From a virus: a stretch of 41,397 nucleotides of DNA. The position numbers and the translations under genes were made by a program. Position 1 is the first letter of the stretch. The number at the start of each line of letters is the position of its first letter. The DNA is taken from positions 1-41,397 of the IMG/VR virus record IMGVR_UViG_3300020122_000264; one strand, written 5' to 3'. Shown here piece after piece: positions 1 through 41,397 of this stretch. The notes beneath the pieces are model-generated. The model made no database searches and was not told the DNA's origin. It saw only the letters and a list, made by a program, of their open reading frames with translations.

Positions 1-127
1 AGAATGAGCGCGCCAGAAGATCGTGTGAGCTGCAAGTACGGAGCCCCGATGGGGCGCGGTGCAGAAGCACCGTTAGTTGGCAAGGTGCGCATGCGCCGCG
101 TGCGCCTCGACTCCGGAGGCTATGACC
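1..127. repeat. Terminal direct repeat, left copy
   Basis: These 127 bases are identical to the last 127 bases of the window (41271-41397). They carry the start of the first gene, so the right-hand copy is a truncated second copy of that gene. The exact length of 127 suggests a de Bruijn-graph overlap from a circular contig. The molecule is therefore best read as a 41,270-bp circle (circular, or circularly permuted in the virion). Confidence 0.95.
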
Positions 128-282
128 CGGGTGGCGCCTACTTTGGGATCGGCGCCCCGCTGTACTACTGCGCGGGTACCGCATCAGGCTATGTGTATGT
201 GCGCGGCGCGTCGCGCTACTACGCCAAAGCGATTCTGGTGGAATTAGGTTACGCTGACGAAACAACGAGGTTTTTCCGATGA
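4..282 (+). CDS. Conserved small phage protein of unknown function
   Basis: This is a 92-residue soluble protein rich in Gly and Tyr, with a central SGGYDPGGAYFG stretch and a C-terminal ASRYYAKAILVELGY helix-like part. I recognise the Gly-Tyr-Asp-Pro-Gly-Gly pattern as recurring in small hypothetical phage proteins, but no function is known to me. The start is chosen because ATG overlaps the stop of the preceding gene as ATGA across the circle junction (41274-41277), with GGAGGG a few bases upstream at 41265-41270. It heads a string of tiny translationally coupled genes. Confidence 0.8.
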   Translation: MSAPEDRVSCKYGAPMGRGAEAPLVGKVRMRRVRLDSGGYDPGGAYFGIGAPLYYCAGTASGYVYVRGASRYYAKAILVELGYADETTRFFR

Positions 283-353
283 CTGCTCTCTTTGCCCTCG
301 GGCTCCTGATCTGGACGTGCGTGGCCGCTCGGCTGATGGCAGGTGTGCGGTGA
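279..353 (+). CDS. Putative 24-residue membrane peptide
   Basis: A very short reading frame starts in the ATGA overlap with the stop of the preceding gene and ends two bases before the next ATG. The peptide (MTALFALGLLIWTCVAARLM and four more residues) is almost entirely hydrophobic up to Arg18, so it looks like a single membrane helix with a basic C-terminus. The perfect fit between two genes that otherwise leave a gap supports it. Its small size means codon statistics cannot confirm it. Confidence 0.45.
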   Translation: MTALFALGLLIWTCVAARLMAGVR

Positions 354-355
354 CA

Positions 356-565
356 ATGAGCGCCGTAACACACGCTGTCGTGACGGATATCACTCCGAAT
401 CGGTGCACCGTGCAGTTCGTTGGCTCGCTGGACGAGTGCTACGAATACATGGGTGACGACTCGGACGGCAACGGCATGCAGGCGATTCTCGAGTGCATGC
501 CAGGTGAGGTGCCGGAAGAAGGCATGCGCGCTTACCGACTGGACGGAAAGGTGTGGGGTAAATGA
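356..565 (+). CDS. Small acidic protein of unknown function
   Basis: This 69-residue protein has a VTDITPNRCTVQFVG strand-like start and a strongly acidic middle (DECYEYMGDDSDGN). The ATG at 356 is preferred over an upstream in-frame ATG at 317, because 356 follows the stop of the 24-residue ORF by two bases and avoids overlapping it. The stop overlaps the next ORF as ATGA. I do not recognise the family; the acidic, compact character is common among early phage proteins that bind host factors, but that is only a guess. Confidence 0.65.
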   Translation: MSAVTHAVVTDITPNRCTVQFVGSLDECYEYMGDDSDGNGMQAILECMPGEVPEEGMRAYRLDGKVWGK

Positions 566-636
566 CCTGGGCACTCGTAGCGCTCGACGCAGCCTGGCGC
601 ACATGGGTGCGGCGCAAGCTCGGAGGCGCACCTTGA
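562..636 (+). CDS. Putative 24-residue peptide
   Basis: A short reading frame begins at the ATGA overlap with the upstream stop and ends at TGA overlapping a TTG start of the next gene. It encodes a Trp- and Arg-containing peptide beginning MTWALVALDAAWRTWVRRKL, amphipathic and basic. It may be a real micro-gene or a leader that carries ribosomes to the next start. The support is positional only. Confidence 0.35.
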   Translation: MTWALVALDAAWRTWVRRKLGGAP

Positions 637-797
637 ACCCTGCAATTCTGTTCGCAGCGGCGCAACGGGAGCTGGACGCAGCGCGTGACGCTTGCCCGCA
701 TTGGGATTACGAGGGCGATGGCGAAGGCGCGGCGTGTTGCGATCGCGTAGAGGCAGCGCTGCAGGAGTACCGTCGGCGCCGGCCGAAACCGCGATGA
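633..797 (+). CDS. Small helical protein, TTG start
   Basis: This 54-residue protein has two Cys-containing segments (DACPHWDYEGDGEG and ACCDRVEAALQEY) and a basic C-terminus. The TTG at 633 is selected because GGAGG lies six bases upstream (621-626) and the codon overlaps the stop of the preceding mini-ORF. A possible ATG at 603 would lie inside that mini-ORF. The stop overlaps the next gene as ATGA. No family is recognised. Confidence 0.5.
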   Translation: MNPAILFAAAQRELDAARDACPHWDYEGDGEGAACCDRVEAALQEYRRRRPKPR

Positions 798-988
798 TCG
801 TCGTCACACAACGTCGCATCCTGAAGAGCGCCGCGCGCGGCACAGCCCCTGCGCGGCGCTTGCTTGCGTGGCTCCTCGACCGGGAGCTACCCATGAATCA
901 ATCCGAACGGACGGGAGTGCTGGAATGGCTACTAGACGCGATCGCACGTGCGGAGCGGGGAGAGGTCCCGACATCCTCCGACTACTGA
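794..988 (+). CDS. Small hypothetical protein
   Basis: A 64-residue mostly helical protein starts at the ATGA overlap with the previous gene. The first half is basic (VVTQRRILKSAARGTAPARR) and the second half is amphipathic and acidic (VLEWLLDAIARAERGEVPTS). There is no recognised domain. It continues the chain of coupled micro-genes. A downstream reading frame overlaps its last 64 bases in another frame. Confidence 0.5.
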   Translation: MIVVTQRRILKSAARGTAPARRLLAWLLDRELPMNQSERTGVLEWLLDAIARAERGEVPTSSDY

Positions 989-1140
989 GGCGCGCGCTTG
1001 AGTACGACGCACACAGCCGGCGGCTGTGGCGCGTTGCTGTGGGCAGCGGCCATGGGGTTGAATGGGTCGACCGACACCTCGCGCGAATTTTCCCGGATGC
1101 AAGCGCAAAAAGCTCCGGGCCGAAACGACGCTACTTTTGA
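925..1140 (+). CDS. Possible small basic protein
   Basis: This 71-residue frame contains LEYDAHSRRLWRVAVGSGHG and a basic tail, which read like a plausible protein. The start at 925 lies inside the previous gene and is uncertain, since no in-frame start exists after 988. It ends just before the promoter and operator region of the next gene. Its last codons coincide with a 16-base sequence that recurs at 2333-2348. Confidence 0.35.
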   Translation: MATRRDRTCGAGRGPDILRLLRRALEYDAHSRRLWRVAVGSGHGVEWVDRHLARIFPDASAKSSGPKRRYF

Positions 1141-1182
1141 AATCCCCCTACATGTACCCCCGGGGTGCGTGTGGCGTCATTG

Positions 1183-1211
1183 TTGACAACGTAGATGCAT
1201 GCATCTACAGC
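1183..1211 (+). promoter_or_regulatory. Probable promoter with 18-bp palindromic operator
   Basis: TTGACA at 1183-1188 is followed 17 bases later by TACAGC at 1206-1211, a weak -10 match. The spacer contains the perfect palindrome GTAGATGCATGCATCTAC (1191-1208). It lies 14 bases upstream of the ATG of a small HTH protein, the usual arrangement for autoregulation. The palindrome is direct; the operator role is inferred. Confidence 0.5.
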
Positions 1212-1222
1212 TAGCGTCCCCC

Positions 1223-1411
1223 ATGCTCAAGAATCGGCAGATCGCAGCGCTCACGGGTTGGACGGGGATAGACCCCCGAACGATCACTCGATGGTACGCG
1301 GGTTTCGCGGTGCGAGCTGAGACCGCGCGCTTGCTCGCGGATGCTGTGCGCGAGCACGACTACCCTCGCCCGCTGCATATGCCCTCAAAGAGCACGCGGA
1401 AGCGCACATGA
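1223..1411 (+). CDS. Small helix-turn-helix DNA-binding protein
   Basis: This 62-residue protein has a helix-turn-helix at about residues 3-25 (NRQIAALTGWTGIDPRTITR, with the turn at Gly-Trp-Thr-Gly). A second helix follows (AETARLLADAVREH) and then a basic tail. The architecture resembles minimal Cro/excisionase-like regulators. ATG 1223 is preferred over ATG 1199, because 1199 lies inside the 18-bp palindrome and would add residues without homology character. The stop overlaps the primase-helicase start (ATGA), so it may regulate its own transcript and the replication genes behind it. Whether it acts as repressor or activator is not visible. Confidence 0.65.
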   Translation: MLKNRQIAALTGWTGIDPRTITRWYAGFAVRAETARLLADAVREHDYPRPLHMPSKSTRKRT

Positions 1412-3468
1412 GCGCTGAAGCAGAGCGCTACATTGCAGAGGGCTGGCGAATCGTCCCGGTACCGCGCGGCGAGAAAGCGCCGAAAGAGGTAGGCTGGCCC
1501 GATACGGTCTGGACGGCCGAGCACGTCAACGGCGGAAACATTGGCGTCATCCTCGGCCCCGTCTCGAAGGGGCTCTGTGACATTGACTTGGACGCGCATT
1601 GGGCACTCGCGCTCGCGCCTCACTTCTTGCCCCCGACCGCGACCTTCGGACGTGCGAGCAAGCCCCGCTCGCATTGGCTGTACTACTGCGAAGGGCTCCG
1701 ATCGCAGCGCTTCACCTTCGAGCGCGAGGGTAAAGTCGAGCTCGTAGAAGTGCGGGGGCAGAACGCGAGCAACGACCGTTGCGGTCATCAATCCGTGTTT
1801 CCGGGCTCGACGCATAAGTCGGGCGAAGCGATTGAATGGGACCCTGAAGGTGCGGACGAGATTGCGCGCGTTGAGCGCGGCGCGCTGCTCTGGGCCGTCA
1901 CTCGGTTGAGCGTTGCGTGCGTGATTGCCGAGGGCTGGGAACCCGGGACGCAGCGCAACAATAAAGCGCGCGCGTGGTCTGCGGGGCTGCTCGCGCTCGG
2001 TTGGACGGCTGACGAAGTGCGCGAGCTCTTTGAGGCGGTTTACGTTGTCGCGGGCGTCGAAGAGGCGCAACGCGACAACGATCTCGGAGGCGTGCAGCGC
2101 ACCATCGAAGCGTTCGAACGCGGTGACAAGCTGCAAGGCTTTGGCACGCTCGTCGCTGACGGGCTGGTGCCTGAGAAGACAGTCCGGCGGGTCGAAGTGT
2201 TGGCGCGCACGCCTGCGAAGCTCGCGGCCGATGCGATGTTGGCGCGCAGCCGCGTGGGTGCAGACCTGCGCGAGCGCATCATCCGCGAAGCGCAAAACCT
2301 GGACGGGCTCGGAAAGCTCCAGGATCAAGCCGCGCTACTTTTGAAATCTCCCGCGGAAGACCCCGGGGGTCAAGAAACAGAGAATTTCTTCGGGAAGGAT
2401 TTGAGCATGACGGAGCGCAGCGCGCCCATCGAGTACGTGTGCGCCGAACTCGGGCTGGCGCCGGGCAAGATCAGTATCGTTGCCGGCTACTCCGGGACCA
2501 GCAAAGGCCCGTTTCTGAATCAGCTCGCGCTGTGCATCGCATCGGGCAAACATTTCCTCGGCTTCTCCGTGGCGCAGCGCAAGGTCGCGTTCTTCGATTT
2601 CGAGACGGGTGAACAGCTCATCCGAAACCGGATGTGGCGCATGGCCAACGCGCTCGGCATCGACCGCGCGGCGCTCGGCGAACAGCTTACGGTCTTCAGC
2701 TCAGCGCGGCGCATTGATGACGAATGGCTCACGAAGTTCGACGAGAGTGTTGAGCCCGGGATGGTTTGTTTCATCGACTCGTACACATCAGCCGTGACGG
2801 GTGAGATGAATTCGAGCGAGTACGCCTATGTTGCATGGCAGCTCGGCAAGATTTCGGAGCGGCGCAACGTGACCATCATCGTCGCGATGCACTCCCGGAA
2901 ATCGCAGCAAGGCCGCTCGAGTGCGTCGCTGCTCGAGGCCATCTCCGGCCACGCTTCGCTGTCAGCAGCAGCGCAGACCGCTATCCTCATCTCGCGGCCG
3001 AAGGAAACGAACGCTCATTTGATCGCGGTGAAGTGCGCGCGCGCTGTAGAAGATCCCTTTGCAGGTTTCGAGATTGCGTGGGCTGATGTGGCGGAGCCCG
3101 GGCAGCCGTTGATGACGCCAGGCGAAAAAGCGATGCACGGCAAATGGGGTCTACTTGCCAAGCGTGTCGAGTATGAGCGGTTTGACGAGAAAGCCGAAGC
3201 GCAGACGTTTGAGTCGCAGGTCACGGATGCCGAGCGTGCGCTGCTCTCACGCATGAGCCGTGAGTTTTCAGCGATGCAGGCTGGTGTGACTGAGCTCGTG
3301 CGCGAAGGCTCGAGCGCAACACGCCCAGCTCGCGCGAAAGCTATCCGGAACCTCGTGCAGCGCGGGATCTTGCTCGCGAATTTCCATTGGTCTTCGAACC
3401 AGCGCAGCGTTCGTCAATTAGTTTGGCTACCGGGCGAAAAAGCTGAAATAGGTATTGCGCAAGATTGA
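1408..3468 (+). CDS. Primase-polymerase / RepA-like helicase fusion
   Basis: This 686-residue replication protein has two modules. Residues about 5-170 match the bifunctional primase-polymerase (prim-pol) fold: LCDIDLD with acidic residues D58, D60 and D62, the basic/histidine motif RSHWLYY at 87-93, and a later VFPGSTH segment. Residues about 330-560 form a RecA-like ATPase of the RepA/AAA_25 helicase type. It has P-loop GYSGTSKGPF (361-370) and Walker B MVCFIDSY (453-460, D458). The P-loop is unusual in having Gly rather than Ser/Thr directly after the Lys. Such fusions synthesise primers and unwind DNA at phage and plasmid origins. It starts at an ATGA overlap with the HTH gene. Assignment is firm at the domain level and enzymatic details are inferred. 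Confidence 0.88.
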   Translation: MSAEAERYIAEGWRIVPVPRGEKAPKEVGWPDTVWTAEHVNGGNIGVILGPVSKGLCDIDLDAHWALALAPHFLPPTATFGRASKPRSHWLYYCEGLRSQRFTFEREGKVELVEVRGQNASNDRCGHQSVFPGSTHKSGEAIEWDPEGADEIARVERGALLWAVTRLSVACVIAEGWEPGTQRNNKARAWSAGLLALGWTADEVRELFEAVYVVAGVEEAQRDNDLGGVQRTIEAFERGDKLQGFGTLVADGLVPEKTVRRVEVLARTPAKLAADAMLARSRVGADLRERIIREAQNLDGLGKLQDQAALLLKSPAEDPGGQETENFFGKDLSMTERSAPIEYVCAELGLAPGKISIVAGYSGTSKGPFLNQLALCIASGKHFLGFSVAQRKVAFFDFETGEQLIRNRMWRMANALGIDRAALGEQLTVFSSARRIDDEWLTKFDESVEPGMVCFIDSYTSAVTGEMNSSEYAYVAWQLGKISERRNVTIIVAMHSRKSQQGRSSASLLEAISGHASLSAAAQTAILISRPKETNAHLIAVKCARAVEDPFAGFEIAWADVAEPGQPLMTPGEKAMHGKWGLLAKRVEYERFDEKAEAQTFESQVTDAERALLSRMSREFSAMQAGVTELVREGSSATRPARAKAIRNLVQRGILLANFHWSSNQRSVRQLVWLPGEKAEIGIAQD

Positions 3469-3508
3469 ATCCTGTATTACATCAACATCTCGAAAGGCGG
3501 AACACAAC

Positions 3509-3775
3509 ATGGCTATCAAGAAAATCTGCGAATCTGACGACAACCAGGGCTCTCTCGAATCGCTGCTCGGCGAGCAAGTGATCCTCTTCTGCATGAACTA
3601 TCACTACTTCGGCAAGCTCATCGCCGTGTCGCCGACGTACGTGGTGCTCGAGTCGGGCGGCATCGTGTACGAGACGGGCGAGTTCAACGCGAAAGCGTGG
3701 AAAGACGCGCAGCAGATCGGGCAGCTCCTCTCGGTCGTTGTCGACAAGATCGAATCGTACTGCAAGGGCAAGTAA
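3509..3775 (+). CDS. Small conserved phage protein, possible Sm-like barrel
   Basis: This 88-residue protein has a compact strand-rich pattern: LLGEQVILFCMNYHYFGKLI, then TYVVLESGGIVYETGEF, then a C-terminal helix ending in a CKGK tail. The order (helix, strand with GKL, strand with a hydrophobic run) recalls Sm-like barrels, and I recognise similar hypothetical proteins in phages. The start is chosen for the purine-rich site before ATG 3509 and because upstream in-frame residues show no protein-like pattern. It sits between the primase-helicase and the Cas4-like nuclease. An RNA- or DNA-binding role is inference only. Confidence 0.65.
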   Translation: MAIKKICESDDNQGSLESLLGEQVILFCMNYHYFGKLIAVSPTYVVLESGGIVYETGEFNAKAWKDAQQIGQLLSVVVDKIESYCKGK

Positions 3776-3822
3776 CCCCGCTTTTGTTCAAAGCTCCGGT
3801 TCCCGTAAGAAAGGCTCTAAGA

Positions 3823-3893
3823 ATGATCCCTCGATCACAACGACAACGATCTCGCTGGAGCGGGAGCCGGAGCCGGAGCCGGAGCGGGAGCTT
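3823..3893 (+). repeat. Leader-hexamer element, copy A (6 units)
   Basis: A 33-nt leader begins with the TGA at 3824 and carries TGATCCCTCGATCAC then CGACAACGATCTCGC. Six GGAGCN units follow (3857-3892; sixth bases G,C,C,C,G,T), then one T before the ATG of the nuclease gene at 3894. The element is flanked by ATGA at both ends (3823-3826 and 3894-3897). Three longer copies lie at 9032, 12723 and 37461 with the same leader-to-array distance. Unlike the others, it starts 47 bases after the upstream stop. Confidence 0.9.
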
Positions 3894-3897
3894 ATGA
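3823..3897 (+). CDS. Ser-Arg repeat mini-ORF of copy A
   Basis: The element can be read as a 24-residue basic peptide, MIPRSQRQRSRW followed by Ser-Gly/Arg dipeptides and a terminal Leu. Its TGA stop overlaps the nuclease start as ATGA, so the frame would deliver ribosomes to that start. The same reading exists in the other three copies, with closely related N-termini. Translation is unproven, and it may simply be a coupling leader. Confidence 0.35.
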   Translation: MIPRSQRQRSRWSGSRSRSRSGSL

Positions 3898-5096
3898 CTC
3901 CGCAGTACACCGCGCGCGAGGGGTACGAGCCTCGCGCGCAGGTCTCGCCGTCAAGCATCAAACTCGCGCGCATGTGTGAGCGGGCCTGGGGCTATCGCTA
4001 CATTCTCGGACTCAAAGAGCCCGAGGCTGCATGGTCTGAGTTTTTGCCGGGAGCGCCGCGCGCGAAGCGTCCGACTGATCGTGAAGAGTTGAAGGCGTGG
4101 AACCGGCTATGGCGCCCAGCGCTCGGCAAGGCTGTACACTCGTGTCTCGAGGATTGGTACGCGGAGCGGCCTGTCGATTGGCATAGCGAACCCGGGAAGA
4201 TTCTGCTGCCTGCGCTGATGTACTTCCCACACCCGAAGCAGCTCGATTCATGGGTGACGGAAGAAAAACTTCCGGAGTGGTTCGTGAGCTCGTACACAGA
4301 GGGCAGGCACAACTACGAATTCAACGCCTACATCGACTTGAACGGATTGCAGTTCGGAGAGCATTCGAAGTTGCACTGCAACGATGCAAAGAGCACGTCG
4401 AGCTTCGACTGGGCGGCGAAGCCCGCGGAGCTACTCGAGGACACGCAAGGCATCATCTACCCGCTGTATGTGATGCAGAAGTACCGCGCTGAAGTCATCG
4501 AGCCGCGTTGGGTGTACATGCTGACGGAGGGCCAGCCGGCCGCGCGCGCTGTCGACTTTCGGGTGACGTACGACGGTGCCCGAAAGCGCGCGCTCAAAAT
4601 ATTCGACGAAGGCGCAGCGCTCATCGCGAAAATAAACGATCGCGCAGACCCGAATAGCTTGACTGCGAATCCCGCGGCGTGTGATATGTATCACCGCAAG
4701 TGTATCTATCACCACTCTGTTGGCGGGCCGTGTCAGGCCGAATCGTCACCAGGTAAAATGGCGCGCGCTTTTTTGGCACGTGGCCCGAAACAGGAAAGAA
4801 CAATCATGGCATTCAAACGAGTACTCGAAACTGCACAAGCAGGCAGCAACGAAAGCGCCGCGGGCGCGGAGCAAAACGAAAGCGCGACAGAGCCTGGTGA
4901 AGGCGCAGTCGAGCAGACTGAAGAGCAAAAGGCTGCTGCGAGCAAGCGCACCTACAACAAGAAGCCGAAGGCGCCCGTGGCGGGGGCAGGCGGCATCACC
5001 GTCACTTTCCACGACGGCTTTGCGCTCGAGCTGCCGGAGGCTTCGCCCATCGCAGCGAAGCTCACCGCGATCCACACTGCGATGTTTGGAGAATGA
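3894..5096 (+). CDS. Cas4/RecB-like PD-(D/E)XK nuclease
   Basis: This 400-residue protein carries the motifs of RecB-family nucleases: LGKAVHSCLEDW with H82, FNAYIDL with D148, DAKST with D164 and K166, and the QxxxY-type motif DTQGIIYPLYV around Q185. Cys28 (ARMCERAW) and a C-terminal trio Cys263, Cys270 and Cys280 match the four-cysteine iron-sulfur cluster of Cas4 and AddB proteins. It probably resects DNA ends during phage recombination. After residue 300 it has a disordered Glu/Ala/Lys tail and a short C-terminal domain; an internal ATG at 4806 with an AGGAAAG site could make that part separately. ATG 3894 is chosen over extension through the upstream hexamer array, because similarity begins at about residue 15. 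It overlaps the next gene as ATGA. Confidence 0.8.
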   Translation: MTPQYTAREGYEPRAQVSPSSIKLARMCERAWGYRYILGLKEPEAAWSEFLPGAPRAKRPTDREELKAWNRLWRPALGKAVHSCLEDWYAERPVDWHSEPGKILLPALMYFPHPKQLDSWVTEEKLPEWFVSSYTEGRHNYEFNAYIDLNGLQFGEHSKLHCNDAKSTSSFDWAAKPAELLEDTQGIIYPLYVMQKYRAEVIEPRWVYMLTEGQPAARAVDFRVTYDGARKRALKIFDEGAALIAKINDRADPNSLTANPAACDMYHRKCIYHHSVGGPCQAESSPGKMARAFLARGPKQERTIMAFKRVLETAQAGSNESAAGAEQNESATEPGEGAVEQTEEQKAAASKRTYNKKPKAPVAGAGGITVTFHDGFALELPEASPIAAKLTAIHTAMFGE

Positions 5097-5293
5097 GTAT
5101 GGCTCTCGACGCAGGGCAGCGCGCCGCGCTGCTGAAACTCAAAGCCGCGTGCAAAGCAGAGGGGCTCTCATCCTTCTGCGAGCGCACGGGGCTACACCGT
5201 TCGACCGTACAGGCTGTGCTTTCGGACACAGCGCGCGAGTCGAGTATCCTCATGGCTCTTGATCGCTTCGCGAAAGCCAAGCCGGCGGTCTGA
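5093..5293 (+). CDS. Small HTH protein
   Basis: This 66-residue helical protein has an HTH-like core at about residues 25-45 (SFCERTGLHRSTVQAVLSDT), which resembles the recognition region of Cro/C1-type regulators. It starts at the ATGA overlap with the nuclease; an ATG two codons later is an alternative. It could regulate transcription or act as a small DNA-binding accessory in recombination. The binding site is not identified. Confidence 0.6.
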   Translation: MSMALDAGQRAALLKLKAACKAEGLSSFCERTGLHRSTVQAVLSDTARESSILMALDRFAKAKPAV

Positions 5294-5294
5294 T

Positions 5295-5615
5295 ATGAAA
5301 CAGAAAATCGAACAACATCACGAAAATGACGCAGCCGGTAACCCGGCGGGCGGCACTACCCTTGGCACCGGTATCGTCATCAAATGGCAGGAAGGCCCGC
5401 TAGGCCGTGGCGCCGAGCGCAAAGCACCGAACGGCGCTTTTGTCGAAGGCGTCATCCAGGCGGCTATTGGGCGCATCGAGTACTACCAGGCGAGCCAGTT
5501 CAAGAGCCGCGAGAACGCAATTGCGTTAACGCATCTCGAAACGGCGCTGCTCTGGCTCGGCAAGCGCACGGCTGATCGTGAAGAGCGCGAAGTAGAAGGC
5601 ACTCACAAGGTCTGA
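5295..5615 (+). CDS. Probable Acb2/Tad1 hairpin-domain protein (anti-CBASS/anti-Thoeris type)
   Basis: This 106-residue protein has a variable N-terminus, a FVEGVIQAAIGRIEYYQASQ helix and a C-terminal helix SRENAIALTHLETALLWLGK. It ends with DREEREVEGTHKV. The SRExxxALTxLExAxxW signature matches what I know of the Acb2/Tad1 hairpin domain, common in small phage proteins. Characterised relatives sequester cyclic nucleotides or ADP-ribose-derived signals and so block CBASS or Thoeris immunity. This is family recognition by eye, so the ligand is unknown and the protein may have lost that activity. ATG 5295 is the only start after the upstream stop, and its TGA overlaps the helicase start as TGATG. 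Confidence 0.5.
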   Translation: MKQKIEQHHENDAAGNPAGGTTLGTGIVIKWQEGPLGRGAERKAPNGAFVEGVIQAAIGRIEYYQASQFKSRENAIALTHLETALLWLGKRTADREEREVEGTHKV

Positions 5616-7432
5616 TGCCTCGCGCGGTCGGCATATCACCGGACTTCGAGCGCATTGTCGCGCTCCCTGTCCGGCACTTCAATGAAGCGCTGGCCGCGCG
5701 AGACCGCGAGCTGATGACCCCGCTGCTTCTGACCCGCGCGGGTCGGGCAGCGGGGGCGAAGTTGATTCTGAACCAAGGCACAGCAATCAGGGAGATTGCA
5801 GAGAACGACGGGGGCTACATCCAGCTCGGCGTCGGTCACGGCAAGTCGCTCATCTTCCACACCGCGGGGCACGTACTCGACGCGCAGCGCTACCTCTACA
5901 TCTGCCCTGCGGCGCTGCGTGACGACATGCGCGCAGAGTTTCGGAAGTACTCGAAGCATTGGCTCACGTCTGACCCGCCACCCACTGTGATGGCGTACTC
6001 GGATTTCTATCGCAAAGACGCTGTTGACTTGTTTGAGCGGCTTCGCCCGGATGTTGTCGGGCTCGACGAAGCGCACAAGTCGACGAATCAGGACGGGACT
6101 TTCGCGCAGCGCTATGCGCGTTGGGTCGGCATGTCGGGCTGTAAGACCGTCTGTGGCACAGGCACCGGGACGCGGTTTTCTCTCAAGGATTTCTCACACA
6201 ACATTACGTGGTCGCTTCAAGGAAAAGCCCCGCTCCCCCTCGACTTTGAAACGCTCGATACCTGGTGCGACGCGCTTGACGAAAAGCTGAAGGTTCGCGG
6301 CAACCCTTTTCAGCAGAACAAGAAGCGCCCCGCTGTTGGTGTGCTAATCGACTTGGCTACGCGCTGCGGTGTGCCGGCGCCCGACTACTTTCTGACGGAA
6401 CAGGGGCGCGCACGCTGGGCGCTGCAAGTGCGTCTGCGCTCGACGCCGGGCGTCATCATCTCCAATGACGACTCGTGCAAACAACCTCTCACAGTGGAGT
6501 TACGCTATGCCCCAGAAGACGACGCAATCAATGAAGCTTTCGTGCAGTTCCGAGAAGAAGAGCAAGGCCCCGATGGCGTTCAGTATTCGGATGCCATTGT
6601 CCTCTATACAAAGGAGCGCCAGCTTGGTTGCGGAGTCGTACAGACGTGGGATCCCGCTCCGCCAGAAGAATGGAGCGCTGCTCTTCGCGCGCGCAATAAG
6701 TACTGCGCTCATGTCATCGCGCATACGCGCGGCCACTATTCTGGCGCAGTCGCGCGGGGTAGGCGAGCCGATTACCCCTGCGATTCCCCTGATGCCGTAG
6801 AGGCGCATCCTAAGTTCGGGCAGCACCCTGACATCCTTGAGTGGCGGCGCATCCGACCTGAGTATGAACCGAAGACGCGGCCGACATGGGTGTCGGCAAG
6901 CGTCGTGCATTTTGCTGCGCAGTGGCTGCGCGAAAACAATGGGCTGGTGTGGTATGAATTCGAAGAAGTCGGGCGAGCAATTGCTGCTGCCGGGGCTTGC
7001 GAGATTTATGGGCCCGGCGGGCGTAACGACCGCGGCGGGCACATCCGAAACGACCCAGGGAAACGAAGCGTCGCGCTCTCCATCGACGCCAATCTCGAGG
7101 GTCGAAACTTGCAAGACAGATGGTGCGAAAACCTCATCATCGGCGCCCCCCAAAGCGCTCGTGAGCTCGAGCAGCTGCTCGGACGGACCCATCGCCACGG
7201 TCAAGCTCGACCCGTCCGGGCGATGATACTCGTCACATCCGGACTCAGCATCGAAGCTTGGCGCACTGCGCTCCGGGAAGCGAACTTCGTGCGCGAGACG
7301 CAGTCACTAGAACAGAAGATTTTGCGAGCGACGATCGTTGAGGGCAGCCCGCCATCCACGGCGCTGCGTTGGCGTGTCGCTCAAAAGAAACAGGGTACTC
7401 AAACACCAAGCAAACTACGAAAGGTAAGTTAG
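5615..7432 (+). CDS. SNF2-like superfamily 2 helicase/ATPase
   Basis: This 605-residue protein has the SF2 motifs: P-loop LGVGHGKS (71-78), motif Ia-like YLYICPAALR, motif II LDEAHKS (DEAH at 151-154), a GTGTGTR motif III region, and motif VI QLLGRTHRHGQ (about 520-530). The last is characteristic of SNF2/SWI-type ATPases. Such phage enzymes translocate on duplex DNA and assist recombination or replication restart. It starts in a TGATG overlap with the Acb2/Tad1-like gene and is followed one base later by the SSB-like gene, so the three are co-expressed. The size is typical for compact phage SNF2 proteins. Confidence 0.85.
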   Translation: MPRAVGISPDFERIVALPVRHFNEALAARDRELMTPLLLTRAGRAAGAKLILNQGTAIREIAENDGGYIQLGVGHGKSLIFHTAGHVLDAQRYLYICPAALRDDMRAEFRKYSKHWLTSDPPPTVMAYSDFYRKDAVDLFERLRPDVVGLDEAHKSTNQDGTFAQRYARWVGMSGCKTVCGTGTGTRFSLKDFSHNITWSLQGKAPLPLDFETLDTWCDALDEKLKVRGNPFQQNKKRPAVGVLIDLATRCGVPAPDYFLTEQGRARWALQVRLRSTPGVIISNDDSCKQPLTVELRYAPEDDAINEAFVQFREEEQGPDGVQYSDAIVLYTKERQLGCGVVQTWDPAPPEEWSAALRARNKYCAHVIAHTRGHYSGAVARGRRADYPCDSPDAVEAHPKFGQHPDILEWRRIRPEYEPKTRPTWVSASVVHFAAQWLRENNGLVWYEFEEVGRAIAAAGACEIYGPGGRNDRGGHIRNDPGKRSVALSIDANLEGRNLQDRWCENLIIGAPQSARELEQLLGRTHRHGQARPVRAMILVTSGLSIEAWRTALREANFVRETQSLEQKILRATIVEGSPPSTALRWRVAQKKQGTQTPSKLRKVS

Positions 7433-7433
7433 A

Positions 7434-7961
7434 ATGGCATTCAAATCATCGACTGCAACCGCGGCTCCGGCTGCAACGGGCGCGAAACCTCTGGGCGGGC
7501 GCTACGCCGGCATCCGTCCCCCACAGCCCCAGAACGCTTTGCTCGCTGCGGGAGAATACGTGCTCGAGCTCATCGACTCGAAGAGCTCGCGCAAGGCGTC
7601 AACCGCCATCATCAAGGCGAAGGTGCTCCAGTCCGAAGGAGAGGGCGCAACGCCCGCAGACGGTAAGGAGTACGTCTTGATGATTAACTTCGGGGGCAAA
7701 GCCTTCGACGCCGGCTCTGCGCGGTTGGTGTCGCTGGCGATGGCTGTGTGCGGCTGCGAAACCGTTGAACAGCTCGGCGCAGAAGAGCCGAACTACGATC
7801 AGCTCATCGACCTGATTTGCGGCGCCCGCAATCACTCCGACATTTACGGCGACAATCCGCTCGCAGGCCGCAAGGTCTGGGCTCGCGGCTGGAAGTCTGC
7901 TGCGCTCTCGAAGAATGGCGACGCCTTCGTCAATTGGGAATTCGGCATCGCCGCCGAGTGA
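7434..7961 (+). CDS. Putative single-stranded DNA-binding protein (DUF669-like)
   Basis: This 175-residue protein has a low-complexity Ala/Thr/Pro N-terminus (residues 1-30), then a strand-rich body. GEYVLELIDSKSSRK, AIIKAKVLQSEG and GKEYVLMINFGGKAF are followed by a helical part and a final strand segment KVWARGWKSA. This layout resembles the DUF669-type proteins found next to recombination nucleases and helicases, which are thought to be SSB-like. The context with helicase, nuclease and exonuclease supports this. No sequence motif proves DNA binding. The first residues MAFK are shared with the internal start in the nuclease gene. Confidence 0.55.
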   Translation: MAFKSSTATAAPAATGAKPLGGRYAGIRPPQPQNALLAAGEYVLELIDSKSSRKASTAIIKAKVLQSEGEGATPADGKEYVLMINFGGKAFDAGSARLVSLAMAVCGCETVEQLGAEEPNYDQLIDLICGARNHSDIYGDNPLAGRKVWARGWKSAALSKNGDAFVNWEFGIAAE

Positions 7962-7967
7962 GACTGA

Positions 7968-7994
7968 GCTACGCGCTTCTCCCGGGCGCGTAGC
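7968..7994 (+). other. Perfect 8-bp stem-loop
   Basis: GCTACGCG (7968-7975) pairs with CGCGTAGC (7987-7994) around an 11-base loop containing CCCGGG. It lies seven bases after the stop of the SSB-like gene. No T-run follows, so it is not a typical intrinsic terminator. It could be an mRNA-stabilising or processing hairpin upstream of the tRNA-like structure. Confidence 0.45.
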
Positions 7995-8030
7995 CGAAGC
8001 GTGCGACACGACGTAGCCATCAGTGTCAAT

Positions 8031-8093
8031 CGCCGGGCGTGAGTGCTGCCCTCGCTCATGCGGCTTACGCGGGTTCGAATCCCGCGACGGCGA
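8031..8093 (+). ncRNA. tRNA-like 3' segment (T-arm and partial acceptor stem)
   Basis: The 3' part has a classical T-arm: stem GCGGG (8069-8073) and CCCGC (8081-8085) around loop TTCGAAT. It is followed by seven bases, GACGGCG, and a discriminator-like A (8093). CGCCG (8031-8035) pairs with the last five, CGGCG (8088-8092). Between them is one hairpin (CGTGAG 8038-8043 with CTCATG 8055-8060). I cannot fold a normal D-arm and anticodon arm, and the span of 63 bases is about 10 short. It may be a decayed tRNA, a tRNA mimic, or the remnant of a tRNA-type attachment site. It lies in the 154-bp gap before the exonuclease gene. Confidence 0.45.
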
Positions 8094-8115
8094 CTAACCG
8101 AATTTGGAGAATTCA

Positions 8116-8769
8116 ATGACCGAAAAAGTAACGCTCACGTTCGTCGACACAGAGACTACAGGGCTCATCGACAAATACCCCGAAGCCGAAATCACCGAAA
8201 TCGCTATCGTGTCCTGGTGCGACGGCGACGTGAAGGTCGAGCTGCACGAAAAGGTGAAGCCGAAGCGCGGGATGAGCGCGGAGGCGGCTCCGTACAACAA
8301 GAGCTACAACGAGAAGGAATGGGCGAAGGCTGATGTGTGGGATGTGGCCGCAACACAGGCCGTCTCGGAGTTGCTCAAAGGCAAATACATCTGCGGCTCA
8401 AACCCGGATTTCGATAAGCGCATGATTACAGCGGAGTGCTTCCGCGTCGGCGAGCCCGCGCCGAAGTGGCATCACCGCGGCGTGAACACGTGCACGCTCG
8501 GCTTCCCGCTGTATTTGCAAGGCGTCATCGAGCAGACTGGGCTTGGCAATCTCGCGCGCTACTTTCACATCGAGCACGCCGAGCACACAGCTCTAGGGGA
8601 CTGCTATGCGGCCATCAAGGTCTGGGAGGCGTTCTGGGATCTGTACATCTATCGACCCGCGAAGATGAAAGAGGCGCTCGAGGCGCTAGCGGAACGCATC
8701 GAGAACGGCAAGATTCAAACGCTCGCGTACGCACGCGATGTTGCATTGCAGGGGCTCGTCGGAGAATGA
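8116..8769 (+). CDS. DnaQ-like 3'-5' exonuclease
   Basis: This 217-residue DEDD-family exonuclease shows all three motifs: Exo I VDTETTGL (D11, E13), Exo II GSNPDFDKRM (D98 or D100), and Exo III HTALGDCYA (H157, D162; DEDDh type). It would remove 3'-terminal nucleotides from DNA or RNA. The DNA polymerase of this phage has its own exonuclease domain, so this may be an accessory nuclease rather than the proofreading subunit. ATG 8116 has GGAGA five bases upstream; a TTG at 8104 is less likely. The stop overlaps the next gene as ATGA. Confidence 0.85.
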   Translation: MTEKVTLTFVDTETTGLIDKYPEAEITEIAIVSWCDGDVKVELHEKVKPKRGMSAEAAPYNKSYNEKEWAKADVWDVAATQAVSELLKGKYICGSNPDFDKRMITAECFRVGEPAPKWHHRGVNTCTLGFPLYLQGVIEQTGLGNLARYFHIEHAEHTALGDCYAAIKVWEAFWDLYIYRPAKMKEALEALAERIENGKIQTLAYARDVALQGLVGE

Positions 8770-9035
8770 GCGAGCAGCGCCGCGGGCACGTGGGTGATTA
8801 CGATCAACCAAAGCCCGGCCCAAAGCCCGGTCACGACAACGTGAATTCACCAATGCACTATACCGCGCACCCCTCGGGTGTGGAGTGCATCCAGGTCACA
8901 GAGCACATGAATTTCAACATCGGGAACGCTGTGAAGTATCTGTGGCGCGCGGGGCTCAAGGGCGACACGCTCGAAGACCTGAAGAAGGCGCATTGGTACA
9001 TCGACCGCGAAATTCGCAGGATTGAGAAACCATGA
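8766..9035 (+). CDS. DUF3310 family protein
   Basis: This 89-residue protein has the DUF3310 pattern: SPMHYTAHPSGVECIQVTEH, FNIGNAVKYLWRAGLKG, then EDLKKAHWYIDREIRRIE. These proteins are very common beside phage nucleotide-metabolism and replication genes, and their biochemical role is not established. It starts at ATGA and ends at the TGA that opens repeat element copy B. Confidence 0.85.
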   Translation: MSEQRRGHVGDYDQPKPGPKPGHDNVNSPMHYTAHPSGVECIQVTEHMNFNIGNAVKYLWRAGLKGDTLEDLKKAHWYIDREIRRIEKP

Positions 9036-9384
9036 TCCCTCGATCACAACGACAACGAATTCGCCGGAGCGGGAGCCGGAACGGGAGCCGGAGCCGGAGC
9101 CGGAGCGGGAGCTGGAGCTGGAGCGGGAGCGGGAGCCGGAGCTGGAGCCGGAGCGGGAGCGGGAGCCGGAGCTGGAGCCGGAGCTGGAGCGGGAGCCGGA
9201 GCTGGAGCGGGAGCTGGAGCGGGAGCCGGAGCTGGAGCGGGAGCTGGAGCGGGAGCTGGAGCGGGAGCCGGAGCTGGAGCGGGAGCTGGAGCGGGAGCGG
9301 GAGCTGGAGCGGGAGCGGGAGCCGAAGCTGGAGCGGGAGCTGGAGCGGGAGCGGGAGCCGAAGCTGGAGCGGGAGCGGGAGCTT
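9032..9384 (+). repeat. Leader-hexamer element, copy B (53 units)
   Basis: This is the longest copy. The TGA of the DUF3310 gene (9033-9035) is the first triplet of the leader, and the array begins 33 bases later. Fifty-three hexamers run from 9066 to 9383, nearly all GGAGCG, GGAGCC or GGAGCT. Exceptions are GGAACG at 9078 and GAAGCT at 9325 and 9360. The sixth base is never A. The right half shows higher-order repetition (GGAGCC-GGAGCT-GGAGCG blocks). One T separates the array from the polymerase ATG (9385). Short-read assembly may have mis-sized a 318-bp array. Confidence 0.93.
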
Positions 9385-9388
9385 ATGA
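9032..9388 (+). CDS. Ser-Gly/Arg/Trp dipeptide-repeat ORF of copy B
   Basis: The element encodes a 118-residue basic protein: MIPRSQRQRIRRS, then uninterrupted Ser-X dipeptides (X is Gly, Arg or Trp) and a terminal Ser-Leu. The start overlaps the upstream stop as ATGA and the stop overlaps the polymerase start as ATGA, the coupling style used throughout this genome. Both GAAGCT units are silent in this frame (CGG to CGA, Arg). The composition recalls RS-rich RNA-binding segments. It could also be only a coupling device, and expression is unproven. Confidence 0.4.
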   Translation: MIPRSQRQRIRRSGSRNGSRSRSRSGSWSWSGSGSRSWSRSGSGSRSWSRSWSGSRSWSGSWSGSRSWSGSWSGSWSGSRSWSGSWSGSGSWSGSGSRSWSGSWSGSGSRSWSGSGSL

Positions 9389-11616
9389 GCATTCTCGCCT
9401 TCGACTTCGAAACACACCTTATCGGCCCCGACGTGTGCGGCTGCGGGGAAGTGCATGGGCAGTTCCCGCCGGCTGTGTGCATGACTTGGGCGACGGATGA
9501 AGGCGAGAGCGGGATTGATTTGCCGGCTGACGGGCTCGCAAGGCTCGAGCGCGCGCTCGCGAATGACCAGTGCACAATCGTCGGCGCTAACACCGCGTTT
9601 GATGTGCACGTAGCGATCTACCAAAGCGGCAACGCATTCAATGCTTGGTTCGCACTCTGGGATCGCGCCTATTCCGAGGGCCGCGTGCGGGATGTGCTCG
9701 TGCGCAAGCGCTTGCTCGACTTGGCTGCGGGGCGCTTCAAGTTCCACAAGCACAGCGACGGGCGCACCGTGCGCGTGTCGCACGACTTGGCGGGAGCCGC
9801 TCTCGACAGTTGCGGCATCCGGCTCGATAAGAGCGCTGACACCTGGCGCCTGCGCTATTCCGAACTCGATGGCGTGCCGTTCGCGCAGTGGCCGAAAGAA
9901 GCGCTCGATTACGCCATCCAAGACGCTGAAGTGACGGGGATGGTGTACGAGGCGCAAGAGAACTGGCGCACGCACAAGCTGTACAGCGGCATCCCCGCGC
10001 TCTGGTACGGTCGCACAATCTTGCCGGATGGCGATGAGCCCGACCCGCTGGCGAGTGAGTTTTACGAGAGCTATCACGCGCTCTGGCTCGGCACGATGAG
10101 CGGGCATGTAGGAGTGATGGTCGACGAGTTTGCGCTCAACCAGTATGAGCGTCGGATGCTGCTCGAGTATCAGGATCTGACGCACGTGGTGCGCAAGCAC
10201 GGTCTCCTGCGCCGGGAGTACTGGCGCGACTTACCGAAGCTGCGCGAGCGTGAATCCGCGTACGCCGGCAACACGAACTGGAAGATGCTGAAGGCCGCGC
10301 TCGACGTTGACGACCCGGAAGCGCTTGCGGTCTGGGATGAGCTGAAGAAGGACGGGCTTGTGCGCTGGAAGCACTGCAAAAACACGAAGCCGGCGCAACA
10401 GCGTGTGTCCGACATTTTTACGCTTGCGCACCGTGAAATCCCTGTGACAGACGGAGGCGGTATCGCGCTCGATGCTGACACGTGCCGCATCGGCGGGCTG
10501 CTCGAAATCGAGCTCGACATGCCCGAGCAAAAACTACAGGCGTATGCGGATTTGGTGCACGTCTCGAAGGCCGTGAACACAGATATTCCGAAGATCCGGC
10601 CCGGCATCGAGCGCCCGCTGCACACGCATTACACAACGATTCTGGAGACCGGCCGCACATCGAGCGCGAATCCTCCGCTCCAGAATCGAGACCGCGGGAA
10701 AGACGAGATTGCGGGCGACCGGGAGTGCTTCATCCCGTCGCGCGAGGGCTACGTCTACATTGACATCGACTACCCGCAGCTCGAGCTGTACTGCCTCGCG
10801 CAGGTCTGCCGATGGGTCATTGGCTACTCGACGATGGGCGATGCGATGCTACGCGGCGAGGACCTGCACATCGCAGTCGCTGGCCAAATGCTGGGGCTTT
10901 CGTCATACGCTGAAGCCGCTGCCTGGCACTCGGGCGGCAAGATGAAGAAGGAGCGTCAGGCCGCGAAGGCTGTGAATTTTGGGCGCCCTGGTGGCCTCGG
11001 CCCGAACACGATGGTCGGGTACGCCGCGAAGAGCTATGGCGTCTATTACACGAAAGAGCGCTGGAAAGAGTTGCTCGATCTTTGGTCGGGGCTGTGGGTC
11101 GAGATGCCCGAGTATTTCGGCTACATCGAGAGCTGCGAGACGCACCCGCAGTCGGGCGAGTTTCTGGTGCCGCAATGCCAATCCGGAAGGCTGCGCGCTG
11201 GCGCCACGTACACGGCCGCGTGCAATTCGAACTACCAGGGCTTGGGCGCAGACGTGGCGAAGCTCGCGGGGCTCTACCTCTGGCGCGCTTCGTACATCCG
11301 GGGCATTGACCCGGTACTGTTCGGGGGCGGTGCGGGTCTCCGCACGACGCAGCTCCGACCGGGGCACTTCATCCACGATCAGTTTCTGTGCGAGGCGCGC
11401 GAAGACAAGGCAGCTGAACAGCTCCCTCGAGTCGAATACTGGTGCCGGAAAGCAGCCATCAAAATGCTGCCCGATTACGGCGCTGCGATGGCCGCGAAGA
11501 CAAAGGCGCTCATCGCGCGGCGTTGGTCGAAGCAAGCTGACCGGCTCGAGGATGAGCAGGGAAACATCAAAATTTGGGAAGACGCGCGGCTCTATGCGCA
11601 GGGAGACTCACTGTGA
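9385..11616 (+). CDS. Family A DNA polymerase with 3'-5' exonuclease domain
   Basis: This 743-residue protein is the replicative polymerase. The N-terminal exonuclease is complete: Exo I AFDFET (D7, E9), Exo II NTAFD (N69, D73), Exo III DYAIQDAEVT (Y176, D180). The polymerase domain has motif A YIDIDYPQLEL (catalytic D462), motif B ERQAAKAVNFGRPGG (R524, K528, F532) and motif C FIHDQFLCE (H664, D665). Two deviations stand out: motif C has Gln666 where most family members have Glu, and the O-helix position usually held by Tyr (four after Phe532) is Gly536. There is no 5' nuclease domain, as in T7-type enzymes. ATG 9385 directly follows the hexamer array; extension through the array would add only Glu-rich repeats. 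Confidence 0.92.
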   Translation: MSILAFDFETHLIGPDVCGCGEVHGQFPPAVCMTWATDEGESGIDLPADGLARLERALANDQCTIVGANTAFDVHVAIYQSGNAFNAWFALWDRAYSEGRVRDVLVRKRLLDLAAGRFKFHKHSDGRTVRVSHDLAGAALDSCGIRLDKSADTWRLRYSELDGVPFAQWPKEALDYAIQDAEVTGMVYEAQENWRTHKLYSGIPALWYGRTILPDGDEPDPLASEFYESYHALWLGTMSGHVGVMVDEFALNQYERRMLLEYQDLTHVVRKHGLLRREYWRDLPKLRERESAYAGNTNWKMLKAALDVDDPEALAVWDELKKDGLVRWKHCKNTKPAQQRVSDIFTLAHREIPVTDGGGIALDADTCRIGGLLEIELDMPEQKLQAYADLVHVSKAVNTDIPKIRPGIERPLHTHYTTILETGRTSSANPPLQNRDRGKDEIAGDRECFIPSREGYVYIDIDYPQLELYCLAQVCRWVIGYSTMGDAMLRGEDLHIAVAGQMLGLSSYAEAAAWHSGGKMKKERQAAKAVNFGRPGGLGPNTMVGYAAKSYGVYYTKERWKELLDLWSGLWVEMPEYFGYIESCETHPQSGEFLVPQCQSGRLRAGATYTAACNSNYQGLGADVAKLAGLYLWRASYIRGIDPVLFGGGAGLRTTQLRPGHFIHDQFLCEAREDKAAEQLPRVEYWCRKAAIKMLPDYGAAMAAKTKALIARRWSKQADRLEDEQGNIKIWEDARLYAQGDSL

Positions 11617-12116
11617 AATTCATCGCACTCGACCCGGGGAAACAGCTCGTCTACGGCGCGCAGTTCCGGAACAACATCTGTGTGTCGCTTCACGAATACC
11701 CGCGCGAAGTAGCGGCTCATGCGCGCTCGACGTTCCCGCTTGCTGTCGTGGAGAAGCCGAACATTCTGAACGTACCGAACACGAGTGACATGGCGGAGGT
11801 GCTCTGGAGCGGCGCCGTCGTCGCGAGTGCGCTCTCGGAGCACGTGTCAACGCTCGAGCCTTCGGTCTGGAAAGGTATCCTGAAGAAGCCGATCCATCAC
11901 GGCCGGGTGTGGGAGTGGATGACGCCCGCCGAGCGTGACCTGTTCCCGCCGGACGCGGCTGAGCGCATTCAGAAAGCGCGCAGCTACTACGCCGCAGAGG
12001 GCCGCGTCATCGCGTACAGCCCGAAGTGGCACAACCATCTCGACGCGCTTGCATTGGGCATGTTCTATCTAGGTCGCATCCTGCGCGGCGGAGTCAAAGG
12101 GCCGACGAATGTCTGA
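11613..12116 (+). CDS. RuvC-like Holliday junction resolvase
   Basis: This 167-residue RNase H-fold nuclease has the acidic residues expected for RuvC-type resolvases: FIALDPGK (D7), AVVEKPN (E47) and HNHLDALALG (D144). It would cut branched DNA produced by recombination before packaging. The GTG start overlaps the polymerase stop as GTGA, and an upstream ATG at 11574 would lie far inside the polymerase gene. Its last eight bases overlap the next start. The neighbourhood of nuclease, helicase and SSB supports a recombination role. Confidence 0.75.
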   Translation: MKFIALDPGKQLVYGAQFRNNICVSLHEYPREVAAHARSTFPLAVVEKPNILNVPNTSDMAEVLWSGAVVASALSEHVSTLEPSVWKGILKKPIHHGRVWEWMTPAERDLFPPDAAERIQKARSYYAAEGRVIAYSPKWHNHLDALALGMFYLGRILRGGVKGPTNV

Positions 12117-12726
12117 AATACTCAAAGCTGAATTCAAAGTCGACATGCTCACCATAACGGCGCTGCACTCGCAGGCGACAAAGGAGGCAGCGTTGCTTGC
12201 GGGCGCGAGCATCGACAACGATGAAGACGCAGCTGACGCGAACGCCTCGCTGAAGGATTGGCTTTCGAAACTCGACAAGGTTTCGAAGATGAAGAAGGAG
12301 ACGCTCGCACCGCTGAAAGAGGCCGAGAAGCGCATCAACGATCTCTTCAAGCCGCTGCTCGACAAGGGCCAGGCGCTGACGGGGCACGTCCGGGGGATGC
12401 TCGAGCGCTACGAACTCGAGAAGCGCGCAGCACAGCGCGAGGCTATGGCGAAAGCTGCTGAAGCTGCGCAGCTCGCCGAGCCGGAGGCGCTGCTCGAGGC
12501 ACTCACGGAAGCTGAAGACGCAGCACCCGTGAAGCTCGAAGGCACCAGCTTCCGACGGGTGTGGGCAATCAAGCGCATCGTAGAGGGGTTACTCCCGGAC
12601 GAATATTGGATCGTCGACACGAAGCGCATCGAAGCAGTCGGCAAAGCGTTCGCGAAAGATGAGAACCCGCCCGTGATTCCTGGCGTGGTCTGGGAAGAGC
12701 AGCTCTCGAGCACGGTGCGGCGATGA
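12109..12726 (+). CDS. Coiled-coil phage protein near recombination genes
   Basis: This 205-residue protein has a long charged helix at about residues 40-125 (LKDWLSKLDKVSKMKKETLA and following), then a C-terminal globular part with YWIVDTKRIEAVGKAF and a typical IPGVVWEEQ ending. I recognise this helix plus PGV-type tail from proteins often encoded next to phage SSB, nuclease and recombinase genes. The molecular function is not known to me. ATG 12109 lies within the end of the resolvase gene. The stop TGA is the first triplet of repeat element copy C. Confidence 0.65.
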   Translation: MSEILKAEFKVDMLTITALHSQATKEAALLAGASIDNDEDAADANASLKDWLSKLDKVSKMKKETLAPLKEAEKRINDLFKPLLDKGQALTGHVRGMLERYELEKRAAQREAMAKAAEAAQLAEPEALLEALTEAEDAAPVKLEGTSFRRVWAIKRIVEGLLPDEYWIVDTKRIEAVGKAFAKDENPPVIPGVVWEEQLSSTVRR

Positions 12727-12880
12727 CCCCTCGATCACACCGACAACGATTTCGCTGGAGCCGGAGCGGGAGCCTGAGCGGGAGCCGGAGCCGGAGCTGG
12801 AGCTGGAGCCTGAGCCGGAGCGGGAGCCGGAGCTGGAGCTGGAGCGGGAGCGGGAGCTGGAGCGGGAGCGGGAGCGCCTA
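12723..12880 (+). repeat. Leader-hexamer element, copy C (20 units)
   Basis: The leader begins with the upstream gene's stop (12724-12726), TGACCCCTCGATCAC then CGACAACGATTTCGC. Twenty hexamers follow exactly 33 bases later (12757-12876), including TGAGCG at 12775 and TGAGCC at 12811. The right boundary differs from the other copies: CCTA then GTG 12881. It is three bases longer than in A, B and D, so the frame relation to the downstream gene is kept. Confidence 0.9.
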
Positions 12881-12881
12881 G
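12723..12881 (+). CDS. Ser-Gly/Arg/Trp repeat ORF of copy C
   Basis: This 52-residue basic ORF begins MTPRSHRQRFRWS and continues with Ser-X dipeptides, two of which carry Leu because of the TGAGC variants. It starts at ATGA in the upstream stop and ends at TAG, whose last base is the first base of the downstream GTG start. Even though the right boundary differs from the other copies, a stop still overlaps the next start. This is the best positional hint that the frame matters. Expression is unproven. Confidence 0.4.
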   Translation: MTPRSHRQRFRWSRSGSLSGSRSRSWSWSLSRSGSRSWSWSGSGSWSGSGSA

Positions 12882-13108
12882 TGGGCCGCCCTGCGCCGTG
12901 TCACCCCGAGAAGCTGCACTTCGCGCGAAGGCTTTGCGCTGCCTGCTGGCATCGCGATCGGTATCGCAACGACCCGGGCTACCGCGAACGTGCGCTTGCA
13001 AATTCCCGCAGACAGTATGCTGAAACGAAAGCCGATCCGGTGCTCTATGCCGCGAAACTCGAATACAACCGAAACCGCCCCGAGCATCGAGCCCGCCGAA
13101 AAGCTTGA
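12881..13108 (+). CDS. Small basic Cys/Arg-rich protein
   Basis: This 75-residue protein has Cys residues at PCHPEKLHFARRLCAACWHR, followed by an Arg/Tyr-rich helical region (RQYAETKADPVLYAAKLEYN) and a basic C-terminus. The CxxC with an upstream Cys/His recalls the N-terminal zinc-binding part of endonuclease VII-like or HNH proteins, but no HNH catalytic pattern is present. The GTG start is taken because it overlaps the copy C ORF stop. It could be a truncated nuclease relative or an independent DNA-binding protein. Confidence 0.55.
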   Translation: MGRPAPCHPEKLHFARRLCAACWHRDRYRNDPGYRERALANSRRQYAETKADPVLYAAKLEYNRNRPEHRARRKA

Positions 13109-13268
13109 GCGCTGCGCTCTCTACATCTGCATCGACTGCGGCTGGCGTTCGTGGACGGCGCAGGCTGTGGGCCGCACAGCGGTCTGCTGCTTGCGCTGCG
13201 GCTCGCAACAGCTCGACTCTACCGATGGCCGCAGTTCTGAAGCAGCGCAGCTACGCCCGTCAGAATAG
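13047..13268 (+). CDS. Possible zinc-ribbon protein
   Basis: This 73-residue frame contains two CxxC pairs (YICIDCGWRSW and AVCCLRCGSQQ) spaced as in a zinc ribbon. The ATG at 13047 lies inside the previous gene and is the only usual start; the similarity-like part begins near 13110. It is the last + strand gene of the early block and its end overlaps the convergent - strand gene by 50 bases. No terminator hairpin is visible between the two. Confidence 0.5.
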   Translation: MPRNSNTTETAPSIEPAEKLERCALYICIDCGWRSWTAQAVGRTAVCCLRCGSQQLDSTDGRSSEAAQLRPSE

Positions 13269-13455
13269 CGACGCCGATCCCGCTCCCGACCGCAATCAGC
13301 CCCGCGCGCACTTTCTTTGCGGGCGGGTCCGTATCGTGAATCGAATCGAGGCTCACGTGGATGTTTGCGGTCACTTCGTCGCGATCGTCGTATTCCGCGA
13401 GCTCGCGCGCATGGCGCTCTGCATCATCGGGCCCGTAGGGTTCATTCGCCGGCAT
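13219..13455 (-). CDS. Small protein with C-terminal membrane helix
   Basis: This 78-residue protein has an acidic N-terminal half (PDDAERHARELAEYDDRDEV) and one strongly hydrophobic segment near the C-terminus (AGLIAVGSGIGVAILTGVAA). It is the last gene of the late operon, behind the endolysin and a coiled-coil protein. It may be a lysis accessory, antiholin or membrane-anchored virion protein. The start at 13455 overlaps the end of the coiled-coil gene; an upstream ATG at 13530 would lie deeper inside it. Confidence 0.6.
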   Translation of the reverse strand: MPANEPYGPDDAERHARELAEYDDRDEVTANIHVSLDSIHDTDPPAKKVRAGLIAVGSGIGVAILTGVAALLQNCGHR

Positions 13456-13678
13456 TCGAGACCCGCTCGAGCCGCGAGACACGAGCGTCAAGCGCGGCGT
13501 ATTCCCGGTTGGCTTTTTGATGTGAGGCATGCCGCGCTTCTTCGTTAGCTTCGATCCGCTCAACAGTATCGCACAAACGCCCCAGTGCGCTCGAAACATG
13601 GCTGAGCGCCGCACTCACATTGCGCTGCTCGCCGAGAATGTGCAGCAGCACGTTGGAAAGTTTCTCCCAGCGTGTCAT
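13442..13678 (-). CDS. Small coiled-coil protein in lysis cassette
   Basis: This 78-residue helical protein has heptad-like spacing (LGRLCDTVERIEANEEAR, then ALDARVSRLERV). It starts at ATGA with the endolysin stop. Its place after the endolysin and before a membrane protein suggests a role in lysis, for example as the periplasmic or cytosolic partner of a spanin-like pair. It has no signal sequence or membrane segment of its own, so that assignment is weak. Confidence 0.6.
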   Translation of the reverse strand: MTRWEKLSNVLLHILGEQRNVSAALSHVSSALGRLCDTVERIEANEEARHASHQKANREYAALDARVSRLERVSNAGE

Positions 13679-14352
13679 GTGAGCCCCAGCGCTTTCTTGG
13701 TGGCGTAGTCCGCCGCGCCTGTCACGGGTACCCCGAGCTCCCGCTGCGCCCATTGCAGCGCCGCGACGGATTTCGGGCCGATGATGCCGTCGACCGTGAG
13801 CAGGTTCGGCGGCCCGTCGAGCAGCCGCGTCATGATGAGGTTGTTCACCGCATGCTGCACCTCCGCGGGCGTTGCCTCGTGCGGGAGCTCGTGAGCTGGT
13901 GCCGGGATGGTGTCCGCCACGCCCACAGCAGCCAGCAGCGGGGCGATCGAGTAGAAGGTGAGCGCGGGGCTCACGACGCGCGTGCGTCGCGCTACGTCGG
14001 GCTGGTTGCCGTCAACAGAGTGAATGATGTTGCCTTCGGCCCGCTCGACGATGAAGTGGTGCTGGAACGGGCTGGCCTGGTAGCCGATGTCCCCAGGCTG
14101 GGGAGAATGTGTGGGCGAGAGCACGTGCGGTTGCTGGAGCAAAAAGCCGTGTCCGATTTGCCATAGCTTGTCGAGCCCGAGCCCCTCTTCGTGCAGTGCC
14201 CAGAGCGCGAAGCCCCCGCACCAGGCGAGTTTCGCGATTTCGGCGAACGTGACGAGGCGACCCAGCGCTGAAGTCCAGTACTTGACGCGCTTCTCGTGCG
14301 TGTCGGGGCCGACTTCCGCGAGCGCGCGTGCGACAACCCCGTCGCGGCTCAC
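13675..14352 (-). CDS. Endolysin: Cys/His peptidase domain plus peptidoglycan-binding domain
   Basis: This 225-residue protein has an N-terminal catalytic region with a Cys-His pattern like CHAP or NlpC/P60 amidases: KLAWCGGFALWALHEEG (Cys in WCGGF), PQPGDIGYQ, and HHFIVERAEGNIIHSVDGNQ (His and Asn/Asp). The C-terminus (about residues 165-225) resembles PG_binding_1, with TVDGIIGPKSVAALQWAQRE and GAADYATKKALG. No signal peptide is visible, so export needs the holin. The gene sits in a compact lysis cassette and overlaps both neighbours by ATGA. Confidence 0.8.
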   Translation of the reverse strand: MSRDGVVARALAEVGPDTHEKRVKYWTSALGRLVTFAEIAKLAWCGGFALWALHEEGLGLDKLWQIGHGFLLQQPHVLSPTHSPQPGDIGYQASPFQHHFIVERAEGNIIHSVDGNQPDVARRTRVVSPALTFYSIAPLLAAVGVADTIPAPAHELPHEATPAEVQHAVNNLIMTRLLDGPPNLLTVDGIIGPKSVAALQWAQRELGVPVTGAADYATKKALGLT

Positions 14353-14537
14353 GGAAGTGCTTTCTTCAGCAGCTCGTCGGCTGCGATCTTCTCAGCGTCA
14401 ACGAGCGCGTAGAACTTGGCGCGTTCGATGGCGTCCGAGGGGTTCGGCGCGCTCTTGATGATTTTGATGAGCTCGACGGCTGCGGGGATGAGCAGCGCGG
14501 GGAGCGATTCAAGCTCAGTCGTCAATGCGTTGGACAT
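14349..14537 (-). CDS. Small helical protein in lysis cassette
   Basis: This 62-residue protein begins MSNALTTELESLPALLIPAA and continues with amphipathic helices ending in ELLKKALP. The start at 14537 has a clear GGAGG five bases upstream. The hydrophobic LPALLIPAAVELIKII stretch could be membrane-associated, but it is short. It lies between the lipoprotein and the endolysin and overlaps the latter by ATGA. Its role is unknown and an accessory in lysis is plausible. Confidence 0.6.
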   Translation of the reverse strand: MSNALTTELESLPALLIPAAVELIKIIKSAPNPSDAIERAKFYALVDAEKIAADELLKKALP

Positions 14538-14758
14538 GCCGCCTCCAATTTCGCTTTGCGCGTCGCTTCCAGACTCGGAGCTGCGTCGCAGCTCTCGAAA
14601 GATTGGCCCGCGCATTCGAGCCGCATTGCAGCCACGTACTCCGCCGTGATTTGCGTCGCATCCGCGGGGTCACAGACGTGCGGATGAGATGATGCGCAAG
14701 AGAGAACCAGCCAAGCGCAAAGAGCGCCCAGAAACAGCGTGACATGCCGACCTTTCAC
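14522..14758 (-). CDS. Lipoprotein, possible outer-membrane spanin subunit
   Basis: This 78-residue protein has a signal peptide II: a basic start (KGRH), a hydrophobic run (TLFLGALCAWLVLS) and a Cys after LVLS (lipobox). The mature part contains three more cysteines (HVCDPADA, LECAGQ and ESCDAA). The GTG start overlaps the holin stop as GTGA. Being small, lipidated and next to holin and endolysin fits an o-spanin-like role. However, spanin subunits are usually Pro-rich and paired with an inner-membrane protein, which I cannot assign with certainty. Confidence 0.6.
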   Translation of the reverse strand: MKGRHVTLFLGALCAWLVLSCASSHPHVCDPADATQITAEYVAAMRLECAGQSFESCDAAPSLEATRKAKLEAACPTH

Positions 14759-14925
14759 GGCGCGGCCTTCACGGCGCCGGGTTGCGGCAAGTGCAGCCAG
14801 CCGAGCAGCAGCGTGGCGAGCGCCATCGCTGCCGGGCCATAGGGTTGCGGGATGAAGGGAGCGCTCCCGCCAGCGATGGCTGCGAGCACAGTACCGAGGA
14901 TTTTGGTCAGGGTTGCTTTGGTCAT
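14755..14925 (-). CDS. Putative holin
   Basis: This 56-residue protein begins MTKATLTKILGTVLAAIAGG and has a second hydrophobic segment, AAMALATLLLGWLHL. It therefore has two membrane helices with a short Pro-rich turn (FIPQPYGP) and a basic start, as in small class II holins. AGGTAAT precedes the ATG. It sits immediately after the tail-spike gene and heads the lysis cassette. The assignment is by topology and position only. Confidence 0.65.
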   Translation of the reverse strand: MTKATLTKILGTVLAAIAGGSAPFIPQPYGPAAMALATLLLGWLHLPQPGAVKAAP

Positions 14926-14936
14926 GGTATTACCTG

Positions 14937-17087
14937 TTAATAGCTATTGATTGGGACAGCGCCGTAGAGCGACTTCGCGGCTGCACGCCAGCGCGCAATC
15001 TCTCGGGCAGTCGGCGCGCGCCCGAGATAAATGATGTGAGCAATCTCAATGTTGCCGAAGCCGCCAGCTCCGCCTTTGGCAATAAGCCGCCCGGTGCTCG
15101 CGTTGTTTCCCGCACTGTTGCCAAACCGTGAGGTAACCTGCCCGCGTCTGAGATAGTCAGCGACGGATCCGCTGAACAGCGTCTCTGTCACCTCCCAGGT
15201 ACCAAGCGGCGGAGCGGCGGTAAGTTGCTGGACGCTTCCACCATACTGCCCAAGGTCCGGCGATGCACTGAATTGTAGAAGCGAATGCGCAACGCCCGTT
15301 GTGTCTCCGATCACGAAGTCTGAGGCTGTCCAGCTAACCTGCTTGAAGACCATCCCAATCCAGGTCGGAGTAGTTGCCGGTGCTGGCAGGTTGAGGCTGG
15401 AGCCCAAGAATTGGGCTGTGCCGTCGAATAGCAACGTTGGTTTGCCGTTCAGCCCACCGCCAGCGGTCGGCCATGCTGCGCTCGCGTAGTCTTGCCCGGC
15501 TCCGCTCTGGTCCGCCCAGGCTGTTCCGATGTTTAGTCCCTGGTCGCTTTGCGCAGACTGCAATACGCCGGACGTGAACACGCTGTGCAGCTTACCGTCC
15601 CACGATGGCTCAATCGGGAACAGGAAGGTATATAGCAGATTCGCGGCTGCGTTCTCGTGCAGACCATCGCGCGTGTACTTGTTCGTCGTGCCATCCGCGA
15701 TCCACTTGCCGGAATTGAGAGATGACTCAACGACAGAGGCGTGATCGAAGAAGCCGGTAAAGCCGCCGTTATTGGCTCGAGCCCAAGTATTGTAGGCGAC
15801 CCGCTGCGCCTCAAAAGCGGTAACCGTCTGGTCGGATCCATTCGTCAGCGTCCAGGCGCCCGTGGTGTCCGGAACTAGAGTTGTTACGTAAAAGTCCTTC
15901 CCGGCGAACAGGGCCGCAATGCTACTGATCCTAGTTTGCAGAGTTACAGCTGTAACGCTTGCCGCTAGGTCGTTGATGCCATACTCGCAAATGGCGGTCG
16001 AACAATAAGTAGCCAGCGCTAGGCGCTTGCTATTGGAGGCGAGGAATTGAGCGGCAGTTTCACCGGGGCAGGCGAGCGTAATGCCGCCATAGACCGGAGC
16101 AAATGGGCGCTCCAGTTGACCCATATCCCCAGTCGTGCCCGTGAAGTCGTCCTGTTGCCCTACCACGCGGCTGTCTCCGAGATAGGCGATCGTTCGCCTT
16201 GTCGTCGAGCCAATAATCGCCACTGGCCACATGGACCACGTACCGCCGTCATCCGTGACCGTCCCGGACATAGTCTGATCCGTCCCTGCCGCCACAAACG
16301 CATCGCCCTGCGCGGTATTGCGCAATGATGGCGGAGAGGAAGTCATGGGCAGAGCCACCGTCGACGCAACGAACCAACGTACCCAGAACTGGGCGCCGTC
16401 AGGGATGATCACCGCTACCGAGTCGCTGACTAGCGTGGTGCCATTAGCGATCGTACCCGTCGCGCCAGCGGAAAACTTGACCTGCGTGAATGTGCCAGCG
16501 GGGTATTCAATAGAGGCGTTGATGGTCATCGTGCCGCCAGCCCCCTGCTCACCGCCTGCGGCAGTCACGAACCAGTTGGCCCACGCTACGCGCAGCGCCG
16601 AGATCGTGTCACGCGCAAAGCTCATGGTGCGGCACATATAATTGGACGTACCGCCGCCGGTCCCGAGCATAATCCGTGCGCGGGTCGCGATCAGGCTGCT
16701 AGAATATCCCGCAACATATCCGATCATCTGCGCTTCGGTGCGAATGCCCGCAAGCGACAGGGCGCCGACAAATTGATTTTTTAACTGCTGATAGCGATCG
16801 GCTGTCAAGGCGACAATGATCGCAGGTACCGCAGCTGTCGCTTGCGAAATGAAATCGCCAATGTTGACCGCGATGGGTGTGTAGTTGGGCGACGCCAATT
16901 GCGTAACGAGCTGCGCTTCCGCCGCGTTCTTCTGGGCCGCAGAAACCGCAACGCCTTGTGATTGATCGAGCTTCAATTGCGACAGGAAACTGTCGAGCTC
17001 GGTCTCGCTTACAAACTGAAAAGGGTTCGAGAGCAGGCCGCGGAATTTGAGCCGCATGCTCTGATATTGGTTGCCGGTAAGTGCCAT
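14937..17087 (-). CDS. Tail spike/fibre with SGNH-hydrolase (esterase) domain
   Basis: This 716-residue protein has an SGNH/GDSL hydrolase module in the middle: block I AYLGDSRVVG (nucleophile S306), block III EYGINDLAAS (G370, N372, D373) and block V DGLHENA (D474, H477). Such domains deacetylate O-antigen or capsule. The region after about 520 (LLFDGTAQFLGSS, WIGMVFKQVSW) resembles a LamG/concanavalin-type sandwich. The N-terminus carries an internal duplication: residues 2-40 (ALTGNQYQSMRLKFRGLLS) and 93-131 (ALTADRYQQLKNQFVGALS) align. That region probably attaches to the virion. It is the last structural gene before lysis, the usual place for the host-specificity protein. Confidence 0.8.
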   Translation of the reverse strand: MALTGNQYQSMRLKFRGLLSNPFQFVSETELDSFLSQLKLDQSQGVAVSAAQKNAAEAQLVTQLASPNYTPIAVNIGDFISQATAAVPAIIVALTADRYQQLKNQFVGALSLAGIRTEAQMIGYVAGYSSSLIATRARIMLGTGGGTSNYMCRTMSFARDTISALRVAWANWFVTAAGGEQGAGGTMTINASIEYPAGTFTQVKFSAGATGTIANGTTLVSDSVAVIIPDGAQFWVRWFVASTVALPMTSSPPSLRNTAQGDAFVAAGTDQTMSGTVTDDGGTWSMWPVAIIGSTTRRTIAYLGDSRVVGQQDDFTGTTGDMGQLERPFAPVYGGITLACPGETAAQFLASNSKRLALATYCSTAICEYGINDLAASVTAVTLQTRISSIAALFAGKDFYVTTLVPDTTGAWTLTNGSDQTVTAFEAQRVAYNTWARANNGGFTGFFDHASVVESSLNSGKWIADGTTNKYTRDGLHENAAANLLYTFLFPIEPSWDGKLHSVFTSGVLQSAQSDQGLNIGTAWADQSGAGQDYASAAWPTAGGGLNGKPTLLFDGTAQFLGSSLNLPAPATTPTWIGMVFKQVSWTASDFVIGDTTGVAHSLLQFSASPDLGQYGGSVQQLTAAPPLGTWEVTETLFSGSVADYLRRGQVTSRFGNSAGNNASTGRLIAKGGAGGFGNIEIAHIIYLGRAPTAREIARWRAAAKSLYGAVPINSY

Positions 17088-17416
17088 CAGACGACCCCGT
17101 TCAGTGTGTTGATTGCGTAGGTGCCCGCGGCGAATTGCAGTGACACGCCAGGCAATTCGGGGACGTTGAAGTTTGCAGCCGTCGTACCGCCAACGCCTGG
17201 TATACCGTTGATTGTGTACGCGAAGAGTGCGACGCCGAGCACGCCGACGGCTGTGACTACGGAGAGCCGCGCGCCGTAGAATACGGTCTCAGTGACGCCG
17301 ACACCCGGCCCCGCACCTGCAAGAGCCGGCGTGAACGCAGCGCGCAACGGCGTGCGCACGGTCGATTGTTTGCGTCCCGCGAAGCCGCGATTTCTGCGCC
17401 CCGCAGTTGGCATCAT
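17087..17416 (-). CDS. Small virion-associated protein, unknown
   Basis: This 109-residue protein has a basic N-terminus (GRRNRGFAGRKQSTVR), then Gly/Ala/Val-rich strand-like segments (LSVVTAVGVLGVALFAYTIN and VSLQFAAGTYAINTLNG). It is coupled to the tail-spike gene (ATGA) and follows another small strand-rich protein. It could be a tail or head accessory protein. The hydrophobic VVTAVGVLGVALFAY part could also be a membrane helix. Confidence 0.6.
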   Translation of the reverse strand: MMPTAGRRNRGFAGRKQSTVRTPLRAAFTPALAGAGPGVGVTETVFYGARLSVVTAVGVLGVALFAYTINGIPGVGGTTAANFNVPELPGVSLQFAAGTYAINTLNGVV

Positions 17417-17784
17417 AGCCCGGCCGCGTTCACGCGCTCTTTGCCTGCGCGGGAGATGAGCAGGTTACAGTTACCGCTCCCGATGGCTGTGATGACACCA
17501 GCGGCCCCTGTGAGCGCAATCACGAAGTCTTCGCTCTGACCGTTCTGAAGCGTGTAGCCAACCGTGGTCCCGGAGCCGGCTGCGTCTTTGACGAGCGTGC
17601 CGCCTGTTTCCCCGATGGTGAAGTCGATGTCGCCACCCACGGCTTTGATGCGCACCCATCCGGTTTTGCACAAGTTAGCTGCGAGCGCGGTCTGCGCGCT
17701 CGCGACGGTCACTGCGATGCGCTGCGTGAGCGTCTTCGCTGTGGTGTTGGCTCGCGGGGCGTAGATGTGGTCTGAATCGCTCAT
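17413..17784 (-). CDS. Small strand-rich structural protein
   Basis: This 123-residue protein begins MSDSDHIYAPRANTTAKTLT and has repeated strand patterns (RIAVTVASAQT, WVRIKAVGGDIDFTIG, GYTLQNGQSEDFVIALTG). It resembles the small beta-sandwich decoration or fibre-associated proteins of other podoviruses. It lies between the large internal protein and the spike. The family is not recognised. Confidence 0.6.
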   Translation of the reverse strand: MSDSDHIYAPRANTTAKTLTQRIAVTVASAQTALAANLCKTGWVRIKAVGGDIDFTIGETGGTLVKDAAGSGTTVGYTLQNGQSEDFVIALTGAAGVITAIGSGNCNLLISRAGKERVNAAGL

Positions 17785-20700
17785 AGCTGGTGTTCTCCGC
17801 TCTCGAGCCGATCTGCGGCTGAAAAGGTTGACTTAGAATAGCGCTCATTGACGCCCGTGTCGCCCATATTTCCGGGAGTGATCTTTTTCGTGGGGTTTTG
17901 CTGGTTAGCCTTCCAGGACATTTGGATGGCCGAGACGTACGCCGGGGATTGGGGCACCCCGAGCAGCAGCGCCAGCCCGACCTGCTGGACCGGGCCGACC
18001 TTCACGTTTCCCGACGTATTCGTGAACATCTGCGTCACCTGATCCCGCATGTCGTTCACGAGCTCGGGCGCCGTCGTCTCGGCGGCCTTCAGCACTTGCG
18101 GGGTAAGCTCGCCATGTTTGATGAGCTCGAGAATCGTCGCCGGATCCATCGCAGCGTGCACTGTGTTCGAAAACTCGTTCGCCTCTTTGTCTGAGAGCAG
18201 GCCGAGTTCGTCATCGCTGAACATGCCGGGCTTCGGGCGCGCTGGCGCAACCTGAAGACAGAACTGAGCGCCGCGTTGGATCGCATCGACCATCGACGGG
18301 ATAGCGTTCGGCATGTGAGCCAAGTCCGGTCCGTGCCAACTCGAGATCGCTTTCACGACAGCATCGCGGTTCGATGCCATCGCAGCCAAGTCGTGCAGCG
18401 TGTCGCCGTAGGCTTGCTGGCGTTGCGCCACGTTCTGTGTGAGCATCGCCGCCGAGCCGAGTACGCGAGTTGACTTCTGGGCTGCGCCGCCTGCGACACG
18501 GGTTGCTTTGTCGACGATGCCCGCGAGCCCGTCTGCGACACGCCCGCCGTGCGAGCCGAGCATGCGCTCGACAATCGCTTGCATCCGGAGGAAGCGCCCC
18601 GGATTCGCAATCGCTTTCGCGACGACAGCGCCGGCTAAACCAAGAGGGCCGCCAAGCATATACGCGCCGGCCGAGGCCGCGAGTCCACGGGCGCCGCCGT
18701 GCGACACGGCCGACAGGATTTTGCCCTGGTTGACGCGGAGTCCGTAGTGCAGCGAGCGATCCATCGCGTCATTGGCGGCTTTCGTGCCGTCGCGCATTTG
18801 CTTGATGACAGCGTTCTGCGCAGCATCCGGCTGATAGTACTTCTCCATAATGTCGGCGAGCTTGTGCGAGTCGCCGATGTGCGCTTTGAACTTTTGCAGC
18901 TCGAGCGAATGGTCGGGGTTCACTAGCCGATCCATTACGTTCCGGATTTTCGCAGGATCGGCGACGATGCGCTCAGCATATGGGAGCTTCGGGTCAGGTA
19001 CACCCGCACCAGAGAAGAACGCTTTCTTGAAATCCGAAGTCCGGTGGAAGTGCTCGTGAAGAATCGCGTTCATCTCCTTCTGCGCCGACGCGGCTTTCGC
19101 GCCCCAGAGCCCGGAGTCTTCAAGGATCGCGCGCGCTTCAGCCTGCATATTCTCCGCATGCCCCGCCATCGCTTGCCCGGTACCTACTCGGTCGCCAGCG
19201 TCCGCGCGCACAGCCCCGACGCGCTTCTTCACATAGTCGAGCTCACCGAAAGCGTTCGCTCGGTCGCCCTCTTCGATTGACTGGCGGGCGCCTTTCATGA
19301 GCTCACCAAGCCGCTTGATTTGCCCGCCTCCCTCGCCCGCAACGTACCCGCGGGGCTGCGCCGCAAGCTCATCGAGCAGATTCTGCTGTCGGTCGATGTA
19401 GTCGAGCGCGGCGGACTTCCAGACCGGCTCGAGCTTCTCGGCTTTCGGCACGGCCCCGAGCGCTTCTCGCAGCGCTGCCTGCGCCTCCCGGGGGTCCTGC
19501 GGGCGCGTCGACATGTCAACAGGTGCCTCGCCGCGCGTGACTGCGGGCGCTTTCTCCCCGTTGCGCTGGAGCTTGATGCGCTGCTCGCCTTGGCTGACGA
19601 CATGTCCTTCGTTGTCGTAATGCACAACGTTGGCCGTGATTTCGGTATCTCCTCGCTCAGCTGCGAGTACCATCCGATGCCGCCCGTCGCCGATGACGGG
19701 CCCCTCTTCCGGCCAGACTTCGATGCGCGGGATGCCGTTCCGGTCACCGTCTGCGGGGTTCGCGCGGAGGTGCTCGAAAGACTTCTCGCGCATCCCTTCG
19801 CTGAAGCGCTTATTGTCGACGTTGATGGAGAATTGATCGGGGGTCTCGGCGCGCGTCGGGATATTCAGCCCGCTGATGTTCTCATCATTCAGCAGCTTCG
19901 AGCTGAAGAGCTGATCGAGCACGTCCTTATCACCGTGCAAAAGCGCTTGCCCGACGTTCTTCAGCGCTTGCTCCCGATCTTTCGCTCCGACCGAGTTGAC
20001 AAGCTCGTCGAACGCTGACGGGTTGCCTTTACCTGCGCGCTCGATTGCACTGACGATGTTCTGCGACAGCTCGTGACGCGCGGGGAGATCGAGGCTCTGG
20101 AGCGAATTGACGAGCTGCCCACCATCGCTGACATGCTCGGACTCCGGGCCGATCCACTGCTCAATTTTGTCGCGCTTGAGCCGACCCTGCCAGCCCGCGA
20201 GCGCGTCTTGGTTGCCGTCGTGCAGTTCATTCAACCGTTGCGCCAGCTCGGCTTCCGCTTCAGCGCGTTTCGGGTTCGCCGCGAACATCACGTCTTGACG
20301 GATGCCTTCGCTCTTCTTCACGGCCGCCATGAATTCTGGCGTGATGTTCGGATCATTGTAGAGCATCGCCTGGAAGTGATCGAGCGCGCCTGGCTCGAGC
20401 GGCCCTAGGCCCGCGCGCTCGAGCGCTGGTGAGATGTCCGAATCTTTAAGCCCGGATAAGCTCAGCTCTTCGCGTGCTGCGCTCGAGTTCTTGAACATCC
20501 CGCGAATGAGGCTCCCGGAGCCCTCGGCTGCGCCAACGCCCGCACCCAACGCGCCGGCTGCGATGGCGCCCCCGAACATCCCCGAGAGCAGCTTCTGCGC
20601 CGTGAGCGGGTCGTCATTGAGCTTCGAGTCACGAGCAGCGCCGATGCCGCCGTACGCGGCGCCCTCCGCACCCATTCCTGCCGCGCGCGTCGCTGCTTCG

Positions 20701-21152
20701 CCCGCGAGCCCGAGCTCCGCGCCGCCCCTGAGCCCCGCGGTGATGGCACCGCCCGCCTCGGAAAGCGCCGCGCCCGCGCCGAGCGGGGAGAACATCCCAA
20801 CCCCTTCGGAGATGGGCGTGAGCCAAGGGTGTGCCTCGCCGATGGCCTGGTTGAGCTGCGTGTCCGGGTCGATGAGATCGGAGAGCCCGCCGGTAACGCC
20901 GCGTGTGAGCCCGAGGCCTACAGCCTGGACGGGCGAAATCGAATCTTTGAGGATCTGGTGCGCATTGATGCGCGTCGCGTCTGCTTTACTGACGGGAGCC
21001 CAGCCCCGATTGTAGACGAGCGTTGCCGCTTCTTCGGGCGTGTGTTCCGCGACTTCGCCGTTCAGCGGATTGTGGACGTAGACCTTACCGTCATGCCCGC
21101 CAGAGCGGATCGTGTTGGCGTCATCGCCCGGCAGCGTTGCGGGCTCGGTCAT
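17781..21152 (-). CDS. Large internal virion (ejection) protein with ParB-like domain
   Basis: This 1123-residue protein is probably packaged inside the capsid and ejected. The N-terminal part (residues about 80-240) has Gly/Ala-rich hydrophobic stretches such as GVGMFSPLGAGAALSEAGGA and SGMFGGAIAAGALGAGVGAA, able to insert into membranes. Around residues 430-510 is a ParB/sulfiredoxin-like segment: FSINVDNKRFSEGM, PRIEVWPEEGP and GDGRHRMVLAAERGDTEI. GDGRHR matches the GxxRxxA-type signature of ParB-fold nucleases and NTPases. The rest is long and helical. Placement between tail and spike genes, and three further Ala-rich proteins next to it, support an ejection complex. ParB-domain activity is inferred. 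Confidence 0.65.
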   Translation of the reverse strand: MTEPATLPGDDANTIRSGGHDGKVYVHNPLNGEVAEHTPEEAATLVYNRGWAPVSKADATRINAHQILKDSISPVQAVGLGLTRGVTGGLSDLIDPDTQLNQAIGEAHPWLTPISEGVGMFSPLGAGAALSEAGGAITAGLRGGAELGLAGEAATRAAGMGAEGAAYGGIGAARDSKLNDDPLTAQKLLSGMFGGAIAAGALGAGVGAAEGSGSLIRGMFKNSSAAREELSLSGLKDSDISPALERAGLGPLEPGALDHFQAMLYNDPNITPEFMAAVKKSEGIRQDVMFAANPKRAEAEAELAQRLNELHDGNQDALAGWQGRLKRDKIEQWIGPESEHVSDGGQLVNSLQSLDLPARHELSQNIVSAIERAGKGNPSAFDELVNSVGAKDREQALKNVGQALLHGDKDVLDQLFSSKLLNDENISGLNIPTRAETPDQFSINVDNKRFSEGMREKSFEHLRANPADGDRNGIPRIEVWPEEGPVIGDGRHRMVLAAERGDTEITANVVHYDNEGHVVSQGEQRIKLQRNGEKAPAVTRGEAPVDMSTRPQDPREAQAALREALGAVPKAEKLEPVWKSAALDYIDRQQNLLDELAAQPRGYVAGEGGGQIKRLGELMKGARQSIEEGDRANAFGELDYVKKRVGAVRADAGDRVGTGQAMAGHAENMQAEARAILEDSGLWGAKAASAQKEMNAILHEHFHRTSDFKKAFFSGAGVPDPKLPYAERIVADPAKIRNVMDRLVNPDHSLELQKFKAHIGDSHKLADIMEKYYQPDAAQNAVIKQMRDGTKAANDAMDRSLHYGLRVNQGKILSAVSHGGARGLAASAGAYMLGGPLGLAGAVVAKAIANPGRFLRMQAIVERMLGSHGGRVADGLAGIVDKATRVAGGAAQKSTRVLGSAAMLTQNVAQRQQAYGDTLHDLAAMASNRDAVVKAISSWHGPDLAHMPNAIPSMVDAIQRGAQFCLQVAPARPKPGMFSDDELGLLSDKEANEFSNTVHAAMDPATILELIKHGELTPQVLKAAETTAPELVNDMRDQVTQMFTNTSGNVKVGPVQQVGLALLLGVPQSPAYVSAIQMSWKANQQNPTKKITPGNMGDTGVNERYSKSTFSAADRLESGEHQL

Positions 21153-22954
21153 TGGCGCTTCTTGTGGTGGCTCGCTTGCGTGATAGGCGGGGGTTTTACG
21201 GCGGGCGCGACGGCGCCATCGACCGGCGGGAGCGCGCGCGGCAGCTCATCGCTGCCTTGCGCCTGCACCGGAGAGTTCGTTGAATTTTGGATGTCTTCGG
21301 CCTCTTGACGCCAGCGCTTGTATGCGTCGATGCCGCCGTAAGCCGCAATCCCGCTGGCAGCCTCGTTTGCGAAGCCGCTGTTGAGCCGGCTGTAGGCTTG
21401 CTGCGCATTCTCTGCGTTCGCAAGCGTCTGCCCGAGCTGGCGCCCGAGCTCGGAGCGCATGCCGTTGCCCGCGATGTTGTCCTTCACTTCGCGCTCGATG
21501 TCAACCATGAGCTGCTTCTGCGTCGGATCGTTCCGCGCCGCGAAGAACGCATTCGCGTACGACATGCCGGGGTGTGCCGCGATATACTTCATCACGACGC
21601 CGCCCTTGTCCGCCTGGCGCACAATGTTGTTCAACGTGTCGAGATCGGCTTCTTTGTCGTAGAGCTTGTGTTCGGTCCAGTACTTATCAAGCTGCTTGCG
21701 CGTCTCGCCCTCGTTCTTTGGCGCACCGCCAACAACGGTGACGCTTGGCGGTACATATTTGCTGGTCGATTCTTCCGAGACGTGCTTGCCCGAAATCTTC
21801 GCGAGCTCCATTTGATTCGTGAGTAACTGCTGCGCAATGCCCGCCTGGAGCTGCTGTAGATGTGGATTCGCTGCGTCGATATTGTAGTGCAGCGCTGCTT
21901 CTTTGAGCTTCGTGTCGAGCGCTTGCAAATACATGGTGCGCATCGCAGCTCGAGCAGCGTCATCGCTCTGGAAACCCTGCTTCATGACGCTATACAGGTT
22001 CTCTTGCCCCGCTGCATCGCCTTTCGCTTGTTCGGCCTGCGCCTTCTGCGTCGCGATGCGCGCATCAACCATCTGGTTGTAGCCTCCGAGGAACGGATTC
22101 TGCCCCGTTGCACGCCCGGCCACCCCGCCACCCGCCGCAGCAAGCATGAAGGCGAGCTTCTGCCCCATGCCCATGTTGTTCAGATCTTGCGCAGGTGAAA
22201 CGACAGGCACGCGCGCCGCGTCGAGCGCCTGAGACATTCGATCGGCGACATGGCTGAGCGCGGCGCTCTGCGCCTGCGCTGCATGCTGCTCACCGCCCGC
22301 GAGCTTCGCAGTGTTCTGGCCGTGCTCGGACTCCAGCCCCGCGAGTACCGTATCGCGTTGTTTGGCTGCTTCCGTGTCGCCCCGCGCTGCACCGACCGCA
22401 TTGGTTTCGAGTGATTGGAGCAGCCGCTGTGCATCGCTCACTTCAGGCCCTTGCGTGACCTGTACCGTGTCCGAGCTCGGGCGCATCCCTCCGGGCGTAA
22501 CGATGGCGATACCGGGTTGTGATTGCTGCGCAAGCCGTGCGTCGGCTTCTCGCGCGCGGCGCGGGTTGAGTCGGTTGAATTCTGCGCGCTTCGCGGCTTC
22601 GCTATCGGCGGCTGCGGTTTGGCTCTGCACGCCAGCGTTGAATTCGGGCGGGTGTGCGGCTGCCGCGTTCGTCCACGCGCCGAGCGCGTAAGGGTCGGCT
22701 TTCGGTGCGGGCGCTTCTGGCGACGGAACGGCAGGCGCTGCACCGCTCGTGTATTTCTGCACAATAGCGTCGAGCGCTACGTCTGCGCCCGGCGATCCGG
22801 GACGTGCAGGTGCACCCGCAGCAGCTGCATCTTGGTCCGCTGCTGCCTCACTCAGCATGTCCTGCGACGGAGGCGCGGCATCGGGATACAGCATCGCCTT
22901 TGCGTTCTGGATACGCTTCGCTTCTTCTTGCGTGACCGGCCCGTCTTTCGCCAT
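21149..22954 (-). CDS. Helical internal virion protein
   Basis: This 601-residue protein is Ala/Gln-rich with extended helices (AIVQKYTSGAAPAVP, AAAADSEAAK-type runs and DARIATQKAQAEQAKGDAAG). It has one hydrophobic Gly/Ala segment, GQKLAFMLAAAGGGVAGRAT, at about residues 275-295. The composition resembles T7 gp15/gp16-like ejection proteins, without recognisable sequence similarity by eye. It overlaps both neighbours by 1-4 bases, so the ejection proteins are produced together. Confidence 0.65.
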   Translation of the reverse strand: MAKDGPVTQEEAKRIQNAKAMLYPDAAPPSQDMLSEAAADQDAAAAGAPARPGSPGADVALDAIVQKYTSGAAPAVPSPEAPAPKADPYALGAWTNAAAAHPPEFNAGVQSQTAAADSEAAKRAEFNRLNPRRAREADARLAQQSQPGIAIVTPGGMRPSSDTVQVTQGPEVSDAQRLLQSLETNAVGAARGDTEAAKQRDTVLAGLESEHGQNTAKLAGGEQHAAQAQSAALSHVADRMSQALDAARVPVVSPAQDLNNMGMGQKLAFMLAAAGGGVAGRATGQNPFLGGYNQMVDARIATQKAQAEQAKGDAAGQENLYSVMKQGFQSDDAARAAMRTMYLQALDTKLKEAALHYNIDAANPHLQQLQAGIAQQLLTNQMELAKISGKHVSEESTSKYVPPSVTVVGGAPKNEGETRKQLDKYWTEHKLYDKEADLDTLNNIVRQADKGGVVMKYIAAHPGMSYANAFFAARNDPTQKQLMVDIEREVKDNIAGNGMRSELGRQLGQTLANAENAQQAYSRLNSGFANEAASGIAAYGGIDAYKRWRQEAEDIQNSTNSPVQAQGSDELPRALPPVDGAVAPAVKPPPITQASHHKKRQ

Positions 22955-23484
22955 CAGCGCAGAGCCGCGTAACCCGCGAGCCCTCCCGCAGCGTTCGGAT
23001 CAAGGTTCGCGAAATCAGGAGGTGGTGCAGGCTGCGGGTAGACCCCGGCGGGGCCGCCCGCGGCAGGGTTCGGGTTGATGCCCGCGAGCTGCTGCGCAAT
23101 CATCGGGGGCGGAGCATGCGCAGGGTGCGGCATCGGCGGGGGTGCAGCGCCATAGCCCATCCCGTACGCCTGCGGGGCGAGTTGTTGCAACTCCGCCATC
23201 GTCTGCATGTCCTGCGGCGACATCGGCGGCGCTGCGCCAGGCGACGCGCCCGTGATGGCCATCGGAGCCATTTGCTGCGCACCGGGAGATGGCGCCGGGA
23301 GCGCAGCGGCGGCGCCGGGCGGTACGTCATCAAAGCGCGCAGTCGGGATGCCTACGGGGGCTGCCGGCTTCGGGTATACGGGCGCCGGGGTGTCCGGCGA
23401 GCCGCCCTTGTTGCGCTCGAGCGCCTGGCCGAGGTCCGCGAGCATCCGCTCGAAATCGATGTTCTGATATACGTCGCCCATCAC
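22954..23484 (-). CDS. Pro/Ala-rich virion protein
   Basis: This 176-residue protein has a short N-terminal helix (NIDFERMLADLGQALERNKG) followed by a long disordered tail. That tail is dominated by Pro, Ala, Gly and Met (PPGAAAALPAPSPGAQQMAP and similar). Low complexity and position suggest an internal virion protein or linker. Two Met codons at the start (23484 and 23481) are equally possible. It overlaps the next gene as TGATG. Confidence 0.6.
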   Translation of the reverse strand: MMGDVYQNIDFERMLADLGQALERNKGGSPDTPAPVYPKPAAPVGIPTARFDDVPPGAAAALPAPSPGAQQMAPMAITGASPGAAPPMSPQDMQTMAELQQLAPQAYGMGYGAAPPPMPHPAHAPPPMIAQQLAGINPNPAAGGPAGVYPQPAPPPDFANLDPNAAGGLAGYAALR

Positions 23485-24143
23485 GCTACCTTCTTGTTCG
23501 GGTCTACGCCCCAGTCAGCAGGTTTGGCGCCGGGCTGCGCAGGCGTAGCTGCCACAGGTTGCGCTCCAGCAATCATCCCTCCCGCTTGTGCCGTGCCGCT
23601 GATTGCGCTGTTGAAGAGATTCGTATTGTACTGCGATTGCAAATTTGACTGTGCGGTCTGCGCCGCGTCGCGCGTTTGCGCCTGCCCTACGTCGACGCCC
23701 GTCGCTGCAAGGTACTGCGAGCGAGCATCGTTCATCTCTTGTGCGCGGAGTGCGCCTGCGTTTGCGATGCCGGCTTGGCTGTTCTGAGCTGCGGCGTTGC
23801 TCGCCATCACAGCAGCAAGCGCAGGATTCGCCCCCGCCATGCCCTTCGCTTGACTGAACGCGAGCTCATTCGCTCGACCTGTGTTCAGATTGAGCAAGTC
23901 TTGTGCAGCGCTCGGCCCGCGACCTTCCGCCGCGTTGCGCGCGATTCCCGTCGCGTGCGCGCGCTCGGCTGCGGCCGCCTGCTGCGCAGCAATCTCAGCG
24001 TCGCTCGGGCCGCTCGAGCCTGAGAGCCAACCGCCAATGCCGCCGATGATTGCGCCACCTGCGGTACCCCAGGGCCCGAGTACCGAGCCCGCAGCGGCGC
24101 CTGCGACTGCGCCCGATGCTGCTGATCCTGCTTTGCTCGCCAT
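23481..24143 (-). CDS. Internal virion protein with glycine-zipper helix
   Basis: This 220-residue protein has an N-terminal Gly/Ala-rich hydrophobic helix (SGAVAGAAAGSVLGPWGTAG, then GAIIGGIGGWLSG) with small-residue spacing typical of glycine zippers. An Ala/Gln-rich helical region follows (ELAFSQAKGMAGANPALAAV). Proteins of this build in podoviruses are ejected and insert in the host membrane. It is coupled to the Pro-rich protein (ATGA). Confidence 0.65.
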   Translation of the reverse strand: MASKAGSAASGAVAGAAAGSVLGPWGTAGGAIIGGIGGWLSGSSGPSDAEIAAQQAAAAERAHATGIARNAAEGRGPSAAQDLLNLNTGRANELAFSQAKGMAGANPALAAVMASNAAAQNSQAGIANAGALRAQEMNDARSQYLAATGVDVGQAQTRDAAQTAQSNLQSQYNTNLFNSAISGTAQAGGMIAGAQPVAATPAQPGAKPADWGVDPNKKVA

Positions 24144-24144
24144 C

Positions 24145-27100
24145 TCAAGTACTCCGTGCTGCGCCTTCAGGCGATGTGCGGTTCTTCAGTCCGATCTCGA
24201 AACCCAGACCGATGAAATTATACCCTGGATTATTGGTGTATGTCTGACTTGCTGTGACGTATACCTGTTGCAGCACAATTCTAATGGCTTTCATCTTCTG
24301 GACGGGGAGATGGGCGCGTAGCGTCTGCACCCCCGGGCCAATCTGGTCCGCTGTGAAATTGTGTGACACGATAGGCGTATCGTTCCAGTCAGCATAAACC
24401 CCAAGATTCAGCAACGGGTTTTGCGGATTCCCAGGCGTCAAATTCTCAACGGTGGCGATGACGCGCCAAATACGCTTGTACATCGCCATGTTTGCTACCG
24501 TGATCCAGCCCGTTTCAACGCGGATGCCGTGGCCGGCTGCGTCAGTGGCGCCATCGCACCAAGATATGCCCCCGAAATTCCCGCCCTGACGCGCGATCAC
24601 GTCATCCGAATCGATCATGCAATACGTCTCTTTGAACGTCATCGCATCGCGATAGCTCAACACGCTAAGGTTTGAGTCGGTGCTCCAGCGCTTCGAGTCG
24701 TACCAATAGTTGTATGCAACGTAGCCCGATGTCCCGAACGCTCGCTGCGTCAAGATGCGGATGACTGATTTGCTCTGCTCGACGTTCAACGCGATGGTCG
24801 TGTCGCCAAGCGCCACCATTCCGTTGATGTCACTGCCGATGAAGGAGATCGTGAGCGATCGGTCGACCAAGTACCAACCATAGCTCGTGCGGAAAATCAC
24901 TCCCACGGGTGTCGAGAGACATGAATTGACTTCATAGAGGCCGAGCTGATTTGAGATGAGCTGGAGCGTCCCGAAAGCTTGCGCGGGCTGGCCCGTCGCA
25001 CTCGGACCATAGCCTTCGATAGCGTACACGCCCCGGTTTGTGAAAATCATCAGGCACGTCTCGTTCGAAGCGAGCCCGAGACCTGTTTCCATTATCGGAA
25101 TCAGTAGCGTGTGCTGGCACCACTCAATGCCGCGTCCCGCAGCTTTTGGTTTCGTATAATAGACGTTGTTGTCGTAGCTCGAGATCGCGAAAAGCCGATC
25201 GCGATGCGCTTCAATGGTGCGACAAGCGGGTGCGGGCGAGTTCTCGAGCTCGCCGCCCACTACGTAAAGCTGATCTGATGTGAAAGGCGGCGGATCGAGA
25301 ATTGGCACTTGCACCGTGCCGCTGCCCGAGACGGGGGAATAACCTGGCGTGAAATTATTGGCGATTGCGTCAGCCACGCCGACCTTAGCGGTCAGAAAAT
25401 ACACCCCAGTCGCGGCCGCCGGGTTGGTCATGTAGACCCAAATCTCGACGGCGTTTGCGAAGAAGTCAACGCCCGAGCACATACCTGTAAAAGGCGGGGG
25501 CGTTGTGATCTCGAGCAACACGGAATGACCTGCGCTCAGTAGCGTGAAATTATACCCGTCACCGGGGCGACTCGCATAACTCGGCGCGCTGAACCAGCGC
25601 TGCCCTGTGTTGTCGAGCCACGTATACACGATTCGCACGAAATATTCCTGACTAACCAGGAAAGTACCGGCCGTGCTGCGCTCCACAGCGCTCAACACAC
25701 GCGGGCGCGTGAGGATGCCGCATTCGAAGGTGCGACGGCCATCGTAGGCGAACATCGCCCCGCCCGCGAATGCCGTGATGTCGCCATAGGCGCGCGAAGC
25801 CCAACGATAGGGATCTGAAAAATCGAACTTCAACAGCTCGAGCGTGAAGGTGTCGAAGAACGGGAACGATTTCGTACCGAGCGACGCGCCTTTGCGCGTC
25901 ATGCAATAGTAGATGTTGCCCGCCACACACCCACGCGGGTACGGGATCTGATTCAACACGAAACCGCCAATACCCGCAATGTTGTTCGCGTCGACAGCGC
26001 ACGCCGAGATGTCTACAGCCCAATTAGCGGTGATGAGCGGTGTGCGATATAAGTCAGTTGCATTGGCGGGCGCTGTCGTATCGAGTTCGAGCAAGAAATA
26101 ACCAAGCTCTGATCCGATCTGCGCGTTCGGCGCAATATCGCAGCGCAGCGCCGGCACGTAGGTTCGGCCGTTGATGCGCGACATTTTGCTGATAGCCCAA
26201 ACACCGCCTGCGACGTAGTTCGCTGTTGGCGCGGTCGCGGCGCCCGCAGAGCGGAATGAGAAGCACCAGAAGAACTGGCCATACACATCGCCGCGCGTTT
26301 TCATGTTGACGCCGACCGCATATTGGCCTGATGCGAGCACAACAACGTCGGGGTTGTAGAAGGGACCGCGCTGGATGTTAGTGGTCGGAGTATTGGTCAG
26401 CGAATCCGCAATGCCGGGGCCGATCGCCGTCACAAGCGCGAGCGCAGCTGTCGAATACGCTTCCAAAAATAGTAGCCGGCGCGTGTCGGGCGCTACCGTA
26501 ACAACCGCAGCGATTGCGACTTCACCAGCCCCCGTATCAATCGTGAAATCTGCGATTGTCCCGACGCCTACGTAGTTATGCGTGTTGATCGGGCCGAGCA
26601 GTATCGCGAGTGCGGCGCTGAATTTTTTGAGATTACCCTGCGTTGGCGTGGCTCTCTGAAGGTAAGCCAGATAAATGCTAGTACCGTCTGTGCAGACACT
26701 ATAATTGTCGACACCTGTTGCGAGAATAGCAGCGCTGCCGACTACGGGATTCGCTGCCGTCATGTCGACGGTGAAAACGCACACATTGTTGCCGTTCAAC
26801 ACGCCAACGCCTGCAACAGCCCCGATATAGAAACAATAAAGCGTGTTACCGATCGCGAGGCAGTTAATTTTTGCCTGATAGCGTCTACCTGCGACACCCC
26901 CGCCAGGTGGATCAGTGGCTTCAGCGAGAATGCCTGTGGGTGTTGGCGCTAAAGTCGTATCGATCACCGTAGAGTCGTTCGTGATATCGATGACTTTAAA
27001 CCAGAGCCCGCCGTAATCGGCGCCTGTGCCGTTCGGCGGAGCCAAGTTCTGAATTGCGCTATGCCAAGCAATGATCGCAAACTTGCCCGCGACCGCCACA

Positions 27101-27564
27101 TCGCTAATTGTCGGCTCGGTATCCGACGTGATGTCCGAAACGCAGCTCAGCGTTGGGCGGGGTATTTTGCCATGCGCCTTCCACGCTCCCGTTGCAGTCG
27201 GAGCAGGTGTGTCTGGCACGAAGGTGTAGACGGTATCCCCCGTGCCGCCCCAACCCGCGCCGGAACCCATGGGGAAATTCGTGTCTGCAATGACCCCTAA
27301 TTCATCCTTGTGCTGGAATAGCTTCTTGTGCGTTCCGAGCAATGAAGCGAAACCTGTCTCGGTCCCGATGCGCACGTTACTCAGACTCACAAAGCCGTCG
27401 CGGTTCGAGAACTTGCCGATCGAAGTCAAGTCGGCATTATCAATCGCATAGAGCGCGTCTTGCGGCGCAGCGCGGAAATGCTTCGCGAAATTGTTCGCTA
27501 AACCGTCCGTGAAGGGCAACTCAACAATCGTGCGCTCAAGCCCCGCATACGGATCTTTTGCCAT
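24145..27564 (-). CDS. Large tail protein, nozzle/beta-propeller type
   Basis: This 1139-residue protein consists largely of short strands with repeated propeller-like segments. Examples are FAIIAWHSAIQNL, NTLYCFYIGAVAG, VCTDGTSIYLAYLQ, RLFAISSYDNNVYYTKPKA and LMIFTNRGVYAIEGYG. The overall size, strand content and place between the connector genes and the ejection proteins fit the tail nozzle (T7 gp12-like) of podoviruses. The N-terminus (ELPFTDGLANNFAKHFRAAP) resembles the start of such proteins, which place ligand sites on other chains. The assignment rests on architecture and position. Confidence 0.65.
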   Translation of the reverse strand: MAKDPYAGLERTIVELPFTDGLANNFAKHFRAAPQDALYAIDNADLTSIGKFSNRDGFVSLSNVRIGTETGFASLLGTHKKLFQHKDELGVIADTNFPMGSGAGWGGTGDTVYTFVPDTPAPTATGAWKAHGKIPRPTLSCVSDITSDTEPTISDVAVAGKFAIIAWHSAIQNLAPPNGTGADYGGLWFKVIDITNDSTVIDTTLAPTPTGILAEATDPPGGGVAGRRYQAKINCLAIGNTLYCFYIGAVAGVGVLNGNNVCVFTVDMTAANPVVGSAAILATGVDNYSVCTDGTSIYLAYLQRATPTQGNLKKFSAALAILLGPINTHNYVGVGTIADFTIDTGAGEVAIAAVVTVAPDTRRLLFLEAYSTAALALVTAIGPGIADSLTNTPTTNIQRGPFYNPDVVVLASGQYAVGVNMKTRGDVYGQFFWCFSFRSAGAATAPTANYVAGGVWAISKMSRINGRTYVPALRCDIAPNAQIGSELGYFLLELDTTAPANATDLYRTPLITANWAVDISACAVDANNIAGIGGFVLNQIPYPRGCVAGNIYYCMTRKGASLGTKSFPFFDTFTLELLKFDFSDPYRWASRAYGDITAFAGGAMFAYDGRRTFECGILTRPRVLSAVERSTAGTFLVSQEYFVRIVYTWLDNTGQRWFSAPSYASRPGDGYNFTLLSAGHSVLLEITTPPPFTGMCSGVDFFANAVEIWVYMTNPAAATGVYFLTAKVGVADAIANNFTPGYSPVSGSGTVQVPILDPPPFTSDQLYVVGGELENSPAPACRTIEAHRDRLFAISSYDNNVYYTKPKAAGRGIEWCQHTLLIPIMETGLGLASNETCLMIFTNRGVYAIEGYGPSATGQPAQAFGTLQLISNQLGLYEVNSCLSTPVGVIFRTSYGWYLVDRSLTISFIGSDINGMVALGDTTIALNVEQSKSVIRILTQRAFGTSGYVAYNYWYDSKRWSTDSNLSVLSYRDAMTFKETYCMIDSDDVIARQGGNFGGISWCDGATDAAGHGIRVETGWITVANMAMYKRIWRVIATVENLTPGNPQNPLLNLGVYADWNDTPIVSHNFTADQIGPGVQTLRAHLPVQKMKAIRIVLQQVYVTASQTYTNNPGYNFIGLGFEIGLKNRTSPEGAARST

Positions 27565-27890
27565 CAGAATACCCAGAAATCGTAGGTGAACAGCCCGGTG
27601 TTGTCGGAACGCTCCATCGTGATCGTGTTCACATCAGCTGAGACTTCATGCACATCAGAACGTGAAGTCGCGCTACCCCCGCCCTTGACAGCGCGCAACA
27701 CAGAGCACCCGAGCGGTACGCGACCGAGCTTGTGCGCGAAAGTGACGGGCAAGTTTGCGATAGCGATACCGGGCACCCGCACACCCGTTTTGATATGATC
27801 CGGTACCTGCGTGTCGATGGCACGCTGCGCCACCTGTTGCGCCATATCCGCAGCTGCGCCACCTCCGCGTCGTTTGTCAATAATCGTCAT
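27564..27890 (-). CDS. Small virion protein, unknown
   Basis: This 108-residue protein has a helical N-terminus (ADMAQQVAQRAIDTQVPDHI) and a strand-rich remainder (IAIANLPVTFAHKLGRVPLG and TGLFTYDFWVF). The pattern (amphipathic helix, strands around a FxHxLGxxP motif, aromatic end) is like small tail or connector proteins in podoviruses, where such FAHxLG segments occur in fibre-like strands. It is coupled to the nozzle gene as TGATG. Confidence 0.6.
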   Translation of the reverse strand: MTIIDKRRGGGAAADMAQQVAQRAIDTQVPDHIKTGVRVPGIAIANLPVTFAHKLGRVPLGCSVLRAVKGGGSATSRSDVHEVSADVNTITMERSDNTGLFTYDFWVF

Positions 27891-28575
27891 CAGGCCCTTG
27901 ATAGTCGTAGGCCCGCATGAAATTGCGGCCGCTGTTCAGCTGCACGACGCGACCAGCTTCACTTGTGTCTGTCGGCGTCCAGCTTGCTTGCATGCTCGCG
28001 AAGAGTGCTGTGCGCTCGCCGATGAGTGTCGAGACGCTGCTCTCTTCTTTGTCTTTGCACTTGATGGCGGCTGAGAGCACTACGTACTCATCCCAACAAG
28101 CGAGTTGCGGGATGCTCCCGATCGCGACGGCATCAGCAAGCCCGAGCGCGGGTTGGTAGTAGCAGCTGATGGTGTAGGGCGCATCGCAATAAGGTAGGAT
28201 GTCCGCGGTCATTGCGGTTGTCCCGCCCGATAGCCAATAGTAGTGCGGGCGCCCTTTGCGCCCGACGGTATCGAGGGTGCGGATTTCGTGCAGACTCAAT
28301 GAGCGCAGAAACTCAAAGTCCTTGATGCGCAGCCCGCGGAGCCGCTTCACGTCCAACGGGAGTGTGAGCGAACCCGTGTTGATCGGGGCGCTCAAGTCGA
28401 CGCGCGTGACCAACAGGTCTTCGTATTGCACTGAAGCCTGCGCGTAGAGATCCTGCCACGCCGCTTCCATGAAGTTCTGGATCTCGCCCGTGGTCACGAA
28501 TGCGGAGCCGACCATATCGGCGCGGCTCCGCACACGTGCTTCCAGCGTCGTGAGATTAAACGCCGGAACGGCCAT
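27877..28575 (-). CDS. Head-tail adaptor (gp4/gp11-like)
   Basis: This 232-residue protein has a helical N-terminal half (LTTLEARVRSRADMVGSAFV, then EIQNFMEAAWQDLYAQ) and a long strand-containing middle with LRGLRIKDFEFLRSLSLHEI. A C-terminal helical region follows, and the chain ends in an acidic tail, GPDDDY. This layout and position after the capsid genes match the adaptor/tail-tube A class that forms the dodecameric ring beneath the portal. Assignment is by architecture and gene order. Confidence 0.6.
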   Translation of the reverse strand: MAVPAFNLTTLEARVRSRADMVGSAFVTTGEIQNFMEAAWQDLYAQASVQYEDLLVTRVDLSAPINTGSLTLPLDVKRLRGLRIKDFEFLRSLSLHEIRTLDTVGRKGRPHYYWLSGGTTAMTADILPYCDAPYTISCYYQPALGLADAVAIGSIPQLACWDEYVVLSAAIKCKDKEESSVSTLIGERTALFASMQASWTPTDTSEAGRVVQLNSGRNFMRAYDYQGPDDDY

Positions 28576-28577
28576 GC

Positions 28578-28814
28578 TTAGTAATCCTCGGAATCGCCTT
28601 CGGTGTCGTCTGCTTCGGGCTCGTCTGCGGCGGCAACAGCTGCTTTGAAGCAGTCCGCCGCAGTCGCGAAATCGCCCGCCTTGCCCGCGCGGAACATGGC
28701 GCTCAGGTGCTGCTCAAGCATCGAGCTCTCGCTGGCCTCGCTATCGGGCGCGGAGTCATCCCCCGCGCCCGAATCGCTGCCCAATGATTCGATGAATCCT
28801 TTGGGTAGTGCCAT
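28578..28814 (-). CDS. Small acidic protein
   Basis: This 78-residue protein is very acidic (GSDSGAGDDSAPDSEASES and EADDTEGDSEDY) and surrounds a helical core, LEQHLSAMFRAGKAGDFATA. It lies between two head/connector genes. It may be a head completion or assembly-chaperone protein. The family is not recognised. Confidence 0.6.
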   Translation of the reverse strand: MALPKGFIESLGSDSGAGDDSAPDSEASESSMLEQHLSAMFRAGKAGDFATAADCFKAAVAAADEPEADDTEGDSEDY

Positions 28815-28815
28815 G

Positions 28816-29208
28816 TCACACTCCGGGCAGTTTCACGGTCATGACCCAGAGCACGAAGGAGATCTGGTCTCCTACGGCTCCGGGCGCGGCCGCTGCGCCG
28901 GTAGTCGGGTTGACGACGCGAAACGTAACGTAGTTGTTCGCCTCGGCCGCGTCGACAACCTCCAAACCGGTGACGCTAGTCGCCGCTTTGATGAGAATGC
29001 CGTCGACTGCAACGATGCGGCACGTATTGATGTTCGGCGTGATGCGGTAGAGCCCGGTGCCCTGCTGCGTCACCGTGTAGCCCCTGCCGCGGAAACGCGA
29101 CGGAGCTGCGCCATTGGTGGTGATGGTGCCCGCGATGGCGAGCATCTCAGGCATGTTCGAACGCGCAGCGGGGTGCTGCACCTTGCTGGAGCCGAGTGTG
29201 CCGGCCAT
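28816..29208 (-). CDS. Small beta-rich head protein
   Basis: This 130-residue protein has strand-type repeats (RFRGRGYTVTQQGTGLYRIT, CRIVAVDGILIKAAT, NYVTFRVVNP, ISFVLWVMTVKLPGV). It begins with MAGTLGSSKVQHPAARSNMP. The gene follows the decoration-like gene and precedes a small acidic protein. It is likely a head decoration or fibre-base protein; many podovirus fibre-like proteins share the GxGxYxITP strand pattern. Confidence 0.55.
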   Translation of the reverse strand: MAGTLGSSKVQHPAARSNMPEMLAIAGTITTNGAAPSRFRGRGYTVTQQGTGLYRITPNINTCRIVAVDGILIKAATSVTGLEVVDAAEANNYVTFRVVNPTTGAAAAPGAVGDQISFVLWVMTVKLPGV

Positions 29209-29702
29209 CAGTCGCGGTACTCAGTGATGAGATCGAGTACGCCCGCAGGGAACGTCATCGAGCCGGGTTTCGTGACTTGGAAGGTCACAACATCGCCGGG
29301 CAGTAGAATGAAGTCTGCGTCAGCCGCAGCCGCATTCACATCGCCCGAAGCCCACAAGTCGCGAGAGCCGAACGCTGCAATGTCGCCCGCCGGGGTCGCC
29401 GAGGGGCTGTAGGTCGCGATCACTTTCGCCACCGAAGGTGCGGCAATGTGCCGAACCGTCAAGATGAGCGAGAAGAACGCGGCGTTGCCCGTGATGGCCG
29501 CGCCGGGCGAGTAGCGCGCGCCGATGACGCGCTGCTTCCGTCGAGCGACGAAGAACGGGATTTCGGCAATGGTCGTGGTAGTGGTGACCGCGGCCGGGTT
29601 GAGGTAGGTCGGCTCTTCACGGCAGAGCTCGAGCGCATCCGACTGCAACACAGCGGTCGGCACAAGCCCTTTGAGCACGTCTCCAACAGTAAATAGGCTC
29701 AT
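29208..29702 (-). CDS. Putative capsid decoration / head protein
   Basis: This 164-residue strand-rich protein begins MSLFTVGDVLKGLVPTAVLQ. It has VTTTTTIAEIPFFVARRKQR, then VIGARYSPGAAITG and VTFQVTKPGSMTFPAGVLDL. It immediately follows the major capsid gene, the usual site for decoration proteins. No diagnostic motif is visible. Confidence 0.55.
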   Translation of the reverse strand: MSLFTVGDVLKGLVPTAVLQSDALELCREEPTYLNPAAVTTTTTIAEIPFFVARRKQRVIGARYSPGAAITGNAAFFSLILTVRHIAAPSVAKVIATYSPSATPAGDIAAFGSRDLWASGDVNAAAADADFILLPGDVVTFQVTKPGSMTFPAGVLDLITEYRD

Positions 29703-29711
29703 TGTCTTACC

Positions 29712-30956
29712 TCACGTCGGCAGGGTGATGCGGATGTTATCGAGCGGCGAGCGGCAAACCAGTTCGCCGTTCCAGCCGATTCGGATTTCGAACCCGTCGG
29801 AGCCCGGATCCATCAACATGTCCCCGTTGCCGGAGTCACGGGTGATGAAGCGCGGAGCGCCCTTCAGAGTCCAGAAGTACCAGCTCTCCTTGTTCACGGC
29901 CAAAGCGGTCGTGTCCGCGAAGTTCTGGTCGCCAACCACTCGGATTTCGCGGCCACCCGCGTAAATCTTGAGCGAATCGAACGCGAACGCGCCGAGCTTG
30001 ATTTGATCGCGCTGCACCTTCGCGCCGAGCTCGAGGCTCAGATCCGCGAAACGGTTGTAGTTCAGCCAAATCATGTCCGGCATCGAGCCTTCGAGCTTGC
30101 CGCGGGCGATTGCGCGCTCGAGGCATTCAGCCAACCCGAAGGTCGAGCCGTCGAAGAAGATGCCAGCCAAGCGTGATGGGAACGCCGAGCGGTCCACCCC
30201 GTTGAACGGCGTCGCGAGATTGCTGCGGTTCGTCGGGATCCAGGCATTCGTACCGGAGACCGAGTTGCCGAAGCTACCCTTGAAGTAGAACTGGTCTGCG
30301 GCGAGTACGCCGATAGAACCAGCACCGGTCAGCGGGTCGCCTGCAGTCGGGTCGGTCGTAATGGTGTTGGTATCGTAATTGACCGACAGCACAGTCGCGT
30401 ACCCGTACGTTCCGCCACCCGTGCGCAACGCGCTGAAGGGCGACGGGGAGAACACGATTTGGTCGCCCGGCTCGACGTGCGTCAGTGACACCTGATTCGT
30501 GGTGAAGCTGTTGGCGGTCGGCGTCGTGAGGATGGTCCCCATGTTGCCGGTGCCATCGCTCTGCATGTCAGCAGCGAGACGCTGAACGATCTTCATGAAG
30601 CCAGAATCGATTTCCGATTCTTTGGCCGTCATGTAGCTGTTCTTCGAATCGCCTTCCGATGCTTCGAGCGCTTCGCGGTCAATGCTGATGATCAGGTAGT
30701 CGCGCTTGCGGTTGACCTGGAAGAAGGTGTACTTCGAGCCGCTCTTCGCCGCGAGCGCATCAGCGAAGGTGTGCGACGCGCCGCCGCCGGGGGCGTAACG
30801 GATCGGCACTTCGCCATAGCGGCCGCCGAAACCTTGCTGCTTCGTGAGCCACGCATAGAAGGGTTGATCGCGTTGCCCATAGAGCTTGATGCGCTTCTCG
30901 GGGAAGAGGACTTTGAGGCCAGCGTTAAAGCCAGCCGGCGTGAGCGGAGATGCCAT
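29712..30956 (-). CDS. Major capsid protein
   Basis: This 414-residue protein begins MASPLTPAGFNAGLKVLFPE. It has a basic/aromatic arm (LYGQRDQPFYAWLTKQQGFG), a long spine-like helix region (EIDSGFMKIVQRLAADMQSD) and a strand-rich C-terminal half ending in a CRSPLDNIRI segment. The size, position directly after the scaffold and lack of another candidate support the major capsid assignment. The AGGTGAC site precedes the ATG at a good distance. It should adopt the HK97 fold; this is family knowledge rather than something I can see directly. Confidence 0.8.
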   Translation of the reverse strand: MASPLTPAGFNAGLKVLFPEKRIKLYGQRDQPFYAWLTKQQGFGGRYGEVPIRYAPGGGASHTFADALAAKSGSKYTFFQVNRKRDYLIISIDREALEASEGDSKNSYMTAKESEIDSGFMKIVQRLAADMQSDGTGNMGTILTTPTANSFTTNQVSLTHVEPGDQIVFSPSPFSALRTGGGTYGYATVLSVNYDTNTITTDPTAGDPLTGAGSIGVLAADQFYFKGSFGNSVSGTNAWIPTNRSNLATPFNGVDRSAFPSRLAGIFFDGSTFGLAECLERAIARGKLEGSMPDMIWLNYNRFADLSLELGAKVQRDQIKLGAFAFDSLKIYAGGREIRVVGDQNFADTTALAVNKESWYFWTLKGAPRFITRDSGNGDMLMDPGSDGFEIRIGWNGELVCRSPLDNIRITLPT

Positions 30957-30978
30957 TCGTCACCTGGGGTGTGGGGGT

Positions 30979-32091
30979 TCAGCCGTACATGTTGCGAACT
31001 TCCCGCCACGCCGCTTCACGATCGAAAGGCTCATCTTCGTCTGAGGCTTTCACACCGCGCGAGCTCGTGTCGGCGTTCGACAGTGCCTTCGGCTGTGCAG
31101 CCCCAGGTTTCGCTACGCTATTCGTAGCCCCAGCCTGTCCGGGGCGAATGCCAAATCGAGAAACCTCTTTGGCCGTCTGAGCTTCAAAATAGTCCAGAAC
31201 CGTTTTCGGGTCAAGCGCGGCGCCTTTCGGGTAATTGACGCCGTTCAAGTTCCCACCTTCGCGGTAGATGTGCGCAATGTTTTGCAGCACCTTCGGCGCG
31301 ATTTCGGTCTTCAAGTCGTACTTGCTGATGAACTCGTACTTGTCCATCAACCCTTCCATCGTCTTGATGGCGTTGGCCTCGTACTGACTCGCCGCGCTCT
31401 TCACCTTGTCTTGCTTCAGGTTGTTGCGCAGCTCTTCGAGCTCTTTCTGTTGCGCCTCGAAGCGTTTCTCGTATTCACTCTTCGTGTCCTTGATGAGATC
31501 TTCGGGTGTGTGCTTGCCGTCGTTCTGGATGAACTTGACGAGCTTCTCGACGCTCCAACCTAGCTTCTCGAGCACAACAAGCGGCGATGTCTTCGCTTCT
31601 TCCGCGAGCTTCTCGAATTCGGCTTCCTTCGCTTGCACGCGCTGCGCCGCAGTCTCGATGGCTGCATCGTACTGCGCTTTCGCTTGCTCGAACGTTGCGC
31701 GCTCAGCCTTGAACGCCTCAGCCTTCATGCGCAGGCGCTTGCCCTCTGCTGTGAGCTTCGCGAAAGCCTTGTCGACCTTGCTCTGATCTAGCTTGCCGTC
31801 CTTGTCGCTGAGCTTCTTCTTGCGCGCTTCGAGACGCTCTTCTTCGGATTGCTCTTCGGCAGGCTTCTCTTCGGTCGATGCTTCGGCTTCTTCTGCCTCC
31901 GCTGCGGGCGCATCGTCGACTTCGAGCCGGCTCACTTCGTCGGCGTTGACACTGCTGCCAAAGCCGTCTGCGCCGACTTCCGCGAGCGCTGCGTCGCGAT
32001 CGAAGCTCTCGAGCGCGGGCGCTTGCGTGACGCCGTTGTCGGCTGCGGCGCCGGGCGCCGGGGTGATTCCTGCAATACTCGACATGCTCAT
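30979..32091 (-). CDS. Capsid scaffolding protein
   Basis: This 370-residue protein is highly charged and helical: an acidic region (ADEVSRLEVDDAPAAEAEEA), then a long coiled-coil Lys/Glu/Gln part (ERATFEQAKAQYDAAIETAA and ERLEARKKKLSDKDG). The C-terminus contains the basic/acidic EDEPFDREAAWREVRNMYG, which may bind capsid protein. The location between portal and major capsid protein and this composition are classical for a scaffold. It overlaps the portal gene by ATGA. Confidence 0.8.
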   Translation of the reverse strand: MSMSSIAGITPAPGAAADNGVTQAPALESFDRDAALAEVGADGFGSSVNADEVSRLEVDDAPAAEAEEAEASTEEKPAEEQSEEERLEARKKKLSDKDGKLDQSKVDKAFAKLTAEGKRLRMKAEAFKAERATFEQAKAQYDAAIETAAQRVQAKEAEFEKLAEEAKTSPLVVLEKLGWSVEKLVKFIQNDGKHTPEDLIKDTKSEYEKRFEAQQKELEELRNNLKQDKVKSAASQYEANAIKTMEGLMDKYEFISKYDLKTEIAPKVLQNIAHIYREGGNLNGVNYPKGAALDPKTVLDYFEAQTAKEVSRFGIRPGQAGATNSVAKPGAAQPKALSNADTSSRGVKASDEDEPFDREAAWREVRNMYG

Positions 32092-33983
32092 TGGATGATT
32101 CCTGGTGCGGGGGTGAGACCGTTAGGCGGCATCGGCATTGCGCCGGGAGCCGCAGGGGTGAAGCCGTTCGGGGGTAGCGGGACAGGCGGCGGAGCGCCCA
32201 GTTGCGGGGCAGCAGCGCCAGCGGGACCGCCGGTCGATGTCTGCATCCGCACAGCGGTTTGGATGAAATTGCGGACTTTCTTGAGCGCGGGCTCCCCGTA
32301 CTTCTGTAGCACCGCTTCGACGTACATCTCGCTCGCGACCTTGACCGTGAGCGCCAGGTCAGTCTCTTCGACGGGCACCATCTGCTCACCGCCCGCGAGC
32401 ATGCTCGAGACGGCTTTCTCGACAAGCACGCGCGGGGCTGTCATGCGGCGCACGAGCGCTTTCATGTCGGGATGATCGATCTGCTGGAGCACTTGCGCGG
32501 GCTCCGAGATGATGCCCGCTTTCGTCAAGCGCTCGCCCATTTCGATGGCGGCTTCGGGCGTGTCCCCGAGCAGCGCGGTCGGCATCACCTGAAGCACGAA
32601 GTCGTCATCACCGACGCTTGCGAGGTCTTTCTTGAAATCGATCTCGTTGTAGGCGTTGTCGCCGAACGTCTTGACCTTGATGCCGGGCGTATTACGCGAG
32701 ACCTTCAGCGTGAGCTTCGCGATGTTCATGTGAAAGGTCTCCCATTCACGTATCGCGGTTGCGAAGCGCCCTTCTGCTTGGTCTGCGTGTACGAGCTGCG
32801 CACGGCCCGACGTGAAGCCCTGCGGCTTCCGCGCTTGCGCGAGCATCTGACTAACGCCCGCAATCTCGTACGCCTTCTCGTAGAGCGCCGCGAGGTGCCC
32901 AAACACTTCGGGATGCACAACGCTCGGTGCGTAAATGATTGGCGGTTTGCCAGTGTACATCAAGATTGAGCCGGATACGTCGGTGATGCTCCCGCGTATC
33001 ACGTTGCTGGCGCGGTCGACCATCACGTAAGGATTCGAGAGCAGCTGCATTGCGTTCTGGATTGAGCGCACGATGCGGTTGATTTCGAGTTGAATACCTC
33101 GCAACTCTTCCGCAAGCCCCATGCCCCACATCCCGAGGGGTGATGTGCTCCAGCGACAGAACAAATACGGGTGCCAATCGTGCGCCCAGATCACTCGCTG
33201 GAGCGTGACGCCGTTCGCGCTCTTGCAATAGACGCCGTCATCCGCGCCTTCCTCGCTCGCGGTGTGATAGCCCTCTTCAACGCGCACGAGATCAGAAGCA
33301 TAGCGATCATAAGTCGCGTTGATTTCTTCGTCATCGTAGTTGAACTCGAGTTTAGGTATTGCGAGAATTTCTTCTTCGAGCTCAGGGTGTTCTGCTACGA
33401 GGTACCCGCGGTCGACGTACTTGTACTGATAGATGTTGCGCGGCTCGCGGTGCATCCCCTCAACGTTGTCGACGACGACTTCGGGCGTGAAGACGCGCTC
33501 GATATTGACGCGCTTCTTGCCCGGCATGATTTTGATGACGCCGGTCCCGAAGATGGCCGAATCGAGGAAGCTCTGGCTCGTCTTCGTGTACACGTCTTCT
33601 TGGTAAAACACGCCTTTGATGTACTGCTCGAGCTTTTGCGCTTTCTGCTGCGTCTCGACATCTGCGCCTGAAGTCTGGAACCAAGGCTTCGGGCGGTTCT
33701 TTGCAATCTGCGACTGCACCGCGTTGCACATGTTGCGCACAACGTTGAGGCTGAGAGGGCTGCCGAGGCCTTGCGCGATGCTGAAGCCCGTATGCGGACC
33801 AAGCCCTACCATCGCGAGGTTTCGGTACATGCGCATGTGCGTCAGGTTCGCTTGCCGAAACAAGTCCTGGTCGCGCTTGATTTGGTCGAGCGTGGTGCGC
33901 ATCGCGACGCCCGCTGTATCCTCGGGCTCTTTCCACCACTGAACGAGGCTTGTACCCGTGCCGGTGCCGTCCGAGGGCATCAT
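32088..33983 (-). CDS. Portal protein
   Basis: This 631-residue protein has portal-like features: an N-terminal helical region (SLVQWWKEPEDTAGVAMRTT), a strand domain and the GFSIAQGLGSPLSLNVVRNM region. A helical stem/clip part follows (MLAQARKPQGFTSGRAQLVH). A flexible Pro/Gly/Met-rich C-terminal tail closes it (PPPVPLPPNGFTPAAPGAMP). Its place after the terminase and before the scaffold is diagnostic. Twelve copies would form the DNA entry vertex. It overlaps its neighbours by ATGA on both sides. Confidence 0.85.
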   Translation of the reverse strand: MMPSDGTGTGTSLVQWWKEPEDTAGVAMRTTLDQIKRDQDLFRQANLTHMRMYRNLAMVGLGPHTGFSIAQGLGSPLSLNVVRNMCNAVQSQIAKNRPKPWFQTSGADVETQQKAQKLEQYIKGVFYQEDVYTKTSQSFLDSAIFGTGVIKIMPGKKRVNIERVFTPEVVVDNVEGMHREPRNIYQYKYVDRGYLVAEHPELEEEILAIPKLEFNYDDEEINATYDRYASDLVRVEEGYHTASEEGADDGVYCKSANGVTLQRVIWAHDWHPYLFCRWSTSPLGMWGMGLAEELRGIQLEINRIVRSIQNAMQLLSNPYVMVDRASNVIRGSITDVSGSILMYTGKPPIIYAPSVVHPEVFGHLAALYEKAYEIAGVSQMLAQARKPQGFTSGRAQLVHADQAEGRFATAIREWETFHMNIAKLTLKVSRNTPGIKVKTFGDNAYNEIDFKKDLASVGDDDFVLQVMPTALLGDTPEAAIEMGERLTKAGIISEPAQVLQQIDHPDMKALVRRMTAPRVLVEKAVSSMLAGGEQMVPVEETDLALTVKVASEMYVEAVLQKYGEPALKKVRNFIQTAVRMQTSTGGPAGAAAPQLGAPPPVPLPPNGFTPAAPGAMPMPPNGLTPAPGIIQ

Positions 33984-34213
33984 GATGCAGCGTACACTTC
34001 CTCATCCAACTTTTTGCGGATGGCTTTCGCTTTCTCTTCGTACTCTTCAGGCGTTAGGTGTTCAGGCGGTTGGTCAACAACGACGGGGTATCCGACGACG
34101 GCTTGAGCGAATTCGAGCTCGAGCCCGTCGACTTTTGCGCGGATGACGCCGAGCTCTTTCAAGCCCTTCGCCAGCTCGAGCACTTCACCAGCTGTGCGCA
34201 GATTCTCGGCCAT
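33980..34213 (-). CDS. Small helical protein between terminase and portal
   Basis: This 77-residue protein begins MAENLRTAGEVLELAKGLKE and ends in a charged helix, PEEYEEKAKAIRKKLDEEVY. The start at 34213 lies within the terminase C-terminus, after GAGAGA. It is likely a packaging or head-assembly accessory. The pattern LxxAxxLKELGVxxxxVDGLELEF is similar to small phage proteins preceding portals, whose function I cannot name. Confidence 0.65.
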   Translation of the reverse strand: MAENLRTAGEVLELAKGLKELGVIRAKVDGLELEFAQAVVGYPVVVDQPPEHLTPEEYEEKAKAIRKKLDEEVYAAS

Positions 34214-35762
34214 CGTCTCTCTCTTCCAGCCAGTGCTCTGGCTCTTTTTCGTGAGTGTCATTGAATAGTTCGTACTCATCATCGTTACGCGGGCGCTCAC
34301 GGAGCTGCACCGTCGGGGTTGCGAGGTAGCGACCGCAGAGCAGCGCGAGCATCGCCGCCAAATCGCAGTGCCTGCCGTCAGCCGTCACGCTCAAGACAAT
34401 GCTCACGCGGTCTGCGTTCGCCTTCTTCTTGATGTTCAGCAAATCCGAACGCAGCTGCGGGTCGGGCGGGATTTCTAACATCCCCGCGTCGAAGCGCGTG
34501 CGCATCGACTCGTACATGTTGAGTTTGATTGCGGGGGTAATGGTGATGGGCGCAATCATGATGCCGAGATCCATCGCAATGTCACGCAGCGCGTCTGCCA
34601 TGTACTGGTCGGTAAGCAGTACTTCGACGTGATACTTCTCAAGCATCGGGCGCATTTCGAGGAAGACTTCTTTAGGGCTCAGCGGATCGCTCGGCGTGCC
34701 CGTCCACTCGTGCGTCATCGCCACGCGAAAGCGCTTATTGTCCGTCGTGTCGGCGATACCGAAGGACCAGGAGTTGCCGCGCGTACCTGGATCCATCACC
34801 GCTGTGTAGACGCACGCCGGGTCGTATTCGAGCACAGCCTTGTCTTGCTCGCGCATCGCACCGTCGACACTCTGAGCCGACAAGAGCTGCGTCACCGCAT
34901 CGCGGAACTGCGCGAGCACGTCTGTCTTGTACGCCTCGGGATCGAGCTGCTTCAGCTCTTCACAGCGCTCGGGCGTCCAATTGCTCGGGTTCATCATCGG
35001 CCCGGGGGCGCGCACGATGACGGCCTTCTGCGCTTTGTTCTGCCAATGAGCTTCAACCAGATTGAAGACGAAGCCGGTCGGCCCGACCGGGCTCCCGATG
35101 TACATAATCATCGCACCGTCGAGCATGCGGCTACGAACCGCGCGCACGCTCTCTTCGAGGCTTACTGCAGCTCCGTCTTGTTCGGTTGCAATGCGCGGGG
35201 CTTCGTCGAAGATGACGCCTGCGCTCCAGCGACCAACAAGAGATGCACCAGAGCGGCTCGCCGGCACGACGCGGATCTCAATCTCGCAACCTGACGGATG
35301 ACGGACAAAGATTGAATCAACAGTGGGGGCCCGAGTAAGCAAACCGCGTAGGGCTTCACTCGCCTCGAAAGCGCCTCTAAGGTATCCAAAAGCCGCATTC
35401 GCTAACTCCGTTGTGACGGACACGATCGAAATGCGGGGCACCTCTCCGGGCCGGATGTTCTTGCCGGCGCCCTTGTCGAGCCGCACGTGCTGGCTCGCAT
35501 AGACCGCGCACGCGCAAGCGATGAAAGTCTTCCCGCCGCGCGTGCCGCTCATGATGCACAGCTCTTTGATGGGCTGCGCCGGCTGCACGCCCCCGAAGTA
35601 CTCGAGCAGCTCTTCGGGGACGGGCTTCCCCTCAACCGCTCGCAAAATCCCGCGTTGCAGTGCTGTAGCTTCGCTGATGCCGAAGCCCTGGTCGCTCGTG
35701 AACAACGTCTCGAGTGACGAGAGCAGCCGCAAGCGCTGGGATTCTGCGAGCAGTGAGCGCAT
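34185..35762 (-). CDS. Terminase large subunit
   Basis: This 525-residue packaging motor has the ATPase P-loop SGTRGGKT (72-79) and Walker B GVIFDEAPR (D186, E187). The nuclease domain shows acidic positions VYTAVMDPGTRGN (D324) and EVLLTDQYMAD (D385). It translocates DNA into the procapsid and cuts concatemers. It is coupled to the small gene upstream (35765-36001). I do not see a clear small-terminase gene; the short - strand genes at 35765-36524 are the positional candidates. Confidence 0.9.
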   Translation of the reverse strand: MRSLLAESQRLRLLSSLETLFTSDQGFGISEATALQRGILRAVEGKPVPEELLEYFGGVQPAQPIKELCIMSGTRGGKTFIACACAVYASQHVRLDKGAGKNIRPGEVPRISIVSVTTELANAAFGYLRGAFEASEALRGLLTRAPTVDSIFVRHPSGCEIEIRVVPASRSGASLVGRWSAGVIFDEAPRIATEQDGAAVSLEESVRAVRSRMLDGAMIMYIGSPVGPTGFVFNLVEAHWQNKAQKAVIVRAPGPMMNPSNWTPERCEELKQLDPEAYKTDVLAQFRDAVTQLLSAQSVDGAMREQDKAVLEYDPACVYTAVMDPGTRGNSWSFGIADTTDNKRFRVAMTHEWTGTPSDPLSPKEVFLEMRPMLEKYHVEVLLTDQYMADALRDIAMDLGIMIAPITITPAIKLNMYESMRTRFDAGMLEIPPDPQLRSDLLNIKKKANADRVSIVLSVTADGRHCDLAAMLALLCGRYLATPTVQLRERPRNDDEYELFNDTHEKEPEHWLEERDDGRESAHSW

Positions 35763-35764
35763 CT

Positions 35765-36001
35765 TTAGACGGCTTTGGCCGGGTCAGTCGCGTTGACTTT
35801 GCTGGTGAGCGCGTCGAGCGCATCAGCCGCTGCGATGACGGCCGTCTCGTCGACGGGAGGCGCGGGCGCAGGGATGCGCGCGATGAGTGCATCAACAGCA
35901 GCAGTTGCTGCGTTGACGGAGGCCGTGAGCCGATCGGTTGCTTGGGACATTTTTTCGAATCCTTCTGTGATCGCTTTCGCGATTTTGTTTGAGCAGAACA
36001 T
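35765..36001 (-). CDS. Small helical protein upstream of terminase
   Basis: This 78-residue protein has a long amphipathic helix (AITEGFEKMSQATDRLTASV, NAATAAVDALIARI), a short Pro-rich hinge and a second helix (AVIAAADALDALTSKVNA). Such helix-hinge-helix proteins with alternating Ala/Val are frequent in phage head regions. The start at 36001 overlaps the preceding stop as TGATG; an internal Met at 35950 with AAGGA upstream is an alternative. Confidence 0.6.
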   Translation of the reverse strand: MFCSNKIAKAITEGFEKMSQATDRLTASVNAATAAVDALIARIPAPAPPVDETAVIAAADALDALTSKVNATDPAKAV

Positions 36002-36249
36002 CAAGAACTGTAGTCCACCCAGAGCAAGTTCGCCCAGGGCACAAGGAGGCACTCATCGACCCACACGCCGCGTTGCTGCGGGTCTTCATCGAGTTGCACC
36101 GGCTTTACCGCGCCGCGCTGCACCGACGAGAGCGAGCGCACAACGGCTTCGCTATCCCCCGTGCGCCCGAATTCTTTGAACTTGATGCTCTTGATGGCGG
36201 TCGGGGTTTTCGGGGCGGCTTTGGTCGACTTGTCGAGCGGGTTACTCAT
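36001..36249 (-). CDS. Small protein, unknown
   Basis: This 82-residue protein has a Lys/Thr/Pro-rich N-terminus (KSTKAAPKTPTAIKSIKFKE) and a C-terminal strand-rich part (RGVWVDECLLVPWANLLWVD). It starts at ATGA and ends at TGATG with its neighbours, at the start of the late operon. The family is not recognised. Confidence 0.55.
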   Translation of the reverse strand: MSNPLDKSTKAAPKTPTAIKSIKFKEFGRTGDSEAVVRSLSSVQRGAVKPVQLDEDPQQRGVWVDECLLVPWANLLWVDYSS

Positions 36250-36524
36250 TGTAGTTGTTCCTGTCGGATCATCTGGTCAACGAGCTCGAGCTCTTTCTGG
36301 AGCGCGGCCCGGACGTTGGAGAGCTCGATGACCGTTCCGTCGAGCCCGTATTTCGCGTTCATGCGTTGCATCACCATCTTGTGTACTTCGACGATGAGCG
36401 TGACGAGCTTGCTCGGCACGAGCCCGACCTTCCCCTGCGCGTTGTAGTCCGCCCAGGCTTCATCAACCGCTTTCAGGGCTTTCTCTTCGAGCTCGAGCAG
36501 AACCAGTTCGCCGCGTTGCGCCAT
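36246..36524 (-). CDS. First gene of late operon, helical protein
   Basis: This 92-residue protein has a helix of heptad type (LLELEEKALKAVDEAWADYN), a conserved-looking GLVPSKLVTLIVEVHKMVMQ segment and a C-terminal coiled region (ALQKELELVDQMIRQEQLQ). By position it is a candidate for the missing small terminase, but no HTH is visible. It is transcribed divergently from the RHH regulator across a 70-bp region that should hold the late promoter. Confidence 0.6.
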   Translation of the reverse strand: MAQRGELVLLELEEKALKAVDEAWADYNAQGKVGLVPSKLVTLIVEVHKMVMQRMNAKYGLDGTVIELSNVRAALQKELELVDQMIRQEQLQ

Positions 36525-36594
36525 GTGCGGACAAAGCTAGCACGAGTTTTATTTTGCTTGCTTTTGCATCAATTTGAATTAGATTGAATCAGAG
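36525..36594. promoter_or_regulatory. Divergent promoter region (late operon / accessory island)
   Basis: This 70-bp intergenic stretch is clearly more AT-rich than its surroundings (GTTTTATTTTGCTTGCTTTT, then TCAATTTGAATTAGATTGAA). It holds two TTGAAT hexamers nine bases apart at 36574 and 36583. It separates the - strand late genes from the + strand ribbon-helix-helix gene, so it must carry at least one promoter. I see no confident -35/-10 pair. The TTGAAT repeat is a possible site for the adjacent RHH protein. Confidence 0.45.
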
Positions 36595-36756
36595 ATGGCT
36601 GATGACAAATTGGTGCTGACCGTCGTGCTTTCGCTGGAATTAGCTGCGCGCGTCGATGCGGCTGCCCGCGCCGCCGGGCGCACGCGCGCGAACTATGTAC
36701 GGCTATTGCTCGAACAAACTCACAACACTTCGACGAAGAAAGACGACAAGAAATGA
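36595..36756 (+). CDS. Ribbon-helix-helix (Arc/MetJ-type) regulator
   Basis: This 53-residue protein reads as a classical RHH: an N-terminal strand DKLVLTVVLSLELAARVDAA, a second helix region (ARAAGRTRANYVRLLLEQ), and a Lys/Asp-rich tail. The R-x-N-Y-V-R-x-L-L pattern is typical for RHH helix B. RHH proteins bind DNA as dimers through the strand. Position next to the divergent promoter suggests control of the late operon and/or of the accessory island. It overlaps the next gene as ATGA. Confidence 0.7.
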   Translation: MADDKLVLTVVLSLELAARVDAAARAAGRTRANYVRLLLEQTHNTSTKKDDKK

Positions 36757-37049
36757 GCTCTCACAAACTGCTGAAACGCAACTGCGAACACACGCGCGGC
36801 TTCTCAACGAAGACCGACAAGTGCGTCGACTGCGATGCGTACCCGCTACCGTCCGTCACCATCGAGCACTATCATCAAGAGCTCTTGAAGCGCTGGGTGA
36901 AAGAACAACCCGCGGGCGACATCGCAGGCGCTACGATTGACGTTCCGATGAGCGTCATGATGATGACGCGACTCCAAGCGCAAGAAATCTACCTCGACAC
37001 GCAAGCCAAGCGCGCGATGCTCGACGAGAAGATTGTGAGCCTGCAATGA
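36753..37049 (+). CDS. Small Cys/His protein, unknown
   Basis: This 98-residue protein has a possible zinc site in its N-terminus (NCEHTRGFSTKTDKCVDCDA) and a helical C-terminus (MMMTRLQAQEIYLDTQAKRA). The C-x-H and CxxC arrangement would suit one Zn. It begins at ATGA and ends at ATGA. A regulator or adaptor role is possible, and no family is recognised. Confidence 0.55.
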   Translation: MSSHKLLKRNCEHTRGFSTKTDKCVDCDAYPLPSVTIEHYHQELLKRWVKEQPAGDIAGATIDVPMSVMMMTRLQAQEIYLDTQAKRAMLDEKIVSLQ

Positions 37050-37210
37050 GAACTCGACCGCACACGGCGCTCGCTTTCGATTGGCATGCGCTGAAGACTG
37101 AAGCCGCGTATGCGCTGCACATCGCGCGCGAGAAAGCGTACGACACGCTACCGCTCATCGATCGAAGTTCTGTCGCAACGATTGCAACCATCACAAGGAG
37201 ACTCAAATGA
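37046..37210 (+). CDS. Small protein in accessory island
   Basis: This 54-residue protein (MRTRPHTALAFDWHALKTEA and onward) is helical with alternating charge. Its start and stop overlap neighbours as ATGA, which is the main support. There is no domain, and it lies directly before the lipoprotein gene. The ribosome site of the next gene, AAGGAG, lies within its last codons. Confidence 0.5.
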   Translation: MRTRPHTALAFDWHALKTEAAYALHIAREKAYDTLPLIDRSSVATIATITRRLK

Positions 37211-37464
37211 TTCGCTTCATCCTCGCGTGCTTGCTCTATCTGTTCGCTGTCGGCTGCTCTGGAAACACCGGGGGTAACGATCCGAACTTGCCCCCGAAGA
37301 CGCCACCCCCGTCGAAACCCGCAGAGATGCCGTGCCCCGCAACGCAGGCGATGTTTGTATGCACAACACCAGGACAGTCGTGCTGGTTCTACCGGGATGC
37401 GCATTCGCAAACGCTCTGCACGTGCGATGCCGATGGCGATAGCGTTTGCGGGGTGGTCGGGTGA
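37207..37464 (+). CDS. Cys-rich lipoprotein
   Basis: This 85-residue protein has a signal peptide II: MIRF, a hydrophobic run (ILACLLYLFAVG) and the lipobox Cys after AVG. The mature part has a Pro-rich linker (NLPPKTPPPSKPAEMPCPAT) and seven more Cys in 43 residues, implying disulfides or a small knot. It would sit in the host envelope. Small phage lipoproteins often block receptors (superinfection exclusion), but that is inference. A strong AAGGAG precedes the ATG. Its TGA opens repeat element copy D. Confidence 0.65.
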   Translation: MIRFILACLLYLFAVGCSGNTGGNDPNLPPKTPPPSKPAEMPCPATQAMFVCTTPGQSCWFYRDAHSQTLCTCDADGDSVCGVVG

Positions 37465-37657
37465 CCCCTCGATCACGGCGACAACGATTTCGCCGGAGCC
37501 GGAGCCGGATCCGGAGCTGGAGCCGGAGCTGGAGCGGGAGCGGGAGCCGGAGCTGGAGCCGGAGCTGGAGCGGGAGCCGGAGCTGGAGCGGGAGCCGGAG
37601 CTGGAGCGGGAGCCGGAGCCGGAGCGGGAGCGGGAGCTGGAGCGGGAGCCGGAGCCT
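37461..37657 (+). repeat. Leader-hexamer element, copy D (27 units)
   Basis: The leader begins with the lipoprotein stop (37462-37464). It reads TGACCCCTCGATCAC, then CGACAACGATTTCGC, and the array begins 33 bases after the TGA. Twenty-seven hexamers run from 37495 to 37656. All are GGAGCG/C/T except one GGATCC at 37507. A single T then precedes the ATG of the glycosyltransferase-like gene. The array has clear period-18 order (GGAGCC-GGAGCT-GGAGCG) in its middle. Confidence 0.92.
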
Positions 37658-37661
37658 ATGA
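37461..37661 (+). CDS. Ser-Gly/Arg/Trp repeat ORF of copy D
   Basis: This 66-residue basic ORF would start at GTG in a GTGA overlap with the lipoprotein stop (VTPRSRRQRFRRS at the start). It runs through Ser-X dipeptides and ends in a TGA overlapping the downstream ATG as ATGA. The GTG start makes translation less certain than in copies B and C. The N-terminal PRS-x-RQR core is shared with the other three copies. Confidence 0.35.
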   Translation: MTPRSRRQRFRRSRSRIRSWSRSWSGSGSRSWSRSWSGSRSWSGSRSWSGSRSRSGSGSWSGSRSL

Positions 37662-38356
37662 TTTCCTGTCTTTGTGTCACACACGAACGGCGCGAATTCA
37701 TGCCGTGGCTTGAACACCAATTTCTGAAACAGCATCGCGATGCGACAGGTCTCGGTCAGATGTGGCCGACGAATAGTGCCGGCGCTGAGCTCATCATCGT
37801 CGACAGCTCGGCTGTGCCGTGGGAGAGCGAATTTGCAATAGTGCATCACGCGCCCGCGATGCCCGGCATTGCGGCAAAACGCACGTTAGCGCTGGCTCTC
37901 TCGACTCGGCCGTTCATCACCTGGTTCGACGATGACGATTGGCAGAGTCCCGTTAAATGTCTGCAGGCTGAAAAGCTCTGGGATCCCGACGAGCCGATGG
38001 CGGGCGATCTGTGCGCCATCGGGTCACGTCATGCCCAGATGTATTCCGTCGTGGCGCAGAAGTGCGGGCTCTACGAATCAAACTACGAGCCCATCATCTT
38101 CAATTCGTCCGTGTACCGTAAGTCAGCGGTGCCGCAATCTTTCAGCGAGCATCACGTCGTCGGCGAAGATACCGAGTGGCATGAGCGCTGGCTGCGCTCT
38201 CGACCTACGTATTTGACCGCGGGCTTCTCGCTCCACGCTTGGCTCTGTCATGGGAAGAACATCACGAACAAAGCGAATGCACGTTTCTTCGAGAATCGCT
38301 GTGATGTCCCGTTCGATGATTGGGAACGGCTGTATTTGAAAGCGATGTTCGGATGA
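37658..38356 (+). CDS. GT2-like glycosyltransferase (GT-A fold)
   Basis: This 232-residue protein starts with a Rossmann-like strand (MISCLCVTHERREFMPWLEH). It continues with AELIIVDSS and the region GIAAKRTLALALSTRPFITW, followed by FDDDDWQSP, the nucleotide-sugar binding DxD motif of GT-A enzymes. A later segment, HHVVGEDTEWHERWL, supplies a likely base. Such enzymes transfer a sugar from a nucleotide donor. In phages they modify DNA bases, host O-antigen or virion proteins; no hydroxymethylating enzyme is visible here, so DNA modification is unsupported. ATG 37658 follows the copy D array. The gene pair with the lipoprotein suggests a surface-related task. Confidence 0.75.
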   Translation: MISCLCVTHERREFMPWLEHQFLKQHRDATGLGQMWPTNSAGAELIIVDSSAVPWESEFAIVHHAPAMPGIAAKRTLALALSTRPFITWFDDDDWQSPVKCLQAEKLWDPDEPMAGDLCAIGSRHAQMYSVVAQKCGLYESNYEPIIFNSSVYRKSAVPQSFSEHHVVGEDTEWHERWLRSRPTYLTAGFSLHAWLCHGKNITNKANARFFENRCDVPFDDWERLYLKAMFG

Positions 38357-38538
38357 TCAAAGTATTCGCTGTTGTGTGTTGCGATGCGCCGGATTGTCAG
38401 GCGCAGTACGATTCGCGTCTCGTGTTGCGCGATGGTGTGTTGCGCCCTGAAAACAAACCGAAAGGCTGGTTCGTGTCGCTGGATAGCGAGAGTGTGCGTT
38501 GTCCCGCGCACGCTGGTGCGCGCAACATCCTTCGCTAA
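38353..38538 (+). CDS. Small Cys-rich protein
   Basis: This 61-residue protein has MIKVFAVVCCDAPDCQAQYD at the start and SVRCPAHAGARN near the end. The Cys/His pattern (CC-x3-C ... C-x2-H) could bind one zinc. It starts in ATGA overlap with the glycosyltransferase. A host-factor-binding role is a guess. It is the last gene of the + strand island. Confidence 0.55.
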   Translation: MIKVFAVVCCDAPDCQAQYDSRLVLRDGVLRPENKPKGWFVSLDSESVRCPAHAGARNILR

Positions 38539-38703
38539 ATTGTTTTGCGTAAAATTGGAAAAGCGATTGCGACTTAGCTAATCGCGTTTTGCGGATTGCG
38601 ACAGTGGGATTTTGAGTTTGGCGGGTATGTGGCTTCAGCCAAGGCCCGAACTCCGGAACTCGCAGGGTGTACCCTTGATGCCCCCCGCAGGGGTGCCCCG
38701 CCC
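38539..38703. other. Intergenic region between convergent genes
   Basis: This is 165 bases without a gene between the last + strand island gene and the - strand gene ending at 38704. It contains two copies of GATTGCGAC (near 38565 and 38594), two TTTTGCG stretches and GC-rich hairpins at its right end. The mixture suggests transcript ends; I see no promoter. Confidence 0.5.
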
Positions 38704-38713
38704 TCAGCGGGGC
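38683..38713 (-). terminator. GC hairpins at the convergent junction
   Basis: CCCC-GCA-GGGG (38683-38693) and GCCCCG (38695-38700) paired with CGGGGC (38708-38713) around CCCTCAG form two tight hairpins. The second loop includes the stop codon of the - strand gene. No U-tract follows on either strand, so this would be a weak or factor-assisted terminator. Confidence 0.35.
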
Positions 38714-39129
38714 TTCCGCCCCCGCACGACGCCAGCGCGCGGCGCAACCGCTGGCGTAGCAACCCCCGCAGTGCGAGAGGCAACCCACTGCTCATCACTG
38801 ACGGCGGGATCTTCCCAGGCTGCGAGCACGGCGCGTAGCTCGGCGATAGCCTGCGCGCGGTCGAGCGTGCCGATGCTCTCGACCGAGCTAAGCGCGCGAG
38901 CGTGATAGTCGGCAATGAGCTTGGCGCCCATCTCGAGCGCTTTGAGCACAGCCGTGCTGTCAGGATCTGCGTACACCTCGCGCCCCGAGCTGCGCTGGCG
39001 CGACTTGGCCGCCAGAATTGCGGCGTCCAGCGCTCGCAATTGCTCGACCAACCGATCTCGCGGGTCGATCACGTCCAATTGTTCGGCCAGTGAGCCCATA
39101 TTGCGCTTGATCCCGCGTAAGGAGATCAC
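38704..39129 (-). CDS. Helical protein, unknown, next to origin-like region
   Basis: This 141-residue protein has a charged helical body (RDRLVEQLRALDAAILAAKS, LKALEMGAKLIADYHARA) and a C-terminal Pro/Ala/Arg tail (TAGVATPAVAPRAGVVRGRK). The start codon at 39129 is GTG; an ATG at 39096 (MGSLAEQL) is a good alternative. The palindrome CTATCGATAG lies just upstream (39130-39139). Its closeness to the repeat-rich region makes a replication or packaging role possible, including a small-terminase-like one, but no motif shows it. Confidence 0.55.
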   Translation of the reverse strand: MISLRGIKRNMGSLAEQLDVIDPRDRLVEQLRALDAAILAAKSRQRSSGREVYADPDSTAVLKALEMGAKLIADYHARALSSVESIGTLDRAQAIAELRAVLAAWEDPAVSDEQWVASRTAGVATPAVAPRAGVVRGRKPR

Positions 39130-39209
39130 TCTATCGATAGGCTAGACCGATAGGCCGCGCAAGTCGGGCGCGTTTCGCGAGGTAATCAGCCAGGGCGCGC
39201 CGCGCAACA

Positions 39210-39263
39210 CCCGGCACAACGCCCGGCACAACGCGCAAAAACCCCGTCAACACCCGGCACAAC
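39210..39263. repeat. Three CCCGGCACAAC repeats
   Basis: The 11-mer CCCGGCACAAC occurs at 39210-39220, 39222-39232 and 39253-39263. The first two are adjacent (12-bp period) and the third is 31 bp further on. Together they form a compact direct-repeat cluster in the same non-coding region as the iteron-like set. It is a possible protein-binding site. Confidence 0.6.
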
Positions 39264-39390
39264 ACGCCCGAATCAGCGCTCGGGGCCGAGTGACATCACT
39301 GCGGGAGCGCTGGCGGACACGGGCAACGCTAGGCCATTATCCCTGCATTTCACCGGTTTGAAACTAGCACGCAAAAACCTGCGCTGTGTA

Positions 39391-39419
39391 CGGGGGGATA
39401 GATAGGAGACTACCCCCCG
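39391..39419. other. GC-stem hairpin in origin-like region
   Basis: CGGGGGG (39391-39397) pairs with CCCCCCG (39413-39419) with a 15-base AT/AG-rich loop. It sits between the CCCGGCACAAC cluster and the iteron-like repeats. It may be a single-strand origin or primer-initiation structure, or a transcription stop on either strand. Confidence 0.4.
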
Positions 39420-39476
39420 CTATCACTGGTGTTTTGGGCTTGATATTTTCCTCAATGATTACGCGCTTTCGGCCAC

Positions 39477-39702
39477 TAAAACCCAATCCTTAAACCCAGA
39501 GCGGTTTGGGCTTACGATAATGAATAATAACGCGCACTTGCATTCCTAATTTCCTTAAACCCAGCTAAAACCCAGAGGCGGAAAACTAGCAAATTGGGCC
39601 GATGGGTTTAAGGAATCGAAAGCGCTAAAACCCAGAGCAATATCGGCTTCTTACCATCCGGACAACGCGCTGGGTTTAAGGATTGGCCCGATGGGTTTAA
39701 GG
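39477..39702. repeat. Iteron-like TTAAACCCAG repeats, both orientations
   Basis: CCTTAAACCCAG occurs at 39488-39499 and 39553-39564, and its complement CTGGGTTTAAGG at 39670-39681. GATGGGTTTAAGG is at 39601-39613 and 39690-39702. TAAAACCCA variants lie at 39477-39485, 39566-39574 and 39625-39633. Eight copies in 226 bases in two orientations, in an AT-richer patch, resemble initiator iterons. They are far denser than chance. No gene covers them. Confidence 0.7.
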
Positions 39703-39735
39703 ATTCGGACCCCTTCGAATGACCATATACGATTC

Positions 39736-39948
39736 TTACTTGCGCACCCTCGCAAGCCGTCGCGAACACGTCATGCAAAGCGTGTTCGTTCCGTAGTCGT
39801 GCGGCCAGCGGGATAGCGCGGGGCGCTCCGCCTTGACGGCATGCCCTGGCGCCAATCGCTTCCCGCAAACTGTGAGTGTCGATTCCTTGCAGACGTGCAG
39901 CAGAATGTGCCAGTACGCGCCGTAGCGTGCTTTGACGTACTGCGTCAT
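39736..39948 (-). CDS. Small Cys/His-rich protein
   Basis: This 70-residue protein contains HILLHVCKESTLTVCGKRLA and NTLCMTCSRRLARVRK, so four Cys (with spaced His) could bind a zinc ion. Its ATG at 39948 overlaps the upstream stop as ATGA. It is the last gene of a three-gene operon and its end borders the origin-like region. The family is not recognised. Confidence 0.6.
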   Translation of the reverse strand: MTQYVKARYGAYWHILLHVCKESTLTVCGKRLAPGHAVKAERPALSRWPHDYGTNTLCMTCSRRLARVRK

Positions 39949-40178
39949 CTGAGCGCCACACACTGCGCGAGCTGAGCCAGCGCATCCAGACGCGACTCGC
40001 CGAAGTGCTCAGGGCCGTTGCCGAGCCGGCAGCACCACTGCACACCCACGGTGTACAGGTAGAGGGTCGCGCCTCTCTTGGGCCCGAGCTCAGTCTCGAG
40101 CACAGCCCAGATCCGGGCCTCACGCTCGGCCTCGGAGGGCACTACAGCCACGTTGCAATTGTGGAAGGTGTTGCTCAT
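39945..40178 (-). CDS. Small protein, unknown
   Basis: This 77-residue protein starts MSNTFHNCNVAVVPSEAERE. It has a conserved-looking strand region (LYLYTVGVQWCCRLGNGPEH) and a C-terminal helix (SRLDALAQLAQCVALR). The start at 40178 is in ATGA overlap with the previous gene and its stop overlaps the next by ATGA. The role is unknown. Confidence 0.6.
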   Translation of the reverse strand: MSNTFHNCNVAVVPSEAEREARIWAVLETELGPKRGATLYLYTVGVQWCCRLGNGPEHFGESRLDALAQLAQCVALR

Positions 40179-40597
40179 TTGGCCACCTGCTTCGGTTCGA
40201 GCTCGGAGAAAGTCCACCAGGAAGCCACGAATTGCCCGTGCTGCAGCGTTGTGTGGCCGATCTGCGTCAGGTCGGCTTCCGCGTGCTCGCGGATCTCCTC
40301 CTGAACGGCATCGCCCTCAAACATCGCGTCTGCGTCGTAGGTGAGCTTGAGTTCATCAGCCGCTCGCTTGTAGTCCTCGGCACCCAGCTCAATTAGGTGC
40401 CCCGGCGCGTTGTCGTCCAGCCATCCCACTGCTACTTCAAACGCATCGTCGGGCGAGTCTGCGAACACGTCCACGCACGTTTCGCCGTACGCGCCAAAAT
40501 TGAAACGGTAGAGGCGGTCGCCATCACCGGGCTCATTCGCGTTCGGCACGCGCTTCTCGTCAGATTCGGTACAGCTCAGGTAATCGGTGAGGTTCAT
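40175..40597 (-). CDS. Acidic early protein, unknown
   Basis: This 140-residue protein begins MNLTDYLSCTESDEKRVPNA. It has DRLYRFNFGAYGETCVDVFA as strands and PDDAFEVAVGWLDDNAPGHL as a helix, and is acidic overall. A longer version could begin at ATG 40693. Reading further upstream would translate the triple repeat into Arg-Thr-Pro-Val repeats, so those starts are rejected. It is the first gene of the - strand operon that faces the divergent operator region. Confidence 0.6.
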   Translation of the reverse strand: MNLTDYLSCTESDEKRVPNANEPGDGDRLYRFNFGAYGETCVDVFADSPDDAFEVAVGWLDDNAPGHLIELGAEDYKRAADELKLTYDADAMFEGDAVQEEIREHAEADLTQIGHTTLQHGQFVASWWTFSELEPKQVAK

Positions 40598-40761
40598 CAC
40601 ATCGTCCCAATCTTGGGGGAGGTTTTGACGGGCTTCTTCGGGGGCGTCGCAAGCGACGTGAAAACGAAGTGGGTGGGCATGTCCTCTGGTCATTGCAGGG
40701 CGCGTGCCAACACCGCGCAACGCGTAAACGCGCGATATGTGATTGCGCTGAGTAGAGAGTG

Positions 40762-40821
40762 AGCGGACAGGTGTCCGGGTAAAGCGGACAGGTGTCCGGG
40801 TAAAGCGGACAGGTGTCCGGC
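40762..40821. promoter_or_regulatory. Three 21-bp-phased inverted repeats (operator array)
   Basis: CGGACAGGTGTCCG (6-bp arms, 2-bp centre) occurs three times, at 40764-40777, 40785-40798 and 40806-40819. The spacing is exactly 21 bp, two helical turns. Each unit is preceded by an AG and the gaps contain GTAAAG. Dimeric proteins would therefore bind on one face of the DNA. The location between divergent operons fits a phage control region or an initiator-binding site. The binding protein is unknown; the HTH proteins at 1223 and 5093 are candidates. Confidence 0.75.
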
Positions 40822-40853
40822 TTGGTAAAGAGCGCTCACCTAATTCGCAACGT

Positions 40854-40869
40854 GTAATCGCGCAATTAC
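40854..40869. promoter_or_regulatory. Inverted repeat GTAAT-n6-ATTAC
   Basis: GTAAT (40854-40858) and ATTAC (40865-40869) are separated by CGCGCA. It lies 30 bp before the first + strand gene and could be another binding site or a transcription-start hairpin. Short arms make chance occurrence possible. Confidence 0.35.
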
Positions 40870-40899
40870 GCATTCGTCTCGATTGGCACAGCGCCTGCA

Positions 40900-41277
40900 A
40901 TGAGTATTGGCATGGCTAACACCCCTCCCACTGACAACGAAGTGAACGCAGCCCTCCGTGTGCTCCAGCGCGACTACCAAGACGATGTGCAAGGCATCGT
41001 GGACGAGATGCGCCGGCAGGTGCGCGACGGCGAGTGCGATGAGGATGACTTTTTTGAGCGACTCGACGAACAGATCGACGGGCACCAGCGCGTCATCTAC
41101 ACGGCCAAAGCGCGCGTTGGGCTGTGCTGCACCGACAACCCGGACGCCTATCAGGACGAGACGGGCGAGCTTGCGCCCGAGAGCGTAGAGGTCGCCATGT
41201 ACTACGCTTTGCGCGCGGATGTGACCGCGATTCTCGGCGACTTTGACGACGCCAAAAACTACACGGAGGGAGAATGA
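40900..41277 (+). CDS. Acidic early protein, unknown
   Basis: This 125-residue protein is acidic and helical (AALRVLQRDYQDDVQGIVDE, DEDDFFERLDEQIDGHQRVI). A CCTDNPDAYQDETGELAPES segment follows, then a hydrophobic-charged C-terminal helix. The ATG at 40900 and one at 40912 are both possible, and neither has a strong ribosome site. Its stop overlaps the next gene (at 41274, identical to position 4) as ATGA, with GGAGGG inside its last codons. It is the first gene of the rightward block; small acidic early proteins often target host factors. Confidence 0.65.
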   Translation: MSIGMANTPPTDNEVNAALRVLQRDYQDDVQGIVDEMRRQVRDGECDEDDFFERLDEQIDGHQRVIYTAKARVGLCCTDNPDAYQDETGELAPESVEVAMYYALRADVTAILGDFDDAKNYTEGE

Positions 41278-41397
41278 GCGCGCCAGAAGATCGTGTGAGC
41301 TGCAAGTACGGAGCCCCGATGGGGCGCGGTGCAGAAGCACCGTTAGTTGGCAAGGTGCGCATGCGCCGCGTGCGCCTCGACTCCGGAGGCTATGACC
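41271..41397. repeat. Terminal direct repeat, right copy
   Basis: This is an exact copy of positions 1-127. It contains the first 124 bases of the gene annotated at 4-282 (ATG at 41274), cut by the window end, and is the overlap by which the genome closes into a circle. It should not be counted as a second gene. Confidence 0.95.

Follow-up and report, generated by a model that had tools for sequence, protein, structure and literature searches.

A probable iteron-type replication origin in the genome of a phage encoding a PrimPol-helicase

The window, which is the whole stretch of 41,397 nucleotides analysed in this study, is the genome of a phage that carries its own PrimPol-helicase gene. 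The region at 39476-39701, probably with an adjoining GC hairpin, is likely to be the iteron-type replication origin of this phage, and we infer that replication starts here. The reading is based on the following observations: the iteron cluster is unique in the genome, its duplex stability is low, its setting is gene-free, and replication genes are present.

A weight-matrix scan of the genome found exactly eight sites, all at 39476-39701, with the consensus CTWAAACCCA. The matrix was built from the same eight iterons that it scores; these reached 14.4-28.2 bits, and the best site elsewhere in the genome reached 12.7 bits. Five sites are on the plus strand and three are on the minus strand (order ++ ++ - + - -), at spacings of 11-65 bp. 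The eight copies in both orientations that the earlier note had read from the letters were hence recovered, and at the right position. When up to one mismatch was allowed, TTAAACCCAG had seven copies at 39490-39700 and one elsewhere (shuffles expect 0.53). The number of 9-mer repeat pairs at 39435-39710 was 73, compared with a mean of 0.5 and a maximum of 5 in 500 dinucleotide shuffles. The eight sites and 73 pairs represent a short word clustered beyond chance, which is one hallmark of an iteron-type origin. Two iteron subtypes were distinguished. The A-subtype, CTAAAACCCA, occurs only on the plus strand, as iterons 1 (39476-39485), 4 (39565-39574), and 6 (39625-39634). CTTAAACCCA occurs on both strands, as iterons 2 (39489-39498) and 3 (39554-39563) on the plus strand and iterons 5 (39603-39612), 7 (39671-39680), and 8 (39692-39701) on the minus strand. 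Iteron 2 lies at the core of a 21-bp sequence that recurs inverted at 39666-39686 (95%), and iteron 8 lies in a 26-bp direct repeat (92%) common to iteron 5. The inverted iterons could pair as nested single-strand stems (246-nt region, z -3.6).

The cluster lies in a gene-free gap of 606 bp (39130-39735). None of the ORFs in this gap had clearly coding-like codon use, and the codon use of a leftward 171-aa ORF running into it was non-coding. On the 250-300 bp scale, G+C in the genome is lowest in the cluster region (0.46-0.47 vs 0.61), which is also the duplex-stability minimum at 250 bp; at the 40-100 bp scale, other places in the genome are equal or lower. The second hallmark of an iteron-type origin, an easily melted A+T-rich stretch beside the iterons, is also present: the A+T-rich patch at 39511-39552, the candidate melting element, has the third-lowest 60-bp duplex stability in the genome (from 39511), with two iterons to its left and six to its right. 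The hairpin CGGGGGG-A-TAG/CTA-CCCCCCG is located at 39391-39419 (z -3.2; 0/200 shuffles as stable). Repeat searches recovered a second repeat family, CAACRCCCGGCA-type 12-mers, at 39205-39265. The AT-richer gene-free stretch, the adjoining GC hairpin, and the nearby second repeat family, all proposed beforehand from the sequence, were thus borne out. Rfam and tRNA scans gave no match, and no DnaA box (TTWTNCACA) was present in 39130-39740. The gap neighbours, 39736-39963 and the small leftward gene at 38704-39129, had no Pfam match.

Since the gap is upstream of this leftward gene, which starts at 39129, and the genome encodes two small HTH-like proteins (1199-1411 and 5093-5293, both sub-threshold matches), the iterons could be operators through which a repressor or activator, such as the product of one of these two genes, controls 38704-39129 or wider transcription. 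We consider this unlikely. Eight sites are excessive for one small gene 350 bp off, no comparable site occurs elsewhere in the genome, and no sigma-70-like promoter was found around the cluster. Moreover, an operator is better suited by another array at 40762-40820, which consists of 2.8 copies of AGCGGACAGGTGTCCGGGTAA at a 21-bp period, includes CGGACAGGTGTCCG, a palindrome, and has divergent genes on either side. That array is likely an operator; it is also a rival origin candidate. If the true origin were elsewhere, for example at 40762-40820, the cluster would be an accessory replication enhancer or a remnant. The 21-bp direct tandem repeats of the array resemble classic iterons. The GC-skew check suggested in the earlier note was run and placed the detrended minimum at 40614, roughly 1 kb from the cluster and nearer to the array; however, the skew signal tracks gene direction and is contradicted by third codon positions, so that it is confounded and favours neither place. 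The array is also GC-richer (0.57), and its palindrome and divergent neighbours are operator-like. An origin outside the cluster is therefore very unlikely in our judgment.

The ends of the record are identical over 127 nt (1-127 and 41271-41397), which gives a circular map of 41,270 bp. Because 127 nt is a common assembler k-mer length, the end repeat is probably not a biological terminal repeat, and the phage genome may be circularly permuted. Among the rightward genes at 1-13 kb are those for the PrimPol with AAA_25, a family A polymerase, and helicase-like and exonuclease-like proteins; portal and large terminase are among the leftward genes at 13-36.5 kb. The prim-pol/helicase that the genome had been said to possess is encoded at 1408-3468 on the plus strand (Prim-Pol PF09250 and AAA_25 PF13481), approximately 3 kb from the iteron cluster on the circular map, and is the candidate initiator. 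Its start is overlapped by the gene at 1199-1411 (plus strand), whose 70-aa HTH-like product, recognised only from sub-threshold HTH matches, is a candidate co-initiator or repressor. AlphaFold models of the PrimPol, made for the whole protein and for the C-terminus in a winged-helix search, had pLDDT values of 42 and 53, too low for the models to be of use, and a binding domain was not identified in them.

Centromeres and some packaging sites typically have clustered repeats with inverted copies. The cluster has the same character, and circular permutation of the genome, if real, would also suit a site for packaging or segregation, to which a small terminase or a ParB-like protein would bind. 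Nevertheless, the large terminase gene (34185-35762) is about 3.7 kb away, and no ParA/ParB was noticed among the part of the ORF set that was searched. Such a site, which we regard as most unlikely, would also leave unexplained the A+T-rich minimum and the replication-gene setting seen in relatives.

Relatives were sought via PolA, PrimPol, portal, and MCP, and no relative with the same PrimPol was found by these searches. A tblastn search with the PrimPol returned six records, at 31-34% identity over approximately a quarter of the protein. The Microbacterium phages Hendrix, Leaf, and Rasputia (Rogerhendrixvirus) encode a DNA polymerase I as well as a related PrimPol. Directly 3' of PrimPol, each has a gene-free, A+T-richer gap of 367-421 bp (Hendrix L061:10287-10653; Leaf L184:6284-6688; Rasputia L185:6134-6554), in which no feature is annotated in these records. 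The core TTCTCAG occurs three to four times per gap in both orientations; the Hendrix genome has 11 copies, 4 of them in the gap, which is also the G+C minimum of these 97.8 kb. In all three gaps, 9-mer repeat pairs exceeded all mononucleotide shuffles, and each gap can form a GC-topped stem-loop of 139-140 nt (z -9.5 to -13.6 vs mononucleotide shuffles). DnaA-type boxes are TTATCCACA in Leaf and Rasputia and TTGTCCACA in Hendrix. These gaps are like the window in being A+T-richer and gene-free, in having a core in both orientations and a GC hairpin, and in the related PrimPol. They differ from it in the core itself, in the DnaA-type boxes, in the very large conserved stem-loop, and in adjoining PrimPol. 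The origin reading gains support from these relatives because they show the same anatomy beside the PrimPol gene. The mixed orientation of the iterons, which had been singled out as unlike simple plasmid iterons, does depart from the direct-repeat arrangement of the latter, but it is shared with the Rogerhendrixvirus gaps and is hence not unique. In the distant relative G004, TTTTGCCTACATGTGTG-type repeats in an A+T-rich stretch (L058:6921-6999) lie just past an ORF named DnaC-like from its translation only, and these repeats weakly support the origin reading.

In the collections searched, the only close relatives by virion module were G013 and a fragment, G012. G013 shares 71% identity with the window in portal, 79% in MCP, and 76% in terminase. 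The PrimPol of the window had no match in the G013 record (34 kb, perhaps incomplete); the replication gene of G013 is VapE-like (PF05272, E 7e-72) and adjoins an A+T-rich slot. On the other side of the slot is the ortholog of the small gene at 38704-39129 (26% over 107 aa, 0/1000 shuffles as good). The slot between these two genes is the stability minimum of G013 at every scale tested (40-250 bp), and its repeats exceed dinucleotide shuffles at k=9, although they are weaker than those of the window and differ in sequence. That the corresponding place beside the VapE-like gene is also A+T-rich lends further support to the origin reading. The position of the slot is conserved between the window and G013, and the repeat word is not; since the place is kept and the word is changed, this one pair would be compatible with the origin and the replication gene having been exchanged together.

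Four copies of a leader element, CCCTCGATCAC..CGACAACGAT, were observed elsewhere in the window (3823-3897, 9032-9388, 12723-12880, and 37461-37661). They precede GGAGCN hexamer arrays about 6 to 53 units long. In three of the four, the leader frame (MIPRSQRQR...SL) ends at an ATGA that overlaps the start of the next gene, and another frame is open straight into the DNA polymerase, exonuclease-like, and glycosyltransferase-like genes. The elements are possibly a duplicated translational leader. The leader pattern, used in IMG/VR to search for closer kin, had no match. At a contig end of G013 (L042:1-164), 12-bp tandem arrays of the CCACTCGGTCC type lie beside a DUF6745 gene and are perhaps comparable to the hexamer arrays of the window.

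The iteron motif was also searched for beyond the genome. Among the matches listed in IMG/VR, the two densest arrays examined (L067 and L086) look like in-frame coding repeats, and stricter motif variants found no mixed-orientation array outside the window in IMG/VR. The single-iteron pattern gave one match per contig, which was treated as scattered, and the few GCTGGGTTTAA-like copies that one intergenic stretch of L105, an unrelated phage, contains were treated as chance. BLASTN of the gap gave no match in phages and only chance-level matches in plasmids.

The candidate origin was compared with known systems. In a classic plasmid oriV, the iterons have one orientation and a spacing of ~20-22 bp, and the origin contains a DnaA box; the iterons of the window are mixed (five plus, three minus) and spaced 11-65 bp apart, and their gap is free of TTWTNCACA. 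RepA of RSF1010 belongs with the AAA_25-type helicases. The oriV of RSF1010 (RepC/RepA/RepB'), as discussed in PMC4234260, likewise combines iterons with helicase and primase functions and has the ssiA and ssiB stem-loops near the iterons. RSF1010 uses three separate proteins, whereas the window has one fused protein, and a RepC-like protein was not identified. In PICI origins, two iteron sets always surround an A+T-rich region, 3' of rep (PMC6092414). In the SaPI Rep and SCCmec Cch2 helicases, iteron binding is through C-terminal domains (PMC7581432). The window is similar to PICI/SaPI pri-rep-ori in its two sets of short iterons around an A+T-rich region and in its element-encoded primase and helicase (PMC6092414, PMC7581432). 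However, the PICI/SaPI origin is directly 3' of rep and roughly 3 kb lie between the cluster and PrimPol here, the protein of the window is Prim-Pol with AAA_25 and not PICI Rep, and the carrier is a tailed phage and not a satellite.

For pRN1 and phage BIP-1, the start has been proposed at a stem-loop 3' of the PrimPol gene (PMC4234260). Both are replicons of an AEP-type PrimPol-helicase and have a putative origin with strand-folding potential, as the window does (z -3.6), and pRN1 also encodes a small regulator upstream of the PrimPol-helicase (PMC4234260). They differ in that the stem-loop 3' of the gene is large, no iterons are thought to form the origin, and the helicase is SF3 (PMC4234260); the candidate origin of the window is dominated by iterons and has a small hairpin, and the helicase domain of its PrimPol is AAA_25. 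The region is not 3' of PrimPol, and the ~100-nt stem-loop of the pRN1 type is absent there. Because its position matches neither PICI nor pRN1, the window is filed only as a variant of iteron origins. The PrimPol of phage NrS-1 synthesises primers at a word of 8 nt with a single copy on each strand, and at GTG sites as well (PMC7102993, PMC8718748). NrS-1 is thus alike in having a phage PrimPol-helicase and specific words as proposed starts (PMC7102993, PMC8718748), but it has two copies of TTTGGTTA, and the window has eight copies of an unrelated 10-bp word.

We propose that an initiator would bind the iterons; we infer that the likeliest one is the phage PrimPol-helicase, possibly assisted by the small HTH protein whose gene overlaps its start. 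The repressor gene in the replication operon of pRN1 (PMC4234260) offers a parallel that makes this HTH-like protein the second candidate initiator. Iteron binding would melt the A+T patch at 39511-39552, the helicase domain would load, the PrimPol would then lay primers, and the phage family A polymerase would extend them. Given the arrangement of the iterons, the helicase might load in both directions.

Several observations count against the origin reading. The cluster is distant from PrimPol, and the gaps of the comparators adjoin a replication gene; the gap has no DnaA box; the array at 40762-40820 is a competing candidate; the searches recovered no relative that carries this motif array; and other places in the genome melt as easily at 40-60 bp. 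The probable origin of the earlier note remains the best explanation and now has comparative support from the PrimPol relatives and the G013 slot.

It is conceivable, if doubtful, that PrimPol-AAA_25 phages share an undescribed class of origin, in which a genome-minimum A+T gap would combine one bidirectional short word with a GC hairpin, and the fused PrimPol-helicase would recognise, melt, and prime it without a separate initiator. The word would be lineage-specific, and origin and replication gene would be exchanged together while the virion module stays. The origins of PrimPol-helicase phages are hardly known; the published proposals are a stem-loop (pRN1/BIP-1) and two 8-nt words (NrS-1). 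The window offers a compact candidate origin, with eight iterons around a defined melting patch and a single likely initiator, and it draws attention to matching, unannotated gaps in Hendrix, Leaf, and Rasputia, which are cultured Microbacterium phages.
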